Notes under the pieces: generated by a model | Told to the model about the DNA's origin: nothing | Databases searched by the model: none | The model's input: the letters and a program-made list of their open reading frames with translations, nothing else | Made by a program: the position numbers and the translations under genes | In this document: positions 1 through 64,000 of the stretch, one piece after another | Position numbering within the stretch: position 1 is the stretch's first letter | How the letters are laid out: each line of letters begins with the position of its first letter | Virus record (IMG/VR): IMGVR_UViG_3300037336_000025 | Location: 122,313 to 186,312 of that record | Reading direction: 5' to 3' (one strand) | DNA: 64,000 nucleotides | Origin: a virus

Positions 1-1
1 G

Positions 2-1729
2 ATAACAATAACCAACTCAACACCAGCGACTCTTTACTATTGGTGTTCTAACCATTTAGTTATGGGAAATGCCATATCAGTAGCAGATCCAGGATCAGGT
101 GGAATTGCTAATATAACCCCAGGTAGTGGCATTTCTGTAGCAGTAGTTGATAATGTAACTACTGTGACTAATACAGGTGTATTAGATATTCAAGCTGCCG
201 CAGGGATTGCAGTTTCTGAAACCGCAGGTGCATTTACGGTATCTAATACAGGAGTGTTAAGCATTACTGCAGGTACCGGAATCACACTAACTACTAATCA
301 AGGAGTAGTTACTATAAATTCTTCTGCTGCCGCAGGCGACTTAATTTTCTCTACTAACACTATAGATTTGTCAACAGGCAGCAGTATATCCTTTTTAACC
401 GATGTAAGTTTTTCAGCAGATGTGGAAATAGGCAGCGAAATCGTATTTGGGGACGGTAGTAGACAAAGCACAGCAACGTTAGTAGGGCCGCAAGGCGATG
501 AAGGCCCTCCTGGTCCTACAGGTAGCGGCGCAGGCGATGTTAGCTCAGTAAATGGCGGCTATGCAGATAACAACCTTGTCCGGTACAACGGTGTATCCGG
601 TACATCTATACAAACTAGTTTGGCTTCTATCAGCGATACTGGAATATTATCAGCAACATCATTCAGCGGTATAGGAACAAGTCTAACGGCATTAAATGCT
701 AGCAACTTAGCAAGTGGTACAGTTCCTAATGCTAGATTTCCTGCTACGCTGCCTGTTGCCAGCGGAGTAAACTTAACAGCATTAAATGCTAGCAACTTAG
801 CAAGTGGTACTATGCCAGATGCTAGATTCCCTGCTACGCTTCCAGTAGTAAGCGGAATAAACTTAACAGCATTAAATGCTAGTAACTTAGCAAGTGGTAC
901 TGTGCCAGTTTTGAGGTTAGGCACTGCTGGAACTAGAGATACTACCACGTTCTTGAGAGGCGATAATACTTGGACAACCGTAGCTGGCGGTGGCGCACAA
1001 TCAGATAGTTTTGCAACAATAGCAGTAGCAGGACAGACTAGTGTTGCAGCAGATTCAGCTACTGATACGTTAACACTAGTCGCTGGCACCGGTATCAGTA
1101 TAACTACAGATGCAGGCACAGACACTGTGACTATTACTAACAGTTCTAGCTCTGCTAATGCTTTTGCAACTATTGCAGTTACCGGACAAAATGATGTAGT
1201 AGCAGATAGTGCTACTGATACGTTAACGATCTCCGCTGGTACAGGTATTAGCATAACTACAAATGAGAGTACAGACACAGTAACTATTACAAGTACAGTA
1301 GCCTCTGGAGCCACTGCATTTACAGGATTAAGCGATTCGGCCGGCGCAACTATAGATCAAATCTACTTACCAGCAATGACAATGTTGTTAGTAACAAATA
1401 ACGGAGCATCGGCATATAGATTTGATCAATACGGATCTACTGATAACCCAACAGTATATGCAATTACAGGAATGACTATTGCTTTTAATTTAAATGTAAG
1501 CGGCCATCCTTTCCTAATACAAACACCAAGCGGTATAAATTATAATACTGGATTAATTCATGTATCAACTGGTGGTACAGTATCAACTGGAACTAATGCA
1601 CAAGGTAAGGTTTCTGGAACATTATATTGGAAAGTACCATCGGACATATCAGGTGGATACCGATATCAGTGTAGCGTACACGGCTCAATGGTAGGGCTGA
1701 TTACTGTTAAAACTATCTCTACTCTTTAA
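2..1729 (+). CDS. Repetitive tail-fibre-like structural protein, 5' end outside window
   Basis: The reading frame is open to the left edge; the first in-frame ATG (62) lies inside the protein because the codons before it encode YYWCSNHLVMG, a motif that recurs at the C-terminus as YQCSVHGSMVG. This Y-x-C-x-x-H-x-x-M pattern resembles cupredoxin-like domains in aquatic phage virion proteins. Between the two copies lie Gly/Ser/Thr-rich beta-type repeats (AGTGISITT...DTVTITN twice), a short collagen-like stretch (GPQGDEGPPGPTG, about residue 142) and three 30-residue repeats. It is probably a fibre or adhesin displayed on the virion. It converges on gp15. The product name is inferred from composition and repeats. 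Confidence 0.7.
   Translation: MTITNSTPATLYYWCSNHLVMGNAISVADPGSGGIANITPGSGISVAVVDNVTTVTNTGVLDIQAAAGIAVSETAGAFTVSNTGVLSITAGTGITLTTNQGVVTINSSAAAGDLIFSTNTIDLSTGSSISFLTDVSFSADVEIGSEIVFGDGSRQSTATLVGPQGDEGPPGPTGSGAGDVSSVNGGYADNNLVRYNGVSGTSIQTSLASISDTGILSATSFSGIGTSLTALNASNLASGTVPNARFPATLPVASGVNLTALNASNLASGTMPDARFPATLPVVSGINLTALNASNLASGTVPVLRLGTAGTRDTTTFLRGDNTWTTVAGGGAQSDSFATIAVAGQTSVAADSATDTLTLVAGTGISITTDAGTDTVTITNSSSSANAFATIAVTGQNDVVADSATDTLTISAGTGISITTNESTDTVTITSTVASGATAFTGLSDSAGATIDQIYLPAMTMLLVTNNGASAYRFDQYGSTDNPTVYAITGMTIAFNLNVSGHPFLIQTPSGINYNTGLIHVSTGGTVSTGTNAQGKVSGTLYWKVPSDISGGYRYQCSVHGSMVGLITVKTISTL
681..900 (+). repeat. 90-bp in-frame tandem repeat
   Basis: The core ttaaatgctagcaacttag ends its copies near 720, 810 and 900, giving a 30-residue period (core LTALNASNLASGT). 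Two full copies and one partial copy are present. They lie in frame inside the fibre-like gene and probably form a beta-structured shaft. Confidence 0.85.
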
Positions 1730-1741
1730 ACTTTAGAATTA

Positions 1742-3172
1742 TTACCCGTTAACTATTCCCCAGTATCCTGGAGCGTACTCGCCTTCAAATGCTTTCATCC
1801 ATTGAGTACCGTCCCAGCGATATTGGATACCTGTACGATAGTTTTGAATATAAGTTGGAACAGTAGCAGTAGCAGGATCCCAAACTTCAACCCAGTTAGT
1901 GCCGTTCCATTCAATAATACTGTTGGCTTTGATAACTGGGTCACTAAGGTCGAGATTCTTCCAGCCATCGGGTCCATCTGCATTTGCACTATTAGGATTG
2001 ACATCGTCTAACATTAGATATCTAATCTCAGGTATATTTGCCTGTCCGTTAAATGTAGTAACAGGATTGAATCTATAAGGATCAATGATTGCATCTACAT
2101 AAGTTTTGCCTGCAATAACAGTATTAGAAATTTGGTTAGGATCGTCTGCAAACGACACAGTTAGAATAGTTGGATCAGTAGGGTTAATATCAAATGTGCC
2201 TACCATGTCAAAGCCGCTAGCCTGCTTAAAGAAAATATGGTCTCCAGCTTTAAACCCACCGGTAGCTGATAACAAACTATTCCAATCAACTGGTTCACCT
2301 AACTTGAATGCTTTTTGATCTAACCCTTGTGCAATAACAGCAGCACCTGGATTGACTAGTGTAAGATCGTAAATATTATCACTGATATTACCAGTATTAG
2401 ATTTAAACAATAGTACACGAAAGCGCAACGGATTAGTCTGGAAAGATCCCTTATCCCGATTAAATGCTAAATCTTCAAGATTAACAATATCACCGGCTTC
2501 TGTGAACACATTAGCAATAACTGATCTAACCACGCCTAACTTCTTGACCTTGGCTGGCGGAGATAACCATATAGGCATATCAAACTCAACAGAACAAATG
2601 TCAATGTCACTGTCAGTGCCTTGTGGTATTGTTCTAGAACTAAAATTAGTTGTCTTTATATTTAGAACGCTTAAACTAGTCCAATCAATATAGTTGTCCG
2701 TTGTTTGTAACTCAAGACTAGGATTAAACAATACCATAATCTGTTCAAATAATTGTAACTTTTGATCAGTGTTACTGGTCCAGATGTCTGCTTTCATAGA
2801 CAGTGTGAACGGAGTAGGCATTAGCCGTTCGACGGTATAGTTGCCGCCTTGTGCATTTTGATAATCAATTGTACCGTCGATATCGTCATATCTACGTTCT
2901 CTAATATTAACCTTACTAACAAACGTAGCATCACTCATCCGACTCATATCCATGTCAACGCCACTGATATAACAGGCAATGCGAGGAACGGTAGACATTT
3001 TGTTTTCGCTGTTATCTTTAATAATACTAGCAACTTGCCTGGTCATATCTCCGTACAGCACCGGAACACTTAATTGATTGCCTTCTCCGTCTTGATACTT
3101 AAATCCTATAAACACACGCATGAATTGCGTTACATATCGTCTTATTTGTCCGTCATAAAAATAGTCGATGAT
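1742..3172 (-). CDS. gp15: Tail sheath stabilizer/completion protein, gp15-like, apparent ATC start
   Basis: T4 gp15 caps the tail at the sheath-neck junction. Similarity to T4 gp15 is recognisable at the N-terminus (IDYFYDGQIRRYVTQF against the T4 Y-F-Y...RRY pattern), then VPVLYGD, a PRI motif, and LQLFEQIMVLFNPSL, which matches the gp15 segment before the cysteine-poor core. The C-terminal part is longer than in T4 (about 476 aa against 272). The first ATG (3121) would remove 17 conserved codons. No ATG, GTG, TTG or CTG lies between the in-frame stop at 3187 and 3121. The ATC at 3172-3170, overlapping the preceding stop as TAATC, is where a start ATG would be expected. The upstream neighbour is an inserted endonuclease gene. 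Confidence 0.72.
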   Translation of the reverse strand: MIDYFYDGQIRRYVTQFMRVFIGFKYQDGEGNQLSVPVLYGDMTRQVASIIKDNSENKMSTVPRIACYISGVDMDMSRMSDATFVSKVNIRERRYDDIDGTIDYQNAQGGNYTVERLMPTPFTLSMKADIWTSNTDQKLQLFEQIMVLFNPSLELQTTDNYIDWTSLSVLNIKTTNFSSRTIPQGTDSDIDICSVEFDMPIWLSPPAKVKKLGVVRSVIANVFTEAGDIVNLEDLAFNRDKGSFQTNPLRFRVLLFKSNTGNISDNIYDLTLVNPGAAVIAQGLDQKAFKLGEPVDWNSLLSATGGFKAGDHIFFKQASGFDMVGTFDINPTDPTILTVSFADDPNQISNTVIAGKTYVDAIIDPYRFNPVTTFNGQANIPEIRYLMLDDVNPNSANADGPDGWKNLDLSDPVIKANSIIEWNGTNWVEVWDPATATVPTYIQNYRTGIQYRWDGTQWMKAFEGEYAPGYWGIVNG

Positions 3173-3720
3173 TATACAGTAGCGTTAGCCACAGCCTCCT
3201 TAGTTAACCACACTCTTTTACCATCTATAACTTTCCAAGTTTTTCCAGTATAGTGCTGTGCTTTTAAATGTGCTTCTCGTTTTTTTTGTTTATTTTCTTC
3301 GGAACAGATTTTTCCTTTCATAGGCCCGCCATCTTTCCTTTTCCATCCGCTATCTCTTCCTTCTAATCTTCTCTGTAAATGAGCAGCTTTTTGAGCATCA
3401 CTCATCCGTTGTTTACTCTCTTCAGAATGTAGCTTGTTGCCGCCTGCTTGTCGAATATTAAACCCATTGTTAATAGAATCGTATTGATTCACATATTTTT
3501 CCTCTAACAAGTTTAATTCTTCCAACGATTTCGCTTCTGCAATAACTTCAAATATAAATGATTCTGATCCGTATTTTTTTAAAGCATTGTGAAAGTGATA
3601 TGTTCTTGGAGTATTCCTACTATCGGCAATATGTTCAAGCCGACGCCGATTTGGATTTTGTATAGTTTGCCCTATATACGCTCTTCCGCTTTCGGTATGT
3701 ATAAATTTATAGATATACAT
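3172..3720 (-). CDS. GIY-YIG homing endonuclease between gp14 and gp15
   Basis: The N-terminus MYIYKF...GRAYIGQT is a GIY-YIG nuclease signature with the following R and the E of the catalytic fold (LLEEKYVNQYDS). Downstream come NUMOD3-like basic helices (SEESKQRMSDAQKAA, SEENKQKKREAHLKA) expected to bind DNA. The gene is 182 aa and is wedged exactly between two tail genes: its ATG overlaps the gp14 stop (TAATG) and its own stop overlaps the gp15 start (TAATC). It is free-standing, not inside an intron. It probably spreads by cutting the gp14/gp15 junction of related phages, which is inferred from position only. Confidence 0.85.
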   Translation of the reverse strand: MYIYKFIHTESGRAYIGQTIQNPNRRRLEHIADSRNTPRTYHFHNALKKYGSESFIFEVIAEAKSLEELNLLEEKYVNQYDSINNGFNIRQAGGNKLHSEESKQRMSDAQKAAHLQRRLEGRDSGWKRKDGGPMKGKICSEENKQKKREAHLKAQHYTGKTWKVIDGKRVWLTKEAVANATV

Positions 3721-4985
3721 TATACATCCGCCTGTGGTCTAAGCGCCTTGCTAAGGCTTTGTTTCTCTTCAACAGTATGCCCGTCGATGACTGCTGTATT
3801 TGTATTGTTAATAAATGTACCTTTCTGTGTTTGACGAACATCTTTACCTTCAAATGTATCGCCAACTCCAGTATCGCTAGCACCTAGATTGTTCATAGTC
3901 ATACGCTGTATATCTTCCATCTTAACCCATCTTGTTCCGTTGAACCTAAACAGTCTGTTAGGCATGTAATCTTTTCTTAGGCAATACTGTCCGTCTACGC
4001 CTGACAGTGGAAATGCAATGCCAGCAGTAAACGGCGCACCGTTTGAAGGAATGCCATCTCCTGTTAGGTAACCTTGGTAGCCATTGCCCTTGGCAGTTTG
4101 TAACATTGTGCTGGCTGTTGGCCCAACATATATTGGGTCGTTGTTGGCATCAAACAACAAGTTGCCATCAGCATCAGTGGCCTGGGTTTGCAAGCTAGCA
4201 TCAATAGTTTCATTGTCAACAGTTACGAGATCAGCATTTCCGTTTTCATCCAGTTGAACAGTCCAGAATTTAGTAGTATCGTATCCGCTCTTAGGAGCAT
4301 CTGCTTCTGCTTGGTTAAGAACTGCTTGGGTAATCTGCATTTCTTTTTCATACGTAGACATAATGTCACGTAAGGTAGTGGTAGTATCGTTACCATCTCC
4401 GTCAGCGAGACCGTTGAGAATGTCTTTAAATTCTTGACTGTCTACTAGTGGTTTACATTTAGCACGATATAGGTGCGGATACCAAGTTACTGAATATCCT
4501 TCCGCTGCACGATTGACTTCCTCAACAACGTAAAAACGTTTTAGAGCAAACTGCAAATCGTTAAGTGCATACTCGTCTTTTAAGTGCGGTAGCTCAATTA
4601 CATCGCCCGACATAATTTTACGTCCAAGTTTTTCGACAGTATCGTTAATATGAAACGTCATGAATACTGTGTCATTTTGTAGAAATAGACCAAACTGACT
4701 TAGGTTAAAGTCAATGTCTTGAATATTATAAACACCTCGCAGCCTATATATATCCGGATCATACTTGCGATCTCTATTTTCTAAGAATAGTAAATCTTGT
4801 ATTTGTAAAGGATTGTCTGTGGTATATGCAGGAGTTGTCGGAGTAACTTCACTGCTAGAACCAGGTCCTATATACTTGTGAACAAGTACATCGACTCCGC
4901 CGACTTGGAACATTTCCCAAACGGTTTTATCGATGAATTTAAAATCATTGCCCTTTTGGGCGCGGTAGAGGCTTAATCTTGGCAT
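3720..4985 (-). CDS. gp14: Neck protein gp14-like
   Basis: The neck proteins gp13 and gp14 join the filled head to the tail. The start MPRLSLYRAQKGNDF with FQVGGVDVLVHKYIGP, and later FGLFLQNDTVFMTF, follow the gp14 pattern. Position between gp13 and gp15 supports the call. The C-terminal part (about residues 250-421) is longer than in T4 and is Asn/Asp/Thr rich. I prefer the ATG at 4985 to the upstream one at 5042, because a GGTAAATA late-promoter box ends four bases before 4985 and the longer form would overlap gp13. Confidence 0.7.
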   Translation of the reverse strand: MPRLSLYRAQKGNDFKFIDKTVWEMFQVGGVDVLVHKYIGPGSSSEVTPTTPAYTTDNPLQIQDLLFLENRDRKYDPDIYRLRGVYNIQDIDFNLSQFGLFLQNDTVFMTFHINDTVEKLGRKIMSGDVIELPHLKDEYALNDLQFALKRFYVVEEVNRAAEGYSVTWYPHLYRAKCKPLVDSQEFKDILNGLADGDGNDTTTTLRDIMSTYEKEMQITQAVLNQAEADAPKSGYDTTKFWTVQLDENGNADLVTVDNETIDASLQTQATDADGNLLFDANNDPIYVGPTASTMLQTAKGNGYQGYLTGDGIPSNGAPFTAGIAFPLSGVDGQYCLRKDYMPNRLFRFNGTRWVKMEDIQRMTMNNLGASDTGVGDTFEGKDVRQTQKGTFINNTNTAVIDGHTVEEKQSLSKALRPQADV

Positions 4986-4989
4986 ACTA

Positions 4990-4997
4990 TATTTACC
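4990..4997 (-). promoter_or_regulatory. T4-type late promoter for gp14, leaderless spacing
   Basis: On the minus strand GGTAAATA is followed by TAGT and then ATG (4 bases). It is back to back with the gp13 late promoter. Confidence 0.6.
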
Positions 4998-5002
4998 GTA
5001 AC

Positions 5003-5010
5003 GATAAATA
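5003..5010 (+). promoter_or_regulatory. T4-type late promoter for gp13, leaderless spacing
   Basis: GATAAATA is followed by five bases and then the gp13 ATG. With the usual T4 late spacing, transcription would begin at the A of ATG. Confidence 0.65.
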
Positions 5011-5015
5011 CTTGT

Positions 5016-5771
5016 ATGAGCCAAATAGATATTACCAAACAAAGCGTTTACGACTACTGTAAAGCCATGCTGGGTGACGGCATGATTGATATAGAGCTAG
5101 ATCCTATCCATTACGAAACTGCGCTAACACGCAGTTTAGCAGTATTTCGACAACGTGCAGATAATGCTGTTGAAGAAAGTTACATCTTTTTGAATCTTGA
5201 AGAAGATCAAAACGAGTATATTTTGCCAAAAGAAATACAGGTTGTCCGACAGATTTATCGTAGAACTATTGGTTCGCGCACAGGCGGAGGAAGCGGCGGT
5301 ACCGTATTTGAACCGTTTAACTTAGCCTACACAAATACCTATTTGTTATCATCAACAAACATGGGTGGGCTAGCAACATACGAACTGTTTGCAGGCTATC
5401 AAGAAATGGTTGGTAAGATGTTTGGATCTTTTATTAACTTTAATTGGAATCCACAAAACCGTAAACTAACAATTCATCAACGTCCTCGCACTCAAGAGTC
5501 AGTTATGTTGTTGGTTTATAACGTTAAACCTGATCACGCAATTATCGAAGATACGTATGCAGGACAATGGATTAAAGATTACACCCTTGCTAATTGCAAA
5601 ATGATGCTTGGTCAAGCCCGTGAAAAGTTTGCCAGCATTGCAGGTCCGCAGGGCGGCACAGCGCTTAACGGGGCAGCAATGAAAGCTGAAGGACAATCTG
5701 ATATGGATAGACTAAGTGAAGACCTTAAGACTGGTATTACTACACAAGGTTGGGGATGGGTGATCGGATAA
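5016..5771 (+). CDS. gp13: Neck protein gp13-like
   Basis: 251 aa. Recognisable gp13 features are the N-terminal QSVYDYCKAMLGDGMIDIEL, the segment NEYILPKEIQVVRQIYR and the C-terminal TLANCKMMLGQAREKFASI. gp13 forms the neck with gp14, which is encoded divergently next door, and closes the portal after packaging. No Shine-Dalgarno sequence precedes the start; a late promoter box lies five bases upstream instead. The stop overlaps the next start (TAATG), so the small protein downstream is probably translationally coupled. Confidence 0.85.
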   Translation: MSQIDITKQSVYDYCKAMLGDGMIDIELDPIHYETALTRSLAVFRQRADNAVEESYIFLNLEEDQNEYILPKEIQVVRQIYRRTIGSRTGGGSGGTVFEPFNLAYTNTYLLSSTNMGGLATYELFAGYQEMVGKMFGSFINFNWNPQNRKLTIHQRPRTQESVMLLVYNVKPDHAIIEDTYAGQWIKDYTLANCKMMLGQAREKFASIAGPQGGTALNGAAMKAEGQSDMDRLSEDLKTGITTQGWGWVIG

Positions 5772-6109
5772 TGAAAGCTAATGAATTTATTTTTGAAGAT
5801 GACGAAGAGTTATATACTGAAACTGCTAAAATGGTTTGGGGTGTTGGCAAGCACACTGCTCGTGGCGGCACAACTAAATTAAAATTCCGTTGTTCATCAG
5901 GACCAAGGAAGAGCCGACAAGTTAGTCATCCATCAAAATGCCACCAGCCTATGGATATGGCACAGGCCCAGAAGATGAAAACTACTAGAGCACGTACTGC
6001 TCCTCAAGCAGCTAGAAGAACTCAAAGAACTAAATCTATCAATACTGCAAGTGTATTAGCTAATAGATTGAACACTAACAAACCAAAACAACCAAAACCT
6101 TATAGATAG
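5771..6109 (+). CDS. Small basic protein downstream of gp13, function unknown
   Basis: 112 aa. The acidic N-terminus MKANEFIFEDDEE is followed by a very basic segment with FRCSSGPRKSRQVSHPSKC and many Arg/Lys to the end. The two Cys and one His might bind metal. The start at 5771 is chosen because it overlaps the gp13 stop (TAATG). The position among neck genes suggests a virion or DNA-associated protein. I recognise it only as a type seen in other T4-like aquatic phages. Confidence 0.7.
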   Translation: MKANEFIFEDDEELYTETAKMVWGVGKHTARGGTTKLKFRCSSGPRKSRQVSHPSKCHQPMDMAQAQKMKTTRARTAPQAARRTQRTKSINTASVLANRLNTNKPKQPKPYR

Positions 6110-6110
6110 G

Positions 6111-6139
6111 TTGACCCTATATCATTATTATAGTATAAT
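6111..6139 (+). promoter_or_regulatory. sigma70-type early promoter for gp1
   Basis: TTGACC, 17 bases, TATAAT. A leader with AGGAGA precedes the ATG at 6159. Confidence 0.75.
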
Positions 6140-6158
6140 TGTCGTATAGGAGATAGTT

Positions 6159-6812
6159 ATGATTATAGGTGTATGCGGGTTTATTGGCAGTGGTAAAGAT
6201 ACCGTTGCAGATTACTTACAAAACTTCCACGAATTTAGACGAGAGAGCTTTGCATCAACTCTTAAAGATGCAGTGGCAGCAGTATTTGGTTGGGACCGAA
6301 CTATGCTAGAAGGTCGTACTAAGGAAGCTCGCGAATGGCGAGAACAAGTAGATCCGTGGTGGGCAACTCGCCTAGCAATGCCTACACTAACTCCTCGTTG
6401 GGTTCTCCAATATTGGGGTACAGAAGTATGCCGCAAAGCATTCCATGACGATATCTGGATCGCTAGCTTGGAAAACAAACTCCGTCTAAGTAAAGATAGT
6501 GTAGTAATTAGTGATTGTAGATTTCCTAATGAAATTCAAAGTATTCGAAATGCAGGTGGTAAGATTGTCTGGGTACAACGTGGAGAATTACCTGATTGGT
6601 ATCAAGTGGCTCTCGACGCAAACACAGGCCGCAATTATGCAATTCAAGAATTAAAGATGCGAAAAATTCATGCTAGTGAAACAGCATGGGTGGGCACAGA
6701 CTTTGACGCTGTTCTAGACAACAATCATACTATTGACGCATTGTACAAGCAGGCCGCTTCAATAGTCAGCGATGAGGTCACCCTGCTTCCAGGCAATTCC
6801 TTCTTTGCCTAG
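6159..6812 (+). CDS. gp1: Deoxynucleoside monophosphate kinase, gp1-like
   Basis: 217 aa. The P-loop is GFIGSGKDT (residues 7-15), followed by FASTLKDAVAAVFGWDR, the LQYWGTEVCR segment and VVISDCRFPNEI, all typical of T4 gp1-type dNMP kinase. It phosphorylates dNMPs to dNDPs for phage DNA synthesis. It has its own sigma70 promoter and a good Shine-Dalgarno (AGGAGA), unlike the leaderless genes nearby. The last 18 codons overlap the 3' end of a convergent HNH endonuclease gene, so the C-terminus (VTLLPGNSFFA) may have been altered by that insertion. Confidence 0.9.
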   Translation: MIIGVCGFIGSGKDTVADYLQNFHEFRRESFASTLKDAVAAVFGWDRTMLEGRTKEAREWREQVDPWWATRLAMPTLTPRWVLQYWGTEVCRKAFHDDIWIASLENKLRLSKDSVVISDCRFPNEIQSIRNAGGKIVWVQRGELPDWYQVALDANTGRNYAIQELKMRKIHASETAWVGTDFDAVLDNNHTIDALYKQAASIVSDEVTLLPGNSFFA

Positions 6813-7094
6813 TACTTGAGCACAGTTACAGCAAACAGTTTTTAGATTGTTAGGACGGCAGTTGTTTAAATTACCGTCTACGTGAAATACTCTAAACACT
6901 TCTTTATGCGGTGATCGAAACCCGCACTTATCGCATTGCAACTTTATCTGATACCCTGCTCTAACCCAGCGGGGTATTCCATGACCAATTCCGTTGGACA
7001 TGCAGATTTCACAGAGACTTCGGTAGTATACTCTGTCATTTTTCTTGTAATTTACTGCTTTAGGGCGATATCCGCACTTGCAAAGTGGTCTCAT
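6759..7094 (-). CDS. HNH homing endonuclease, convergent with gp1
   Basis: 111 aa. Zinc-binding cysteine pairs (CKC, CEIC, CDKC, CCNC) surround an HNH core FHVDGNLNNCRPNNLKTVC, in which H, N and N are the catalytic pattern. This is the usual organisation of small phage HNH endonucleases. Its 3' end overlaps the end of gp1 by 54 bases. No homing site or recoded copy of gp1 was recognised next to it. Confidence 0.85.
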   Translation of the reverse strand: MRPLCKCGYRPKAVNYKKNDRVYYRSLCEICMSNGIGHGIPRWVRAGYQIKLQCDKCGFRSPHKEVFRVFHVDGNLNNCRPNNLKTVCCNCAQVLGKEGIAWKQGDLIADY

Positions 7095-7158
7095 AAAAAT
7101 ACTTAGCCTTTTCTGCCCCTTTTTCAGGGGTTATAACGGACTATTTTTCCTGCATTCA

Positions 7159-7166
7159 GGTAAATA
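7159..7166 (+). promoter_or_regulatory. Late promoter candidate for gp18
   Basis: GGTAAATA; gp18 begins 34 bases later and has a normal Shine-Dalgarno (CAGGAGAATA). Confidence 0.5.
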
Positions 7167-7200
7167 CTTTGAGTAAACTATTACCAGGAGAATAGGGAAT

Positions 7201-10200
7201 ATGGCACTACAATCACCAGGCGTACAAGTTACAGTTATCGACGAGAGTTTTTACACACCAGCAGAGCCTGGTACTACTCCTCTTATCGTAGTAGCTACAG
7301 CGCAAGACAAAACGAACGGATCAGGGACAGCGGTTGCCTCATCCACAACAAAAGCAAATGCCGGCAAGGCATTTAAACTAACTAGCCAACGCGATCTTAC
7401 TGATCTGTTTGGAGTACCATTCTTTGAGAAGACTGCGTCTTCAAGTCCAGTACACGGCGGTGAAAGAAACGAATACGGTCTGCTAGCAGCTTACAGCTTG
7501 CTAGGAGTCAGCAACGCAGCATTTATTGTACGTGCTGATGTTGATCTATCAGAGTTAGAAGCCCAAGCAACTGCTCCGGGAGCGGCCCCGAATAACGGCA
7601 AATGGTGGGTTGATACGCAAGCGACTACTTGGGGCATCCAAGAGTGGAACAGTGCAGATGTTAGCACTACCGGTGGACAGAAGTTTGCAGCAAAAACTCC
7701 AATAGTACTAACAGACGACGACAGTTCTAAAATTGAATCAGGCGGTGTTCCAAAAGCATCTATTGGCTCTATCGGTGACTACTGTGTTGTGTTCCAAACA
7801 GTGCAAGGAAGCGGCGCAGGTAGCGAAGAAGCTAAAATTTATTTCAAGAGCGCTGGACTACCAGTCGCTGGTGTTGTTGCAGGTGCATGGGCACTAGTTG
7901 GTTCTACAGAGTGGGCATTAAGCCACGCAACTGTAACTGGCTCTGGCTTTGGTACTCCTACAGCAGGCAACTTTACAATTAACGGAACAACTATTACATT
8001 GACCGGTGGCGAAACTGTTGCAGCAACAGTTGCACTTATTAATGGATTAACTATTGTTGATGCTGAAGAAGCAAGAGGCGTATTTGCTAGAGCAGTTGGC
8101 GGCGAAATTTATCTTTATACTTCCGGTACTAACGATCAACCAGCTACTGTTGATTCTAGTCTGTCAACAACAATTACCATTGGTGCAGGCACTACTACAC
8201 TATCCTTATTAGGTTTAGTTGCTGGCACATTTTATGCTCCAGGTCTACAGCAAACTCCACATACACAAGTTCCAACATGGAAGAGCAACGATGCAACTGC
8301 ACGCCCAACAGGTTCAGTATGGTTAAAGACAACTGAGCCAAACAATGGCGCACGTTGGAGAGTTAAGCAATGGAATTCAGCGACTGCTACTTGGGTAGCA
8401 AGCGAAGCTCCTATCTATGCTACTACAAATGCAGCATTGTACTACTTAGACCGCAGCGGCGGCGGAATCAACATTAGTGCTAACGCATTAATGGTTCAAA
8501 CAAACAGCCAAGAAGGCTCGTTCAATGACATAGTGCCTGATAGTGTTACATTTAGAATGTGGAGACGGTCTGTTGCGGCCGGACAATACACAACAATTGC
8601 TACTAGCATAACAGTAGGATCAGTTGCATCTACTGGTCCAAAGTCATTCACAATTGCAGAAAGTGTTAAGGGTGTTATTGCATTAGGTACAGCAAAGACT
8701 ATTTCATTCACTGCTACCAACGACATGGACGATGCTGAACTAATTGCTCAAGCAATTAACGCAGCAGGATTTGCAAACATTGAAGCAGAATCAGTAGCAG
8801 CAAGTACCGCGCCTACTAATGCAACTAACGTATTGAGCATTTACCACAAGTTAGGAGGCGACTTTAGAATTGTCGACACTGACAGTGTATTTGGTAACTT
8901 GTTTGCCAGCGCACTAAATGTATATGCTGCGCCTGCAGGTTCAAGTGATGACTATGTTGTCTCAGCCTGGGCACCATTTACAACTACTGCCTTTAGTGCA
9001 TCTGCTAGCGCTCCTCTAAACGAAGCAGATGATGGACAATTATGGTACAGCTCTAGTGTTGGCGATGTTGACATTATGATACATGATGGTACAACTTGGG
9101 TTGGTTACAGAAACGCTGCATCAGATTTTAATAGCGTAGATACAACACGTATTGGATACACTCCAGTGGTATCAGCAAGCAATCCTTGGATAGCCGGAAC
9201 ACTAACAGGCGACTTGTGGATTAGCACAGCCGACTTAGAAAATTATCCAACAATTTACCGTTACAATTCAGCAAGAACTGATATTGCCGACGGAAAGAAT
9301 CGTTGGGAATTAGTTGACAAGACTGATCAACAAACTGAAGAAGGTATCTTGTTTGCCGATGCACGTTATGACTTGAACGGCGAAGAAACTATTGCAGCTT
9401 CTATTAGCGATCTAGCTAACAGTAACTTCTTAGACTTTGATGCTCCAGATCCAGATCTATATCCAAGAGGCATGTTGCTGTGGAACTTGCGCAGAAGTGG
9501 CGGCAACGTTAAGCGTTACCAAAACAACTACGTGAATACAGCAAGTGATAATGTACGTTTTAACAACAACGAATCTATGGCAGACTATGCAACTGATCGT
9601 TGGGTTACAGCTAGCCCAAATAATGAAGACGGTTCTGGATCATTCCTACGTCATGCACAACGTGGTGTTGTAGTTGCTGCGCTTAAGAGTGCAGTTGATA
9701 CAAGCAGCGAGATCCGTGACGAAGAAAGACGTAACTTTAACATTATTTCTTGCCCAGGATATCCTGAGCTAATGAGCAATCTAGTTAACTTGAATATCGA
9801 TCGTGGAATTACAGCGTTTGTAGTTGGTGACACTCCACTACGTTTAGCTAGCGATGCTACAACATTAACTAACTGGGGTTCAAATGCCGAGCTAGTTACT
9901 GATAACGGCGATAAAGGGCTTGTTACTTACGACGAATACTTGGCTACGTTCTACCCAAGTGGATTTACCACAGACCTAAGCGGCGCCAATGCAGTTGTTC
10001 CTAGCTCACACATGATGCTTAAGACTATTGCACTAAGCGACAACGTTTCTTACCCATGGTTTGCTCCAGCAGGTACAAGACGCGGTGGCATTACTAACGC
10101 TACAGCCGTTGGTTACATTGATGCAGCAAGCGGTGAATTCCAAACTGTTGCACTCAATGAAGGTCAACGTGATACGTTATATGACTTAAAAATTAACCCA

Positions 10201-10581
10201 ATTACATTCTTTAATGGTGTTGGACTAGTTAACTATGGTCAGAAGACTCGTGCAAGAAACGCATCAGCATTAGATCGTATCAACGTAGCACGTTTAACAG
10301 TATACTTACGTAGTCAGTTAAACAAATTAGCTCGTCCGTTTATCTTTGAACCAAATGATAAGATTACTAGAGATGAAGTTAAACAAGCATGTGAAAGTCT
10401 ATTGTTAGAATTGGTAGGCCTACGTGCATTGTATGACTTTGCTGTAGTGTGTGACGAGTCAAATAACACAGCGGCAAGAATTGATCGCAACGAGCTTTGG
10501 GTAGATATCGCTATCGAACCCGTCAAGGCAGTTGAGTTCATTTACATTCCATTGCGTGTCAAGAACACAGGAGAGATTTAA
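7201..10581 (+). CDS. gp18: Contractile tail sheath protein, gp18-like, enlarged
   Basis: 1126 aa against 659 aa in T4. The N-terminus MALQSPGVQVTVIDESFY and the C-terminal half (ERRNFNIISCPGYPELM; SSHMMLKTIALSDNVSYPWFAP; ALDRINVARLTVYLRSQL) are typical of the sheath. The extra length lies in the middle (about residues 130-700), which is rich in Thr/Ala/Gly and contains several W-plus-Asn modules (WWVDTQATTWGIQEWN, LWYSSSVGDVD, IHDGTTWVGYRN), likely surface-exposed insertion domains. Tube gp19 follows after two bases, so the two are cotranscribed. Confidence 0.92.
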   Translation: MALQSPGVQVTVIDESFYTPAEPGTTPLIVVATAQDKTNGSGTAVASSTTKANAGKAFKLTSQRDLTDLFGVPFFEKTASSSPVHGGERNEYGLLAAYSLLGVSNAAFIVRADVDLSELEAQATAPGAAPNNGKWWVDTQATTWGIQEWNSADVSTTGGQKFAAKTPIVLTDDDSSKIESGGVPKASIGSIGDYCVVFQTVQGSGAGSEEAKIYFKSAGLPVAGVVAGAWALVGSTEWALSHATVTGSGFGTPTAGNFTINGTTITLTGGETVAATVALINGLTIVDAEEARGVFARAVGGEIYLYTSGTNDQPATVDSSLSTTITIGAGTTTLSLLGLVAGTFYAPGLQQTPHTQVPTWKSNDATARPTGSVWLKTTEPNNGARWRVKQWNSATATWVASEAPIYATTNAALYYLDRSGGGINISANALMVQTNSQEGSFNDIVPDSVTFRMWRRSVAAGQYTTIATSITVGSVASTGPKSFTIAESVKGVIALGTAKTISFTATNDMDDAELIAQAINAAGFANIEAESVAASTAPTNATNVLSIYHKLGGDFRIVDTDSVFGNLFASALNVYAAPAGSSDDYVVSAWAPFTTTAFSASASAPLNEADDGQLWYSSSVGDVDIMIHDGTTWVGYRNAASDFNSVDTTRIGYTPVVSASNPWIAGTLTGDLWISTADLENYPTIYRYNSARTDIADGKNRWELVDKTDQQTEEGILFADARYDLNGEETIAASISDLANSNFLDFDAPDPDLYPRGMLLWNLRRSGGNVKRYQNNYVNTASDNVRFNNNESMADYATDRWVTASPNNEDGSGSFLRHAQRGVVVAALKSAVDTSSEIRDEERRNFNIISCPGYPELMSNLVNLNIDRGITAFVVGDTPLRLASDATTLTNWGSNAELVTDNGDKGLVTYDEYLATFYPSGFTTDLSGANAVVPSSHMMLKTIALSDNVSYPWFAPAGTRRGGITNATAVGYIDAASGEFQTVALNEGQRDTLYDLKINPITFFNGVGLVNYGQKTRARNASALDRINVARLTVYLRSQLNKLARPFIFEPNDKITRDEVKQACESLLLELVGLRALYDFAVVCDESNNTAARIDRNELWVDIAIEPVKAVEFIYIPLRVKNTGEI

Positions 10582-10583
10582 AA

Positions 10584-11222
10584 ATGGCTATTACATCATT
10601 AAATAATTTTGGTATCCCGACAGGCGGCGCCGGTAGTACGCAAGTACTATTGATGCCAAAACTGAAGTATCGCTTTAGAGTGACTCTCCTAGGTTTTGGT
10701 GTTGCAGCAGCTACTGAGCTAACCAAGCAAGTACAAGACGTTACTCGTCCAAAGGTAAACTTTGAAGAGATTATGTTAGACGTTTACAACAGCAAGGTTT
10801 ACCTTGCTGGTAAGCCTAGCTTTGAAACATTATCATTAACATTACGTGATGATGCTAGTGGTGAAGTTCAAAAGTTAGTCGGTCAGCAAATTCAGAAACA
10901 GTTTGACTTTATGGAACAATCATCTGCACGTTCAGGTATTGACTATAAGTTCACAACTCGTGTTGAAGTACTAGACGGTGGTAACGGTAACTACGTATCA
11001 AACGTTCTAGAAACTATGAACATGTATGGTTGCATCTTAATGAATGCAGACTACGGCGATATGAATTACGCTACTAACGAAGCAGCTACTGTGGCACTAA
11101 CAATCCGCTTTGATAACATGGAACAATGGGGTGCAGGAGCATCCAGTGTTGGATCTGGTATTGGTGCAGCAGTTGGTCGTACACTTGGCGAGGCAGTTAC
11201 TGGAGCAGGTACGCCAGTCTAA
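10584..11222 (+). CDS. gp19: Tail tube protein gp19-like
   Basis: 212 aa. It forms the inner tail tube inside the sheath. Recognisable features are PKLKYRFRVTLLGFG, the VQDVTRPKVNFEEI strand and LETMNMYGCILMNADYGDM with TIRFDNMEQWG near the end, as in T4 gp19 and its relatives. The C-terminal 25 residues are Gly/Ala rich. A Shine-Dalgarno GGAGAG precedes the start. A terminator follows directly, closing the sheath-tube transcription unit. Confidence 0.92.
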   Translation: MAITSLNNFGIPTGGAGSTQVLLMPKLKYRFRVTLLGFGVAAATELTKQVQDVTRPKVNFEEIMLDVYNSKVYLAGKPSFETLSLTLRDDASGEVQKLVGQQIQKQFDFMEQSSARSGIDYKFTTRVEVLDGGNGNYVSNVLETMNMYGCILMNADYGDMNYATNEAATVALTIRFDNMEQWGAGASSVGSGIGAAVGRTLGEAVTGAGTPV

Positions 11223-11240
11223 TCTACGCAGTACTAGAAA

Positions 11241-11268
11241 AAGCTCGGACATATTCCGGGCTTTTTTT
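11241..11268 (+). terminator. Rho-independent terminator after gp19
   Basis: Stem AAGCTCGGA/TCCGGGCTT with loop CATAT, followed by T7. Confidence 0.85.
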
Positions 11269-11272
11269 ACGG

Positions 11273-11280
11273 CATAAATA
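11273..11280 (+). promoter_or_regulatory. Late promoter, leaderless spacing
   Basis: CATAAATA, five bases, then the ATG at 11286. No Shine-Dalgarno sequence is present. Confidence 0.7.
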
Positions 11281-11285
11281 TTATT

Positions 11286-12362
11286 ATGGCAAACTACTTT
11301 ACTCGTTTTCTAAATGGCGTAGGCACAGGGTTAACTACTCCTAAGGGAATAGTTTCTAACTGGCAGCATGCCACGCGTCTGTTCATAGACGATACTATGA
11401 GATTAGCTCCCCGTACAAAGTTTAATTACTATGTGCGATTTGAGATTGATCCAACTGCCCACGCAGCACAAGCATTTACAGCTAAACATTCTCAAGAAGT
11501 TGGTATGCTGGTTAAAACTACAGAACTTCCTAAATTTAAATTTGATACTCTTACAAAAAATCAATATAATAGAAAAAAGATTGTTTACAAAAACATCAAC
11601 TACGAACCTATATCAATTACCATGCACGATGATGCAGCAGGTGTAACTAATGCATTATGGGCAATATACTACGGATACTATGTTGCTGATAGACACTTGC
11701 CAACTTCTGCGTATAACGAAAATAAATTCAGGCCTACAAAGACACCACTAGATAATTTTAGATACGGTATGGATAATAATATTTCTGTTCCTTTCTTTAA
11801 AAGCATTAGCATATACACTATGGCACGCAGACGCTTTACCGGATACACGTTAATTAATCCAAAAATTACTAACTGGAATCACGGATCATTAGATTATGCA
11901 GCAGGTAGTGAAGTACTAGAAAGTCAAATGACTTTAGAATATGAAGCGGTAAAGTATAGTGCGGGTAATGTAGGATATGATAGTCCAAAAGGATTTGCCA
12001 CACTACACTATGATACTGTACCAAGTCCATTAAGTGTAGCAGGCGGCGGCGTAAGCAACTTAACAGGCGACGGTGGAGTCCTTGATGGATTAGAAAGTAT
12101 ATTTGGCGATTTAGCTAATGGTAATACTTTTGACAGTTTTGGGGGATTCTTAGGAACTGCTATTAAAACAGTTAATACTTACAAAAATTTTAATGGTCTT
12201 AGTAAAGCTGGTCTTAAGAGAGAAGCAATAAATGTTTTAAGCAACCCAGCAAATATTGCAACCGCAGTAAGCACCGTGGGCGGCCTTGTAGGAACAATAT
12301 TTCCTAAAAGCTCCAGCAACACAGAAACAACTACTGCTTCACCAAAGAACCTAGCACCGTAA
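11286..12362 (+). CDS. Tail-tube-associated structural protein
   Basis: 358 aa. The tube-like core includes FNYYVRFEID, VGMLVKTTELPKFKFDT, NINYEPISITMHDDAAG and RRRFTGYTLINPKITNW, which follow the pattern of phage tube and tube-initiator proteins. The Gly-rich C-terminus carries short hydrophobic stretches. By pattern and position it could fill the role of a baseplate tube initiator/cap (gp54/gp48-like), but I cannot make a firm match. It starts five bases after a late promoter box and is followed closely by the next gene. Confidence 0.65.
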   Translation: MANYFTRFLNGVGTGLTTPKGIVSNWQHATRLFIDDTMRLAPRTKFNYYVRFEIDPTAHAAQAFTAKHSQEVGMLVKTTELPKFKFDTLTKNQYNRKKIVYKNINYEPISITMHDDAAGVTNALWAIYYGYYVADRHLPTSAYNENKFRPTKTPLDNFRYGMDNNISVPFFKSISIYTMARRRFTGYTLINPKITNWNHGSLDYAAGSEVLESQMTLEYEAVKYSAGNVGYDSPKGFATLHYDTVPSPLSVAGGGVSNLTGDGGVLDGLESIFGDLANGNTFDSFGGFLGTAIKTVNTYKNFNGLSKAGLKREAINVLSNPANIATAVSTVGGLVGTIFPKSSSNTETTTASPKNLAP

Positions 12363-12363
12363 T

Positions 12364-12732
12364 ATGGCAACTACTAATCTCCCCGCACAAATTAAACAGG
12401 ATAGTGCAGCAGGAACAAAACTATTCTTTGATAGTTATGGGCAAGCACCTTTAGAATTTAATGCTGATGATGTCAATGCAACTATTGCATTCTTTAGATC
12501 AAAAGGATTCGAATTAGATGCAGCACAAACAGTATCAACTGTTTTATTAAAACAGGCAAAGTTAGACGGTACTCCTATATTTCAAATATTAGACAGCTTA
12601 ACTGGGTTTGATAATCTAGGGTTAAGTCAAGTAGTCGGAGAAGTTCTTAATAATAATAGAACTCCTAGTAGTACACTAGGATTTAGAACTGCTGATGTAA
12701 AACCAACTCAAATTAGGAATATTGCAGCATAA
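12364..12732 (+). CDS. Conserved phage protein of unknown function, probable virion component
   Basis: 122 aa, acidic, predicted mostly helical in the middle (DDVNATIAFFRSKGFELDAAQTVSTVLLKQAK). It has no recognisable catalytic motif. It sits between a tube-like protein and gp4 with one-base spacing or overlap (stop TAATG shared with gp4), so it belongs to the late tail/head operon. Confidence 0.7.
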   Translation: MATTNLPAQIKQDSAAGTKLFFDSYGQAPLEFNADDVNATIAFFRSKGFELDAAQTVSTVLLKQAKLDGTPIFQILDSLTGFDNLGLSQVVGEVLNNNRTPSSTLGFRTADVKPTQIRNIAA

Positions 12733-13172
12733 TGGCAAAGTTTGCACAAGGTAGATATGAAGTAAAAAATCCCGAAAAGTATGTTGGGAAGAAAACTCCT
12801 ATGTCTCGCAGCTCTTGGGAATTTATCTTTATGAAAATGCTAGACGAACATCCTAGCGTTGAGAAGTGGGCAAGCGAAAGCGTACAAATACCGTATAGGG
12901 ATCCGCTCACTGGCAAATATACCATTTATGTTCCTGATTTCTTTGTAGTGTACAACGATAAAAACGGCGCGAAACATGCAGAGCTAATAGAAGTAAAGCC
13001 GTCTAGTCAAACATTTATAGATAAAGTAGGAAAGAGTCAATACAATCAGCAACAGTATGTTAAGAATGTAGCCAAATGGGAAGCTGCTACTGCATGGTGC
13101 AAACAGCAAGGTATCAAATTTCGAATAGTAAATGAAGGCGATATTTTCCACCAAGGCAGTAAACGTAGATAA
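12732..13172 (+). CDS. gp4: Head completion protein gp4-like, TnsA-type nuclease fold
   Basis: 146 aa. MSRSSWEFIFMKMLDEHPSV, YVPDFFVVY and LIEVKPSSQ give the E...D...ExK pattern of TnsA-type nuclease folds seen in T4 gp4 (also called gp50/65). gp4 acts late on filled heads, making them competent for tail joining. The gene overlaps its upstream neighbour (TAATG) and precedes the small terminase gene. Confidence 0.85.
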   Translation: MAKFAQGRYEVKNPEKYVGKKTPMSRSSWEFIFMKMLDEHPSVEKWASESVQIPYRDPLTGKYTIYVPDFFVVYNDKNGAKHAELIEVKPSSQTFIDKVGKSQYNQQQYVKNVAKWEAATAWCKQQGIKFRIVNEGDIFHQGSKRR

Positions 13173-13180
13173 GTAATTAT

Positions 13181-13657
13181 ATGACCAAAAAGTTAGAAGA
13201 ATTGTTCAACCTAGACTCAGCAGAGCCAGAAGCTAAGCCAGTTATTGAACCTCCTACCCATTCTCAAGTTAAAAGCATAACTGATAGTTACAACGCAGTA
13301 GCAGAGATCACTCGAACATTACCGCAGATTACAGAGTTGGACGACTTAGGCGACGACGAACTTGACGATCTAGCAGCAAAAGCAGAAAAAGCCTATGACG
13401 AACTAATGGATCTAGGTATGAACGTAGAAGTACGATATTCTAGCAGAATATTTGAAGTTGCTAGCAGTATGCTAGGACATGCTATCACCGCAAAGACTAA
13501 CAAAGTAGATAAAAAGCTCAAAGCTATTGATCTACAGTTAAAGAAACTAAAAATGGATAAAGATTCACCAGAAGACCCTAACGATGTGCTAAAAGGTTCA
13601 GGTTATATAATCACAGACCGTAATGCATTGCTCAAGAGTTTGGGTCAAAAGGACTAA
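13181..13657 (+). CDS. gp16: Terminase small subunit gp16-like
   Basis: 158 aa. A central helical pair (VAEITRTLPQITELDD; AEKAYDELMDLGMNVE) followed by RIFEVASSMLGHAITAKTNKVDKK and a Lys-rich helix resembles T4 gp16, the ring-forming regulator of the packaging motor. The C-terminus (GSGYIITDRNALLKSL) corresponds to the conserved tail of that family. The large subunit genes lie 1.9 kb downstream rather than immediately adjacent. Confidence 0.75.
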   Translation: MTKKLEELFNLDSAEPEAKPVIEPPTHSQVKSITDSYNAVAEITRTLPQITELDDLGDDELDDLAAKAEKAYDELMDLGMNVEVRYSSRIFEVASSMLGHAITAKTNKVDKKLKAIDLQLKKLKMDKDSPEDPNDVLKGSGYIITDRNALLKSLGQKD

Positions 13658-13660
13658 ATA
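13653..13660 (+). promoter_or_regulatory. Late promoter, leaderless spacing
   Basis: ACTAAATA spans the gp16 stop region; five bases separate it from the ATG at 13666. Confidence 0.65.
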
Positions 13661-13665
13661 CTGAT

Positions 13666-14253
13666 ATGAAAACTTTTAAAGAATATCTTGCTGAAAGCAA
13701 AAAAGCATACCCTTTTAGAGTAAAAGTCGCAGGCGAATTGCCTAAGGATTTTGAAAAAAAATTAAAGGAAATGCTCGGGGCAGCTAATCCAACAATCATT
13801 GAAAAGTCTAAAACATCTGCTCAAGCGATTCCGTTGGATTTCCCAGAACTTGCAAACATGGAAGTGTACACATTCGAAGTGGTTTGTGAATATCCAATTA
13901 CTGCACCCGAACTTGCTGTACACGTTGGCCACTTAGTGCCTGAATCTAATTTCAGAGTGCGTAACGGCGGCGACCCAGCTGAAGCAGAACATGCTACATT
14001 TGACCTAGACCCTAGCGGTGAAGCAGTACTAGATGAAGCAGAGTACAAAAATGAAAAAATTAAACACAAAGATTATTTTGGGGATGATTTTAACAAGAGT
14101 TTCTTAAAAGATTTAGAGAAAACGGCTAAAGCCCGTAAGAAAGAAGACGGTGTTGGGGAATACAAATTACCTAAGGCAAAACAAGACAAAGCTGGATCTA
14201 TGGCTCCTATGAGCAAGATTAGTAATCCAGATCCACTTAAAGGAAAAGTATAA
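13666..14253 (+). CDS. Probable virion protein of unknown function
   Basis: 195 aa. It starts MKTFKEYLAESKKAYPFRVKVAG, an N-terminal pattern seen in several T4-like aquatic phage structural proteins; whether it works as a capsid-targeting or core peptide is inference. A ferredoxin-like alternation (FRVKVAGELPKDFEKKLKEML...VYTFEVVCEYPI) fills residues 15-85. The C-terminus is Lys rich. Late promoter box five bases before ATG. It overlaps the next gene by one base. Confidence 0.7.
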   Translation: MKTFKEYLAESKKAYPFRVKVAGELPKDFEKKLKEMLGAANPTIIEKSKTSAQAIPLDFPELANMEVYTFEVVCEYPITAPELAVHVGHLVPESNFRVRNGGDPAEAEHATFDLDPSGEAVLDEAEYKNEKIKHKDYFGDDFNKSFLKDLEKTAKARKKEDGVGEYKLPKAKQDKAGSMAPMSKISNPDPLKGKV

Positions 14254-15059
14254 TGGATTTTAATAAATTAATGCAAACAATGCGTGACTTAGATCGCCCG
14301 GTCAGTAACGTAGCAGTAGAAGCCTGCGGTGATTCTATGATGAGTGGAATGATGCCCCCAATGTCATCTACTCCTGCAGTAACTCCACCATCAATGAGTG
14401 TTAATCTTAATGCACAAGGTATGGACAGCATTGAAAGTTTACTAAAGTTAATGACTAAAGTAAATCCGGATATGATCAATCAACCAATGCCTAGTTTAAC
14501 TCCTCCTGGACCTAGCATTGCACCTTTAAGTTTAGGTAATCTAGATAAAGGTCCGTTGAAGATGTTACCAGACTTTGATAAAGCAATGGGCGACCAAGAT
14601 GGTGATGGTGATCACGACATGGACGATCACGATATGGAGAAAGATGAAGGCCATATGGACGCTATGCAGAAAGCAATGGGTGACCAAGATGGTGATGGTG
14701 ATCACGACATGGACGATCACGATATGGAGAAAGATGACAGTCCAATGGACGCTATGCAGAAAGCAATGGGCGACCAAGATGGCGATGGTGATCACGACAT
14801 GGACGATCACAAGCTAGAAAAGAAGATGCGTGATAAAGAAAAAGACGAATCATACGCAAACGAGCCAGATCCTGAAGTTAAAAGTGTTGACTATATGAAC
14901 AACCAATTAGCCGGTGGCATGAATAAGCCTAAAGGAACACATCCTAAAGTGGCTGGCGGCGACAACCCAATGAACCGTGTTAGAGAAGGCACCGACCTAC
15001 GTGCTAGTATCCGTGCAGAACTATTACAAAGATTAGCAGAAGCTAAGGGAGCAAAATAA
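14253..15059 (+). CDS. Acidic repeat protein with EF-hand-like loops
   Basis: 268 aa. The N-terminal third is Met/Pro rich (MMSGMMPPMSS). Residues about 110-190 hold three 30-residue repeats with DQDGDGDHDMDDHDMEK, close to DxDxDG-type calcium loops. The C-terminus is basic and helical (LRASIRAELLQRLAEAK). It lies among head and terminase genes, so a scaffold, core or internal head protein is conceivable, but nothing here shows the function. Confidence 0.7.
   Translation: MDFNKLMQTMRDLDRPVSNVAVEACGDSMMSGMMPPMSSTPAVTPPSMSVNLNAQGMDSIESLLKLMTKVNPDMINQPMPSLTPPGPSIAPLSLGNLDKGPLKMLPDFDKAMGDQDGDGDHDMDDHDMEKDEGHMDAMQKAMGDQDGDGDHDMDDHDMEKDDSPMDAMQKAMGDQDGDGDHDMDDHKLEKKMRDKEKDESYANEPDPEVKSVDYMNNQLAGGMNKPKGTHPKVAGGDNPMNRVREGTDLRASIRAELLQRLAEAKGAK
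14581..14815 (+). repeat. 90-bp in-frame tandem repeat (2.6 copies)
   Basis: Copies begin at 14581, 14671 and 14761 with aagcaatggg, followed by a nearly identical GAC/GAT-rich stretch. Few differences between copies suggest recent duplication or gene conversion. Confidence 0.92.
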
Positions 15060-15499
15060 TGGCAGATTTATATGGAACAACCGCGGGCGGCACAGCAGTT
15101 AATGTTGACGCCAATGCAAGAAGAGTATTAGGAGATGGCGCAGCAGGAGTTGGACCATATACAAGTTTTGGTACTCCTACGCTAACGGCAATTAAGATTG
15201 TTTCAGCAACTATTAACTTTACCACAACACCTACAGTTGCTAACAGTAATATGTCTAAGGCACTTACAGGACTTCAAAGCCGTGCAGAGATTTATTACGC
15301 AGGCAAGCCAACAGCATCCGGTGCTAATCAGTTTGTAGCGCTAATTCACTCTGAAGATACTGGAGACGGCTACGGAGCATCAACAAGTTTTGACGGATCT
15401 TATGAAAATCTTGAAGATGCAATTGGCGCAGCACTTGGTGTTGCAGAAAATGATATCACAATTACTGAAGTGGCATTGACTGGGTTATCTTTCGCTTAA
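15059..15499 (+). CDS. Probable virion protein of unknown function
   Basis: 146 aa, Ala/Gly/Thr rich with beta-type patterning (AIKIVSATINFTTTPTVANS) and a helix near the end (YENLEDAIGAALGVAENDITITEV). It has no cysteine and no catalytic motif. Start overlaps the stop of the acidic repeat gene (TAATG). A strong terminator follows, so it ends the late operon that begins with the gene at 11286. Confidence 0.7.
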   Translation: MADLYGTTAGGTAVNVDANARRVLGDGAAGVGPYTSFGTPTLTAIKIVSATINFTTTPTVANSNMSKALTGLQSRAEIYYAGKPTASGANQFVALIHSEDTGDGYGASTSFDGSYENLEDAIGAALGVAENDITITEVALTGLSFA

Positions 15500-15514
15500 T
15501 ACAGCTATAAAACC

Positions 15515-15543
15515 AAATAGGCTCTTCGGAGCCTATTTTTTTC
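15515..15543 (+). terminator. Rho-independent terminator before the terminase gene
   Basis: Stem AAATAGGCTC/GAGCCTATTT with loop TTCG, followed by a T run. Confidence 0.9.
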
Positions 15544-15551
15544 AGTAAATA
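15544..15551 (+). promoter_or_regulatory. Late promoter, leaderless spacing
   Basis: AGTAAATA directly follows the terminator T run; five bases then the terminase ATG (15557). Confidence 0.7.
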
Positions 15552-15556
15552 ACAAT

Positions 15557-16195
15557 ATGGCAAAATCACTAGACGGTAATTTAATTAAGAAAGCACATGC
15601 TCCGATCCGATACACGTTAGAGGAAGTTAAGCATCTTGAAGCATGTATGCATCCGGTAGACGGTCCGTTATACTTCTGTAAAAACTTTTTAAAGATTCAA
15701 CATCCTGTACGTGGATCGATTAAGTTTGAACCGTATGAATACCAAGAGAGGCTAATACAGTCATACCACAACTACAAACAGTCTATTGGTATGCTGCCTC
15801 GTCAGATGGGTAAGACTACTTGCGCTACGGGATATTTACTATGGTACACAATGTTTGTGCCAGAAGCACAAGTATTAATTGCTGCTCATAAGTACGAAGG
15901 TGCGCAGGATATTATGAATCGTTACCGATTCGGTTATGAGAACTTGCCCGACTTTATTCGTGCAGGTGTATACAGCTACAACAGAAACACAATTGAATAC
16001 GACAACGGCGCACGTATTCAAGCAACTACTACAACAGAAAACACTGGTCGTGGTAAGTCTCTATCTCTAATTTATTGCCTAGATGGAGACACTACTACGG
16101 TTCGAGTTCGAAGTAAATTAACATTAGTTGAAGAGGATATAACGTTGACTGCGCTGTATGCTAGGCTAAACAGCAATGCTAAAATTATCGAATGA
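15557..16195 (+). CDS. gp17: Terminase large subunit, N-terminal part fused to N-half of a split intein
   Basis: 212 aa. Residues 1-173 are the gp17 ATPase N-terminus with Walker A PRQMGKTT (81-88) and end in SLIY, the hydrophobic strand of Walker B. At codon 16076 the sequence switches to CLDGDTTTVRVRSK, an intein block A starting with Cys1, and continues 39 residues to a TGA stop. The matching C-intein and the rest of terminase (CDEFAFV...) are encoded at 17084-18487. Protein trans-splicing would rebuild SLIY-CDEFAFV, an intact Walker B with the catalytic DE. The N-intein is short compared with common split inteins (about 90-100 aa), so this is an atypical split. Confidence 0.9.
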   Translation: MAKSLDGNLIKKAHAPIRYTLEEVKHLEACMHPVDGPLYFCKNFLKIQHPVRGSIKFEPYEYQERLIQSYHNYKQSIGMLPRQMGKTTCATGYLLWYTMFVPEAQVLIAAHKYEGAQDIMNRYRFGYENLPDFIRAGVYSYNRNTIEYDNGARIQATTTTENTGRGKSLSLIYCLDGDTTTVRVRSKLTLVEEDITLTALYARLNSNAKIIE

Positions 16196-16211
16196 CGAGT
16201 TCGCATTTGTA
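16194..16211 (+). other. Recoded copy of terminase C-extein start (DEFAFV)
   Basis: Directly overlapping the N-half stop codon, six codons GAC GAG TTC GCA TTT GTA encode DEFAFV, the same residues as the true C-extein start at 17423 (GAT GAG TTT GCG TTC GTG). Five of six codons differ, all synonymously. It lies out of frame with the N-half and runs straight into the endonuclease late promoter. Confidence 0.8.
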
Positions 16212-16217
16212 TAAATA
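16210..16217 (+). promoter_or_regulatory. Perfect late promoter for the HNH endonuclease
   Basis: TATAAATA, four bases, then ATG at 16222. The box overlaps the last two bases of the DEFAFV copy. Confidence 0.75.
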
Positions 16218-16221
16218 CTGT

Positions 16222-18485
<2,264 letters not shown>

Positions 18486-18487
<2 letters not shown>

Positions 18488-18493
18488 TAAATA
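18486..18493 (+). promoter_or_regulatory. Late promoter, leaderless spacing
   Basis: GATAAATA overlaps the terminase stop; five bases then ATG at 18499. Confidence 0.7.
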
Positions 18494-18498
18494 TAACT

Positions 18499-20238
18499 AT
18501 GGACGCAACTAACAACATCGCAACAGATTTATTCTACAAAATTCGTAGCAGATTCTCTGGTCTAAAATTAGGTACAGAAATTGGCGAAATTACTATAAAT
18601 CCACAAGACGCACGTTTCTTTGATTTTGACTATATGGAAGGTGAAACTCCTATTGGTCATGTTAGCATTAGTCTAGCAGAAGATAATTCCATAAAGATTT
18701 ACTTCAGTCACGGAATTACAGAATCAATGGACGCAGAGCAAAAAGATAATTGGTACGGATTCCTAAAAGAATTACGTATGTTTGCCAAGCGTAGATTACT
18801 AAACTTTGACACTAGAGATATTGCCAAAGACAACCTAGATAAAAGAGATTACAAATTTTTAACTCGTAATGCTCAACCTAAACAAGAAGCACAAAATTCA
18901 GTTCCAGTCGGAGAAGGCGTTATGGCAGAAAGCACAATGTACGGTACTAAAAGCGTTAGTTACCAAAAATTAGAAAATACACGATTGATTGTTAAACACA
19001 GTCAAAAGTTAAATGACGATATGGCACCGGGTGCCAGAAGTCGTAATATCGCTGGCTTGTTTGTAGAAAACGCAGACGGTGAAAGATTTAAATATCCATT
19101 CATTCACTTAGCAGGCGCCCGTGCTATGCAACGCCATGTGGCTAACGGTGGCTTACCGTACGATGCCATTGGTGAAAGCATCATTAAGATGAGTGAAGAG
19201 ATTGCACAATTAAAGAGCTTTGGCAATTATGTTGTACGCAATGATCTAATGAACAGCGACACGAACAGTGTTGTTGAGCGTAGTACACAAGCACTTAACG
19301 GATTACGTGAGCAAATAAAAGCACTATCAAAACAAGGCCACTATGAGGCTTACAAAGAAAGTTTCCAGGCACAGCAACCTATGGAAGTTCCGCAAGAAAT
19401 TGCAGAACAATTTAAAGATCAATTTACAGTGAAGAATTTCAAAGAAGATATGGCCGCAGTATTTCCTGTACTGTATCGTTTAATGAAAGAAAGTGAACTA
19501 GGCTACGACGACATAGTCGCCATGACACAAGAAGAAATCCAAACTGAAGACGAGGATTTCAACGCAGACCGCTATGACCCATTTGCAAAGTTTGAACAAT
19601 GGGCTATGAATTTAGGCGAAGAAAGCGCAATACAAAGCCAAGATGAAGAAGAACAGGCAGCAGCAGCACAACAATTACAAGAGTTAGTTAGCCAGGCATT
19701 CCCCGCAGGCGTAGACGGTTCTAATGCAATTGAAAGTCTTAAAGGCATCATAGATGATCCACGATTAGAAGAAGAAATTAAGACGCAATCTAAAGAAGAT
19801 CCGGAAGCAGATGTAAGAGGCCTAGTACAAGTATGGCTGGAAGCCAATGCTCCAGAAGTGTTAGAGGTATTAGATTTTGGTGATTTTCAACCAGAACCAG
19901 TGGGCGGTGAGCCGGCGACAGACCAAGGGGGTGAAGAAACTGCGCCAGAAGAAGTCCCACAGGAATCGGAAGAACAATCGCCGGAAGAACATAGTGGCAA
20001 GATGAACGTACAAGAATTAGCTGAGTTTATGCACAGCTTTTATGATAAAGATTCAGGCACATTTCCCAAAGGCCCAGAAGGCGTTTGCACTATGGTAGGT
20101 AAGAAGTTTGGTGAGCAGGCAGAAACGGTGGCTCGTAAGATGGCTGAAAGAATGGCGCCGCAACAACAAGCCCCAGAACCAGCAGAGAATCCAGAGCTAG
20201 CTCGTATTAAAGCACTATCAGGCATGTACAGTATGTAA
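18499..20238 (+). CDS. Probable virion protein of unknown function
   Basis: 579 aa. The N-terminal 130 residues look globular (GHVSISLAEDNSIKIYFSHG). A central region carries RYPFIHL-like patterns (GERFKYPFIHLAGARAMQRH) and long helices. The C-terminal third is very acidic and Gln/Glu/Pro rich, ending ELARIKALSGMYSM. Start at 18499 is preferred to 18484 because a late promoter box sits exactly five bases upstream. It is monocistronic: a terminator follows. Head or packaging-related by position; otherwise unrecognised. Confidence 0.7.
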   Translation: MDATNNIATDLFYKIRSRFSGLKLGTEIGEITINPQDARFFDFDYMEGETPIGHVSISLAEDNSIKIYFSHGITESMDAEQKDNWYGFLKELRMFAKRRLLNFDTRDIAKDNLDKRDYKFLTRNAQPKQEAQNSVPVGEGVMAESTMYGTKSVSYQKLENTRLIVKHSQKLNDDMAPGARSRNIAGLFVENADGERFKYPFIHLAGARAMQRHVANGGLPYDAIGESIIKMSEEIAQLKSFGNYVVRNDLMNSDTNSVVERSTQALNGLREQIKALSKQGHYEAYKESFQAQQPMEVPQEIAEQFKDQFTVKNFKEDMAAVFPVLYRLMKESELGYDDIVAMTQEEIQTEDEDFNADRYDPFAKFEQWAMNLGEESAIQSQDEEEQAAAAQQLQELVSQAFPAGVDGSNAIESLKGIIDDPRLEEEIKTQSKEDPEADVRGLVQVWLEANAPEVLEVLDFGDFQPEPVGGEPATDQGGEETAPEEVPQESEEQSPEEHSGKMNVQELAEFMHSFYDKDSGTFPKGPEGVCTMVGKKFGEQAETVARKMAERMAPQQQAPEPAENPELARIKALSGMYSM

Positions 20239-20253
20239 GCAGCGATGCTTCAT

Positions 20254-20283
20254 GAAAAGGACTTTTCGAAGTCCTTTTCTTTT
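20254..20283 (+). terminator. Rho-independent terminator
   Basis: Stem GAAAAGGACTT/AAGTCCTTTTC with loop TTCG and a trailing T-rich run. Confidence 0.88.
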
Positions 20284-20317
20284 GGCTTAATAAAACCAAT
20301 AAAGTAGTAGATAATCG

Positions 20318-20346
20318 TTGACAATACTAAATAAAAAGCGCATAAT
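20318..20346 (+). promoter_or_regulatory. sigma70-type promoter for gp32
   Basis: TTGACA, 17 bases, CATAAT. It has a leader of about 55 bases with a strong TAGGAGG before gp32. Confidence 0.75.
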
Positions 20347-20407
20347 AGCTTATGTGCATTAAGGCATATACAACATTTTTATTTTAGGCTATAGGAGGCA
20401 TACAAAA

Positions 20408-21412
20408 ATGGCATCACTCGCAGAAATCCGTGCTAAACTCGCAGAAGCACAATCAAAGTCCACAGGACAATCCACCGGCGGTGGAGACAACGCAATTTAC
20501 CCACATTGGAACATGGCTGAAGGTAAGGAAGCAGTAATTCGCTTGCTACCCGATGGCAATTCTGCCAATACATTCTTCTGGGTAGAACGTGCAATGATCA
20601 AGTTGCCGTTCGCAGGTATTAAAGGTGAAACTGACAGTCGTCCAGTTCAAGTACAAGTTCCTTGTATTGAAATGTACAATGACGGTACTGTTTGTCCGAT
20701 CTTATCAGAAGTACGTGGTTGGTTTAAAGATAAATCTTTAGAAGACATGGGTCGTAAGTACTGGAAAAAGCGTTCATACATTTTCCAAGGCTTTGTTGTT
20801 GAAGATCCTATTCGTGAAGAAAAGACTCCGGCAAACCCAATTCGTCGATTCATCATTGGTCCTCAAATCTTTCAAATTATCCGTTCAGCATTGATGGATC
20901 CAGAATTGGAAGAGTTGCCAACTGACTACCTGAAAGGTGTAGACTTTCGTATTGCTAAGACATCTAAAGGTGGCTTCGCTGATTACTCTACTTCAAAGTG
21001 GAGCCGTCGTGAACGTGCATTGACAGAAGTTGAAGCAAGTGCATTGGCAACAAATGAGTTGTACACTCTCAGCGACTTCCTGCCTAAAAAGCCAACTGAT
21101 GTTGAGCTTAAGGTCATGAAGGAAATGTTTGAAGCATCAGTTGATGGCGAAGCATATGACCTGGAACGTTGGGGTCAGTATTACAAGCCAGCGGGTATGG
21201 GTCAAGCAACTGGCGATCCGCATCGTGCAACTGCTAACACAGCTACACCAGCTGCTAAAGCTAGTGCAGACTATGCAGACAGCGAGCCTGCTCCTGTAGC
21301 AAGAGTTACTCAAGCACCAACACCAGTAGCTGCACCAGCAGCAACAACAGGTGGCGATAGTCGTGCGCAAGACATTCTTGCAATGATTCGTAATCGCAAA
21401 GCAGCAGAGTAA
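20408..21412 (+). CDS. gp32: Single-stranded DNA-binding protein gp32-like
   Basis: 334 aa. Start of the core is IYPHWNMAEGKEAVIRLLPDG, followed by the OB-fold with FFWVERAMIKLPFAG and VQVQVPCIEM; KYWKKRSYIFQGFVVE is the typical aromatic/basic DNA-binding segment. The C-terminal tail (after about 270) is Ala/Pro/Thr rich and ends acidic-basic, replacing the acidic T4 tail that contacts replication partners. Leader and Shine-Dalgarno are strong. UvsX follows after a terminator, which may attenuate rather than stop transcription. Confidence 0.93.
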   Translation: MASLAEIRAKLAEAQSKSTGQSTGGGDNAIYPHWNMAEGKEAVIRLLPDGNSANTFFWVERAMIKLPFAGIKGETDSRPVQVQVPCIEMYNDGTVCPILSEVRGWFKDKSLEDMGRKYWKKRSYIFQGFVVEDPIREEKTPANPIRRFIIGPQIFQIIRSALMDPELEELPTDYLKGVDFRIAKTSKGGFADYSTSKWSRRERALTEVEASALATNELYTLSDFLPKKPTDVELKVMKEMFEASVDGEAYDLERWGQYYKPAGMGQATGDPHRATANTATPAAKASADYADSEPAPVARVTQAPTPVAAPAATTGGDSRAQDILAMIRNRKAAE

Positions 21413-21421
21413 GCAACATAA

Positions 21422-21449
21422 AAGAGTGGGACAGGTTCCCACTCTTCTT
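21422..21449 (+). terminator. Terminator/attenuator between gp32 and uvsX
   Basis: Stem AAGAGTGGGA/TCCCACTCTT with a short T-rich tail. No other promoter is seen before uvsX, so readthrough is likely. Confidence 0.75.
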
Positions 21450-21466
21450 CATTTACAGGGACTAAT

Positions 21467-22546
21467 ATGGCAAAAGCATTTGATATTTCTAAATTTAGAA
21501 AGTCAATCACTAAATCAATCGAAGGTTTAAGTATTGGCTTTAACGACCCAACAGATTGGGTTAGTACAAACAACTACGCATTGAACTATCTTATCAGTGG
21601 ACACTTTGATCGAGGCATTCCACTAGGCAAGGTTACAGTATTTGCTGGAGAATCTGGTGCAGGTAAATCTTTTATCTGTTCGGGCAATCTAGTTAAGAAC
21701 GCACAAGCACAAGGCATCTATCCTATCTTGATTGATACAGAGAATGCGCTTGATGAAAAATGGCTACATGCTCTTGGTGTTGATACAAGTCCAGATAAGT
21801 TGCTAAAACTTAACATGGCTATGATTGACGATGTAGCAAAGACTATCACAGAGTTTATTTCAGAGTACAAAACAATGGACGAACTTGATCGTCCTAAAGT
21901 ATTGTTTATCGTTGATAGCTTGGGCATGTTGTTGACTCCAACCGATGTTAATCAATTCCAAGCAGGTGATATGAAAGGTGATATGGGCCGTAAGCCTAAG
22001 GCACTAACCGCACTTGTTCGTAACTGTGTTAATATGTTTGGTGCTTACAACATTGGTATGGTATGTACTAATCACACATACGCATCACAAGATATGTTTG
22101 ATCCGGATGATAAAATCAGTGGCGGCCAAGGCTTTATCTACGCAAGTTCAATTGTTGTCGCTATGCGCAAGTTAAAGTTGAAACTTGATGCAGACGGTAA
22201 CAAAACTTCAACTGTGCAAGGTATTCGTGCAGCTTGTAAGATTATGAAAACACGTTATGCAAAGCCGTTTGAAAGTGTACAGGTTGAGATTCCTTATGAA
22301 ACAGGTATGAGTCCATATAGTGGATTAGTCGACTTGTTCGAAGCTAAAGGGATGCTCAAGAAAGAAGGTAACAGCCTAGTATACATAACCAGTGATGGCG
22401 AAATTATCAAACAGTTCCGTAAGCCGTGGGAACGTAATGAAAAGAAAGGTCTCGATGTTATTATGGCAGACATTTCGAAACATGGCGAAAAATCCGATTC
22501 AGAGATAACTACTATTGTTGAACCTGAAACGGAGATTACTGAATGA
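21467..22546 (+). CDS. uvsX: UvsX RecA-like recombinase
   Basis: 359 aa. Walker A GESGAGKS (61-68), LIDTENALDEKWL and Walker B-type VLFIVDSLGML, then KALTALVRNCVNMFGAYNIGMVCTNH and SGGQGFIYASSIV are characteristic of T4 UvsX. It catalyses strand exchange in recombination-dependent replication with gp32, UvsY and UvsW, all encoded in this window. Overlaps the next gene by four bases (ATGA). Confidence 0.93.
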   Translation: MAKAFDISKFRKSITKSIEGLSIGFNDPTDWVSTNNYALNYLISGHFDRGIPLGKVTVFAGESGAGKSFICSGNLVKNAQAQGIYPILIDTENALDEKWLHALGVDTSPDKLLKLNMAMIDDVAKTITEFISEYKTMDELDRPKVLFIVDSLGMLLTPTDVNQFQAGDMKGDMGRKPKALTALVRNCVNMFGAYNIGMVCTNHTYASQDMFDPDDKISGGQGFIYASSIVVAMRKLKLKLDADGNKTSTVQGIRAACKIMKTRYAKPFESVQVEIPYETGMSPYSGLVDLFEAKGMLKKEGNSLVYITSDGEIIKQFRKPWERNEKKGLDVIMADISKHGEKSDSEITTIVEPETEITE

Positions 22547-22773
22547 AAGAAGATTTAATTACGGATATTTGGACTATTGTTATTGAACATATCCCTGAGA
22601 AAGCAAGAAAAGATGTTGCAGCAGATTTTGTAAACGCTTTGCTCGATCATGGGATTAAAGAAAGCGTACTAGAAAGTTTAATGGGCGTAGATCCATATCT
22701 AGATCAGGCTATTGAATATGCAGTAGACGGTGAAGAAATCGAAGAACAAGACGAAGAAGATTACGAGGATTAA
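22543..22773 (+). CDS. Small acidic protein between uvsX and uvsY
   Basis: 76 aa. Two amphipathic helical segments (DIWTIVIEHIPEKARKDV; LDHGIKESVLESLMGVD) and a terminal run of Glu/Asp (EEIEEQDEEDYED). Overlaps uvsX (ATGA) and is followed directly by uvsY, so it is part of the recombination operon. Its role is unknown. Confidence 0.75.
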   Translation: MKEDLITDIWTIVIEHIPEKARKDVAADFVNALLDHGIKESVLESLMGVDPYLDQAIEYAVDGEEIEEQDEEDYED

Positions 22774-23229
22774 ATGAACTGGTACCACAAGGTTAGTAAA
22801 GATATAAGCAATATTCCCGATGCTGTGGCTTATTATGAAGCTGAATTAATTCATGCAAAACAAGATGTCCGCATAGCGGGAAACATTGAGAAGGCAAGTT
22901 CGCAAATGCCCGGCATTGTAGAAAATCGCTTTAATCAACTTCAAGAAATTGAAGGTATCCTTGAGTACTTACACATTGAACTTCGTAGACTTCGTAGTCA
23001 ATATTTTCGCAAGTATCTTGAAAATTATCAACGAGCTTTATCTTCTAGGGACTGTGAAAAGTTCGTAGAAGGTGAAGCTGACGTTGTAGACTTTGAAAAA
23101 ATTATCAACGATTTTGCCCTATTACGTAACAAGTGGTTGGGCATTATTAAAGCACTTGATCAGAAACAATGGCATCTAAGCAATATTGTTAAATTACGAG
23201 TATCAGGATTAGAAGACGCCAGTCTTTAA
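22774..23229 (+). CDS. uvsY: UvsY-like recombination mediator
   Basis: 151 aa, almost all helical, with FNQLQEIEGILEYLHIELRRLRSQYFRKYLENYQRALSSRD patterning (basic, Tyr-rich) like T4 UvsY, which loads UvsX on gp32-coated DNA. Length and position after uvsX fit. It starts one base after the upstream stop. Confidence 0.82.
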   Translation: MNWYHKVSKDISNIPDAVAYYEAELIHAKQDVRIAGNIEKASSQMPGIVENRFNQLQEIEGILEYLHIELRRLRSQYFRKYLENYQRALSSRDCEKFVEGEADVVDFEKIINDFALLRNKWLGIIKALDQKQWHLSNIVKLRVSGLEDASL

Positions 23230-23249
23230 ACACAGCTATAATAGTAGCA

Positions 23250-23257
23250 GATAAATA
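23250..23257 (+). promoter_or_regulatory. Late promoter, leaderless spacing
   Basis: GATAAATA, five bases, ATG at 23263. A TATAAT at 23237-23242 lacks a clear -35 box. Confidence 0.6.
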
Positions 23258-23262
23258 TCTGC

Positions 23263-24024
23263 ATGAAACGTATTATACTTGTCACTGGTGGATTTGATCC
23301 ACTACATTCTGGGCACATTGCCTACTTCAACGCAGCAAAAGAGTTAGGCGATGTTTTAGTCGTTGGTATCAATAGTGACGGCTGGCTAGAGCGTAAGAAG
23401 GGCCAAGCCTTTATGCCTAGCGCAGAGCGTGTTACGATTATAGAAAACCTAAAAATGGTTAGTCATTGCATCCTGTTTAACGATGATGACAACACTGCTA
23501 TAGAAGCCATCCGCAATGTTAAGATGCTGTATCCCAATGATCGTATTATTTTCGCCAACGGCGGAGATCGAACATTAGATAATATTCCAGAAATGGATAG
23601 CGGTGTAGACAACATAGAATTTGTATTCGGAGTCGGCGGCGAAGATAAAAAAAATTCTAGTAGCTGGATATTGCAAGAATGGAAGGCTCCTAAAACTGAA
23701 CGACAATGGGGATATTATCGAGTCCTGCATGAAGTTCCGGGAATGAAAGTTAAAGAACTTACAGTTAATCCCGGATGCAGTCTTAGTATGCAGCGGCATC
23801 AACTACGTGCAGAATATTGGATTGTTAGCGAAGGCAATGCAGTAATTAATAGCCAAATGAGCAGCGGTTATGTATTGCCTGCAACAGTCCTAGTACCACA
23901 TGAAGAATACAATGTACCTGTTAGAGAATGGCATCAATTAACAAACCCGTTCGATGTTCCTGTTAAAGTTGTTGAAATACAATACGGCAATAGTTGTGTC
24001 GAAGAAGACATTGAAAGAAAATGA
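23263..24024 (+). CDS. Cytidylyltransferase-like/cupin fusion, sugar-nucleotide enzyme
   Basis: 253 aa. Residues 1-120 form an HIGH-type nucleotidyltransferase (GGFDPLHSGHIAYFNAAKELGD, later FANGGDRTLDN), as in RfaE C-terminal or glycerol-3-phosphate cytidylyltransferase domains. Residues about 145-250 form a cupin with WGYYRVLHE...SLSMQRHQLRAEYWIV...PHEEYNVPVREWHQL, as in the C-terminal isomerase domain of ManC-type proteins. The protein probably activates and modifies a sugar for the carbohydrate genes downstream. It overlaps the next gene (ATGA). Confidence 0.8.
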   Translation: MKRIILVTGGFDPLHSGHIAYFNAAKELGDVLVVGINSDGWLERKKGQAFMPSAERVTIIENLKMVSHCILFNDDDNTAIEAIRNVKMLYPNDRIIFANGGDRTLDNIPEMDSGVDNIEFVFGVGGEDKKNSSSWILQEWKAPKTERQWGYYRVLHEVPGMKVKELTVNPGCSLSMQRHQLRAEYWIVSEGNAVINSQMSSGYVLPATVLVPHEEYNVPVREWHQLTNPFDVPVKVVEIQYGNSCVEEDIERK

Positions 24025-24695
24025 TTAACGTATTCATTGGGTACGACACTCGTGAGGACATTGCATATCAGGTGTGTAAACACAGCATTCTGAGCAAACA
24101 GTCCAATGCGGTTGTTACGCCGTTAGTACAAAAAGAACTTAGAGATTCTGGTTGGTATACGCGATCAATTGACAAACTTGCAAGCACTGAATTTACATTT
24201 ACACGATTTTTAGTCCCGCAACTTTGCAATTTTAACGGTTGGGCAGTGTTTATGGACTGTGATGTGATCTTAACTACAGATATTGAAGAACTAGTTGCAC
24301 AAGCAGATGACCGGTATGCAGTTATGTGTGTGCAACATGACTATACTCCTAAAGAAGGCACTAAGATGGACGGCCGGGCTCAAACGGTTTATCCCCGCAA
24401 GAATTGGTCAAGTGTGATGCTAATAAATTGCGGGCATCCTAGTAATCGAGTACTGAATATAGATCTTGTAAATGATCCCGAAATTAATGGTGCATATTTG
24501 CATCGTTTTAGTTGGCTCAAAGATGAGGAAATTGGAAAATTAGATCATACTTGGAACTATCTAGTAGGAGTTTATAACGACATTACCCGTCCTAAACTAA
24601 TACACTATACAGAAGGCGGCCCTTGGTTTGAAAACTACCGTAATTGTGAATTCCATAATGAGTGGAAAGACGAATTGTTTGAAATGATGAAATGA
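24021..24695 (+). CDS. GT-A-type glycosyltransferase
   Basis: 224 aa. N-terminal INVFIGYDTREDIAYQV and the metal-binding VFMDCDVIL (DxD-like, 78-84) with WSSVMLINCGHP and the C-terminal IHYTEGGPWFENY are typical of family-8-like glycosyltransferases. The acceptor is unknown, perhaps host surface polysaccharide or phage DNA/virion. Overlaps by four bases on both sides in a tight operon. Confidence 0.78.
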   Translation: MINVFIGYDTREDIAYQVCKHSILSKQSNAVVTPLVQKELRDSGWYTRSIDKLASTEFTFTRFLVPQLCNFNGWAVFMDCDVILTTDIEELVAQADDRYAVMCVQHDYTPKEGTKMDGRAQTVYPRKNWSSVMLINCGHPSNRVLNIDLVNDPEINGAYLHRFSWLKDEEIGKLDHTWNYLVGVYNDITRPKLIHYTEGGPWFENYRNCEFHNEWKDELFEMMK

Positions 24696-25486
24696 TATTT
24701 CTAAGTAAAGACGGACAAGACGAATATATTAATATGTTTGCCAAGGGATGCAACGGCGTTCCGATAGACACTGAAAAGTTTGTCTACGCAGAATCTACTG
24801 ATCCTATAGTATTACGTGGCATTCTCAAACATAAAATAATGAAACAATGCTGGCAAGATAGTAGAGATTTCTACTACATTGATACTGGTTATTTTGGAAA
24901 TGAACGCAACACTAACAATCCTAACGGATGGAAATATTGGCACCGCATTGTAAAGAATGACTTACAACACAGCAATATTATTACTAGGCCCGACGACAGA
25001 TTTAAACAGTTTGATAAAAAGTTTAGACCATGGAAAAAAGACGGACGTAAGATTTTAATTGCGGCTCCGGACGAAAAACCTTGTAAGTTCTACAGTATTA
25101 CTAAAGACGAGTGGATAAAACAAACTGTAGACAATATCAAGCAATACACTGATCGTCCTATTGAAGTTAGAGAACGAGCAGCAAAGCGCATTGATAGAAT
25201 TGCTAATGACACTCTTCAAAATGCATTAGATAACGACGTATTTGCTCTAGTTACTTACAATAGCGTAGCCGCAATAGAAAGTATATTTCATGGTATACCT
25301 GCATTTACATTAGCTCCGACTAATGCTGCGAGTCCTGTAGCATTACAGGACCTAAGTCAGATAGACACGCCCTACTATACAGATCACGATAAATTATATG
25401 CATGGGCTTGCCATTTATCGTATGGTCAGTTCCATAATGATGAAATGAAAAATGGAAAAGCATGGAGAATATTACGTGAAAGTTAA
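24692..25486 (+). CDS. Carbohydrate-island paralogue 1, GT-B/Kps-like C-terminus
   Basis: 264 aa. The C-terminal module (RPIEVRERAAKR; VFALVTYNSVAAIESIFHGIPAFTLAP; the DLSQIDTPYY segment) is shared with four other genes in this island and recalls capsule proteins of the KpsC/KpsS type, where a loop after 'YNS..A.E....G.P' binds the sugar nucleotide. The N-terminal 100 residues are specific (DFYYIDTGYFGN). Function inferred only from fold-like motifs. Confidence 0.65.
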   Translation: MIFLSKDGQDEYINMFAKGCNGVPIDTEKFVYAESTDPIVLRGILKHKIMKQCWQDSRDFYYIDTGYFGNERNTNNPNGWKYWHRIVKNDLQHSNIITRPDDRFKQFDKKFRPWKKDGRKILIAAPDEKPCKFYSITKDEWIKQTVDNIKQYTDRPIEVRERAAKRIDRIANDTLQNALDNDVFALVTYNSVAAIESIFHGIPAFTLAPTNAASPVALQDLSQIDTPYYTDHDKLYAWACHLSYGQFHNDEMKNGKAWRILRES

Positions 25487-26471
25487 AATTTTTATGAATA
25501 CTGCCGGCACAAATCACGAAAGAGACATTCTTCGTATGATGCACGACGGTATCAAAGATAAAGTAGAACCAAAATCTAAACAAAAGTTTAACGAGTGGAA
25601 ACAAATAAACAAAGAATTAGGTCTAGGTGCCGGAGTCGAATATGCATACAACGAAAAGTATTCTACATGTGACGTAGGAGTCATGTTAGGCAGTTGGAAA
25701 ACAGATCGTTCTAATATACATCATATTGTTAGATGTAGCATTGCTGATCAATCAACATGTTTTATTTGCGTTGAGACACCGTTATTAGGACGTCAAGTAC
25801 TTAAAGAAAATACACATCAGCGTGTAGGTATAAACGGATTTTTAAATCGTGCTGCTATTTTTGGAGAAGAACTAGATTACCCAGATGATCGATTAATAGA
25901 TTTAAAAATTAACTATGCAGGATGGAATAAAAATAAAGGCAATAAAATTGTAGTTGCCTTACAACTTGCCGGTGATGCTAGTTTAAGACATAACGATATT
26001 AACGAGTGGTGTAAAGACACTGTAGATGAGCTTAGACTCCATACAGATAGACCTATAGAAATAAGAACGCATCCGGCAATGAGTGCAAAAGGATGGGGTA
26101 GTCACGAAGAATTATTTAGAGACTTTTTGTTTGGTAATTATAAAAATATTTCTTTTGTGAACGGCCGAGAAGTTCCTTGGGAAAAACAAATATTAGACGC
26201 ATACTGTGTAATTACATATACTAGCGGGCTAGCAATTGATGCAATAGTAAGAGGTATTCCAGTTATAGCATGTGACGAAGGAAACTTTGCTTGGAATGTA
26301 GCTGAACGCAAATTAAGAAATATAGAAAGTTTAAATCTAGCTAAAGACGAACAAGTAAATCAATGGCTTAAAAATTTAGCCTACTGCCAGTGGACTCCGG
26401 CAGAAATGGAAAGTGGTAGGTGTTGGGATCATTTAAAAAGTTCAATCGATAAAGTAATCAACGATCAATGA
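25476..26471 (+). CDS. Carbohydrate-island paralogue 2
   Basis: 331 aa with a GTG start at 25476, chosen because GGAG lies seven bases upstream and the resulting MKVKIFMNTAG aligns with the starts of paralogues 3 and 4; the ATG at 25452 would overlap the previous gene by 35 bases. It has the shared module: RPIEIRTHPAM, CVITYTSGLAIDAIVRGIPV, WLKNLAYCQWTPAEM and CWDHLK at the end. Overlaps paralogue 3 by four bases. Confidence 0.65.
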   Translation: MKVKIFMNTAGTNHERDILRMMHDGIKDKVEPKSKQKFNEWKQINKELGLGAGVEYAYNEKYSTCDVGVMLGSWKTDRSNIHHIVRCSIADQSTCFICVETPLLGRQVLKENTHQRVGINGFLNRAAIFGEELDYPDDRLIDLKINYAGWNKNKGNKIVVALQLAGDASLRHNDINEWCKDTVDELRLHTDRPIEIRTHPAMSAKGWGSHEELFRDFLFGNYKNISFVNGREVPWEKQILDAYCVITYTSGLAIDAIVRGIPVIACDEGNFAWNVAERKLRNIESLNLAKDEQVNQWLKNLAYCQWTPAEMESGRCWDHLKSSIDKVINDQ

Positions 26472-27403
26472 AAACAGTAGCATGTTATCACCGAACGGTA
26501 CCTAATGCTAAAAGTCAAGAAAAAATAGATATATTAAGACTTTTTTCTTTAGGTGTACAAGCTGCGGGTGATAAATCAATAGATGTTAATGATTGTAATT
26601 ATACTTCGTCCGACGTTGGAATTATACAAGGTTGGCTAGGACATAATGCGGGACTAACCTCGCATTTAAAATTAAGAAATACTGTAATTAAAAACCAACT
26701 AAAAAATAACAAATATGTTATTACAGCAGACAGTAATTTATTTTTATATGCTAATACATCTAATAAACCTCACCATTATCTAAGGTATAGTTTTAACGGA
26801 GTATTTCCTAGTACTGGCATATATTGCGACACACAAGTAGATACTAATCGCTGGAAACAAGTAAGCAAAGACTTAAACATATCATTAAAAGATTATAGAA
26901 CTTCAGGTAATCATATATTGCTTTGCTTACAGCGTAATGGCGGGTGGAGTATGGGCAATACCAATATACAAGACTGGACTATTAGCACTATAAACAAAAT
27001 AAGACAGTATACTGATAGGCCAATTATTATCAGACCTCATCCTGGAGACAAGCAAAGTAAAGCAATACTAACTCCTGGAAATCCTCACTGCAGATTACCG
27101 TTTTCTAATAATATTACATTGTCTACCAATCAATCAATTATAGATGATTTAAAAAATTGTTGGGCTGCTGTTAATTATAATTCAAGTCCCGTTGTAGGAG
27201 CAGCAATTGAAGGTGTTCCTATATTTGTTGCAGACAAAGAAAAAAGTCAATGTGCAGAAATTGCCAACGCAGATCTAGCACAAATAGAAACTCCAGTATT
27301 ATACGAAAGACAACGTTGGGTAGAGAGATTAGCAATGTTTCATTGGAACTTTGACGAACTAAAAAGTGGCGAGTGTTGGTCACATATGAGGCAATATATA
27401 TGA
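26468..27403 (+). CDS. Carbohydrate-island paralogue 3
   Basis: 311 aa. The same architecture as its neighbours: a variable N-terminus (HRTVPNAKSQEKIDILRLFSLG), then RPIIIRPHPGDKQ, AAVNYNSSPVVGAAIEGVPI, DLAQIETPVLYERQRW and FHWNFDELKSGECWSHM. The HPG..R and YNS motifs recall nucleotide-sugar binding in capsule-type transferases. AT-rich coding sequence. Confidence 0.65.
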   Translation: MKTVACYHRTVPNAKSQEKIDILRLFSLGVQAAGDKSIDVNDCNYTSSDVGIIQGWLGHNAGLTSHLKLRNTVIKNQLKNNKYVITADSNLFLYANTSNKPHHYLRYSFNGVFPSTGIYCDTQVDTNRWKQVSKDLNISLKDYRTSGNHILLCLQRNGGWSMGNTNIQDWTISTINKIRQYTDRPIIIRPHPGDKQSKAILTPGNPHCRLPFSNNITLSTNQSIIDDLKNCWAAVNYNSSPVVGAAIEGVPIFVADKEKSQCAEIANADLAQIETPVLYERQRWVERLAMFHWNFDELKSGECWSHMRQYI

Positions 27404-28350
27404 AAGTAATTATGCGAGGATTTGAGCCTCCAGTTAGTAAAGTTTATTATCACTGGGATCACGGTCTAGAAAAACATGGCGACAAATACGAAATTATACA
27501 TAACCCAGTATCATATCCGTTAGTTGATGATGCTGATTGTTATTACCAGACAAATTTGCTTAAACCAAAACATAGTTCTAAAGGCAGAGATGCTACGCAG
27601 GGAAATCATTATAAATTTATTTTAGATAGTGAGAAACCGTTTGTTGTATCCGAAAGTAATCCTTTTAGAAAATACGCCGGATATTCTAGATTTGGGTGGA
27701 CCAGTTATAAATGGACAGACGCAAACTGCAACAATTCAAATGTCGGAGATGAGAGATGGAATCAGTATCAGTCCGCTACTAACATCACTATTAAAGACTG
27801 GCATAGTCCTGGAAATAACATCATTATCATGGGACAAAAAGAAAATGACAGTTCATTGATTTCTCTTTACGAAAAATACGATACATTTTGGGATTGGGTC
27901 ATAGAAGTGGTGTTGACTGTAAGAAAATATTCAGATAAGCCTATTAAAATTAGACCTCATCCTAAAAATATTATAAGAAGTGTTCGCGGAATTAAAGAAA
28001 CTATTTCTAGATTAAACATTAAAAATGTAGAGTTAGCAGAACATACGCCTGAAGGCGGAAATCAAGGCGGTGAGTCATTAGATAAAGAATTATCCAACGC
28101 TCACTGTGTTATTACATATAATAGTTTAAGTGGCGTAGAATCAGTATGTGAAGGAATTCCTACGTTTGCCTTAGATAACGGTAGTATGGTATGGCCGGTT
28201 GCACACACTGATTTAAGCCAGATAGAAAAGTTAAACTACAACATGCCAATGCAAGAATGGAAAAATAAAATTGCCTATACTATGTGGAATAAAGAAGAAG
28301 TTAGCTCCGGAGCTTGTTGGGCTCATTTAAAAGGCGTGTATTTTAAATGA
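27400..28350 (+). CDS. Carbohydrate-island paralogue 4
   Basis: 316 aa from the ATG at 27400 that overlaps the previous stop (ATGA); the upstream in-frame ATG (27373) lies inside paralogue 3. Shared module: KPIKIRPHPKN, CVITYNSLSGVESVCEGIPTF, DLSQIEKLNYNMPMQEWK, IAYTMWNKEEVSSGACWAHLK. The N-terminal half is distinct. It is the last gene before a convergent minus-strand trio. Confidence 0.65.
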   Translation: MKVIMRGFEPPVSKVYYHWDHGLEKHGDKYEIIHNPVSYPLVDDADCYYQTNLLKPKHSSKGRDATQGNHYKFILDSEKPFVVSESNPFRKYAGYSRFGWTSYKWTDANCNNSNVGDERWNQYQSATNITIKDWHSPGNNIIIMGQKENDSSLISLYEKYDTFWDWVIEVVLTVRKYSDKPIKIRPHPKNIIRSVRGIKETISRLNIKNVELAEHTPEGGNQGGESLDKELSNAHCVITYNSLSGVESVCEGIPTFALDNGSMVWPVAHTDLSQIEKLNYNMPMQEWKNKIAYTMWNKEEVSSGACWAHLKGVYFK

Positions 28351-28360
28351 ACGTTTACAT

Positions 28361-28933
28361 TTATCTTTTTACAAAGAATAGTCCGTTGTTTTGAATCCAT
28401 GCCTTTTTACTGACTTTATCTTTCTTTACATTCATCGTAGTTACTTCTCTAATTTTTTTAGTTGTGTTTGCATCGTAACTAAATCCATAATGATCAAATA
28501 CACTAATCCAATATTCTTCAGTATTGCAGTTAACATGATGGTGACCGGCCTTTCCGGGCGGCGCAAAGGTAATTAGCGCATACTTTCCTTTTGCGAAGTC
28601 TTGCATATAGTTGTCTTGATATTCTTCGTATACATGTTCTAAAAATTCCACACTCCAAACTAAGTCTACAAACATGTTAAGAGGACTCGGCCCTACGGTA
28701 TAATCGTGTATAGTAATCCATAAAGGATCAATATCTCTTTCAACTGTAAAATCTCCATCAATACCAGAAGCCGCAATTCCGTTCTCTCTTGCAAGTTTTA
28801 CCATTCCTGCAGGACCGCAGCCAATGTCTAGCATTGTTTTAATATTAAACTCTTTTTTAAGAAAATCAAGTGTACCTTGATCAACGTGTGTGCGACCTTT
28901 ATGTCCGCCAAGGTGTTCAGGTAATTTATTCAT
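28361..28933 (-). CDS. SAM-dependent methyltransferase, class I
   Basis: 190 aa. Motif I is LDIGCGPAGMVKLA, followed by an acidic residue after ASGIDGD and LVWSVEFLEHV (post-II), with ALITFAPPGKAGHHHVN. It probably methylates a sugar or small metabolite; the substrate is unknown. The ATG at 28933 overlaps the upstream stop (ATGA) and is preferred to a TTG two codons earlier. Confidence 0.8.
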   Translation of the reverse strand: MNKLPEHLGGHKGRTHVDQGTLDFLKKEFNIKTMLDIGCGPAGMVKLARENGIAASGIDGDFTVERDIDPLWITIHDYTVGPSPLNMFVDLVWSVEFLEHVYEEYQDNYMQDFAKGKYALITFAPPGKAGHHHVNCNTEEYWISVFDHYGFSYDANTTKKIREVTTMNVKKDKVSKKAWIQNNGLFFVKR

Positions 28934-29736
28934 TTCCAATATTCCTCTGTTCTTTTAATTTTTAAATCGCTTAATTTGCTGCGGCCAATTGATTTGCGAT
29001 CACCTTTTAAATGATCTAAGTAGGCTCCCCATTCACTATTAATTAATGGGTGTCCTTCGCCTGATATTAAATGACTGCTCCAATCTAAATTGTTTAATGT
29101 CTTAAATTTTGTCCTAGCGGCATCAAATACAAAACTATCATGCCATTCATTTAATGTAAAAATACCCGATTCTGCATCATCATACATGCGCTGAAATTCT
29201 CGTAAGAATGATCTTACTAATGGAGATTTAAGATTCATTGAGTACAGACCACACTCGGTATATTTTCCTTTACGACCAAGAAAGCATAAATCTTTATCGA
29301 CAGGAATTAATTGCTCTAAACGCTCTTTAGTAATAGGACTATGACAAATTGTGTCAGCATCCATCCATACTAACACATCTGCATCTGAATACTTTGCACA
29401 ATCAAAAATAGCATAAACTTTATGAGCAAAGCGTACAGCATCCCATTTAAACCCTTTACCTGAATCTTTACGTTTACTACGAATAGGATCAGCGCTAACG
29501 TCTCCATTTGCTTTAGGAACGTTCTTCCATTTTTCTTTAAATTCTGTTAATCCTTTAACGTCGTCTAAACTAGTTAATGAAACATGTCCGTGATGGTTGA
29601 TGATTGGATAACATTTTTCAGGATAGATATGAAGTGTAACTTCTCCAGGCCAATTTTTACAAAAGGTGTCTATCATCTTTTGTGCATACGTCTTTAACCC
29701 TTTTTCGTGAAAGGTTGTTACTACTGCTATTTTCAT
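28930..29736 (-). CDS. GT-A-like glycosyltransferase
   Basis: 268 aa. MKIAVVTTFHEKGLKTYAQ, the metal-binding VLVWMDADTICHSP and later LNEWHDSFVFDAAR give a GT-A-type fold. Start at 29736 overlaps the upstream stop (ATGA). Encoded between an unknown small gene and the methyltransferase in a three-gene minus-strand operon opposed to the paralogue array. Confidence 0.7.
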   Translation of the reverse strand: MKIAVVTTFHEKGLKTYAQKMIDTFCKNWPGEVTLHIYPEKCYPIINHHGHVSLTSLDDVKGLTEFKEKWKNVPKANGDVSADPIRSKRKDSGKGFKWDAVRFAHKVYAIFDCAKYSDADVLVWMDADTICHSPITKERLEQLIPVDKDLCFLGRKGKYTECGLYSMNLKSPLVRSFLREFQRMYDDAESGIFTLNEWHDSFVFDAARTKFKTLNNLDWSSHLISGEGHPLINSEWGAYLDHLKGDRKSIGRSKLSDLKIKRTEEYWK

Positions 29737-30140
29737 GGTTGAAATTTCCATATGTGGTATACACTATGTTGATCGACACAGCGATAATGATTTTTATATA
29801 ATGTTTGAGATTTATCTCTACCAATAGGATCATTGCCCTCTATTAAAATTAAAGGGCGCCATTGATGCCATAACGGTAAAGTTTGTTCTAGGCTAGGCAA
29901 GTATTCTAAATCTACAAGAATTGCAGTTACATTTATAGCATTCAATATTGAGATTATCGATTCTTTAGGAACTAAGTTCTTAGCCTTAATACTACTAAGC
30001 TCATTGGAGAATATAAAAACAGTTTCAAATATATCTAACAGATCAGTTAATCGTTTGAACCCATTGCCGATGACTACTGCATTTTGTGGATGCTTTGATA
30101 ACTTAGATAATCTTTTTTTAAACTTGTCCATAAGAATCAT
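29733..30140 (-). CDS. Small protein of unknown function in carbohydrate island
   Basis: 135 aa; a second ATG at 30131 would give 132 aa. Rossmann-like alternation (AVVIGNGFKRLTDLLDIFETVFIFSN; AILVDLEYLP; LILIEGN) without a catalytic motif I can name. It could be a nucleotide- or sugar-binding helper for the glycosyltransferase downstream. Confidence 0.6.
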   Translation of the reverse strand: MILMDKFKKRLSKLSKHPQNAVVIGNGFKRLTDLLDIFETVFIFSNELSSIKAKNLVPKESIISILNAINVTAILVDLEYLPSLEQTLPLWHQWRPLILIEGNDPIGRDKSQTLYKNHYRCVDQHSVYHIWKFQP

Positions 30141-30160
30141 TAAATACTACTATATTTATA
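30139..30160. promoter_or_regulatory. Overlapping divergent late promoters
   Basis: Plus strand ATTAAATA (30139-30146) faces the gene at 30168; minus strand TATAAATA (30160-30153) faces the gene starting at 30140. Confidence 0.55.
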
Positions 30161-30167
30161 GGATCTT

Positions 30168-31001
30168 ATGCGCTTCAGATTATATCGAGAACACGGTGCC
30201 CTAAATAGTCAACCCATCTTTGATGCGTTTGAAGCTGGCTTGAAATTGCTTGGGCACGAAAGTGTAAAAACCGGAGATGCTATTCCGGTAATTTGGTCAG
30301 TATTGTGGGCCGGCCGAATGGCTGCTAATCAAAAAATTTATGATGAAAGTCGATCCGCCGGAACTCCTATAATTATACTTGAGGTGGGCAGTCTTGTAAG
30401 AGGTACTACTTGGAAAGTTAGTGTTAATCATATTAATGGACTTGGAATATTTGGTAATGATATTAACTTAGATACTGATCGTCCAACTAAGTTAGGAATT
30501 AAGTTAAACCCAATACAAGAAAAAAGACGGGGAGATATTTTAATTGCTACCCAACATTCGCACAGCCTTCAGTGGGCCGGAATGCCATCTATGAAGCAAT
30601 GGACTGAAGATACTATTGAAAAAATTCGACAATATTCTAAAAAAAGAATTGTGGTTAGATATCATCCTAGATCTCCTTTTCCATTAAAAATTAGAAATAT
30701 TTTTATAGAAACTCCAAAAAGAATAATTGGGTCGTACGACGATTTTGATATTTTTTATGGGTATCATTGCGTTATAAATTATAACAGCGGTCCTGCAGTT
30801 CAAGCAGCAATAAATGGTATACCAGTTATTTGTGACCATTCAAGTTTAGCAGGTCCGTTATCTGGTACAATTGAAAACATCAACAACATTGTACTACCAG
30901 ATAGAGAAGACTGGTTCTTAAGGCTTTGTCACACAGAATGGACTATTGGTGAAATTACTAAAGGTATACCATTAACAAGATTGTTGGGTAAGATTAGTTG
31001 A
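30168..31001 (+). CDS. Carbohydrate-island paralogue 5 (shorter form)
   Basis: 277 aa. It is separated from paralogues 1-4 by the minus-strand trio but shares HSHSLQWAG.., RIVVRYHPRSP, HCVINYNSGPAVQAAINGIPVI, and the ending WFLRLCHTEWTIGEITKG. It lacks the final W-x-H-L seen in the others and reads PLTRLLGK instead. Start follows AGGAT. Confidence 0.65.
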   Translation: MRFRLYREHGALNSQPIFDAFEAGLKLLGHESVKTGDAIPVIWSVLWAGRMAANQKIYDESRSAGTPIIILEVGSLVRGTTWKVSVNHINGLGIFGNDINLDTDRPTKLGIKLNPIQEKRRGDILIATQHSHSLQWAGMPSMKQWTEDTIEKIRQYSKKRIVVRYHPRSPFPLKIRNIFIETPKRIIGSYDDFDIFYGYHCVINYNSGPAVQAAINGIPVICDHSSLAGPLSGTIENINNIVLPDREDWFLRLCHTEWTIGEITKGIPLTRLLGKIS

Positions 31002-31026
31002 CATCTGTGTTGGGCGGTGCTATAAT
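30998..31026 (+). promoter_or_regulatory. Perfect sigma70 promoter, leaderless spacing
   Basis: TTGACA, 17 bases, TATAAT, then six bases to the ATG at 31033, so the expected transcription start is the A of ATG. Confidence 0.85.
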
Positions 31027-31032
31027 AGTTAA

Positions 31033-32208
31033 ATGCTATCATCACCTCGCTACATCGAAGACATTTTTTCTGATTTTTATCACGCCTCTATTTTTGACAT
31101 AGACATCCAGCATCAAGATCAAAGTGCTAGCCAAAGTTTCTATGCGTCTATCTTAGACAGTAAACCGTTGACTCAGAATCAAGCAAACTTCTTGCTAAAG
31201 ATACTAGACAAGTATAAAGTAGTAATGGCACGGCACGGCCTTGATTATCAAGACGATATCAAAACACCAAAGTGGAAAAGTCCTTTTAGGATTATTGATC
31301 TAACCAAAAGCATTTGGGTTGAGCAAGATGAGCACACGGTCCCTGTGGTTTGTATGAAATTTCCTTACCAGATCAAAGCTGCATTTGAATCTGAATTTAG
31401 AGATTTAGTTAATGGCACTTGGGATCACGAAAGGAAGATGCGCCGTGTGTCAATTTATAAATGTAACTTAATCCAACTGCATGACTTTTCTGTAAAACAC
31501 AATTTTGAAATTGACGATACCTTGCTAATAGCACTAGGTGAAGTTGAAGAAATTTGGGCTGCTCCTGAAGAGATTTCACCAGCATCTGCCTTAATTGCAG
31601 ATTGGGTAACCTTACTGAACTCTAGTAATGAAACTAATTTATGGTGGAACGAACACTGCACAGGAAACTACTCAAAAGATCTAATGTTGGCAAAGAGTAT
31701 GGGCTATTGCTACGAGGGCATGCCGTTTAGCACTGTTGAGAAGATTGCAGCATCGCAGTCTAATGCGTTTTGGATTAAAACTAATAAAGAGCTACTGGAC
31801 CTGCACCATCGAGTAGGCGGCAAGATGTGCATTGTGCTGGATCGTGTAAGTGATACTATTAATTGGTTAACAAAATTTGCAGAAGATATTGATCGGTCGG
31901 ATATTAATCGCAACAAAGTTAGAGTTTGTTTCAGAGCAGAAAAAGGAGCAAAGACTGACATAAATGAGTGGATTAAAGATAATGGTTTCGGCGGCAAGGT
32001 TGAAGATGGTGACATTTTAATCTTTGAACAAAAGCCGGCAAAGTGGTTGTTTAAAGAACAAGATTCTGTTACACTATTAGTTACAAACAACATTTATCCG
32101 CCTACAAGCATGATAGCAAAGGATTGGTTCAATACTCATCCTTGCGTAATTTTCCTAGGCGATATTAAGCCATCAGAACAAAAAGGACAACCAATTGTCG
32201 AGCTGTAA
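31033..32208 (+). CDS. Protein of unknown function upstream of UvsW
   Basis: 391 aa. MKFPYQIKAAFESEFRDLVNGTWDHERKMRRV resembles (weakly, by eye) the HARP-type segment found before annealing-helicase domains, but there is no Walker A or DEAD box. C-terminal GFGGKVEDGDILIFEQKPAKWLF and NIYPPTSMIAKDWFNTHPCVIFLG are well ordered. It overlaps uvsW by 14 bases, so an accessory to UvsW in fork remodelling is conceivable. Its promoter is perfect consensus and predicts a leaderless mRNA. Confidence 0.65.
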   Translation: MLSSPRYIEDIFSDFYHASIFDIDIQHQDQSASQSFYASILDSKPLTQNQANFLLKILDKYKVVMARHGLDYQDDIKTPKWKSPFRIIDLTKSIWVEQDEHTVPVVCMKFPYQIKAAFESEFRDLVNGTWDHERKMRRVSIYKCNLIQLHDFSVKHNFEIDDTLLIALGEVEEIWAAPEEISPASALIADWVTLLNSSNETNLWWNEHCTGNYSKDLMLAKSMGYCYEGMPFSTVEKIAASQSNAFWIKTNKELLDLHHRVGGKMCIVLDRVSDTINWLTKFAEDIDRSDINRNKVRVCFRAEKGAKTDINEWIKDNGFGGKVEDGDILIFEQKPAKWLFKEQDSVTLLVTNNIYPPTSMIAKDWFNTHPCVIFLGDIKPSEQKGQPIVEL

Positions 32209-33649
32209 ACTTACAATCAGAGACGAAGTAAACATTAAGGTAGACGGACTTAGCGTAGAGACACGACGTAAGATTGTCAACAAATTAAAATTTGAGCTGC
32301 CATATGCACGACATATGCCGTCATATAAATTAGGAAGATGGGATGGAACTAAAACCTATTTCAGTATTGGTGGTACTGGTTATCTTGCACATTTGGATGT
32401 TATACTACCTATTATAGAAGAAGCCGGATACGAAATTGAAGTAGAAGATCTACGTGAACATCATGAACTAAAATTTCCACAGATTGATGGGAACTATTGG
32501 GCCGATCGAGGTAAGACTTGGCCTAAAGGACATATAGCAGCAGGACAACCAGTTGTACTTCGAGACTATCAATTTGATGTAGTTAATAAGTTCTGCGAGA
32601 ATCCGCAAGCATTGCAAGAAGTTGCAACTGGCGCAGGCAAGACGCTTACCACAGCAACATTAAGTCATTTGTGCGAGCCATATGGTCGAACTATGGTTAT
32701 TGTTCCTAACAAAAGTCTCGTTGTGCAGACTGAAGAAGATTATAAGAACTTAGGTCTAGACGTTGGAGTGTACTTCGGCGATAGAAAAGAACTAGGAAGA
32801 ATGCATACTATATGTACATGGCAAAGTCTAAATGTGCTTGATAAGAAAAGCTACGATACCGCAGTATTGAGCCTAGCTGAATTTATTGAAGGCGTGGTTG
32901 CAATTATCATTGACGAAGTACACCAAGCTAAAGCAGAAGTTCTAACAAAACTACTAACTGTTAACTTTAAAAATTGTGCTATTCGTTGGGGATTGACCGG
33001 TACAGTACCTAAGGAAGCATTTGAGTTTCAAGGCATCCTTGCAGCTATTGGTCCAGTTATTAATCGAGTATCTGCACACGACTTACAAGAAAAAGGTGTG
33101 TTAGCACAACTAAACATTAATGTATTACAGACTAACGAAGTAGAAGTGTTTAGAAGTTTCTCAGACGAATATACCTTCTTAGTTACGGACGATAGTCGAT
33201 TGACCTGGATGGCAAATAAAATTAAAGAGCTGTCGTTGACTGGCAATACTCTAGTATTAATCAATCGTATCGATACTGGTAAGCAACTAATTGAAAGAAT
33301 ACCAGAAGCCGTCTTTGTCAGCGGCGGTATGAAATTAGATGATAGGAAAGAATCATATGATGAAATTAAAACAAGTACTAATAAGATTATTGTGGCGACT
33401 TATGGTGTGGCCGCTGTGGGCATTAATATTCCTAGGATTTTTAATCTGGTTCTTTTGGAACCCGGAAAGAGCTTTGTTAGGGTTATCCAGTCTATTGGAC
33501 GCGGTATTAGGAAAGCGGAAGACAAAGACCATGTAGAAATTTGGGATATTACATCAGCTTGCAAATACAGCAAGAGACATTTGACAGAAAGAAAAAAGTT
33601 TTATAAGGATGCACAGTATCCTTTTACAATTACCAAGGTAACTAGATGA
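32195..33649 (+). CDS. uvsW: UvsW-like SF2 helicase
   Basis: 484 aa with a TTG start (GGA six bases upstream); the first ATG would remove the conserved N-terminal domain. N-terminal UvsW module (ARHMPSYKLGRWDGT), Q-motif-like LRDYQ, Walker A ATGAGKT (144-150), DEVH box, WGLTGT and C-terminal QSIGRGIRK. UvsW unwinds R-loops and branched DNA and shifts T4 from origin- to recombination-dependent replication. Confidence 0.92.
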   Translation: MSSCKLTIRDEVNIKVDGLSVETRRKIVNKLKFELPYARHMPSYKLGRWDGTKTYFSIGGTGYLAHLDVILPIIEEAGYEIEVEDLREHHELKFPQIDGNYWADRGKTWPKGHIAAGQPVVLRDYQFDVVNKFCENPQALQEVATGAGKTLTTATLSHLCEPYGRTMVIVPNKSLVVQTEEDYKNLGLDVGVYFGDRKELGRMHTICTWQSLNVLDKKSYDTAVLSLAEFIEGVVAIIIDEVHQAKAEVLTKLLTVNFKNCAIRWGLTGTVPKEAFEFQGILAAIGPVINRVSAHDLQEKGVLAQLNINVLQTNEVEVFRSFSDEYTFLVTDDSRLTWMANKIKELSLTGNTLVLINRIDTGKQLIERIPEAVFVSGGMKLDDRKESYDEIKTSTNKIIVATYGVAAVGINIPRIFNLVLLEPGKSFVRVIQSIGRGIRKAEDKDHVEIWDITSACKYSKRHLTERKKFYKDAQYPFTITKVTR

Positions 33650-34152
33650 GAATTTTAACACTAAACAATAGGTCATTTGACCTTAACGACTTACCAGATG
33701 AGGTAGATGAAGATACTAGATTTTCAGTATTAGATAATTCTAATCCTAACGATCCTGACTTCTTTTTCATGCCACTGATCTTTTTAGAATCTTTTAATAG
33801 TCCGGCTATTTTGTTAAATATTGGCGGACACGAAATTCAAATGCCTTTAGATTGGTGCATGGTAGTTGGCGATAAAGAATGTGGGCTTGATCCAGAAGTA
33901 TTGCCATTGACTAGCATTAACGAACGTGGATTTGATGCATTGTGTTTTAATCCGATAAACGGATTTAGAGCAGAGTTTATGCCGATTGAGATTGTAAATA
34001 TATACCAAGACGTAAAATGGTATTTCCCTAAAATGAAAAACGGACACTTGCTTACTGTTCCATTGCATGACGGTCCAAGCCCTCCTTGTGTTTATTTTGT
34101 TAAAGAAATATCAAGGCAAAGTGAAATTGTACAACTAGATAAGGTGATTTAA
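33646..34152 (+). CDS. Conserved T4-like phage protein, function unknown
   Basis: 168 aa. DLPDEVDEDTRFSVLDNSNPNDPDFF, MPLDWCMVVGDKE and MPIEIVNIYQDVKWYFPKMK are features of a protein commonly found after uvsW in aquatic T4-like phages, as I recall the family. No catalytic motif. Overlaps uvsW (ATGA) and the next gene (TAATG). Confidence 0.75.
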   Translation: MRILTLNNRSFDLNDLPDEVDEDTRFSVLDNSNPNDPDFFFMPLIFLESFNSPAILLNIGGHEIQMPLDWCMVVGDKECGLDPEVLPLTSINERGFDALCFNPINGFRAEFMPIEIVNIYQDVKWYFPKMKNGHLLTVPLHDGPSPPCVYFVKEISRQSEIVQLDKVI

Positions 34153-34367
34153 TGCCTCAATCATATATGGTTGATCACCGGAGAATATCTAGCGAAGTAA
34201 AAACATCACTGCTTCCTAGACGGTGTTATCTCAGTGGAAAAAAATTATGGCTTAAACGGTGTCGAGTAATATATACAATACTAACTGGCCCCGGCGATGC
34301 GATATATGAAACGCATTGGTGCGACCCAGCAGAATTTTTATTATATGAATTAAGGAGAACAAAATGA
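34152..34367 (+). CDS. Small conserved phage protein
   Basis: 71 aa, basic, with DHRRISSEVKTSLLPRRCYLSGKKLWLKRC and WCDPAEFLLYEL. Two Cys and one Trp-Cys are the only notable residues. Stop overlaps the start of the small fossil ORF (34364). Function unknown. Confidence 0.65.
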   Translation: MPQSYMVDHRRISSEVKTSLLPRRCYLSGKKLWLKRCRVIYTILTGPGDAIYETHWCDPAEFLLYELRRTK

Positions 34368-34438
34368 AAGCAGGCAAGGTTTATAAAAGCAGGAAAAATG
34401 CTAAATACTTTTATGAAAGTATACTGGATAAAAAATAA
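34364..34438 (+). pseudogene. Remnant of the cupin gene 5' end (MKAGKVY)
   Basis: A 24-codon ORF with a strong AAGGAG Shine-Dalgarno begins MKAGKVY (34364-34384) and then runs into endonuclease sequence. The intact cupin 3' of the endonuclease begins MGIRAGKVW with different codons (GCA GGC AAG GTT against GCT GGT AAA GTA). The remnant is best read as the original start of that gene, cut off when the endonuclease arrived. Confidence 0.6.
34400..34407 (+). promoter_or_regulatory. Late promoter for GIY-YIG gene, leaderless spacing
   Basis: GCTAAATA, five bases, ATG at 34413. Confidence 0.6.
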
Positions 34439-35000
34439 AGAACATAATGATATAATGACTCAAGGATATATTGGCATAACTGTAACCGAAGGACGTGGCA
34501 ATAGAATCTGGGGTCATTTTAATAAATTACAAAATAAGTCTCATCCTAATCCACATTTACAAAATGCTTACAACTTATATAAAGATTTAGAAGTAGATAT
34601 TATATTTGAAGGCACTGAGGAAGAATGTATTGCCAAAGAAGTTGAGCTGAGACCTACTAAAGAAACAGGTTGGAATATATTAGAAGGTGGTGGCATGCCA
34701 CCGAACCATAACGGAAAACATTGGTTTACTAATGGTAAGAAAAATACTTTAGCAGAAGATTGTCCTATAGGATTTCGATTAGGTAAAACACAAATAGGTG
34801 GCGAGCAACACGGGCACTATAATAAGCCTAAAAAATATAAAACAGTACAAGTTCACTCTTTTGCTGATAGAAACATTCCGTGGAATAAAGGAATTGTCGG
34901 AGACAAAAAAGAACAAATTAGTTGTCCTCATTGTAATAAAAAAGGAGGTAAACCGTCTATGACTAGATGGCATTTTAATAGTTGTAAGGAGAAAAAATAA
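34413..35000 (+). CDS. GIY-YIG homing endonuclease upstream of cupin
   Basis: 195 aa. KVYWIKNKEHNDIMTQGYIGIT is the GIY-YIG signature, followed by R (NRIWGHF) and catalytic E. Middle HWFTNGKKNTLAEDCPIGF is a domain common in Seg-type enzymes; the C-terminus CPHCNKKGGKPSMTRWHFNSC is a zinc finger. The ATG at 34413 is chosen over 34398 because a late promoter box is five bases upstream. Stop overlaps the cupin ATG (TAATG). Confidence 0.85.
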   Translation: MKVYWIKNKEHNDIMTQGYIGITVTEGRGNRIWGHFNKLQNKSHPNPHLQNAYNLYKDLEVDIIFEGTEEECIAKEVELRPTKETGWNILEGGGMPPNHNGKHWFTNGKKNTLAEDCPIGFRLGKTQIGGEQHGHYNKPKKYKTVQVHSFADRNIPWNKGIVGDKKEQISCPHCNKKGGKPSMTRWHFNSCKEKK

Positions 35001-35362
35001 TGGGAATTCGCGCTGGTAAAGTATGGGGGGCCACTGAACTCCTCGAAGCAAACGGTGTATTAGAATTTCACCGTATTGAAGCGTCGGCAGGCGGCGTATG
35101 CTCAAAGCATCGACACAAATACAAATGGAATGGCTTCTTTGTAGAGTCAGGTGAAATGATTATTCGAGTGTGGAAGAACAACTACAATCTAATTGACGAA
35201 ACAGTATTAACTGCCGGCCAATATACCAAAGTTGCTCCAGGTGAATATCATCAATTTGAAGCTGTCACTGATTGCATTGCCTTTGAATTATATTGGGCAG
35301 AGTTTGATCATGCCGATATCGAGCGCGAAACAGTAGGACATGCAAAAGATGGGAAGTCTTAA
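35000..35362 (+). CDS. Cupin-fold protein
   Basis: 120 aa. GGVCSKHRHKYKWNGFFVESGEMIIRVW and TAGQYTKVAPGEYHQFEA are the two cupin motifs with metal-binding His. It probably binds a metal and small ligand; no substrate is evident. The gene lies directly after the endonuclease and its first codons appear to be a recoded replacement for the remnant at 34364. Confidence 0.78.
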   Translation: MGIRAGKVWGATELLEANGVLEFHRIEASAGGVCSKHRHKYKWNGFFVESGEMIIRVWKNNYNLIDETVLTAGQYTKVAPGEYHQFEAVTDCIAFELYWAEFDHADIERETVGHAKDGKS

Positions 35363-35636
35363 ACCTGGAGCAACATATATCTACGAGCGTAATGGTGAGG
35401 AAATATATGCTCGCGAGTTCGGCGAAACAGATCGTACATTAGTTGGATACAAATACGAAATGGGAAGAACTCCTGATCCTCGAACAAGTGACGGACGCCC
35501 GCTAATTGATCACATACGAGAAGATAAACTTTGGGGCAGCATTCGGAGAGAAGCAAAGACAAATACAGCTTTACAAGCAGCATTAGACCATGCTATACTA
35601 ATATATCACTTGAGTAAAGACGATGGGCAAAAATAA
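35349..35636 (+). CDS. Conserved small phage protein
   Basis: 95 aa from the ATG at 35349. GATYIYERNGEEIYAREFGE is a pattern I associate with T4-like phage proteins of unknown function, followed by DPRTSDGRPLIDHIREDKLW. Overlaps the cupin and next gene by 14 bases each. Confidence 0.65.
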   Translation: MGSLKPGATYIYERNGEEIYAREFGETDRTLVGYKYEMGRTPDPRTSDGRPLIDHIREDKLWGSIRREAKTNTALQAALDHAILIYHLSKDDGQK

Positions 35637-36102
35637 ACACGTAGATCTTTTTAATGACATGATTCCTGCTGTTGATCTCGGTATCAAAGAATTGTGGGAC
35701 GCTGCTACTGATGAAGGCAAAAAAGAAATTAAAGGCGACTTCTTCAATCTTACTAGATATATCAGCAGTGTTAAGAGCAATAACAGAGAGCTACAAGAAC
35801 ATTTTGTATTGACTGTCAATGAATTCTACAATAAGAATTGGAATGACATCCAGAAGCATCCTAAGTTAGTATGGCAGACTTTATGTTCGTGTAGTCATGA
35901 AAGCAAGAAGAAACAGTTCCACGAATGGATTCCGTTAAAGAAGCAGAAGAATAAAAAAGTAGCGTTCTTAGCGGAACTGTTTCCCGATATGAAAATGTCG
36001 GACGTTGAAACTATGTCTATAATTACAACCGATAAAGAAGTAAAAGCATACTGTGAGAAACTTGGTTGGGATAAGAAAGAAATCAATGCAATTAAATTTT
36101 AA
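35623..36102 (+). CDS. Possible clamp-loader small subunit (gp62-like)
   Basis: 159 aa, mostly helical. YNKNWNDIQKHPKLVWQTLC and KKKQFHEWIPLKKQKNKKV followed by FPDMKMSDVETM resemble proteins annotated as gp62 in aquatic T4-like phages, as far as I recall; identity with T4 gp62 is too weak to see by eye. No gp44 or gp45 gene is present in this window, so context does not confirm it. Confidence 0.5.
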   Translation: MGKNKHVDLFNDMIPAVDLGIKELWDAATDEGKKEIKGDFFNLTRYISSVKSNNRELQEHFVLTVNEFYNKNWNDIQKHPKLVWQTLCSCSHESKKKQFHEWIPLKKQKNKKVAFLAELFPDMKMSDVETMSIITTDKEVKAYCEKLGWDKKEINAIKF

Positions 36103-36769
36103 GTGCGAACATTGTGAAAAACTATTTGCTAAAGAAAAGACTTTAGTAGTTCACATCTGCGAACAAAAACGTAGGCATTTAAGCAAGGGCGAGAAACATG
36201 TTCAGATGGGGTTGTTAACATTCCAACGTTTCTACGAGCTTACACAAAAAGCAAAACAGGCAAAGACATTTGATGAATTTGCATCAAGTAGTTTCTATAC
36301 AGCCTTTGTAAAGTTTGGCAGCTTCACTGTTAATACTGCTCCTATCTATCCAGAACGGTTTGTTGACTTTGTTATCAAGAGCGGAGTTAAACTGGATCAC
36401 TGGTGTAGAGACGAATTGTATGACAAATATATTAGCGAGCTTATTAAGATTGAGCCAGCCGATGGTGCAATTCAGCGTACTATAAAAACTATGATGGATT
36501 GGGCTGATGATAATAAATCACAGTGGGAGCATTACTTTGCCTATGTCAATTTAAATAGAGCTACGCATGATATCAAAGAAGGACTGGTCAGTCCTTGGAT
36601 TATATTAAATACCAAAGCTGGTAAAGAGATGCTGAAAGGCATGAATGATGAGCAACTGGCAATTGTAGGGCCAGTTATCGATCCGCAGTTTTGGATGAGA
36701 CGTTTTAAATCTCTGCCAGCAGATACAGAATTAGTTAAAGACGTCATCAAGGAGGCGAAGATATTATAA
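36086..36769 (+). CDS. Zinc-finger phage protein of unknown function
   Basis: 227 aa from ATG 36086. The N-terminus FKCEHCEKLFAKEKTLVVHIC is a C2HC zinc finger; the rest is helical, with a VSPWIILNTKAG segment and DPQFWMRRFKSLP near the end, a combination seen in other T4-like phages. The start overlaps the previous gene by 17 bases. DNA or RNA binding is plausible. Confidence 0.72.
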   Translation: MQLNFKCEHCEKLFAKEKTLVVHICEQKRRHLSKGEKHVQMGLLTFQRFYELTQKAKQAKTFDEFASSSFYTAFVKFGSFTVNTAPIYPERFVDFVIKSGVKLDHWCRDELYDKYISELIKIEPADGAIQRTIKTMMDWADDNKSQWEHYFAYVNLNRATHDIKEGLVSPWIILNTKAGKEMLKGMNDEQLAIVGPVIDPQFWMRRFKSLPADTELVKDVIKEAKIL

Positions 36770-36993
36770 TGGCAAAACGACCTGAAGAAGAAATTAAAGA
36801 AATAGAGTTAGCTGAAAACGAAACTTTTATTTCAGATGACGACATTGATGTTGAAGTTGTAGTAACTGAAGATACTAACGAAGTTTTTGTAAAGTTTTCT
36901 GGCTTTGCTGACAGCGAGGATGCTGAGGAATACGCACAGTTCCTAGCAGAAACATTACCTTTACTTTTATTCGAAACAACAAGAATACAATAA
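36769..36993 (+). CDS. Small acidic protein of unknown function
   Basis: 74 aa, strongly acidic (EEEIKEIELAENETF, then DDDIDVEVVVTEDTNEVFVKF). Probably a small beta-rich domain. TAATG overlaps on both sides place it in the operon with the zinc-finger and Pol III-like genes. Confidence 0.65.
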   Translation: MAKRPEEEIKEIELAENETFISDDDIDVEVVVTEDTNEVFVKFSGFADSEDAEEYAQFLAETLPLLLFETTRIQ

Positions 36994-37571
36994 TGCCAGA
37001 TATTGATATTGACTTTTTAGATAGAGAACACGCATTAACATTGTTTAAGCACGTTGGTGCTAGTCGTGTTGACAATAACAAACTAGTTAAACATAACACT
37101 GGAGTTTACATGCACGAAGTTCCAGTTGACGCAATTACTGGACTGTGCAGTGTTCCTTATAATGAAGCAGATAACGAAGGATACTTTAAAATTGACTTTC
37201 TTAATGTTGGCATTTACAAAGGTGTAAGAGATGAAACTCATCTTGTAGAATTAATGAACAACGAACCACTATGGGACTTACTAGAGCAGGACGATTTCAG
37301 TAATCTGCTGTTTCATGTAAACGGTCATGGTTCTATTCTGAGATCAATGAAGCCAACTAGTATAGAACAATTAGCGGCAATTTTGGCAATGATCCGGCCT
37401 GCGAAACGTTATCTAATTGGAAAAGATTGGACTACGGTAATGAACGAGGTATGGACAAAGCCAGCGGGCGATGAATACTTCTTTAAGAAGTCCCATGCCA
37501 CTGCATATGCTGTTGCTATTGTGGTGCAGATGAATCTAATCTGTGAAGGAATTAGTTACGGATTTAGTTAA
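36993..37571 (+). CDS. Miniature Pol III alpha-like protein
   Basis: 192 aa. PDIDIDFLDRE (2-12), FKIDFLNVGIYKGV (65-78), a KPTSIEQLAAILAMIRPAKR segment (about 120) and FFKKSHATAYAVAIV near the end match, in order, motifs of bacterial DnaE (PDIDxDF, KxDxLG, the SIEDL-x-ALxRPG region and the KSHAxxYA motif). Bacterial DnaE has over 1000 aa, so the PHP, thumb and tau-binding parts are missing. The three catalytic Asp positions seem kept. Activity is unknown. Confidence 0.7.
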   Translation: MPDIDIDFLDREHALTLFKHVGASRVDNNKLVKHNTGVYMHEVPVDAITGLCSVPYNEADNEGYFKIDFLNVGIYKGVRDETHLVELMNNEPLWDLLEQDDFSNLLFHVNGHGSILRSMKPTSIEQLAAILAMIRPAKRYLIGKDWTTVMNEVWTKPAGDEYFFKKSHATAYAVAIVVQMNLICEGISYGFS

Positions 37572-37939
37572 GTAGGTTTTCTGACTAGAGTAATTGATTT
37601 ACGTTTGATACGTTTTACAATAATATTGTTTAGGCTTGTGCATGGGCCAAACATAACTTTTACATCCTTAGTTGAAAAGTTTTTAATAATATATCGGAAT
37701 CCTGCAATTTCTCTTAACAGAAAAATATTAATAGGAATTTGACGATTTGACTCCCACCACCATGCTTCGCCTAGCTCTAAAAATTGAGTCCGCTCTTCTT
37801 CCGTCTTAATAGAAGTATAAATGTACATACTGGTAACTTGTGCATCTTGATTAATAATAATACCCACGTACTCTTGATTGACGTGGTTAATGACACTAAT
37901 AAATGGGAAGTTTTCTTGTAAGTTTTCTGTTATTCTCAT
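37568..37939 (-). CDS. Conserved phage protein, function unknown
   Basis: 123 aa. EYVGIIINQDAQVTSMYIYTSI and LGEAWWWESNRQIPINIFL, then a basic C-terminus KRIKRKSITLVRK. This pattern is familiar from aquatic T4-like phages. It converges on and overlaps the Pol III-like gene by four bases. Confidence 0.7.
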   Translation of the reverse strand: MRITENLQENFPFISVINHVNQEYVGIIINQDAQVTSMYIYTSIKTEEERTQFLELGEAWWWESNRQIPINIFLLREIAGFRYIIKNFSTKDVKVMFGPCTSLNNIIVKRIKRKSITLVRKPT

Positions 37940-37940
37940 T

Positions 37941-37975
37941 GCTAAATATTATAAAGGGTCCGCTAGTGTATGCAA
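37941..37975. promoter_or_regulatory. Late plus-strand and early minus-strand promoters interleaved
   Basis: Plus: GCTAAATA (37941-37948) for the gene at 37970. Minus: TTGCAT (37975-37970), 16 bases, TATAAT (37953-37948) for the gene starting at 37939. Confidence 0.55.
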
Positions 37976-38785
37976 CTTAATTCAGTTTATTTATATTCAA
38001 ATAAGATAGATGTCTTTACAAATGCACTAGCCTCATGGAAAACAGAGAGGTATCGTCAAGTGTATAATCGCAATCTAAAAATATTTCGTAGTGTTGACAA
38101 TCGTATTGATTTACAGGTGCGCAACAGCGACGAAAAGTCTGCAAACATAACTGGGTCAACATTGGTATTTAACCTAGTTACTAGAGACACCAAAGATTTA
38201 ATATTAGCTAAGGACTGTATAGTAGTTGATGCTGCCAAAGGTAAAGTTTATGTTGTTATTACTGAAGCAGAAACATTATCACTTGAATCTGGATTCTACA
38301 ACTTTACTATTACACAAGAAGTTAGAGAAACTGTAGACTCTACAGATTATTACGTAACCGCCCGAACTCCTATGTATATCGATAGCCAGTATGGAGTTAT
38401 TGCTACTCTAGAAGTTAGTGGTGATGTGTTTGGGGATATTGCAGAGACTTTAAAAATTAATAAGTTTGCTCGTATCAATCCAGCGACCACTGGTAACACT
38501 GAGCCTGTTTATATTACCTCGAGCATCATCGATACTAAAAACTACGATACTGCATCTAGTCTACATACGTTACAATTCTATGCATCAGCAGATTACGTAG
38601 GCACAGCTATTGTACAGGGCAGCTTAGCCGAAGGCGGTACCCCAAACGATCTATTATGGACAGACATTGGAGTTGCATTTGATCCTACTACAGACAAGTA
38701 CAAGAACATTGTAGGAAAATGGAGTTTTCTAAGAGTTCGGCACTATCCAACTGCCGGAACACTTGACAAGATATTATATAGATAG
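37970..38785 (+). CDS. Probable virion structural protein
   Basis: 271 aa, beta-rich. YSNKIDVFTNALASWKTERYRQVYNRNLKIFRSVDN at the start, then VFNLVTRDTKDLILAKD and GFYNFTITQEVRETV. It lacks catalytic motifs and carries a late promoter in front, which supports a virion role. Its last codons contain the -35 box of the next promoter. Confidence 0.65.
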   Translation: MQLNSVYLYSNKIDVFTNALASWKTERYRQVYNRNLKIFRSVDNRIDLQVRNSDEKSANITGSTLVFNLVTRDTKDLILAKDCIVVDAAKGKVYVVITEAETLSLESGFYNFTITQEVRETVDSTDYYVTARTPMYIDSQYGVIATLEVSGDVFGDIAETLKINKFARINPATTGNTEPVYITSSIIDTKNYDTASSLHTLQFYASADYVGTAIVQGSLAEGGTPNDLLWTDIGVAFDPTTDKYKNIVGKWSFLRVRHYPTAGTLDKILYR

Positions 38786-38791
38786 TATACT
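38763..38791 (+). promoter_or_regulatory. sigma70 promoter for gp61, leaderless spacing
   Basis: TTGACA, 17 bases, TATACT, then six bases (AGTGCT) to the ATG at 38798. Confidence 0.75.
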
Positions 38792-38797
38792 AGTGCT

Positions 38798-39823
38798 ATG
38801 ACACTAGTTGTAGACTTATTCAGAACACTAATTCCTACAAGAGCAAAATCTAGCCCAAGTGGCTGGACTAGCTTTAATGCCCCCTGTTGTGGTCATCGCG
38901 GGCATGCCGCAGACACTCGAAAACGTGGCGGACTACGCTTTGAAAGCGGAGTTAACTTCAACTGCTTCAATTGCAAGTATACTGCTAATTGGAAGCCAGG
39001 TCGTCCAATATCGGATAAATTTAAATCTCTTTGCAAATGGTTAGGTGCACCAGATGATCTAATTAATCAAATGATATTCGAAGCCCTAAAAGCAGAAGCA
39101 CCTACATACGTACACGTTGATTCGCCAAAGAAAGTTGAGTTTACTCCAAAGCCGTTGCCGGAAGGCAGCTTGCTTTTATCAGAATGGATACAGGTTAACG
39201 ATCTCGAAGTAGAAGAAAAGATAGTTCCAGTTATTGACTATTTGTTAGGTAGAGGACTTGATCCGTTAGATAAAAACTTCTATTGGACGCCTGAGCCTGG
39301 ATTTAACAACAGAGTTATTATCCCTTTTAGGTATAAGGGTGCTATTGTTGGAAATACTGCTCGTAAAGTTACACACGGTAGGCCCAAGTATGTGTCCGAT
39401 CAACATCCACATTTTGTATTCAATCTAGACGCACAGAAAGAAGAACATAAGTATGTGTTCGTTCTCGAAGGACCGTTTGATGCACTTAGTGTAGGTGGAG
39501 TAGGTGTACTTACAAATGACATTGCTGAACAGCAAAGAATATTAATTAATGGCCTAGGACAAGAAGTCATTGTAATTCCAGACCAAGACAAAGCAGGACT
39601 TGTTCTAATTACTCGTGCTATCGAATACGGTTGGAGTGTTGCATTTCCTAATTGGGAAGATGACATTAAAGATAGTGCCGACGCGGTACTACGTTATGGC
39701 AAACTGTTTGTGATTGTTGATGCAATCAAGACCGCACAGAGAGGTGAGATTAAAATCACCATGGCAAGAAATAAACTAGAAGCAAAATTAAAAAGGTTAG
39801 AAAATGTTGAAGAAAATAATTGA
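38798..39823 (+). CDS. gp61: DNA primase gp61-like
   Basis: 341 aa. N-terminal zinc-binding CCGHRGH...FNCFNCKYTANW, a TOPRIM core with FVLEGPFDALSVGG and VIVIPDQDKAG. gp61 makes RNA primers in complex with the gp41 helicase, encoded 1.2 kb downstream. Predicted leaderless. The C-terminus overlaps the next small gene. Confidence 0.9.
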   Translation: MTLVVDLFRTLIPTRAKSSPSGWTSFNAPCCGHRGHAADTRKRGGLRFESGVNFNCFNCKYTANWKPGRPISDKFKSLCKWLGAPDDLINQMIFEALKAEAPTYVHVDSPKKVEFTPKPLPEGSLLLSEWIQVNDLEVEEKIVPVIDYLLGRGLDPLDKNFYWTPEPGFNNRVIIPFRYKGAIVGNTARKVTHGRPKYVSDQHPHFVFNLDAQKEEHKYVFVLEGPFDALSVGGVGVLTNDIAEQQRILINGLGQEVIVIPDQDKAGLVLITRAIEYGWSVAFPNWEDDIKDSADAVLRYGKLFVIVDAIKTAQRGEIKITMARNKLEAKLKRLENVEENN

Positions 39824-39920
39824 TTTCATCTTATCCCCATACCGAAAGATTAAAGAAGAGAGAGCTTTTAAAAAGCGTCTTGAAGAACTACGTAAACGTG
39901 ATCCATTTATCTACAAATGA
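39804..39920 (+). CDS. 38-aa basic protein
   Basis: MLKKIIDFILSPYRKIKEER then a Lys/Arg-rich helix ending RKRDPFIYK. Small proteins with this ending occur next to gp61 in aquatic T4-like phages, as I recall. Overlaps gp61 by 20 bases and the next gene by four (ATGA). An amphipathic N-terminus may bind membrane. Confidence 0.7.
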   Translation: MLKKIIDFILSPYRKIKEERAFKKRLEELRKRDPFIYK

Positions 39921-40861
39921 TTACCTGGGGAATAAACGCTCTTAATCACGGATCTAGCATTGCGGTATTTGACAATGACGAATATAAAATTAGTGCAGTG
40001 TCCGACCGTGATACCTTGCCTTCTGAGATAATTCGAAGAGCATTAGATCAAGGCGCACCAGATCACATCTTTTGGTATGAGCAGCCGTGGCTTAAAAAAG
40101 CTAGGCAGGTGTATGCAGGACAATGGCGGCGAGCGTTAGATATGACTGTGCTGCCTAGAAGATACCTAAATGAAAATAGATTGCAGTATGCCAAACTCTC
40201 GTATACGCAGCATCATGCTAGCCATGCGGCTGCAGGCTACTATACTAGTCCTTTTAATCATTGTGCTATTGTAGTTCTTGATGCTATTGGTGAGTTTGAA
40301 TGTGCTACGATTTGGGAAGGTCGTGACGGTGAGATGAAGAAAATTTGGAGTCGTAGATATCCGCATAGTCTAGGCTTGTTCTATTCTGCCTTTACAGCAT
40401 TGCTAGGAATGACTCCTATCAGGGATGAATACTTACTGCAACAAATGGCAGCAAAGGGTCATCCCGATCGTTATCGCCATCTTGTTCACACATACATGAG
40501 CGGGTTATTAACAGCTGGCAAGAACATGCACAAAGGTATAGTTGATTGGCCACACGACACTTTGGTATTATCAGATCAGTACGATGTTGCAGCCGCAGTA
40601 CAAGCAGTATTTGAAGAACAGATTGCATCAGTGATGTATAAGGCTAAAAAGTTAACTGGAGCAGATAGCCTAGTATACATGGGCGGCTGTGCTATGAATA
40701 GTACCGCTAACATAAAAGTAGTTGAGCCTAAATTCAAATACATTTGGTCATTGCCTAGTCCGGGAGATCCGTCTAGCGCTATGGGAGCGGTATTGTATCA
40801 CACAAAACAACGTGTAGATTATAACTGGGGAACGGTAAAACATATTAAAATTAGTGTTTAA
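39917..40861 (+). CDS. Carbamoyltransferase-like protein, N-terminal domain only
   Basis: 314 aa. WGINALNHGSSIAVF, QHHASHAAAGYYTSPF, CAIVVLDAIGEFE, YMGGCAMNS and SPGDPSSAMGA are the ordered motifs of the NodU/TobZ-type carbamoyltransferase Kae1-like domain (carbamoyl-adenylate forming). Family members usually have about 550-600 aa with a second, carbamoyl-phosphate-handling domain that is absent here. It may modify sugars or nucleotides. Confidence 0.8.
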   Translation: MITWGINALNHGSSIAVFDNDEYKISAVSDRDTLPSEIIRRALDQGAPDHIFWYEQPWLKKARQVYAGQWRRALDMTVLPRRYLNENRLQYAKLSYTQHHASHAAAGYYTSPFNHCAIVVLDAIGEFECATIWEGRDGEMKKIWSRRYPHSLGLFYSAFTALLGMTPIRDEYLLQQMAAKGHPDRYRHLVHTYMSGLLTAGKNMHKGIVDWPHDTLVLSDQYDVAAAVQAVFEEQIASVMYKAKKLTGADSLVYMGGCAMNSTANIKVVEPKFKYIWSLPSPGDPSSAMGAVLYHTKQRVDYNWGTVKHIKISV

Positions 40862-41015
40862 AAATACCAGTCTTAATTGCCATGATAGATAAGAACAAAT
40901 ATAACTATGCCTTACTTCACGTATTTTTAGCAAAAACTGCAAAAATGCATAAAAAAACATCAATAGAATCAACAACTTATAACGTCAATTTTTGCAATAA
41001 GACTCTTAAATTAAA

Positions 41016-41044
41016 TTGCAATCTATTTAAAAACTGTGTACAAT
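41016..41044 (+). promoter_or_regulatory. sigma70 promoter for gp41, near-leaderless
   Basis: TTGCAA, 17 bases, TACAAT, seven bases, ATG at 41052. The remaining gap from 40862 is AT-rich with no other recognisable feature. Confidence 0.65.
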
Positions 41045-41051
41045 AACATAT

Positions 41052-42464
41052 ATGATAAAAAACTACGATCACGATGTACAAAAACTGTACTTAGAAATGA
41101 TGATGGCAGATGCAGAAGTATTTGTACGCTGTCAGGGTATCTTTGATCACACTCTGTTTGATCGCAAGCTACAAGATGCTGCAGAGTTTATGAATGAATA
41201 TGCCAAAAATTATAATGTATTGCCAGACTTTGATATGGTTAATGCAACATGCAGGACTGAGCTCAAGTGTCCAACAGAGATAAAAGAAGGTCACTTAGAA
41301 TGGTTGCTAGATGAATTTGAAAGTTTCACTCGACATAAAGCACTCGAACGTGCTATTATTGCATCAGCTGATTTACTTGAGAAACATAACTACGGTGAGG
41401 TAGAAGCCCTGATTAAGGAAGCGGTACAGATCGGACTAGCCCGTGATATGGGTACAGATTACTTTGCTGATCCAAGAGCTCGACTGATGAGTTTGAAAGA
41501 CAAAAACGGACAGGTGAGTACAGGTTGGCCAGGTATGGATCGTCGGTTGTTTGGTGGTTTCAACAGGGGCGAACTGAATATTTTTGCAGGTGGTTCTGGC
41601 GCAGGTAAGAGTTTGTTCCTGGCTAATCTAGGTGTAAACTTTGCACTTGCAGGACTGAACGTTGTTTATATAACATTAGAACTTTCAGAAGCACTTGTGT
41701 CAATGCGTATTGACAGTATGGTAACAGGTGTTAGCACTAGAGAGATCTTTAAGAATCTTGATGACATCGAAATGAAAGTCAAGATGATTGGCCGCAAGTC
41801 TGGTATGTTGCAGGTCAAGTATATGCCCAGTGGCAAGACTGTAAATGATATCCGGGCGTATCTAAAAGAATATGAAATTAAGTGTGGTAAGAAAGTAGAC
41901 GTACTGTTGCTAGACTACATGGACTTGTTGATGCCTATTGGTAAGAAGATTTCAGCAGAGAACTTGTTTGTTAAGGACAAGTATGTATCGGAAGAACTGC
42001 GCAACTTGGCAATGGAAAAACAATGTGTGTTCGTAACTGCGGCACAGTTGAACCGAGGTGCGGTTGAAGAAGTCGAATTTGATCACAGTCATATCTCAGG
42101 TGGACTTAGTAAGATTCAAACAGCCGACAACGTAATTGGTATCTTTACATCGAGAGCAATGCGTGAGCGTGGTCGCTATCAGTTACAGTTGATGAAGACA
42201 CGTAGTTCAAGTGGCGTGGGCATGAAAATTGATCTAGAGTTTAATATTGAAACACTACGCATCAGTGACTTGCCAGAAGATGAGCAAGAATCAAATGGTG
42301 CAACCAGTCGTGGTACAAGTAGCCTAATTGACAGCATCAAGCGTAAGACCGAAGTACATCGTGAAGAGCCCGATGAAGGAATGCCAGTAGGCAAAGTACG
42401 TGCCACTGTAGAAAGTTCAAAGTTACGTGATATTCTAAACAATATGAGTAGTGAAGAAGAATGA
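41052..42464 (+). CDS. gp41: Replicative DNA helicase gp41-like
   Basis: 470 aa, DnaB family. Walker A GGSGAGKS (180-187), Walker B VDVLLLDYMDLLMP, then FVTAAQLNR and SGGLSKIQTADNV. It is the hexameric 5'-3' helicase of the primosome with gp61. The first ATG lies just after a promoter -10 box. Overlaps the next small gene (ATGA). Confidence 0.93.
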   Translation: MIKNYDHDVQKLYLEMMMADAEVFVRCQGIFDHTLFDRKLQDAAEFMNEYAKNYNVLPDFDMVNATCRTELKCPTEIKEGHLEWLLDEFESFTRHKALERAIIASADLLEKHNYGEVEALIKEAVQIGLARDMGTDYFADPRARLMSLKDKNGQVSTGWPGMDRRLFGGFNRGELNIFAGGSGAGKSLFLANLGVNFALAGLNVVYITLELSEALVSMRIDSMVTGVSTREIFKNLDDIEMKVKMIGRKSGMLQVKYMPSGKTVNDIRAYLKEYEIKCGKKVDVLLLDYMDLLMPIGKKISAENLFVKDKYVSEELRNLAMEKQCVFVTAAQLNRGAVEEVEFDHSHISGGLSKIQTADNVIGIFTSRAMRERGRYQLQLMKTRSSSGVGMKIDLEFNIETLRISDLPEDEQESNGATSRGTSSLIDSIKRKTEVHREEPDEGMPVGKVRATVESSKLRDILNNMSSEEE

Positions 42465-42697
42465 ATGTAAGAAAGCGCATTACCCTAGCAGAATGGTACA
42501 GCAACGAAGATACTATCGAAGTAGACTGGCCCAAGATACATCAAATGGTAGGGCAGGATCATGTAGAGTGGTTGCTAAAGCAGTCGCACGATAAATGTCA
42601 ATTGGTAGTAGATAAAACCTGTGAAAACTTTGCCCTAGTAGCAGAATTCTATGATGAGCGGCACCTTATGCAGTACCACTTAATGTGGGCTAAATAA
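42461..42697 (+). CDS. Small protein of unknown function after gp41
   Basis: 78 aa. RITLAEWYSNEDTIEVDWPKIHQMVGQDH and AEFYDERHLMQYHLMW; several His and Trp, no recognised domain. Overlaps gp41 by four bases, so cotranscribed. Confidence 0.65.
   Translation: MNVRKRITLAEWYSNEDTIEVDWPKIHQMVGQDHVEWLLKQSHDKCQLVVDKTCENFALVAEFYDERHLMQYHLMWAK
42689..42696 (+). promoter_or_regulatory. Late promoter candidate
   Basis: GCTAAATA at the end of the previous gene; the next gene starts 38 bases later after CGGAGT. Confidence 0.45.
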
Positions 42698-42734
42698 GTG
42701 TCTGCGCTAGAACGCAATAGGTACGGAGTTTAAC

Positions 42735-43421
42735 ATGTGGTTAAGAGAATTTGCAGAAAACTACTTTGTCAGCGTTAACAAAGAGCTAAACCCAAAGGTC
42801 TGGGAAGAGGATCAGCTTCGGCCCGAAGTTAAACAGAAGCTAGAAAATATTGCCCGCGTGTTCATTGAGTTTGTGGCTGTTGATCTAGATGTAGTAGACC
42901 TAACACTAACTGGCTCCAACGCTAATTATATGTGGACCAAGTACAGCGATCTAGATCTACACGTTATTATAAATGGCACAATAGATGCTGCTACTCGTGA
43001 ACTATTCATGGCTAAGAAAGCATTATGGGCTGAACACCACGACATTACTATTCGCGGACTGCCTGTAGAATGCTACATCCAAGGCGAAAAAGAAGCACAT
43101 CATTCTAGTGGCGTGTACAGTATCATGAACAGCAAATGGCTAATGGTTCCTCGCAAGCTGAAACCAAAAGTTGATGACTCGGCTGTGGAAAACAAACTGA
43201 ATGCTATGGTACATGACGTCACTGCTGCCGTGACCGGGGGCAACCGTAAAAAGCTAGAGCAGGTCAAAGAGCGTATTACCACAATGCGCAAGAGTGGGCT
43301 AGAACGTGCAGGCGAGTGGAGCATAGAAAACCTAGTGTTCAAGGCACTGCGCAACATGGGCATCATTGATCAGCTTTCAGAGAAGATTCGTGAACTAGAA
43401 GATCAAGAACTCAGCTTGTAA
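42735..43421 (+). CDS. Pol-beta-type nucleotidyltransferase
   Basis: 228 aa. LTGSNANYMWTKYSDLDLHVII is the GS..N....SDxDxxV motif with the two metal-binding Asp; VECYIQG supplies a further acidic residue. A basic helical C-terminus follows. Related proteins occur in T4-like phages; the nucleotide and acceptor are unknown. It could act on tRNA, nucleotide or protein. Confidence 0.8.
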   Translation: MWLREFAENYFVSVNKELNPKVWEEDQLRPEVKQKLENIARVFIEFVAVDLDVVDLTLTGSNANYMWTKYSDLDLHVIINGTIDAATRELFMAKKALWAEHHDITIRGLPVECYIQGEKEAHHSSGVYSIMNSKWLMVPRKLKPKVDDSAVENKLNAMVHDVTAAVTGGNRKKLEQVKERITTMRKSGLERAGEWSIENLVFKALRNMGIIDQLSEKIRELEDQELSL

Positions 43422-43450
43422 TCTTAACTTATCTAATTCTGTACCCGAGA

Positions 43451-43458
43451 TATAAATA
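43451..43458 (+). promoter_or_regulatory. Perfect late promoter
   Basis: TATAAATA, 27 bases before the ATG at 43486. Confidence 0.6.
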
Positions 43459-43485
43459 CGCATATTACAGCACACGGGGCACACC

Positions 43486-43920
43486 ATGTTACACATAATA
43501 AACACGTTGGAAGATCAATTCGCAGCATTGATCAAGGACGATCCAGTACGTCCAGAAATCCCGCTGGAGAGTAGGGTTAATAGTAACAGTCAAATCTTTG
43601 TGTTAAAAGATGATAATAATCGTCCGTTAGCAGTTACCTGTGTAAAGTTTCTCAGTGATATTCCCAGCAGTGTAGAAGCATTGGCAGACACAGTGATTAA
43701 TACTAATACCGCAGTGTTCTATACTATTTGGAGTTATGCGGCTGGTGCGGGTAAAAGACTAATTCAGGAAGCGCAAGCTGAAATTCGTCGTGAGCATCCT
43801 GAAGTTGAGAACTATGTGACACTAAGTCCCAAGACTGAAATGGCTCGCAGATTCCATCATAAAAACGGTGCTGAAACATTCCGTGAAAATGAAGACTCGG
43901 TAAACTACCGCTACAAGTAA
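43486..43920 (+). CDS. GNAT-like acetyltransferase, tentative
   Basis: 144 aa. PLAVTCVKFLSDIPS, AVFYTIWSYAAGAGKRLIQEAQAEIRRE (the acetyl-CoA pyrophosphate loop region of GNAT enzymes reads similarly) and ending MARRFHHKNGAETF with a Tyr-rich tail. The fold assignment rests on this order only. Confidence 0.55.
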   Translation: MLHIINTLEDQFAALIKDDPVRPEIPLESRVNSNSQIFVLKDDNNRPLAVTCVKFLSDIPSSVEALADTVINTNTAVFYTIWSYAAGAGKRLIQEAQAEIRREHPEVENYVTLSPKTEMARRFHHKNGAETFRENEDSVNYRYK

Positions 43921-44133
43921 TTAGCTGCTGCGTCGAACTGAGGGAGTGTATGTTTCTAAAAATCCTGTCCACTGAACGCCGGTACGTGCAGTCATTTTCG
44001 CAGCCAATTGGTCTGCTACTTGCTGTGCAATTGCACGTTGAGCCAGAGTAAATCTAGAGCCATCTAGCTCCTGATTCTTTACAGTTTGTCCTGTAGCTGA
44101 CCGAGCTTTGACTATTAAGTATTGTTGTTCCAT
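43921..44133 (-). CDS. Small protein of unknown function
   Basis: 70 aa. Helical middle (LAQRAIAQQVADQLAAKM), ending TPSVRRSS. Converges exactly on the previous gene (no gap). A GATAAATA late box sits five bases before its ATG, which supports it being real. Confidence 0.6.
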   Translation of the reverse strand: MEQQYLIVKARSATGQTVKNQELDGSRFTLAQRAIAQQVADQLAAKMTARTGVQWTGFLETYTPSVRRSS

Positions 44134-44138
44134 GCAGT

Positions 44139-44146
44139 TATTTATC
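44139..44146 (-). promoter_or_regulatory. Late promoter, leaderless spacing
   Basis: Minus-strand GATAAATA, five bases, ATG at 44133. Confidence 0.65.
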
Positions 44147-44166
44147 CGGCAGTCTGAATTGATACG

Positions 44167-45006
44167 TTAGGAATTGTGAAAGTGCTGCGTGTATACCTGT
44201 TCAGCAAAGTTACTGTGATGCAGTACACTTGGATGGTGGTCAGATCCTGCTGTGGGTATGTTAGGATCATGGATCACACGGCAGCTGACATGATCCACTG
44301 CCATCTTATGCCATTCTGTTGGATTAGGTATAGTGTATGGCGTTTTCAATGAAACGTCAAGCTGTTGTCTAGCTGTTTCAAGTTGCTCTAGATATGATTC
44401 AGGTTCTACACTTAGATGTATAACGTCTGCACCAGTTGCTCTAAGAAAGCCATCAGTCATAGCCTGTAAGACTAGACTGTTGTAGTAGCGGTCGTATACG
44501 CCCATAGGATCAAATGTATATCTTGAAGAATTATGTATATAGGTGTAGATGCGATCGTCGATATCGTGGGTACTTGCTGGCGAAAGACTTAGACCAAACA
44601 ACTTGTTAAATCCCGGTAACACCTTAGTGCGCCAAAAGGAAGTATCAACAAGGTGGGTCAGTGGTACTGAGGTTCTAGCTGGCCACTGCAAGCTGACTCG
44701 GCTCATATATGTCCACATCACCACAACTTGATCTCCGGGCTGTATGCGGTCTGCTGCCACAGCACACTGCCGGGCAATCTGCTGGAAACAGGCTCCGCGA
44801 CGTGCATGGTTTTCCACTGCGATCCCTAGTTTATCAGCAAGCAGTGCGGGCCACGCATACGCACTGGGTTTGAGTATATGCTCGTCGGACCAATGCGACT
44901 CCCTGCCCAGTGTGGCTAGTTCTGCTGTAGTTAATGGTGGTCGTACCACATCCGGAAGTGCATGTCCCTGGGTTATAGAACAGCCAAATGTGTGTAGTTT
45001 TTTCAT
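44167..45006 (-). CDS. SGNH/GDSL-type hydrolase
   Basis: 279 aa. HTFGCSITQG (block I with nucleophile Ser), NHARRGACFQQIA (block II Gly/Asn region), GDQVVVMWTYMSR and GSDHHPSVLHHSNFAE (block V D-x-x-H). This order is typical of SGNH esterases that de-esterify polysaccharides or lipids. It may alter surface glycans or act on cell debris. It has its own sigma70 promoter. Confidence 0.75.
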   Translation of the reverse strand: MKKLHTFGCSITQGHALPDVVRPPLTTAELATLGRESHWSDEHILKPSAYAWPALLADKLGIAVENHARRGACFQQIARQCAVAADRIQPGDQVVVMWTYMSRVSLQWPARTSVPLTHLVDTSFWRTKVLPGFNKLFGLSLSPASTHDIDDRIYTYIHNSSRYTFDPMGVYDRYYNSLVLQAMTDGFLRATGADVIHLSVEPESYLEQLETARQQLDVSLKTPYTIPNPTEWHKMAVDHVSCRVIHDPNIPTAGSDHHPSVLHHSNFAEQVYTQHFHNS

Positions 45007-45038
45007 CAGTAAAGAATCCTTGTGTGTAATCTAATTTT

Positions 45039-45068
45039 ATTATATGGTCGAGAATATAAGCAGGTCAA
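45039..45068 (-). promoter_or_regulatory. sigma70-type promoter for SGNH gene
   Basis: TTGACC, 18 bases, TATAAT on the minus strand. Confidence 0.6.
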
Positions 45069-45071
45069 TTT

Positions 45072-45686
45072 TTATTCTACCTTGACAATGTTTAATTCTT
45101 TAGTGCTGTCACCAATTGATCCTGTGGGCATGGTATTAAAGGCAATGGAGTACCGAAAATCATTATCGTTGTGTTCCACATGATGCAGCAGTTTGGAAGG
45201 GAATAGCAGCAGGTAGCCCGGCTTTATGGGCAATTTAAGCACCTGCCAAGTATGCTGATTTTTTGCATCCCACTGTACCACTGGCCTAAGTGTGAATAGA
45301 TCTTCTGTTTGGAGAGGATTGTGGAAATTCAAAGGAGCTCCGTCCGTTAGATAAAATACTCCACTCACATAACTATTGGGATGCTGATGAACCCGTATTG
45401 GCTCATCACGCCCCAGGGTATTACCCCACGAGCTTGTTACAGCCACTTGATCCACTAGATGTCCCTGCAAACTGACATATGCTTTTGATAACTGCTGGCA
45501 TTCTAGTTTAACCTCACGGAATACCGGAGCATCAAGTAATCGTTGCGTCACAGTCACAGCGCCATTGCCAGCGGGCTGTTCAATAGTTTTGTCCAGTGTG
45601 TTCACGTACTTCAAAGCTGCTGCAATATCCAAACTTTGAAGTTGTGCTACTCCTACCCAGGCACCGAAAATCGGTATCATCTGCAT
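45072..45686 (-). CDS. Putative 2OG-Fe(II) oxygenase
   Basis: 204 aa. SSWGNTLGRDEPIRVHQHPNSYVSGVFYL and the C-terminal PGYLLLFPSKLLHHVEHN with RYSIAFN are the motifs of the small 2OG-Fe(II) oxygenase group (H-x-H...H...R) frequent in marine T4-like phages. Start has AGAGGA upstream. A TATAAATA late box lies about 36 bases before the ATG. Confidence 0.85.
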   Translation of the reverse strand: MQMIPIFGAWVGVAQLQSLDIAAALKYVNTLDKTIEQPAGNGAVTVTQRLLDAPVFREVKLECQQLSKAYVSLQGHLVDQVAVTSSWGNTLGRDEPIRVHQHPNSYVSGVFYLTDGAPLNFHNPLQTEDLFTLRPVVQWDAKNQHTWQVLKLPIKPGYLLLFPSKLLHHVEHNDNDFRYSIAFNTMPTGSIGDSTKELNIVKVE

Positions 45687-45722
45687 TGCGATTCCTCTAA
45701 TTAAAACACTGTGTGCTGTGAA

Positions 45723-45730
45723 TATTTATA
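45723..45730 (-). promoter_or_regulatory. Late promoter for 2OG oxygenase
   Basis: Minus-strand TATAAATA, with a leader of about 31 bases to the expected ATG. Confidence 0.55.
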
Positions 45731-45844
45731 GTGTGTTCCCAGCACCAGGTTAAACTCTGGCCGGCACCCGCAGATCCAAGGCTGCGAAGCAGCAGCGAAG
45801 CGCAAAAATTTTTAAGCAAATTTTCTTACCAATATAGTAGCATA

Positions 45845-45967
45845 TTATGTCACCGAGGCCAGCGTGACAGATACTATACCACCGTAAGCCTGTTGATACA
45901 GTTCTGCTACTGCTCTCACACGGAATGTGAGCGTGTGTCCCCGTGCGGTGATTAGTGTATAGGTCAT
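45845..45967 (-). CDS. 40-aa protein, RAVAELY family
   Basis: MTYTLITARGHTLTFRVRAV then AELYQQAYGG, ending TLASVT. The pattern 'hydrophobic strand, Gly turn, F-x-I/V-R-A-x-AELY...GG' recurs in the 50-aa protein at 51461-51613, and such mini-proteins are common in aquatic T4-like phages as I recall. No clear Shine-Dalgarno. The surrounding 45731-46024 shows nothing else recognisable. Confidence 0.5.
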   Translation of the reverse strand: MTYTLITARGHTLTFRVRAVAELYQQAYGGIVSVTLASVT

Positions 45968-46024
45968 GCTAGTATATAGTGAAACAGAGTCTGCGGCAGA
46001 AAAAAAACGGCAGCAAATTTTTAC

Positions 46025-46032
46025 CGTAAATA
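46025..46032 (+). promoter_or_regulatory. Late promoter candidate
   Basis: CGTAAATA, 24 bases before the ATG at 46057, with AAAGGGA between. Confidence 0.45.
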
Positions 46033-46056
46033 CTGTACAAAGGGACTAGAAACTAT

Positions 46057-46479
46057 ATGAAACCACAACAGGTACTGCGAACCGCACTGATTGATACTTA
46101 TAGACAACATGGCTGGGAAATACCCAACAGCGTGATTGACTATGAATCTGAACTGTTTAGTCTATATATAGATAAACCTGACTTTGAACCTAAGCCCAGC
46201 TATGCAGAACAGTATATGACTATGAACACAGTGAGCGAAGCTAGAAGGTTGGCCGATTGCTGTTTCTTCACTCGATCAGTATTTCCCGATCTTAAACAGC
46301 ATAGAGGTATATCCAGTAGCTACTTTGTGGATATGGGACAGGGCTGCTATGACCGTGTGTACAAAGAAACTGGCTATGCAGTAATGTTAGTGATGCGTGA
46401 TCACTTTGAGTTTCTAGCAGAGTGCGCTTACACTGCTATACGCATGAACGGTGAGTTTAGATCGATGTGGGAAGACTGA
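46057..46479 (+). CDS. Protein of unknown function
   Basis: 140 aa. VSEARRLADCCFFTRSVFPDLKQHRG and SSYFVDMGQGCYDRVYKETGYAVML are its most ordered segments. No domain recognised. It is the only plus-strand gene between 44 and 55 kb. Confidence 0.65.
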   Translation: MKPQQVLRTALIDTYRQHGWEIPNSVIDYESELFSLYIDKPDFEPKPSYAEQYMTMNTVSEARRLADCCFFTRSVFPDLKQHRGISSSYFVDMGQGCYDRVYKETGYAVMLVMRDHFEFLAECAYTAIRMNGEFRSMWED

Positions 46480-46549
46480 AAAAGGGTTAGGCACAGTGAA
46501 AAAAATACAGCGCAGTTTTTTTAAAAGTGGGAAATCAATCCGGTAGCTG

Positions 46550-46816
46550 TTACACAGCGCCTCTCAGTATGCTCATGGTGATCTCTTGATCTGCTATGCG
46601 AAATACGTTATAACACTCTCTTCTAATGGCAGCTTGCGCGGGCTTGGGTCTACGACCACCTGCCGTGCTGGAAAGTGGCTGTAACTGTACGTTATTACTG
46701 TTAGCATATAGTTGCAGTATTCGAGCCAGGATGATTCTATTGTGTTCAGTGACGATACAGTGATCTCCCACTGTTAGAGCAACGCCGGCGATATCTTTGT
46801 GAGTTAGTGTGTACAT
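46550..46816 (-). CDS. Small protein of unknown function
   Basis: 88 aa. A beta-type N-terminal half (GDHCIVTEHNRIILARILQL) and a basic stretch GGRRPKPAQAA. No promoter or Shine-Dalgarno is clear. The interval 46817-46992 on both strands holds only low-complexity GGTGG/CCACC sequence and repeated GTGTATAC words. Confidence 0.5.
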   Translation of the reverse strand: MYTLTHKDIAGVALTVGDHCIVTEHNRIILARILQLYANSNNVQLQPLSSTAGGRRPKPAQAAIRRECYNVFRIADQEITMSILRGAV

Positions 46817-46992
46817 GTGTGCTTATACTAGAATGCAGTAGAAAAAGGCTGCAGGGTGTGAAAAAATAGAACAGCAAAAAATTGGGGTGGAGTACTTACG
46901 CTTTCGGGGTGGTGATCTGCTACCATACTGTTGTGTATACGCTACAGTACAGTGTGTATACCCCGACCACCACCATGACCCCACCGACCACC

Positions 46993-47214
46993 TCAACACC
47001 TCGGACTCTGATGGGGCAGGCATTTCGACAGGTGACCACAACACAGTTTGGTAGCTGCGTGATCCCAGTTAGGCAACTGATCGATCAACTGTGCGCTGCC
47101 TTTAGGATCCCAAGGTGCCACACGCGGGTCTACTACTGCACAGCCTGTAGCTAGTACTGTGCTAGCTGCTAGCAGCGTGGCTAATAGCAGCCTGCGCACT
47201 GTGTAAGTAATCAT
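46993..47214 (-). CDS. Small lipoprotein, possible spanin-like or envelope protein
   Basis: 73 aa. Signal peptide MITYTVRRLLLATLLAASTV with lipobox LATGC, so mature Cys is acylated and probably sorted to the outer membrane. The mature part VDPRVAPWDPKGSAQLIDQLPNW with CCGHL and HQSPRC is a pattern seen in other T4-like aquatic phages. It overlaps the upstream gene by 53 bases in another frame. An outer spanin role is possible but unproven. Confidence 0.72.
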   Translation of the reverse strand: MITYTVRRLLLATLLAASTVLATGCAVVDPRVAPWDPKGSAQLIDQLPNWDHAATKLCCGHLSKCLPHQSPRC

Positions 47215-47398
47215 CTAGTCCCTCCTCTTGTTCTGTTGAGTCAAGTGTAACCATCTGCATAAGGCTTAGACAGTCCTGCCGATCTCTATATGGTAGAGTC
47301 AGCACAAACTCTGTGACCTTGGTCATGCTGGGCAGTGCCCACATCACTTCCATAAGAGCTTTCTGCTTGTGGGTCAAGCCCTCTATAGTTAGGCTCAT
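47162..47398 (-). CDS. Small protein of unknown function
   Basis: 78 aa. LTIEGLTHKQKALMEVMWAL and FVLTLPYRDRQDCLSLM, a helical pattern I associate with small early proteins of aquatic T4-like phages. Overlaps neighbours on both sides. Transcribed from the promoter at 47528. Confidence 0.65.
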   Translation of the reverse strand: MSLTIEGLTHKQKALMEVMWALPSMTKVTEFVLTLPYRDRQDCLSLMQMVTLDSTEQEEGLDDYLHSAQAAISHAASS

Positions 47399-47499
47399 AG
47401 TACATCCTTAACTACTAACTGTTCTAGTACTAGTGCAATAGCCATCACAGTTAAGAACAGCCATAAGGGCCAAGTAGAGTAAAAAGCTTCTAGTAACAT
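47395..47499 (-). CDS. 34-aa single-pass membrane protein
   Basis: MLLEAFYSTWPLWLFLTVMA then IALVLEQLVVKDVL: one membrane helix of about 20 residues. The start at 47499 follows ACGGAAT and lies downstream of the promoter; the longer frame reads through the promoter and is not used. Overlaps the next gene by four bases. Confidence 0.65.
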   Translation of the reverse strand: MLLEAFYSTWPLWLFLTVMAIALVLEQLVVKDVL

Positions 47500-47527
47500 G
47501 TCAATTCCGTTGTGTCTGTATGTGTTA

Positions 47528-47556
47528 ATTATAGCAGCTTTTGGATCACATGTCAA
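47528..47556 (-). promoter_or_regulatory. Early sigma70 promoter 1
   Basis: TTGACA, 17 bases, TATAAT (minus). Serves the 34-aa membrane protein and the lipoprotein operon. Confidence 0.88.
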
Positions 47557-47911
47557 CCAATTTTCGGATCCGTTGTGCGGTATCTGCAGGGGTGTCACTG
47601 GGTACTGTCAGTATAAATCCGCCGTAGTCTACGAAATCGGCACTCTTGAACTCTAGGTCAATGCCCATGTTTCTAAACACTTGATTCACGCTCTTCAGTG
47701 TTTCATTGACCGCTACCAAGGCTAGATCGTAGTCGACATCTTCCACTTCTGTGAACTGGCTGAGGATTGAGTCTAGGCTCATCTCACCTTCATTCATGAC
47801 CAGTAGCTTGTCCATGGCCCGGTTAAGGGTTTCGTTCTGGTAGTCTTCTAGGTAATCGCCTAAGGCATTTGTGTTTATCTCAGCTAGTGCATTCTTTTCT
47901 TTACGCATCAT
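47546..47911 (-). CDS. Protein of unknown function
   Basis: 121 aa. Helical and acidic in the middle (MNEGEMSLDSILSQFTEVED), with a C-terminal FVDYGGFILTVPSDTP. No motif recognised. The last codons contain the -35 box of the next promoter. Start follows AGGAGAACTAA. Confidence 0.7.
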   Translation of the reverse strand: MMRKEKNALAEINTNALGDYLEDYQNETLNRAMDKLLVMNEGEMSLDSILSQFTEVEDVDYDLALVAVNETLKSVNQVFRNMGIDLEFKSADFVDYGGFILTVPSDTPADTAQRIRKLVDM

Positions 47912-47941
47912 TTAGTTCTCCTAGTGTGTTGCTAAGTGTAT

Positions 47942-47970
47942 ATTATAGCACAGTTTGGACGACCTGTCAA
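47942..47970 (-). promoter_or_regulatory. Early sigma70 promoter 2
   Basis: TTGACA, 17 bases, TATAAT (minus) for the gene starting at 47911. Confidence 0.88.
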
Positions 47971-47996
47971 TCTGTCACTTGCCTGAGATCATGCGT

Positions 47997-48320
47997 TCAA
48001 CCATTGCTTGCCAAGTGTTTGCAGGCACCTCGGAAAGTGAACCCGGGACAGTTGCATGTTTGTGCGTCCGGGTCGACTGTGTATTCTTTGCCATTGCTGC
48101 CTTTGACTGTGATTGCATTTGATTCTTTCTTTGTGTGTTTGAATGGGTTTGGTTTAACTGCTTCGAACTTGCGTCCGCTCTTGCTAAACCCTTTGATTGG
48201 GTTCTTAAAGTAGAAAGGCTCGGTGTCGCCCTTCTTGATATAGCTGACTAGATTGTTACCATCCAGTAGATATATGTGTGCGGGGAACAGTCCCCCAGTG
48301 ATCTCACGTACTGCTTCCAT
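47997..48320 (-). CDS. SWIM-type zinc-finger protein
   Basis: 107 aa. The C-terminal YTVDPDAQTCNCPGFTFRG with ACKH gives C-x-C...C-x-H, the SWIM zinc-finger pattern that binds nucleic acid or protein. The start overlaps the stop of an 11-codon upstream ORF (TAATG), so translation may depend on re-initiation. Confidence 0.7.
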   Translation of the reverse strand: MEAVREITGGLFPAHIYLLDGNNLVSYIKKGDTEPFYFKNPIKGFSKSGRKFEAVKPNPFKHTKKESNAITVKGSNGKEYTVDPDAQTCNCPGFTFRGACKHLASNG

Positions 48321-48355
48321 TAGCCCAGCATCTCGATCAGTTCTTTAACTTGCAT
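48320..48355 (-). CDS. 11-aa upstream ORF (leader peptide)
   Basis: MQVKELIEMLG, with AGGAGCGAACC directly before its ATG, the standard early Shine-Dalgarno of this region. Its stop overlaps the ATG of the zinc-finger gene. It looks like a truncated start of a longer family or a coupling leader. Confidence 0.5.
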   Translation of the reverse strand: MQVKELIEMLG

Positions 48356-48389
48356 GGTTCGCTCCTAGTGTGTTGCTGTTTAAGTATTA

Positions 48390-48418
48390 ATTATAACACT
48401 CTCTGTCCAAACTGTCAA
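48390..48418 (-). promoter_or_regulatory. Early sigma70 promoter 3
   Basis: TTGACA, 17 bases, TATAAT (minus). The stop codon of the gene at 48415 is the TGA inside TTGACA. Confidence 0.88.
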
Positions 48419-48642
48419 CCCCAAGCTCGCAATAACCCTGCAGCTCCTATGGTTAATGCTACACCATTAACTATCATCTGCGGCCGGTTGTGCACACGCA
48501 GATTCCACGTCAAGTAGCAGGCACCTCCACCTAAGCCTGCCACAATGTTCCAAGGATGTTGCTCCGGAAAAAAGCTCATCAGCACGTACATTGTTACTAG
48601 GAATACAGTGCCCGTCCATTGCAGTGTATTGTTTAAGTTCAT
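48415..48642 (-). CDS. Small membrane protein
   Basis: 75 aa with two or three membrane helices (TGTVFLVTMYVLMSFF; IVAGLGGGACYLTW; VNGVALTIGAAGLL). Start overlaps the stop of a 12-codon ORF (ATGA). Unknown function; perhaps host envelope interference early in infection. Confidence 0.65.
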   Translation of the reverse strand: MNLNNTLQWTGTVFLVTMYVLMSFFPEQHPWNIVAGLGGGACYLTWNLRVHNRPQMIVNGVALTIGAAGLLRAWG

Positions 48643-48677
48643 CTATAACCCTTTACGCAGGTACAGTATTTTTGCAT
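48639..48677 (-). CDS. 12-aa upstream ORF (leader peptide)
   Basis: MQKYCTCVKGYR preceded by GAAGGACTTAAA. Stop overlaps the start of the membrane protein gene. Second case of this arrangement within 300 bases. Confidence 0.5.
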   Translation of the reverse strand: MQKYCTCVKGYR

Positions 48678-48712
48678 TTTAAGTCCTTCTGTGTGTTGCT
48701 TTGTATGTGTTT

Positions 48713-48741
48713 ATTATAGCGCACTTTAGCCAATTTGTCAA
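48713..48741 (-). promoter_or_regulatory. Early sigma70 promoter 4
   Basis: TTGACA, 17 bases, TATAAT (minus). Confidence 0.85.
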
Positions 48742-48765
48742 GTGCGCTATGTATAACCCTACACT

Positions 48766-49017
48766 TTAGTCAACTATTTGCACGCTTGTAGTACGCAGTG
48801 CTTGTTGCGCAAAAGCCACAACACGTTGCAGTTCCTCATTTAAGTTTTCTGCACTTAAATCTCCACTTACATAATTGCATTTTGCTTGTGTAGGGAATAC
48901 ATACTTAACCTCGTCGCCTACAAATTTCTTGTGTACGTTAAAAGCAAACTGTGCTTTATATGTGTTTAGTTTTTTGTTTTTAACTAGTTTAACGTAAGCA
49001 ATACAAGCTGTGTACAT
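48766..49017 (-). CDS. Small protein of unknown function
   Basis: 83 aa. Beta-type start (YTACIAYVKLVKNKKLNTYKA) and a C-terminal helix (NLNEELQRVVAFAQQAL). Start follows AAAGGAAACACA. Confidence 0.65.
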   Translation of the reverse strand: MYTACIAYVKLVKNKKLNTYKAQFAFNVHKKFVGDEVKYVFPTQAKCNYVSGDLSAENLNEELQRVVAFAQQALRTTSVQIVD

Positions 49018-49046
49018 TGTGTTTCCTTTTTAGTGTGTATGCATGT

Positions 49047-49075
49047 ATTATAGCGTACTCTAGCCAAACTGTCAA
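49047..49075 (-). promoter_or_regulatory. Early sigma70 promoter 5
   Basis: TTGACA, 17 bases, TATAAT (minus). Confidence 0.85.
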
Positions 49076-49107
49076 CCAAAATGTTTACAACCCTGCGGCC
49101 TGTAGGG

Positions 49108-49497
49108 TTATTCTTTGATATAAGCAGCACCGTCCTCTTCGGTAAGTTGCAGTCGGGCGCCCTGGGGAAATTGGCTGATCAGTCGAGCCATAAGGGCTTC
49201 ACGATCCGAGCCCTGTCCGATGAACTCGCCGGTGTCTTTACGGTAAGCGAACAATTGGTCTTCGTCCTGTTCGATACGGATATGGATAGCATCTGGCTCC
49301 AATGCAGGATCTAGTTCTTCCCCAGCTTCTTCAGCCATCTCTCGAGCCAACCCCCTCAGCTCTTCCTCTGAAACATTAAGGCGCTCCAGCATTTCGCTAA
49401 AGACTCCACTGTGGAATCGTTCACTGACCTTCCAGGTAACTGCCGCACTGATGGCGCCACAGACTGCACATAGAAAAATCACTTCAATATCTGACAT
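49108..49497 (-). CDS. Membrane-anchored acidic protein
   Basis: 129 aa. One N-terminal membrane helix (VIFLCAVCGAISAAVTW) then an acidic soluble domain (EEELRGLAREMAEEAGEELDP). It has no promoter of its own and begins just after a terminator, so expression depends on readthrough. Higher G+C than the left half of the window. Confidence 0.65.
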   Translation of the reverse strand: MSDIEVIFLCAVCGAISAAVTWKVSERFHSGVFSEMLERLNVSEEELRGLAREMAEEAGEELDPALEPDAIHIRIEQDEDQLFAYRKDTGEFIGQGSDREALMARLISQFPQGARLQLTEEDGAAYIKE

Positions 49498-49508
49498 ACC
49501 TTACCCTT

Positions 49509-49536
49509 AAAAAAAGACCCCAGGATCTCTCCTGAG
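49509..49536 (-). terminator. Terminator, minus strand
   Basis: Stem CCTCAGGA/TCCTGGGG with loop GAGA, then a run of T. Confidence 0.75.
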
Positions 49537-49571
49537 GCCGTGAGTTGCTGCCTAATCCGGGAGCGAATCGT

Positions 49572-49877
49572 TTAGGCCGGCACTGCTTCTGTCATCTCGA
49601 CAGTAGCTTCTTCTTGTGAACCCGTAAATGGATTCTTCTTTACCACGTAGGCAACTGCTGCTGTGATAGCCGCGTTGTCTTTGCCGTACTGGGTGGCGAT
49701 CAAGTGCTGAGCGATTTCAGTCTTGGTCATTGCGTGTGGAAGATCGATCAACTGGACATCAGTGTGGCCGTTCTTGGCCAGGATCTTGACACGCATTGTG
49801 TCGTTAGCAAATCGGATTTTAGTTTTACCTGCCAGCGTTGAAACACCTGCAACTGCGAAAGTCTTGTTAGTAGCCAT
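49572..49877 (-). CDS. Small conserved phage protein
   Basis: 101 aa. TFAVAGVSTLAGKTKIRFAND and VKILAKNGHTDVQLIDLP, then a helix and ending EEATVEMTEAVPA. Unknown function; expressed alone (promoter and terminator on either side), with a palindrome over its transcription start. Confidence 0.68.
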   Translation of the reverse strand: MATNKTFAVAGVSTLAGKTKIRFANDTMRVKILAKNGHTDVQLIDLPHAMTKTEIAQHLIATQYGKDNAAITAAVAYVVKKNPFTGSQEEATVEMTEAVPA

Positions 49878-49903
49878 TTTAAAATTTCCTTCTGTGTGTG
49901 TAA

Positions 49904-49917
49904 TGTCGATATCGACA
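49904..49917. promoter_or_regulatory. 14-bp palindrome at transcription start (possible operator)
   Basis: TGTCGATATCGACA is a perfect inverted repeat four bases downstream of the -10 box of the next promoter, covering the expected start site. Confidence 0.5.
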
Positions 49918-49921
49918 GTTA

Positions 49922-49950
49922 ATTATAACATCTTCTAACCAATGTGTCAA
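49922..49950 (-). promoter_or_regulatory. Early sigma70 promoter 6
   Basis: TTGACA, 17 bases, TATAAT (minus). Confidence 0.85.
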
Positions 49951-49958
49951 CCAATCAT

Positions 49959-50135
49959 TTATCCAATTCGTTGGACTTGAATAGTGACACTTTCCTTCTC
50001 GTCTAGGGCGGTGATGAACTCATCGTCATAAACCAGATCCTGCATACTCAAGTCAATCATCTCTTCGACTCGAGCTTCGTCCGCGACACCGTTTCCGGCA
50101 CACTGGACTTCAAATGTAAATTTAATCGTTCTCAT
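49959..50135 (-). CDS. 58-aa acidic protein
   Basis: MRTIKFTFEVQCAGNGV then an acidic helix (EARVEEMIDLSMQDLVYDDE) and VTIQVQRIG. The ATG at 50135 overlaps the upstream gene by 14 bases; the longer frame is out-of-frame sequence of that gene. Confidence 0.6.
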   Translation of the reverse strand: MRTIKFTFEVQCAGNGVADEARVEEMIDLSMQDLVYDDEFITALDEKESVTIQVQRIG

Positions 50136-50739
50136 TGGCAGTAGCTCCATCTTTGATCCACTCTGTGAGCTCTTCCTCTTCGTAGACTTCTTCGTATTCG
50201 GCCATGCTGCCGCTGATATCAAACATGTCATCAAGCTCATCGCCAATGGCAGCTCGCACAGTGTCCGCCTTCTCACCACCGTATTCATACAGGTCGTCAC
50301 ATCCATCTTCCCACTTGCCCACATAGGCCATGCCGGGTTCGTAGTAGTAAAGGGTGACTTCAAAGCCTTGCTCTATCAGTGCTTCACAGACTGCAATGGG
50401 CGGGCTCCAAGCTGAATCAAAGGTGCCGTTAAATCCGAGACCATCACTGTCGATCTCAACACTGTCACTCGTCACATCCCACTTGGTTCCCCACTCGGAC
50501 ACATTGAAGTCATACCAATTGCTGTAGCCATACTTCTCGAGGTTGGCAGCGGTCTTTGCTTCAAGCGCAGCCTGCTCTACAGGATCACCTAGGTGGCCTG
50601 ATGTAGTATCAAGTAGCTCTGCAGGGCACGGAACTACCGCTTGGCAAAGACCACCATTACTAAATGCATCTGCAAGTCGCTGGATCTCTGATTGCTGACC
50701 ACCACGGACTGTAATTTGATTTTGGCACCAATTTGGCAT
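50122..50739 (-). CDS. YubB/DUF1281-like protein
   Basis: 205 aa. The start MPNWCQNQITVRG is diagnostic of the YubB ferredoxin-like family found in plasmids and phages; then WYDFNVSEWGTKWDV and FDSAWSPPIAVCEAL. Its C-terminus is acidic. Function not known. Start follows AAGGAGCGAAC. Confidence 0.75.
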   Translation of the reverse strand: MPNWCQNQITVRGGQQSEIQRLADAFSNGGLCQAVVPCPAELLDTTSGHLGDPVEQAALEAKTAANLEKYGYSNWYDFNVSEWGTKWDVTSDSVEIDSDGLGFNGTFDSAWSPPIAVCEALIEQGFEVTLYYYEPGMAYVGKWEDGCDDLYEYGGEKADTVRAAIGDELDDMFDISGSMAEYEEVYEEEELTEWIKDGATANEND

Positions 50740-50748
50740 GTTCGCTCC

Positions 50749-50940
50749 TTATGTTTCAGTATTAGACAATTGTTCTTCTATCTTGCTTATGAACAACAGC
50801 TCTGCTCGCTGTGCCGCACCCTCGAAAAGCTGACCAATTATACGATATGTCTTTGCCGCGTTCATCTCTGTGACCTCTCCGGCATTGAGAGTTTTCATTG
50901 CTTGGCTGATCCACTTGTACTCTGTAGTGGTAAGCATCAC
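50749..50940 (-). CDS. Small protein of unknown function
   Basis: 63 aa, helical (EYKWISQAMKTLNAG; LFEGAAQRAELLFISKIEEQL). Overlaps the upstream gene by four bases (ATGA). Confidence 0.6.
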   Translation of the reverse strand: MMLTTTEYKWISQAMKTLNAGEVTEMNAAKTYRIIGQLFEGAAQRAELLFISKIEEQLSNTET

Positions 50941-51137
50941 GCCACCACCTTTGTAACTACTCTCTGCATACTGTCTTGGAAGATTTTCTGCTGTTTCTTG
51001 GTCAACTGGCCGAACATATCAACACACATACTCTCGAAGTAACCTGCGGTATAAGCATGTGAGTATTCAGCTTCTTTACATGCTGCGAACTCTTTCAGTG
51101 TCTTTCTGAACTCTTGCTGTGCTGTGCTTGAAAACAT
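50937..51137 (-). CDS. Small protein of unknown function
   Basis: 66 aa, helical with Cys at 20 and 38 (EFRKTLKEFAACKEAEYSHA; FGQLTKKQQKIFQDSMQRVV). First gene of the operon 51137-49959. Confidence 0.6.
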   Translation of the reverse strand: MFSSTAQQEFRKTLKEFAACKEAEYSHAYTAGYFESMCVDMFGQLTKKQQKIFQDSMQRVVTKVVA

Positions 51138-51166
51138 TTGCGTTCCTTTTGTGTCTGTATGTGTAT

Positions 51167-51195
51167 ATTATACAACCAATCTGCCAATCTGTCAA
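51167..51195 (-). promoter_or_regulatory. Early sigma70 promoter 7
   Basis: TTGACA, 17 bases, TATAAT (minus). Confidence 0.86.
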
Positions 51196-51211
51196 CCAAA
51201 ATCTTTAACAA

Positions 51212-51421
51212 TCAGCAGGTATAAAATGATCGCTCTTCGTCCTCTTCCTCTTCCTCTTCTTCTTCTTCTTCCTCTTCTTCTTCCAGGATGTCATTCGAAC
51301 GCATCATATCGGCCACATCGTCTTCGCTCATGTAGCACAGCGCCATCTCTGCCACAGCCTGTGCGCTGATCGAGCCTTTGTCCATCATGGCCAATAATTT
51401 AGTAGTTGCTTCACGTGTCAT
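51212..51421 (-). CDS. Small protein with poly-Glu tract
   Basis: 69 aa. A helical N-terminus (TTKLLAMMDKGSISAQAVAEM) and a run of 14 Glu encoded by mixed GAA/GAG. The tract may vary in length between isolates. DNA-mimic or chaperone-like behaviour is speculation. Start follows AAAAGGAACGCAAA. Confidence 0.62.
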   Translation of the reverse strand: MTREATTKLLAMMDKGSISAQAVAEMALCYMSEDDVADMMRSNDILEEEEEEEEEEEEEEDEERSFYTC

Positions 51422-51451
51422 TTTGCGTTCCTTTTGTGTCTGTATGTGTAT

Positions 51452-51480
51452 ATTATACGATCAAGCAGCCAATCTGTCAA
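51452..51480 (-). promoter_or_regulatory. Early sigma70 promoter 8
   Basis: TTGACA, 17 bases, TATAAT (minus), lying over the 3' end of the gene at 51461. Confidence 0.86.
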
Positions 51481-51613
51481 CCAATTTGTCAACTAAGATC
51501 AACTGTGGCTTTCCTACAACACGACCGCCTTTGTTGCTGGCGTAGAGCTCTGCTATTGCACGAATGTAGAACTGCTCCACAGTTCCGTTTGGATAGACTA
51601 CCGTGTATTCCAT
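51461..51613 (-). CDS. 50-aa protein, RAIAELY family
   Basis: MEYTVVYPNGTVEQFYIRAI then AELYASNKGG. Same layout as the 40-aa protein at 45845-45967. Its ATG overlaps the stop of the upstream gene (TAATG), and its last ten codons coincide with the next promoter. Confidence 0.6.
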   Translation of the reverse strand: MEYTVVYPNGTVEQFYIRAIAELYASNKGGRVVGKPQLILVDKLVDRLAA

Positions 51614-51816
51614 TATGCCTTCTTCATCATTCGCATCAGTTCATTGTGCAGGTAATCAACTTCATCCTGCGGCACATAGAAGTCACTACGAGGATCATAG
51701 TATGCACCCTCTTTGACATCGTAGTAGAGTGGGCGGCCGCCAATGTTAAACGGTCCTTCTAGTCCCTTGCGGGCAGTGTAACCTTGAAGCACATCGTTGA
51801 CTATTCTGTAACCCAT
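51613..51816 (-). CDS. Small protein of unknown function
   Basis: 67 aa. MGYRIVNDVLQGYTARKG, a Tyr/Gly-rich middle (GGRPLYYDVKEGAYYDP), ending in a Met/Lys helix. The ATG at 51816 has AAGGAGAGCGAG before it; the longer frame would read through the promoter. Confidence 0.65.
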   Translation of the reverse strand: MGYRIVNDVLQGYTARKGLEGPFNIGGRPLYYDVKEGAYYDPRSDFYVPQDEVDYLHNELMRMMKKA

Positions 51817-51846
51817 CTCGCTCTCCTTGTTGCTGTCTATGTGTTT

Positions 51847-51875
51847 ATTATAGCGCCTTTTGGACAACCTGTCAA
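51847..51875 (-). promoter_or_regulatory. Early sigma70 promoter 9
   Basis: TTGACA, 17 bases, TATAAT (minus). Confidence 0.88.
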
Positions 51876-51880
51876 CCAAT

Positions 51881-52090
51881 TTAATCTAAAGCCACTCCGG
51901 GCATAGGGTTTTTACCAGTCCAGTGATCCATTGTGACACAGATGGGATGCTGATGTACTCCTATCAATGTAATTCGATCTACCTGCTTGGCCATTGCTCG
52001 GCACTGCACTTGGGTCTGGACGTACTCCACCTTTTTGTCGATGAAGTCGCCCCCCGGGGTGCTTAACATTATGATCAGCACCCAGTTCAT
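51881..52090 (-). CDS. Small protein with hydrophobic N-terminus
   Basis: 69 aa. Start MNWVLIIMLSTPGG may be a signal or membrane segment; then FIDKKVEYVQTQVQCRAMA and CVTMDHWTGK with two Cys that could form a disulphide. Overlaps the previous stop (TAATG). Confidence 0.6.
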   Translation of the reverse strand: MNWVLIIMLSTPGGDFIDKKVEYVQTQVQCRAMAKQVDRITLIGVHQHPICVTMDHWTGKNPMPGVALD

Positions 52091-52437
52091 TAGTCCATCC
52101 TTGAGCCAGCGTAGACCTTGTCCAAGCCCAACCGCTCTTTCAGCACCTTGGCGTAAGCATACGCACCTGCTTCTTTAACTGAGATGCTCTGGGTGCCGTG
52201 ACCGCTTGGGTTCCAAATCTGCAGGCTACCTGTGTAGTCTTTGCGGAAGCCAAAGCTCTGAAGCGCCTTGCCCATCTTTGAGTTTGATCGCACACCGTAC
52301 ACGTTAACCCAAGCAAAGCCGCAGGCATCGCGCTCGCCAATCTGGGCAAAGGAAATCGCAGCCGCTGTCTGTGCGTGGAGAGCAGCTTGGGCACAGGCTT
52401 CTTGTACGGCTTCTAAGTTAAAGTCTTTTGCATTCAT
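52090..52437 (-). CDS. Conserved phage protein, function unknown
   Basis: 115 aa. GFAWVNVYGVRSNSKMGKAL, IWNPSGHGTQSISVKEAGA and AYAKVL match a family frequent in phages of many hosts, with no known activity as far as I recall. Leader and Shine-Dalgarno (TAGGAGCGAACT) are the standard ones of this region. Confidence 0.72.
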   Translation of the reverse strand: MNAKDFNLEAVQEACAQAALHAQTAAAISFAQIGERDACGFAWVNVYGVRSNSKMGKALQSFGFRKDYTGSLQIWNPSGHGTQSISVKEAGAYAYAKVLKERLGLDKVYAGSRMD

Positions 52438-52467
52438 AGTTCGCTCCTATTTGCTGTTTAAGTGTTT

Positions 52468-52496
52468 ATTATAACACCGATCGTCCAAACTGTCAA
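52468..52496 (-). promoter_or_regulatory. Early sigma70 promoter 10
   Basis: TTGACA, 17 bases, TATAAT (minus). The leader is nearly identical to that after promoter 17. Confidence 0.88.
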
Positions 52497-52505
52497 CCAA
52501 TACCC

Positions 52506-52640
52506 TTACTTCTTTGCGGGCTTCTGTGCTGCTTCGCTGGCTGCGATCTTGCCTGTGTAAGCACTGCCTGCCTTATGGATCAAGCCAGTTGGAGTGATAG
52601 TAACAGTTCCGCCGTTTTTTGTAGTGTAAGTCGTTTGCAT
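52506..52640 (-). CDS. 44-aa basic protein
   Basis: MQTTYTTKNGGTVTITPTG then a basic Ala/Lys-rich end (ASEAAQKPAKK). It has its own promoter and AAAGGAAACACA before the ATG. Function unknown. Confidence 0.6.
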   Translation of the reverse strand: MQTTYTTKNGGTVTITPTGLIHKAGSAYTGKIAASEAAQKPAKK

Positions 52641-52669
52641 TGTGTTTCCTTTTTGCTGTTTAAGTGTTT

Positions 52670-52698
52670 ATTATACTGTCTTTTGGACAAGCTGTCAA
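52670..52698 (-). promoter_or_regulatory. Early sigma70 promoter 11
   Basis: TTGACA, 17 bases, TATAAT (minus). Confidence 0.88.
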
Positions 52699-52738
52699 CC
52701 AAAATCTGCATCTTTTGGAAAATACTTTATCGAAGCGT

Positions 52739-52773
52739 TAAAAAGCCCTACAAGCGGCGATCACTGTAGGGCT
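52739..52773 (-). terminator. Terminator, minus strand
   Basis: Stem AGCCCTACA/TGTAGGGCT followed by TTTTT on the minus strand; ends the operon 53470-52828. Confidence 0.8.
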
Positions 52774-52827
52774 TGGGTTATGCACTAGGGCAGGGCCTGC
52801 GCCTGCTGTAGACGGTTTAAACAGGTC

Positions 52828-53001
52828 TTAGAGGTCGAAGTACTCTGAGGGCTCAGTGGGCTCTGGAGCCAGCACACCGATCTCTTCCAACCAATCGTAC
52901 ACTGTCTCAATTGGACACTCTAGCATTAGAGCGATAGTTTTTGGGCGGTGCCCGTCGATATACATTTGCTCGATGTCGTATGCTAGTTCACTCATGCTCA
53001 T
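52828..53001 (-). CDS. 57-aa helix-turn-helix protein
   Basis: AYDIEQMYIDGHRPKTIALM followed by LECPIETVYDWLEEIG is a compact helix-turn-helix resembling sigma-factor region 4 or transposase-type HTH. The C-terminus is acidic. Overlaps the upstream gene by four bases. Probably a DNA-binding early regulator. Confidence 0.68.
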   Translation of the reverse strand: MSMSELAYDIEQMYIDGHRPKTIALMLECPIETVYDWLEEIGVLAPEPTEPSEYFDL

Positions 53002-53180
53002 TTGGTTATTTCCTCAATCTTTTGTTTAGTTTTTTCATACAATGTAGGCTCAGTTACTTCTACAATCTTACTGGCGCCTTTGTGTATCGCCGAGTTTACT
53101 TCTTTAGAAAGATCTTCTACCTGTGAAGGATAGTTCTGATAGATTAGAAAGCCTAATAGGGCGACTATGATATATTGCAT
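52998..53180 (-). CDS. 60-aa membrane-anchored protein
   Basis: N-terminal membrane helix MQYIIVALLGFLIYQNYP, then an amphipathic helix (EDLSKEVNSAIHKGAS) and a basic/acidic tail. Start overlaps the upstream stop (TAATG). Confidence 0.63.
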   Translation of the reverse strand: MQYIIVALLGFLIYQNYPSQVEDLSKEVNSAIHKGASKIVEVTEPTLYEKTKQKIEEITK

Positions 53181-53470
53181 TATGCATACTCCCGATCTTC
53201 AATTACAGATAACATATTAGCAGGAACACGCCACGAGCCCTGGACTGTCTTCACTGTGATATACTTGATTGCGATCTTAGTAACTATACCAGTTACATTC
53301 TGTCTTGTAATTGAGTTAGTAAAGTTCACGTTAGCGCCAAGACGCAGGCTTCGCTTGGTTGCCTGTATGAGCTGCGCACGGTTCCATTTGACTGCATCGA
53401 TGATGCTGGCCAGTTGATCGTTGGTCCAAGTGCCGAACATGATTGCTTGGTTGATGTCTTTGATATTCAT
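53180..53470 (-). CDS. Conserved small phage protein
   Basis: 96 aa. WTNDQLASIIDAVKWNRAQL helix, then a beta-rich half VNFTNSITRQNVTGIVTKI with a K-x-x-T-V-K pattern reminiscent of small SH3/KOW-like barrels. Role unknown. Confidence 0.65.
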   Translation of the reverse strand: MNIKDINQAIMFGTWTNDQLASIIDAVKWNRAQLIQATKRSLRLGANVNFTNSITRQNVTGIVTKIAIKYITVKTVQGSWRVPANMLSVIEDREYA

Positions 53471-53502
53471 CTTTCGCTCCTAGTTGCTGTGTGTATGTGT
53501 TT

Positions 53503-53531
53503 ATTATACAACCAATCGAACAAGTTGTCAA
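53503..53531 (-). promoter_or_regulatory. Early sigma70 promoter 12
   Basis: TTGACA, 17 bases, TATAAT (minus). Confidence 0.86.
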
Positions 53532-53590
53532 CCGAAATATACCCTACTAGCAGCGGGGTCTGTGGCTGTTAAACCACAGCCCCTAGCACC

Positions 53591-54817
53591 CTAGCCTACT
53601 TCTTTGTCATAGATCACAGTCTGTCCAAACGGACTGATCATGTTGCTACCTTTAACGATGAACAAGGTATCTGCATAGTCCTCGTCACCCCACTCACCGC
53701 AAGGGTAGCCATCAGTGAACATGATAAACTTCTTAGGCTGGATATCATTCTCTTTCATGAACTCCCAGTTCACCATGAAGTCAGTACCGCCGCCGCCCTT
53801 GGGTTCGTACTCTAACAGGTCTTCGCTGTTGTCATGTGTGATCTCTTCATGAGCATAGATCTCTGTATCAAAGCACCATAGGTTAATCTTGAAGTCTTGG
53901 TACTGGTCCATGATGCCTTTGATCTCGCTAAGGAACACAGTTGCATCTTCAACACCAATTGATCCGCTCATGTCAATGGCCACGCATACATCGATAGTCT
54001 CATCGTTCTTCATGCCTGGCAGGATAGCACCTGACATCTGGCCCTTACGGCTAGGACGACTAAAGGAGTAATCGTTGCGTACGATACTTTGGATGTTCAT
54101 ACGGATCAACTCACGCCAGTTCATCTTAGGCTCAGTCATGTCCTTGATCAGGCGCTGGATACCCATAGGCACTTTGCCTGCACCAGCTGCCGCCGCTGAC
54201 TGGATCATTGCCTGCTTGATCTCATCACGGATGGCCTGTGCTTCTTCCTTAGTCATGCCGGGAACGCCCTTGCCGCCCTTGCCGCCCTTGCCTTCTTTGT
54301 CTCCTTCTTTGCCTTCGCTAGGAGCGTTGCCGTCTTCGTTAATGTGATCGTCAAGCAGGTCACCAACTTGCTTGAGCAAGTCCTCCATAGAGATCTTCTC
54401 AGACTTTTCCCAAAGCTCGTCGTAGATCTCTTCCCATGCCATGCCACGATACTTATTGTCTTGGCAGATATTTACTTCGGTGATCTTGTCGCCGATACGC
54501 TCGTCTACAAGGATCTGATTGACTGCAAAGTCCTGTGCAATATTACTCAGCTGACGATCACGCGATCCTACACGACCAAAGTGGTCAAACACGCAATGAC
54601 AGATCTCATGTGCAAAGAGGAACTCTAGTTTCTTGATAGAAAGTTTCTTAACAAAGTCCACATTGTAGTAGAAGTTTCTGCCGTTAGTTGCGGCAGTTTG
54701 GCACCAATCGCTAGCATCAATCAGTTGCATACGAGTAGCCATGTTGCCGAAGAAAGGAGTCTTCAGTAGCAGGGCAATACGGGCAGTTGTCAGTTTCTCA
54801 ATAATAGGATCATTCAT
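53591..54817 (-). CDS. Zincin-like/VWA domain protein (DUF2201 type)
   Basis: 408 aa. Residues 1-110 contain HEICH (70-74), an HExxH zinc motif. A Gly/Lys/Glu linker (about 165-195) leads to a C-terminal VWA-like domain with the MIDAS DMSGSIG (about 283) and a Thr in GGGGTDF. Such proteins pair with MoxR AAA+ ATPases to remodel or activate targets; a MoxR gene lies directly upstream, separated by an endonuclease insertion. Some relatives are named CobT-like. Confidence 0.82.
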   Translation of the reverse strand: MNDPIIEKLTTARIALLLKTPFFGNMATRMQLIDASDWCQTAATNGRNFYYNVDFVKKLSIKKLEFLFAHEICHCVFDHFGRVGSRDRQLSNIAQDFAVNQILVDERIGDKITEVNICQDNKYRGMAWEEIYDELWEKSEKISMEDLLKQVGDLLDDHINEDGNAPSEGKEGDKEGKGGKGGKGVPGMTKEEAQAIRDEIKQAMIQSAAAAGAGKVPMGIQRLIKDMTEPKMNWRELIRMNIQSIVRNDYSFSRPSRKGQMSGAILPGMKNDETIDVCVAIDMSGSIGVEDATVFLSEIKGIMDQYQDFKINLWCFDTEIYAHEEITHDNSEDLLEYEPKGGGGTDFMVNWEFMKENDIQPKKFIMFTDGYPCGEWGDEDYADTLFIVKGSNMISPFGQTVIYDKEVG

Positions 54818-54842
54818 TAGTCGCTCTCCTTAGTATGTATAT

Positions 54843-54871
54843 ATTATAGCACCAACGAATCCAATCGTCAA
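54843..54871 (-). promoter_or_regulatory. Early sigma70 promoter 13
   Basis: TTGACG, 17 bases, TATAAT (minus) for the VWA gene. Confidence 0.82.
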
Positions 54872-54919
54872 CCACTATGTTGTTGTATTACTGCAACAGC
54901 CCTGGCGCTTGAATAGGGT

Positions 54920-54990
54920 GGGCAGGCCCTGCTGAGACAGTCCTGCCCTGCAACGGAGGGGTCTTAATTCTCCATGGCACTTAGAACGTA
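54920..54990 (-). other. Recoded copy of the MoxR 3' end plus its terminator
   Basis: On the minus strand 54990-54964 reads TAC GTT CTA AGT GCC ATG GAG AAT TAA (YVLSAMEN, stop), matching the MoxR end TAT GTG CTC GTG GCA ATG GAA AAT TGA (YVLVAMEN, stop) with mostly synonymous changes. A hairpin GGGCAGG/CCTGCCC follows with the loop sequence ACTGTCTCAGCAG, identical to that in the true MoxR terminator at 55721-55754. Confidence 0.82.
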
Positions 54991-54996
54991 TAAATA
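54989..54996 (+). promoter_or_regulatory. Perfect late promoter for GIY-YIG endonuclease
   Basis: TATAAATA abuts the MoxR-end copy; a 62-base leader with TAAGGAA precedes the ATG at 55059. Confidence 0.7.
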
Positions 54997-55058
54997 AGAG
55001 TGAGGATCGCGATGTACCACCATCCACCCTCTCTAACAGTTTATAAGGAACTATCAGC

Positions 55059-55718
55059 ATGAATATTTACACTCCCTACACCTATCTCATAACATTTCTG
55101 CCCACAGGGCAACAGTACTATGGTGTTCGTACCAAACGAGGCTGCAACCCCACAGACCTTTGGAACAGTTATTATACAAGCTCTAAGGTTGTACGTCAAC
55201 TGATCGCTCAACACGGCTGTGGTGCTTTTACAACACAAGTCCGTAGAACCTTTGCCACCAGAGAAGCAGCATTGCTGTGGGAACATCGTGTTCTCCGTCG
55301 ATTGGATGCTGCCCGTACTCCTCACTGGCTAAACAAGAACAATGGTGATCGCAAGTTCGTCAATGAAGGCAAGACAATGAACGGTAAGAAGCATACCGAA
55401 GATGCCAAACAGCGTATGAGTATTAACAGCAGTGGAGAGAAGAATCCCAATTGGGGAGGAAAGGCTTTTACAGAAGAATCACGCAGGAAAATAAGTGAAG
55501 CTCGTAAGGGATCTAAACACACACCCGAGTCCCGTAAGAAGATGTCGGCGGCTCAGTCTGGGGAGAACAATCCCAACTATGGTAAGAAGTTCCATTGGTG
55601 GAACGACGGCACTCGCAATTCGTTAGTAGAACAATGTCCCGGATCGGAGTGGGTGCGTGGACGCTTATGGAGTGACGGACATAGAGCTAAGATGTTAGCA
55701 TCACGGCACCCTACATAA
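55059..55718 (+). CDS. GIY-YIG homing endonuclease with NUMOD3 repeats
   Basis: 219 aa, opposite strand to all neighbours. TYLITFLPTGQQYYGVRTKRG is the GIY-YIG-type start and LLWEHRVLRRLDAAR carries the catalytic E. NUMOD3-type repeats (NGKKHTEDAKQRMS; GGKAFTEESRRKISEARKG; GSKHTPESRKKMSAAQSG) and a C-terminal HWWNDGTRNSLVEQCPG module give DNA recognition. It separates MoxR from VWA and is flanked by two copies of the MoxR 3' end. Confidence 0.88.
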   Translation: MNIYTPYTYLITFLPTGQQYYGVRTKRGCNPTDLWNSYYTSSKVVRQLIAQHGCGAFTTQVRRTFATREAALLWEHRVLRRLDAARTPHWLNKNNGDRKFVNEGKTMNGKKHTEDAKQRMSINSSGEKNPNWGGKAFTEESRRKISEARKGSKHTPESRKKMSAAQSGENNPNYGKKFHWWNDGTRNSLVEQCPGSEWVRGRLWSDGHRAKMLASRHPT

Positions 55719-55720
55719 GG

Positions 55721-55754
55721 AAAAAGGTGGGCTACTGCTGAGACAGTACCCACC
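55721..55754 (-). terminator. Terminator after MoxR gene
   Basis: Stem GGTGGGTACTG/CAGTAGCCCACC with loop TCTCAG on the minus strand, then TTTTTCC. Confidence 0.82.
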
Positions 55755-55777
55755 CTCAATGGAAAACTGGGTCTAAA

Positions 55778-56863
55778 TCAATTTTCCATTGCCACGAGCA
55801 CATATTTGCCAAATCTTTTATGAAACTCTTCGAAGCTCTTCATCTTTGTAGCATCCAACGGCAGGTTGTAGTTTGTCAACGCTGTCTTCGCACCCATCAC
55901 TACCAACTCAGTTGGGAAATTGTCCATCATGTAGCGGAAGAAGTTGTCAGCACCGTCGTCCCAGTTCTTGACTTTCTTCTCTGCACGGTCTTTCAACTCG
56001 TAGCACAAGCTCACAGTCAAAGAGTACATTGCTGAGATCTCTTTAATCTGCAGGTCCTTGACCTTGCCATCAATGATGTCTTCTGCTTTAGGCAAGCGTC
56101 CTGCAATCTTGCGGTGAGCCATAAACTTCACAGCCAAGCCATCACCAACTGCACCACTGATCAAGTTAGTCAGCGTGTCGTTGTCAGTGTCGTCATCTTC
56201 CAACAGCTCGCTCACAAAGCTCCATGAACGTGGAGTAGCGAATGCCTTTGAGCTAGACTTAGGATCAAAGTCATACAGGTCTTGCTTGGCAAAGCCCACA
56301 TAGCCTACGACCTCTGGGTGGATCTTGTTCAGCGTGGCCCAGTCCTGCCAGTCATCAAAGTCTACCTTTGCTTCCAAGTGGACGAAACGGTTAGCCAGTG
56401 GAGCTGGCATACGATATGTCACACCACGATCGCCTTCGCGGTTACCAGCGGCAACCAAGTCAACACCATCTGGCAGTTTGTAAGTACCAACACGACGGTT
56501 CAGGATCAACTGATAGGCCGCAGCCTGCACAGCTGGAGGAGCACTGTTCAACTCATCCAGGAAGATGATTGCGGTGCTAGTTGGATCTGTAGGCAGCTCT
56601 GCTGGAGGCGCCCACACCATAGTGCCTAGGTCGCTGTTGTAGTAAGGAATACCTTTGATGTCAGTAGGTTCCCACAGGGCTAGACGAACGTCGATGACTT
56701 CGCGGCCTGCGTCTTCGCCAATCTGCTTGACGATATCTGACTTACCAATACCTGGAGGACCCCACAGGAACACTGGGCGACGTTTCTGGATTGCCTTAGC
56801 GATAGAACGCTTGGCACTCTTTGGACCCACTTGACGAACACTAATATCTGCTGACTTTGACAT
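55778..56863 (-). CDS. MoxR-type AAA+ ATPase
   Basis: 361 aa. Walker A GPPGIGKS (35-42), Walker B IIFLDELNSAP (about 94), sensor 1 LVAAGNREGD and the arginine-finger-type LANRFVH. MoxR ATPases act with VWA proteins in assembly or maturation; the VWA gene is the next minus-strand gene. Cyanophage CobS-type ATPases are an alternative name, but the sequence looks closer to MoxR. Promoter 14 has a TATACT -10 box. Confidence 0.85.
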   Translation of the reverse strand: MSKSADISVRQVGPKSAKRSIAKAIQKRRPVFLWGPPGIGKSDIVKQIGEDAGREVIDVRLALWEPTDIKGIPYYNSDLGTMVWAPPAELPTDPTSTAIIFLDELNSAPPAVQAAAYQLILNRRVGTYKLPDGVDLVAAGNREGDRGVTYRMPAPLANRFVHLEAKVDFDDWQDWATLNKIHPEVVGYVGFAKQDLYDFDPKSSSKAFATPRSWSFVSELLEDDDTDNDTLTNLISGAVGDGLAVKFMAHRKIAGRLPKAEDIIDGKVKDLQIKEISAMYSLTVSLCYELKDRAEKKVKNWDDGADNFFRYMMDNFPTELVVMGAKTALTNYNLPLDATKMKSFEEFHKRFGKYVLVAMEN

Positions 56864-56910
56864 AATAAAGACCCTTCTCAGTTGTTACAATTTGCTTTCT
56901 CAGTGTTAAT

Positions 56911-56939
56911 AGTATAACACCAATCACCCTAGTTGTCAA
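56911..56939 (-). promoter_or_regulatory. Early sigma70 promoter 14
   Basis: TTGACA, 17 bases, TATACT (minus). The TGA in TTGACA is the stop codon of the gene at 56936. Confidence 0.82.
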
Positions 56940-57571
56940 GCTCTTTTTACAAAGTTGAGTTGGGTAGTGTTGTCGCCACGAACACTTTTAATCTTTGCTT
57001 TGATACAGATCTTAGTGCCTGCTTCTAAGTTACTATTATACCAGAAATCAACGAAGCTGTCAACCAGTTTTGCAGTAACCCTATACTTGTCATAGTCTTT
57101 GCTGTAGTAGCACTTGACAACTTCTACTTCGCCCTGGATCTTGTCTCCCACATTGCCTGTGAGCTGGGTTGAGTTGCGGATGTCGCTGGTTAGATCCTTA
57201 CGCTCTTGCTCACGGACCATAGCAGCAGGCAGGCAGCTGACAATGGCAAACTCTAGTAGGTTACGGCCGGTGAACTCATCCATCTGTGCAATACGCAGAG
57301 CCTGCTGCTCGAACTCGTTGATCTTGCCCGATAGCTGTTTAAGCAGGAAGCCGTTGAAGAAGTGTCGAACTTCACGTCCTCGCTCGATGTCTGCGGCAGT
57401 AGCTTCGGTCACAGCATCTGTTCGCAGCCATTCTTTCAGCATCATCTTGTTGGCCTGTGTGATACGCTTGGTGCACTGATTCTCCATCACGTATACATCT
57501 TCTTTGAAGTAGCCGCCGTTGACTCTGTCAGCTGCCACTGCCAATCCCCAAACTTGATCTGCTGTAAACAT
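56936..57571 (-). CDS. Conserved phage protein, function unknown
   Basis: 211 aa. VWGLAVAADRVNGGYFKEDVYVM and NKMMLKEWLRTDAVTEATAAD, then HFFNGFLLKQLSGKINEFEQ; the C-terminal third (IQGEVEVVKCYYSKDYDKYR ... IKAKIKSV) looks like an OB-type barrel. It has its own promoter and the standard AGGAGCGAAC leader. Confidence 0.7.
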   Translation of the reverse strand: MFTADQVWGLAVAADRVNGGYFKEDVYVMENQCTKRITQANKMMLKEWLRTDAVTEATAADIERGREVRHFFNGFLLKQLSGKINEFEQQALRIAQMDEFTGRNLLEFAIVSCLPAAMVREQERKDLTSDIRNSTQLTGNVGDKIQGEVEVVKCYYSKDYDKYRVTAKLVDSFVDFWYNSNLEAGTKICIKAKIKSVRGDNTTQLNFVKRA

Positions 57572-57600
57572 GTTCGCTCCTAAGTTCTTACTATGACGCT

Positions 57601-57629
57601 AGTATACTATAATTTATCCCGATTGTCAA
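57601..57629 (-). promoter_or_regulatory. Early sigma70 promoter 15
   Basis: TTGACA, 17 bases, TATACT (minus). Confidence 0.82.
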
Positions 57630-57653
57630 CCACTTTGTTGGAGTTCCAGCCAA

Positions 57654-57684
57654 GAAAAAAGACTGTGGCATTTCTACCACAGTC
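57654..57684 (-). terminator. Terminator, minus strand
   Basis: Stem GACTGTGG/CCACAGTC with an 8-base loop and T6 on the minus strand. Confidence 0.85.
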
Positions 57685-57730
57685 CTAAACACTGCCCCGG
57701 GAGCGACTACGGTATGTGTTTGAAAACCCC

Positions 57731-58003
57731 TTAGAGGGTGATGCCCATTGACTTGGCCTTGTAACCTAGAGCCACGATCTCACGGCTGGCATTGCCCATT
57801 TCATATTCAGTGACCATAACACCGTTGCCTGCTTTGCGGCTCTTAGCGTAGATGGCATAACCATTTTGACGCAAGCGGCTAGCTTCTGCAGCCAAGTTAC
57901 CAACGCCTAGATCACTCTTGGCCTGTGCTGGTGTTAGTTTTGCACCATTGTAAAGTGCTTGAAAGACTTTGAATGTCTTTGTATCTTTAGAAATACGTTT
58001 CAT
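57731..58003 (-). CDS. Winged-helix-like small protein
   Basis: 90 aa. FKVFQALYNGAKLTPAQAKSDLG, then AAEASRLRQNGYAIYAKSRK resembles a winged-helix DNA-binding domain (helix, turn, recognition helix, beta wing). Monocistronic, between promoter 16 and a strong terminator. Possibly an early transcription regulator. Confidence 0.62.
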   Translation of the reverse strand: MKRISKDTKTFKVFQALYNGAKLTPAQAKSDLGVGNLAAEASRLRQNGYAIYAKSRKAGNGVMVTEYEMGNASREIVALGYKAKSMGITL

Positions 58004-58047
58004 GTTTAAGTTTCCTTTGTAAAGCTGTTATTTCACAGCATTTAATT

Positions 58048-58076
58048 AGTATATAACACACAGCGTTGAATGTCAA
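58048..58076 (-). promoter_or_regulatory. Early sigma70 promoter 16
   Basis: TTGACA, 17 bases, TATACT (minus). The leader contains an inverted repeat GCTGTGAAATAACAGC. Confidence 0.82.
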
Positions 58077-58093
58077 CCCTGCGGTTTACCAAT

Positions 58094-58276
58094 TTACTTC
58101 TTTACAGAAACATTAGCTCGAAGGAACGCACCGAAGATAACCACAGCCAACCAAGTGCCGATAGTGTAAGGGATCTCCAATGCAGGGAACAAAGTGTTCG
58201 CCGCCCAGATGGTAATGACTGGGCCAATGGCAACCAGCACAACGATCAACAGGATACCTAGAATAATTTTAAGCAT
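58094..58276 (-). CDS. Small membrane protein
   Basis: 60 aa from ATG 58276 (GGAG seven bases before). Two membrane helices (LGILLIVVLVAIGPVITIWA and GTWLAVVIFGAFLRANV). Overlaps the upstream gene by eight bases. Confidence 0.62.
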   Translation of the reverse strand: MLKIILGILLIVVLVAIGPVITIWAANTLFPALEIPYTIGTWLAVVIFGAFLRANVSVKK

Positions 58277-58514
58277 TGTCATTCTCCATTTCGTTAATTT
58301 CCTGTTGAAGCTTCAGTTCAGCGATTTCTTTGTCGACTTCTTTCTCTGCCCGTCGACCTGCTGTGGCACTGCCCTTCTTGTAGATCTCCCAATAGTGATC
58401 TTCACAGTAGCTCTTGCCGCCGATACTCTTTTTGCCGCAGAACGTGTACGGCCACGCCTTTTGTTCTGCGCCAATGAACTGACATGTTCTTGCTGGTCCA
58501 AATCCTAAATCCAT
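58269..58514 (-). CDS. Small zinc-binding protein, GcrA-type motif
   Basis: 81 aa. TCQFIGAEQKAWPYTFCG and SYCEDHYWEIY form a C...C...C-x-x-H pattern like the C-terminal motif of GcrA regulators of alphaproteobacteria. The rest is a charged helix. ATG overlaps the AAA+ stop (TAATG). It may bind host RNA polymerase or DNA, by analogy only. Confidence 0.6.
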   Translation of the reverse strand: MDLGFGPARTCQFIGAEQKAWPYTFCGKKSIGGKSYCEDHYWEIYKKGSATAGRRAEKEVDKEIAELKLQQEINEMENDNA

Positions 58515-59587
58515 TATGCGCCCCTCCGCATGATTGTGACTTCAGCCATGCTCTTCCAGTTGTTGGCAAAGCTCTTGCGCAGGTCTGCAACCTTGAGCAC
58601 AGTGCGCAAGCTCAACTCACGCATCTTGGCACGGTTCTCCATAACAAAGTCTACTACCTCATCACGCTGAACTTCATTGAACTCGTAGCTGTCCAGCATG
58701 CCGTCGGCTACAATCTGCTTGATACGCAGGCACTTTTCACGATCAGTGTCCATTTGCAGATCAATGTAGTGGCAACGGCTTTCTAACGCTGCCAAGTGAT
58801 CTTGCAATTTCTTAGAACGAACGTTCTCGAACTTGATGTTGGTGATAAAGATAGCACCTGCTTTGAATTCGAACTTGTCTGGAATGCCTTCGCTTCGCAG
58901 GATGCGGCTGTCAGTGTTCCAAGAGATAGTGCGCTTCTTGCTAGTGTCCAAAGCCGCTTTGAGAATGTTCAAGCTAAGGTCGTCTAACAGTACTGAGTCA
59001 CAGTCATCGAACACGATAACGTTACCTTTCTCACTGTACTCGTAGAGCTTGCTGTACAGGCCAATGGCACTCATAGCACCCTTCACAATCTCATAGCGTG
59101 GCTTACGGTCACCTAGTGCATTGAACAGGTCGTCCTTGCTGAGCACTTCGTCAACACCAAAGCTCTTGCCTACGCCTGGAGGGCCTGTGACAATCATTGC
59201 TCGCACATTGCCTTCTTTCACAGCCTTGGTCATGTCTGTAAGTACTTCAAAGCGAGCACGTAGGCGCTCAACAATCTCTTCGTCTGTCTCTTTAGACACA
59301 ACTGCATCACTGACTTTGATCTGTTCCAAGCTCTTGTCTCCTGCTGGAGTTGCTGACACATCGCCTGACACAACAATGTAGCTGTCTACACCATCACACT
59401 TGATCTTGATCTTGCGATCTGGAATGCCTGCATTGCTGGGATTAGCGCTGCCGCCTTCTACTGTAACGAACCCGCCAGTGCTGCCAAACTTGAAACCATC
59501 TACAAGCTGAAAGCGTACACCGCTCATGCTGGTCTCGCGGCCACGGATCTTGTAGGTACCATCGTTGATTTGAATAACTGCTGACAT
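58514..59587 (-). CDS. AAA+ ATPase with N-terminal beta domain
   Basis: 357 aa. Residues 1-75 are beta-rich, then Walker A GPPGVGKS (135-142), Walker B NVIVFDDCDSVLLDD, sensor-like GAIFITNIKFENV and ESRCHYIDLQMD. The second AAA+ enzyme in 3 kb. Similar ATPases occur in T4-like phages without assigned function. Leader matches that of promoter 10 almost base for base. Confidence 0.78.
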   Translation of the reverse strand: MSAVIQINDGTYKIRGRETSMSGVRFQLVDGFKFGSTGGFVTVEGGSANPSNAGIPDRKIKIKCDGVDSYIVVSGDVSATPAGDKSLEQIKVSDAVVSKETDEEIVERLRARFEVLTDMTKAVKEGNVRAMIVTGPPGVGKSFGVDEVLSKDDLFNALGDRKPRYEIVKGAMSAIGLYSKLYEYSEKGNVIVFDDCDSVLLDDLSLNILKAALDTSKKRTISWNTDSRILRSEGIPDKFEFKAGAIFITNIKFENVRSKKLQDHLAALESRCHYIDLQMDTDREKCLRIKQIVADGMLDSYEFNEVQRDEVVDFVMENRAKMRELSLRTVLKVADLRKSFANNWKSMAEVTIMRRGA

Positions 59588-59619
59588 AGTTTTCGCTCCT
59601 ATTTGCTGTTTAAGTGTTT

Positions 59620-59648
59620 ATTATACTGCCAAATGAAGCTGTTGTCAA
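59620..59648 (-). promoter_or_regulatory. Early sigma70 promoter 17
   Basis: TTGACA, 17 bases, TATAAT (minus). Confidence 0.88.
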
Positions 59649-59666
59649 CCTCAGCGGCTGTTGTAA

Positions 59667-60143
59667 TTACGCCACAACTGCTTCTGTAGCCTTTGCTTCG
59701 CTCATTGAAACCCACTTGCCGTCTGTAGCGTTACAGCGTACGAACCACGCAGCTATACCGTTGAGCTTGCGCAAGATGTAGTCGTATTCCTCTTGCTGGC
59801 ATAGGTCAAAGTATTCCTGGATGCTGTCGTACTTGTTGCTCTGCTGGCTATACTCGCCGCGATCACGACCATAGAACAGGCACTGTCCAGCCCACTTGGA
59901 TTGGAACGCAAGGTACTCATCGCTGCCGTACTTGCCAGGTGCATCAAACGGACGCTTAACACCAATCTCTTCGCCCAGTGTACTGAGGTTCCCCAAGTCC
60001 AACAGTTGCTGCACTTTGAACGGGTCCATGTAGTGATTAGTTAGGATAGCGCCTGTGCCGGACAAATAATTATCCCAATGGCAGTAAACTTGCTCTACTG
60101 TGCCGTCTGCGTATTCTAAAGCAATAGTTCCGCGAGTTCCCAT
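59667..60143 (-). CDS. MGTRGTI-family protein, function unknown
   Basis: 158 aa. MGTRGTIALEYADGT, VYCHWDNYLSGTGAILTNHY and LLDLGNLSTLGEEIG define a family seen in many phages and bacteria (cysteine, His and Trp conserved). A Tyr-rich middle follows. No activity is known to me. Confidence 0.75.
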   Translation of the reverse strand: MGTRGTIALEYADGTVEQVYCHWDNYLSGTGAILTNHYMDPFKVQQLLDLGNLSTLGEEIGVKRPFDAPGKYGSDEYLAFQSKWAGQCLFYGRDRGEYSQQSNKYDSIQEYFDLCQQEEYDYILRKLNGIAAWFVRCNATDGKWVSMSEAKATEAVVA

Positions 60144-60183
60144 TTAGTGCTCCTAGTGTGTGTGTGTTGCTGTCTATGTGTTA

Positions 60184-60212
60184 ATTATAGCAAGGTTTTG
60201 CCAAACTGTCAA
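60184..60212 (-). promoter_or_regulatory. Early sigma70 promoter 18
   Basis: TTGACA, 17 bases, TATAAT (minus). Confidence 0.87.
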
Positions 60213-60237
60213 CCAAAAAGTTTGTAGTACTTGGGTA

Positions 60238-60537
60238 TTACGTGCTCCAGTAAGTTTCTGAGCTTGGGCTACAGTAGTAGGGCGTGTCATAACGCTCTTG
60301 AAACTCTATGCCACCCATTAAGTTTTGTCTGGTCACAAAAGTTTCAAACACGTTGGCTACCACGCCATCCCTACGAAAGTCTTCTGCAAGACACTCAATG
60401 TAGTCTTTGGTGCTGGGGGCATAGTCCATCACTTTAATAAAACGCAAGCCTGCCTTGTTTTTGCCGTAGCGCTCATCACGTTTGATACGCTTGTCTGCTT
60501 TGTAGATTTCAATTGTGTATTCAGTTAACTTAGACAT
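60238..60537 (-). CDS. YKADKR paralogue A
   Basis: 99 aa from ATG 60537 (AGGAGTTGAAA before it). YTIEIYKADKRIKRDERYG at the start and NLMGGIEFQERYDTP...CSPSSETYWST at the end are shared with paralogue B at 61905. Unknown function. Confidence 0.68.
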   Translation of the reverse strand: MSKLTEYTIEIYKADKRIKRDERYGKNKAGLRFIKVMDYAPSTKDYIECLAEDFRRDGVVANVFETFVTRQNLMGGIEFQERYDTPYYCSPSSETYWST

Positions 60538-60569
60538 TTTCAACTCCTGTTTTGCTTTGCTATGTGTAT

Positions 60570-60598
60570 ATTATAACAGCTTTTGGATTAATCGTCAA
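60570..60598 (-). promoter_or_regulatory. Early sigma70 promoter 19
   Basis: TTGACG, 17 bases, TATAAT (minus). Confidence 0.83.
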
Positions 60599-60607
60599 CC
60601 AAAGACC

Positions 60608-60823
60608 TTACACATAAAAGGGTGAGTTGAATCCAAGTGTGTTATACACACATTCACACACGGCTGTATCGGTTGCTTCACCAAAGTCTTCGGGGAATCT
60701 TTCGGCCAAGTTGGTCAATGCAGTAAGTGTGGTGGGCCAATCATATTGAAGTATGCTGGCCTCTCGCACAACCGCTGCCACTGCATCATTGCCCGACTCT
60801 GTGTACATGCTGAAGTTTTTCAC
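60608..60823 (-). CDS. Small conserved phage protein, GTG start
   Basis: 71 aa. MYTESGNDAVAAVVREA and AERFPEDFGEATDTAVCECVY, ending NSPFYV. GTG at 60823 is six bases after AGGAG; an internal ATG at 60808 is the alternative. Function unknown. Confidence 0.66.
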   Translation of the reverse strand: MKNFSMYTESGNDAVAAVVREASILQYDWPTTLTALTNLAERFPEDFGEATDTAVCECVYNTLGFNSPFYV

Positions 60824-60849
60824 ACTGTGCTCCTGTTGCTAGTATTGGT

Positions 60850-60878
60850 ATTATAACACTGGTTGGACCATCAGTCAA
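60850..60878 (-). promoter_or_regulatory. Early sigma70 promoter 20
   Basis: TTGACT, 17 bases, TATAAT (minus). The TGA within TTGACT is the stop codon of the gene at 60875. Confidence 0.8.
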
Positions 60879-61132
60879 CCAAACTCGTAAAATTTAACAG
60901 TAGGATCCACAGCCTTTAACTCCAGGGCCGCGGCGCGGAGCACACGGTATCTGCGGCTCTCTTCTGCACCGCTGAGCTCGCCATCACAGCTCAAGTTCTC
61001 TGGACTAAGGTCGCTGTCCAACATGCCTGCGATACGCTGACGGTCTGCACTCAGGGCCAAGCTGAGGGGCGCATCACCAAAGATGGCACTCCATTGATTC
61101 TTTTGGTCTACATAGTTTTGTAATGCACTCAT
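60875..61132 (-). CDS. Small protein of unknown function
   Basis: 85 aa, helical (LQNYVDQKNQWSAIFGDAPL; LSLALSADRQRIAGML), Arg-rich in the second half. Start follows AGGAGCGACACT. Confidence 0.6.
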   Translation of the reverse strand: MSALQNYVDQKNQWSAIFGDAPLSLALSADRQRIAGMLDSDLSPENLSCDGELSGAEESRRYRVLRAAALELKAVDPTVKFYEFG

Positions 61133-61161
61133 AGTGTCGCTCCTAGTGTGTGTAAGTGTAT

Positions 61162-61190
61162 ATTATAGCATCAAACAATAACCCAGTCAA
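61162..61190 (-). promoter_or_regulatory. Early sigma70 promoter 21, inside a hairpin
   Basis: TTGACT, 17 bases, TATAAT (minus). The -35 box lies in the loop and arm of the inverted repeat 61176-61204. Confidence 0.78.
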
Positions 61191-61204
61191 CCACTGGGTT
61201 ATTG
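61176..61204. terminator. Inverted repeat, possible terminator or operator
   Basis: CAATAACCCAG/CTGGGTTATTG, an 11-bp perfect stem with a 7-base loop, six bases downstream of the stop of the gene at 61210 and followed by TTTG on the minus strand. Confidence 0.6.
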
Positions 61205-61209
61205 TAACT

Positions 61210-61371
61210 TCACAGAGCGGCAGTGTCAACGGCTACATCTGCCAGCACCACTGTGACTTCGTAGCTCTTCTTTGCCTTGTAGAGCAGCGCTGCCATCTGT
61301 TGAGCAGCATACGAACTGTCAGCAACGATGGGCTTCTGCTGACCTTTATAGAATGCAATGTATGTACGCAT
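61210..61371 (-). CDS. 53-aa conserved phage protein
   Basis: MRTYIAFYKGQQKPIVADSS then YAAQQMAALLYKAKKSY and TVVLADVAVD. The layout (strand, 'ADSSYAAQ' helix, strand) is common among small proteins of T4-like aquatic phages, as I recall. Start follows AAAGGACTAAGTC. Confidence 0.68.
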   Translation of the reverse strand: MRTYIAFYKGQQKPIVADSSYAAQQMAALLYKAKKSYEVTVVLADVAVDTAAL

Positions 61372-61402
61372 GACTTAGTCCTTTGTTGCTGTTTAAGTAT
61401 TA

Positions 61403-61431
61403 ATTATAGCAGCTTTTGGACAGCTTGTCAA
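61403..61431 (-). promoter_or_regulatory. Early sigma70 promoter 22
   Basis: TTGACA, 17 bases, TATAAT (minus). Confidence 0.87.
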
Positions 61432-61668
61432 TCAGTAGTCTGCAGAAACCCTACCAGCAGCAGGGTCATAGCTAAGGAACACTTTGTTAATCTGTAGCTT
61501 GTTGTCTTCCATGTACTCTACCTTGTAGGCAAACTGTCCACCAGTTGTGATGCCCACGAACATGCTGCGCTGGAATGCAGGACGCTTGTAGCCTGCTGCT
61601 CGGATAGCGTTGGTCAATGCCACAGCAGTGAACGTGGTCAGTGTCTTGAGAGCGCTTGGCGTGATCAT
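61432..61668 (-). CDS. Small protein of unknown function
   Basis: 78 aa from ATG 61668 (overlaps the upstream stop, ATGA). A helix with RAAGYKRPAFQRSMFVGI, then strands FAYKVEYMEDNKLQINKVFL ending RVSADY. The longer frame upstream belongs to another gene. Confidence 0.62.
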   Translation of the reverse strand: MITPSALKTLTTFTAVALTNAIRAAGYKRPAFQRSMFVGITTGGQFAYKVEYMEDNKLQINKVFLSYDPAAGRVSADY

Positions 61669-61838
61669 ATTGTCTCCACTGCGTCGTCTACCATCTTGTT
61701 GCACAGGTTCATTGTCATCATGGCCACAGTCATAGCCAATGCTCGCTCTGGACCCGAAAACTTCTGTAGGTAAGCGAACAGGTCCGCTTGAGTCTTTGGT
61801 GTGGCAAACATGCCACTGCATGGAATTGGATTTGTCAT
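61665..61838 (-). CDS. 57-aa protein of unknown function
   Basis: MTNPIPCSGMFATPKTQADL then a Met-rich helix (ALAMTVAMMTMNLCNKMV). ATG 61838 has AAAGGACACAAG before it. First gene of a two-gene operon. Confidence 0.6.
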   Translation of the reverse strand: MTNPIPCSGMFATPKTQADLFAYLQKFSGPERALAMTVAMMTMNLCNKMVDDAVETI

Positions 61839-61868
61839 CTTGTGTCCTTTGTTGCTGTGTAAGTGTAT

Positions 61869-61897
61869 ATTATAGCAGCTTTTGGCAAAGCTGTCAA
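61869..61897 (-). promoter_or_regulatory. Early sigma70 promoter 23
   Basis: TTGACA, 17 bases, TATAAT (minus). Confidence 0.87.
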
Positions 61898-61904
61898 CCA
61901 AAAT

Positions 61905-62186
61905 CTACATGCTCCAGTAAAGTTCTGAGCTTGGATCGCAGCTTCTAGGTGTGTCCCAAGCAATGACCACGTCCTGTCCAGTCATCAAGTTCTTCACGGT
62001 CTTGGTAGTAGGAAACCATTCAAAGCGCCATCCGTTATCTGGATTGTACAGATCAAACAGTGCAGCAACTTCTCTGCGCATACCGTTGTCATCACGGTTG
62101 CACCACACAGTAGTAGAGAACAAGCGCTCGCCTGTCTTCTTACGCCGGTCTGCCCGGTAGATGTACATGGTGTAGCTGGTGTTCAT
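61905..62186 (-). CDS. YKADKR paralogue B
   Basis: 93 aa. YTMYIYRADRRKKTGERLF at the start and NLMTGQDVVIAWDTP...CDPSSELYWSM at the end align with paralogue A (60238-60537); the middle differs. Probably arisen by duplication within this early region. Confidence 0.68.
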   Translation of the reverse strand: MNTSYTMYIYRADRRKKTGERLFSTTVWCNRDDNGMRREVAALFDLYNPDNGWRFEWFPTTKTVKNLMTGQDVVIAWDTPRSCDPSSELYWSM

Positions 62187-62212
62187 TGCGGCCCTTTGGT
62201 GTGTATGTGAGT

Positions 62213-62241
62213 ATTATACTGCTAATCTACAACCCTGTCAA
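62213..62241 (-). promoter_or_regulatory. Early sigma70 promoter 24
   Basis: TTGACA, 17 bases, TATAAT (minus). Confidence 0.86.
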
Positions 62242-62244
62242 CTC

Positions 62245-62760
62245 CTAACGTGCCATGGCCAAGTCTACAAAGCTGGTGCGCTCGTAGCCATGAAACTTAA
62301 CGATGTGATCATGCTCTCGATGATAGGTGTACATGATTTTGCCAATGCCTGAGCTGGGATGCAGTGTGATGTGGCTTTGCCACATGCGCTTGGGCAAGAA
62401 GTAGTAGCGCAGCTGGTCCTTGTGCGGATTGTATATGGTGCAGCGAAGTGCCCCTATCTTGCGTCCACCACCTGCTGTTTCTACACCGCTGATTTCTCCA
62501 CCATGACTCCGGCCACCGGCCACCACAGGATTAACACGTATGCTGGCTGTCTTTGAGTCTGTGCCATCACTGAAGTCAGCATGAGCAGCATCAATAAACT
62601 GATAAGGGCCCACAGCAGCAAGGCTTTCTTCAACCAGTCGTTCTACATTGAAGATGTCAGGATGCTGCAGGCCGTAGGCTCGCAGGTCCTTGCTTTTCCT
62701 AAACTCTGGATGATACTGGGTTATTACATCTCTCATCAATACTAGGTTCTTACTCATCAT
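62245..62760 (-). CDS. Protein of unknown function
   Basis: 171 aa. AAHADFSDGTDSKTASIRVNP and IGALRCTIYNPHKDQLRYYF followed by FLPKRMW, with FHGYERTSFVDLAMA at the end. The D...D-x-K-T and later acidic/basic pattern faintly recalls nuclease-like phage proteins, but I cannot confirm it. A second ATG at 62757 is possible. Confidence 0.62.
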   Translation of the reverse strand: MMSKNLVLMRDVITQYHPEFRKSKDLRAYGLQHPDIFNVERLVEESLAAVGPYQFIDAAHADFSDGTDSKTASIRVNPVVAGGRSHGGEISGVETAGGGRKIGALRCTIYNPHKDQLRYYFLPKRMWQSHITLHPSSGIGKIMYTYHREHDHIVKFHGYERTSFVDLAMAR

Positions 62761-62784
62761 GTTCTCCTTGGTGTGTATGAGTGT

Positions 62785-62814
62785 ATTATACTGCCGCTCG
62801 TACTATGATGTCAA
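62785..62814 (-). promoter_or_regulatory. Early sigma70 promoter 25
   Basis: TTGACA, 18 bases, TATAAT (minus). Confidence 0.8.
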
Positions 62815-62817
62815 CCT

Positions 62818-62910
62818 CTAGTCGCCGCGAACATCTGTAGCACCTAAAATGGTAAGAATCCCATTGTAGAATGCCAGCACTGTCACAAGGTTATCAGCCT
62901 CGGTAATCAT
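62818..62910 (-). CDS. Possible 30-aa protein
   Basis: MITEADNLVTVLAFYNGILT then ILGATDVRGD. No Shine-Dalgarno. It is placed between an upstream GIY-YIG-like gene and promoter 25. Tentative. Confidence 0.35.
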   Translation of the reverse strand: MITEADNLVTVLAFYNGILTILGATDVRGD

Positions 62911-62940
62911 AATAGATGGCACGGTGACAATTGTAAGACA

Positions 62941-63291
62941 TTATCTGTATAAGTGATCGTTCCGGACATCTGTGTTCAGTGTAGGCCCTAGTTCGCGGCG
63001 CAGCTCTACTTCGCGTCGATGGGCAGCAGCTTTGCCTCTCAGTGTTTCCCACACGTATACTTCGATCTCGCTCTTGTCTCTGAGTGTGCGCAGTGCAGCA
63101 CACAGCAGCCATGCCTTGTTCTCTGTCTTGGCACGGTACCAGTGCTTGGCTGCACGAGCTAGCACTGACTTGTTCACAGTGCTTTCAGTCTTAGCTGTGA
63201 CACCAATGTAGCTGGCACCACCTACACGCAGCTCATAGATGATGTGCGTACGGTCGACTCGCTTCTTACGGGGTGTGTTTTTTGTCTCCAT
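62941..63291 (-). CDS. GIY-YIG-like small protein
   Basis: 116 aa from ATG 63291. HIIYELRVGGASYIGVTAK is a GIY-YIG-type start, followed by VLARAAKHWYRAKTENKAW and VYVWETLRGKAAAHRREVELRRELGP with the E of the fold. It lacks extra DNA-recognition domains, so it may be a domesticated early nuclease rather than a homing enzyme. The promoter implies a leaderless mRNA. Confidence 0.68.
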   Translation of the reverse strand: METKNTPRKKRVDRTHIIYELRVGGASYIGVTAKTESTVNKSVLARAAKHWYRAKTENKAWLLCAALRTLRDKSEIEVYVWETLRGKAAAHRREVELRRELGPTLNTDVRNDHLYR

Positions 63292-63297
63292 AACAGT

Positions 63298-63326
63298 ATT
63301 ATACGACACTTTGAACACTCTGTCAA
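63298..63326 (-). promoter_or_regulatory. Early sigma70 promoter 26, leaderless spacing
   Basis: TTGACA, 17 bases, TATAAT, then six bases (ACTGTT) to the ATG at 63291 on the minus strand. Confidence 0.85.
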
Positions 63327-63330
63327 CCAA

Positions 63331-63352
63331 AAAGAAAAGCCCCTAAGGGCTC
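63331..63352 (-). terminator. Terminator, minus strand
   Basis: Stem AGCCC/GGGCT followed by TTTTCTTTTT on the minus strand. Confidence 0.78.
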
Positions 63353-63357
63353 AGTGG

Positions 63358-63612
63358 TTATTCGTCCCCGTCCGGGCTGTCATCTGCCGGACTGTGCTGT
63401 TCCGTGGCAGCAGCCTTCTTCTTGGGCTTGCCCCATGCTGAGTAGCTGGCACCTTCCACTCTGCCCGATACATTGTTGGCGATCTTCTGAATCTTTCCGC
63501 CCTCAGCTAGAAAGGCCGCCATAGCTGCTTCGCCTGCTAGCCGTGACTCTCGCTTTTCTCTAATGGCTGCTGCCTGCTGTTCTGCTGCTTTACCTGAATC
63601 GTATTCTGACAT
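63358..63612 (-). CDS. Small charged protein of unknown function
   Basis: 84 aa, Ala/Glu/Lys rich (AAEQQAAAIREKRESRLAGE), then SYSAWGKPKKKAA and an acidic end DSPDGDE. Largely helical or disordered. Transcribed after the tRNA genes. Confidence 0.58.
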   Translation of the reverse strand: MSEYDSGKAAEQQAAAIREKRESRLAGEAAMAAFLAEGGKIQKIANNVSGRVEGASYSAWGKPKKKAAATEQHSPADDSPDGDE

Positions 63613-63631
63613 CTGTATCCTTAAGTTAACT

Positions 63632-63706
63632 TGGTCCGGCGTGCAGGAATCGAACCCACATTCTAGAGGTAGAAGCTCTATGTCCTATCCGTTGAACGAA
63701 CGCCGG
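63632..63706 (-). tRNA. tRNA-Arg (anticodon UCU)
   Basis: Cloverleaf folds by hand: acceptor CCGGCGT/ACGCCGG, anticodon stem TAGAG/CTCTA with loop CTTCTAC (anticodon TCT), T arm GTGGG TTCGATT CCTGC, encoded CCA. It reads AGA codons. Confidence 0.88.
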
Positions 63707-63712
63707 GAAATT

Positions 63713-63763
63713 TGGTGGGCCGACTTGGAATTGAACCAAGACCCTTATACCAAAGATGCTTTG
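63713..63763 (-). pseudogene. tRNA remnant (T arm, acceptor 3' strand, CCA)
   Basis: Minus strand has T arm CTTGG TTCAATT CCAAG followed by acceptor strand TCGGCCC and ACCA, but no matching GGGCCGA 5' strand and no credible D or anticodon arm before the upstream tRNA ends. Confidence 0.5.
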
Positions 63764-63835
63764 TTGGACCCTCCGAAGTCGAATCGGAACTTTAAGAATT
63801 ATGAGTTCTCGGCACTACCATTATGCTAGAGTCCA
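63764..63835 (-). tRNA. tRNA with CAU anticodon (Met or Ile2)
   Basis: Acceptor TGGACTC/GGGTCCA, D stem GCA/TGC, anticodon stem GAGAA/TTCTT with loop CTCATAA (anticodon CAT), T arm TCCGA TTCGACT TCGGA. No CCA is encoded. Whether it is elongator Met or lysidine-modified Ile cannot be told here. Confidence 0.75.
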
Positions 63836-63877
63836 ACGAAACACCCTTGTCTTATTTTCTTTATTTCAGCAGCCTTT

Positions 63878-63906
63878 ATTATACACAACTTCTCGGGAAA
63901 TTGCAA
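63878..63906 (-). promoter_or_regulatory. sigma70 promoter for the tRNA operon
   Basis: TTGCAA, 17 bases, TATAAT (minus). 63907-64000 shows nothing recognisable. Confidence 0.75.
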
Positions 63907-64000
63907 CCACTTTGCTCTATCTCTATCTGTTTCATACCCCTTTACCTCTATGTATAAATCTATAGATTCTATATAGAAGTCCGGAAAATATCTACGTGTG

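Follow-up and report, generated by a model that had tools for sequence, protein, structure and literature searches.

A phage GIY-YIG endonuclease gene lies between a recoded 3′ end of moxR and a displaced native copy of that end

In Torulaspora and Lachancea yeasts, WHO elements are standalone endonuclease genes behind FBA1; each homing event swaps the FBA1 3′ end for a self-resistant allele, and the displaced 3′ fragments are left beyond the element (PMC7282813). Fungal mitochondria harbor mORFs, endonuclease ORFs at gene ends (Allomyces atp6; Glomus atp6, atp9, cox2, and nad3) in which an inserted C-terminus is joined to the gene and the native C-terminus is displaced downstream, the Glomus atp9 case being of the GIY-YIG type (PMC3630166). 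Conserved genes of T-even phages have free-standing GIY-YIG or HNH endonucleases next to them (SegA–G, MobA, and MobE), with late promoters and hairpin leaders; the cases described there are intergenic or gene-splitting, and none is described as combining a recoded replacement end with displacement of the native one (PMC2988022). A search of the open-access literature, mostly at the level of titles and abstracts, turned up no phage in which a gene end is recoded and its native counterpart displaced, which is weak evidence that none has been reported.

The window analyzed here, a stretch of 64,000 nt (positions 122,313 to 186,312) from the 186,312-base IMG/VR record IMGVR_UViG_3300037336_000025, contains a moxR-like AAA ATPase gene (55778–56863, minus strand), assigned by Pfam AAA_5/AAA_3 matches, that is the putative target of such an endonuclease. 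Antisense to moxR and behind it lies a SegE-like GIY-YIG/NUMOD3 homing endonuclease gene (55059–55718, plus strand; Pfam and alignment A1), followed by a VWA/DUF2201 gene (53591–54817, minus strand; Pfam). The gap between moxR and VWA spans 960 bp in the window versus 103–148 bp in endonuclease-free relatives (21 readable through to VWA). The original prediction placed two diverged moxR 3′ ends on the two sides of the endonuclease, and both the sequence and the translations agree. On the minus strand, the copy joined to moxR, which belongs to the recoded last 14 codons of the gene (55778–55819; KRFGKYVLVAMEN; codon comparison), reads KYVLVAMEN with stop TGA at 55780–55778; the far copy (54990–54964) encodes YVLSAMEN, ends in TAA, and matches the moxR-joined end of endonuclease-free relatives. 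The two coding stretches are identical at 18 of 27 positions, and the peptides on the two sides of the endonuclease match with a score of 35, versus at most 32 in 21 mismatched controls.

Each copy is accompanied by two hairpins on the minus strand. In the joined copy, H1 (55757–55791) has a 13-bp stem that spans the stop codon, and H2 (55726–55754) is a terminator hairpin followed by a T run; in the far copy, H1 (54950–54979) and the H2 terminator (54920–54948) together occupy 54920–54979, and endonuclease-free relatives carry the same pair behind moxR. Folding of both copies bears out the claim that the stems differ in sequence and are compensated, and the loop said to be common to them, ACTGTCTCAGCAG, is present in the H2 loop of each. 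In the window, just two sites carry this 13-mer, and the 186-kb record as a whole likewise has just two sites with its 12-base core. The loop core UCUCAG of the moxR terminator is conserved in most relatives of the clade and is therefore by itself no proof of recent duplication. Chance, or a recurring terminator motif, is ruled out by the two occurrences of the 12-base core in 186 kb and by the lack of a second copy in endonuclease-free relatives. Within H1, the last Ala codon pairs through its wobble base with the 3′ UTR; 19 of 21 endonuclease-free loci have this pairing, with all four wobble types represented and covarying. A further hairpin element, of the GTGCCAGGGG(T)GTTG... type, is found at about 54845–54910 and downstream of 53591, repeated before promoters behind moxR and VWA; relatives L012, L017, L020, L045, and L007 also have it. 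A group I intron or intein was rejected as an account of the locus, given the antisense orientation of the ORF, the uninterrupted reading of moxR to its own stop, and the lack of any Rfam match in 54800–55900 even at E 5.

Which of the two copies is native was to be decided from relatives without the endonuclease. A MoxR search yielded 80 loci, all of which, as far as they can be read, lack an endonuclease at the moxR site; 23 of them form a close group with 83–89% MoxR identity, 21 being readable through to VWA. Every member of this group carries the displaced-type end on moxR, with the pattern AAG TAT GTN ... ATG GAG AAY stop in 23 of 23 loci. The displaced copy TACGTTCTAAGTGCCATGGAGAATTAAGACC is identical to the moxR end of endonuclease-free L007 at 28 of 31 positions, and the joined copy matches the native-type moxR end at 18 of 27. 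Because the endonuclease-free moxR genes of the close group carry the far-type end, the comparison identifies the far copy (54964–54990) as the native end and the moxR-joined copy as a recoded replacement, and it rules out the converse assignment. The joined copy had been labeled the true end; the label is correct in that it is the functional end of moxR, and incorrect as to ancestry. Uninterrupted relatives carrying both copies, which would make the duplication independent of the endonuclease, did not appear: none of the 21 endonuclease-free relatives readable through to VWA has a second moxR end. Conversely, a search with the endonuclease returned 8 contigs with proteins 68–98% identical, in one site and one orientation, and all 8 have both a recoded moxR end and a native remnant on the far side, in agreement with the proposed duplication and recoding of the end on either side of the endonuclease. 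None of the endonuclease-free phages found exceeds 89% MoxR identity, which leaves the insertion junction short of single-base resolution.

The locus shares with WHO elements the replaced 3′ end of a host gene and the displaced native fragment left behind, and its sequence pattern agrees with a predicted resistance of the own allele and sensitivity of the foreign one, as in those elements. The WHO protein, however, is an intein-like LAGLIDADG enzyme with a zinc finger, whereas the phage protein is of the GIY-YIG/NUMOD3 type, and by that definition the phage gene works like a WHO element without being a member of the class. In addition, WHO fragments are about 400 bp long and reside in yeast, whereas the phage tails comprise some 27–45 coding bases, the insertion is antisense, and versions at 5′ ends exist. 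With mORFs, the locus has in common an inserted C-terminus on the gene and a native one displaced beyond the endonuclease ORF. mORFs are organellar, however, whereas the present locus comes from a virus contig of 186 kb; at two of the four Glomus genes, the mORF is in phase with the host gene, and neither a replaced terminator nor a 5′-end version is described there. The likeness to the T-even endonucleases lies in a free-standing nuclease beside a conserved gene and in the hairpin leader. HomeR home-and-rescue drives follow the same design, in which a conserved gene is cleaved and rescue comes from a recoded copy (PMC7968924), but they are engineered Cas9 drives in insects and have the logic alone in common with the phage cassette.

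By codon comparison, the recoding is confined to the end of moxR, and the protein sequence is retained. Over the last 14 codons, the synonymous difference is 0.70 between endonuclease-bearing and endonuclease-free genes and 0.29 among the endonuclease-free genes, whereas over the rest of moxR it is about 0.42 in both comparisons. Of the synonymous codons in this stretch of the endonuclease-bearing genes, 31–58% are absent from all of 16 endonuclease-free genes, versus 3–4% elsewhere. The Lys codon AAG has become AAA, and the Glu codon GAG has become GAA, in 9 of 9 endonuclease-bearing copies and in 0 of 23 endonuclease-free ones. The encoded tail is the same apart from Val in place of Ser in some alleles and a single Arg for Lys in L086 and L106. 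This silent re-spelling keeps the gene working and, most likely, ends its role as a target. Between the near-identical loci L086 and L087, 5 bases differ within 6 positions of the recoded tail (L086:3750–3755; HRRFG versus HKRFG), and only 3 further differences occur over the compared stretch.

The endonuclease ORF comprises 219 codons with matches to NUMOD3 (E 9.9e-21) and SegE_GIY-YIG (E 1.3e-5) in Pfam. Its GIY-YIG domain and NUMOD-type DNA-binding modules, together with its presence at one site in 8 contigs and absence from the 80 MoxR loci as readable, agree with a placement in the free-standing Seg-like class. Residues Y9-L10-I11, Y20-Y21-G22, R24, E75, and N92 are invariant in alignment A1, and match the GIY-YIG catalytic pattern known from I-TevI. 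No solved structure gave a meaningful sequence match. Over codons 1–97, the window and L086 differ by 12 synonymous codons and 1 nonsynonymous codon, which indicates that the catalytic half is under purifying selection. Four endonuclease types are present among the endonuclease-bearing loci, each with its own NUMOD3 region and its own recoded tail, and these alleles are mosaics; L086, L089, and L090 represent types B, C, and D. Between L088 and the window, the flanks are nearly identical, yet 101 differences fall in 55300–55560 (the middle of the endonuclease) and 5 in 55796–55808 (the moxR tail), with none thereafter until 56957. The L088 cassette resembles instead that of L086, the flanks of which are only about 60–85% similar; likewise, the window cassette, except for its DNA-binding middle, is far closer to that of L086 than these flanks are. 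L086 and L089 have most of their common flanks 96–100% identical, whereas their endonuclease middles and tails differ. These observations fit repeated allelic replacement and transfer between phages. In L106, from the same phage lineage, a type-A recoded moxR tail is followed by an ORF of the HNH-type DUF7487 family (L106:7075–7851, minus strand) and no GIY-YIG gene, which shows that the tail can occur apart from this endonuclease. The motif of this ORF suggests that it encodes an HNH nuclease, and a search for its relatives found none beyond itself.

Is end replacement restricted to moxR? The flanks of 21 more distant endonuclease relatives were compared by peptide match across the endonuclease, and three loci reach scores of 41–47 versus at most 32 in mismatched controls. 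In L120, the endonuclease sits at the start of a gene that reads as Ugd-like (UDP-glucose-dehydrogenase-like): the native start on the left is cut off by a stop and, with its upstream sequence, agrees at 48 of 50 bases with endonuclease-free L239, while a recoded start is joined to the gene on the right. In L137, the endonuclease lies antisense at the start of a gene that reads as HAD-like; the native start, with 26 of 27 bases as in endonuclease-free L149, remains behind the upstream gene, and the joined start is synonymously recoded at codons 6–9. Judged by these relatives, the arrangement of a displaced native end and a recoded joined end also exists at the 5′ ends of these two genes. L116 was set aside: its C-termini (AKIQKRWSD and AKIKKRWED) resemble each other, yet their divergence precludes a decision, and the far copy may instead be a separate small gene. 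Among isolated phages with relatives of the endonuclease, 1 of 12 has duplicated flanks, Rhizobium phage RHph_I1_18 (score 47), with MIDYENPWIYNGTPFSREDAQG-stop as the displaced start and, across the endonuclease from it, TWLYNGSPFT as the joined one. This phage apparently has the same end replacement, its relatives of at most 50% being too distant to prove which start is native; the single positive locus in 12 indicates that end replacement is one strategy among several. At the site held by the GIY-YIG gene in L137, L154 has an HNH-like ORF (L154:1452–2471, minus strand), and the two share a leader and a C-terminal zinc-finger-like tail, which suggests nuclease-domain swapping. L090 contains a second GIY-YIG/NUMOD3 ORF (L090:988–1656, plus strand), antisense behind the VWA gene with CGTATAAATAA upstream; it was not accepted as a further end replacement, as no direct-orientation displaced VWA end was found there and only weak inverted similarity to the VWA 3′ end precedes the ORF.

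The locus is probably the product of a mobile homing-endonuclease cassette that inserts near the moxR 3′ end and brings its own replacement end. In the proposed cycle, the endonuclease would cleave the conserved native end of moxR in a co-infecting phage that lacks the cassette, and the cassette-bearing genome would serve as the repair template, aligned through moxR at one flank and through the retained native fragment or VWA at the other. The recipient would then contain moxR with the recoded tail, hairpins, and terminator, next the antisense endonuclease gene, and beyond it its own old tail, detached. As the recoded tail keeps the protein sequence and loses the match to the site, the new host would be immune and its moxR functional. 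A change in specificity through the NUMOD3 modules would allow the endonuclease to oust a different allele from the shared site and install its own tail there. The sequences themselves establish the architecture, the identity of the native copy, the focused synonymous recoding, and the exchange of alleles between phages, whereas cleavage of native ends, resistance of recoded ends, and repair as the route of insertion are presumed steps of the model. Two observations count against it: L106 has the recoded tail without a GIY-YIG gene, and in some loci the displaced end is only about 23 bp long and would offer little downstream homology for repair.

The short remnant may have a second role, which is suggested by the endonuclease leader (54989–55058, plus strand), composed of the TATAAATA box (54989–54996), a hairpin (55002–55031), and a ribosome-binding site (alignment A2, 15 leaders). 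The box overlaps the displaced native remnant by two bases and resembles the T4 late promoter. The 15 leaders of the family share an (N)ATAAATA-like box (the NATAAATA box) and the hairpin, and one of them precedes the HNH-type ORF in L154. The hairpin thus covaries across 15 loci and two nuclease types: 10 of 10 pairs have a compensatory change, 91.8% of cells pair, and the covariation is 0.716 versus 0.243 for shuffled and at most 0.123 for slid controls. No Rfam family matches the leader. The phage genome has 10 TATAAATA sites versus 18 for the reversed control, so that enrichment is lacking and the counts give no support to TATAAATA as the general late promoter of this phage. More tentatively, the native remnant abutting TATAAATA may serve as an autorepression operator of the I-TevI kind; the I-TevI operator is similar to the homing site of that enzyme and overlaps the late promoter of its gene (PMC2988022). 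A native-end core of about 23 bp beside TATAAATA is retained in every endonuclease-bearing locus, even where the terminator copy is lost, and the Ugd target copy in L120 also abuts TATAAATA. In L137, however, the remnant is at the opposite end of the endonuclease gene from the promoter, and the genome counts of TATAAATA likewise speak against a regulatory site of this kind. That the remnant is kept mainly as an operator over the endonuclease promoter, and not as homing homology, is a tentative possibility, and one compatible with a homing cassette.

An unlikely alternative to selection for cleavage resistance is that the recoded tail is a mere passenger that moved with the endonuclease in a co-conversion tract originating in a more distant phage. 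The foreign C-termini carried in this way by mORFs (PMC3630166) and the mosaic nature of the endonuclease-bearing alleles are consistent with such an origin. However, the tail reads KYVLSAMEN or KYVLVAMEN as in the clade, whereas relatives at 71–76% have mostly KYIIQAME or KYIITAME; the divergence ends near the insertion site and leaves the remaining moxR ordinary; four endonuclease types come with four different recoded tails; and the pattern recurs at two further genes. It is very improbable that the tail was duplicated by slippage or illegitimate repair at insertion, with later drift of the joined copy and no homing. Illegitimate double-strand-break repair at microhomologies is known for T4 homing systems (PMC2988022), but what is seen, a divergent functional copy and a native-like free copy, is the reverse of the outcome expected under drift, and 8 contigs at one site with allele exchange across flanks of 60–85% similarity require mobility. 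Finally, that the 3′ end evolves fast through its RNA hairpins, with the endonuclease there by chance, is hardly credible: H1 is real, as its Ala wobble pairing attests, but the stretch is more conserved than average among endonuclease-free genes (0.29 versus about 0.42), and a second native copy beyond the endonuclease is left unexplained.

Beyond the homing cassette at moxR, we consider it fairly probable that end-replacing homing cassettes form a general class in phages, as natural cleave-and-rescue elements. Their features would be insertion at one or the other end of a conserved gene, a synonymously recoded end, a displaced native end, the NATAAATA box with its covarying hairpin, and nuclease types (GIY-YIG or HNH-like) and DNA-binding modules that are swapped while the site is kept. 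Free-standing phage endonucleases must spare their own genome and the function of the target gene, and a re-spelled gene end is a solution that can be read in the sequence. A mechanism of yeast and fungal mitochondria would thereby extend to phages, with an added 5′-end version, and the replacement of cassettes is seen between nearly identical phages, a natural counterpart of home-and-rescue gene drives. Since each locus pairs a native sequence that is predicted to be cut-sensitive with a recoded one that is presumably cut-resistant, the specificity of these endonucleases is directly testable.
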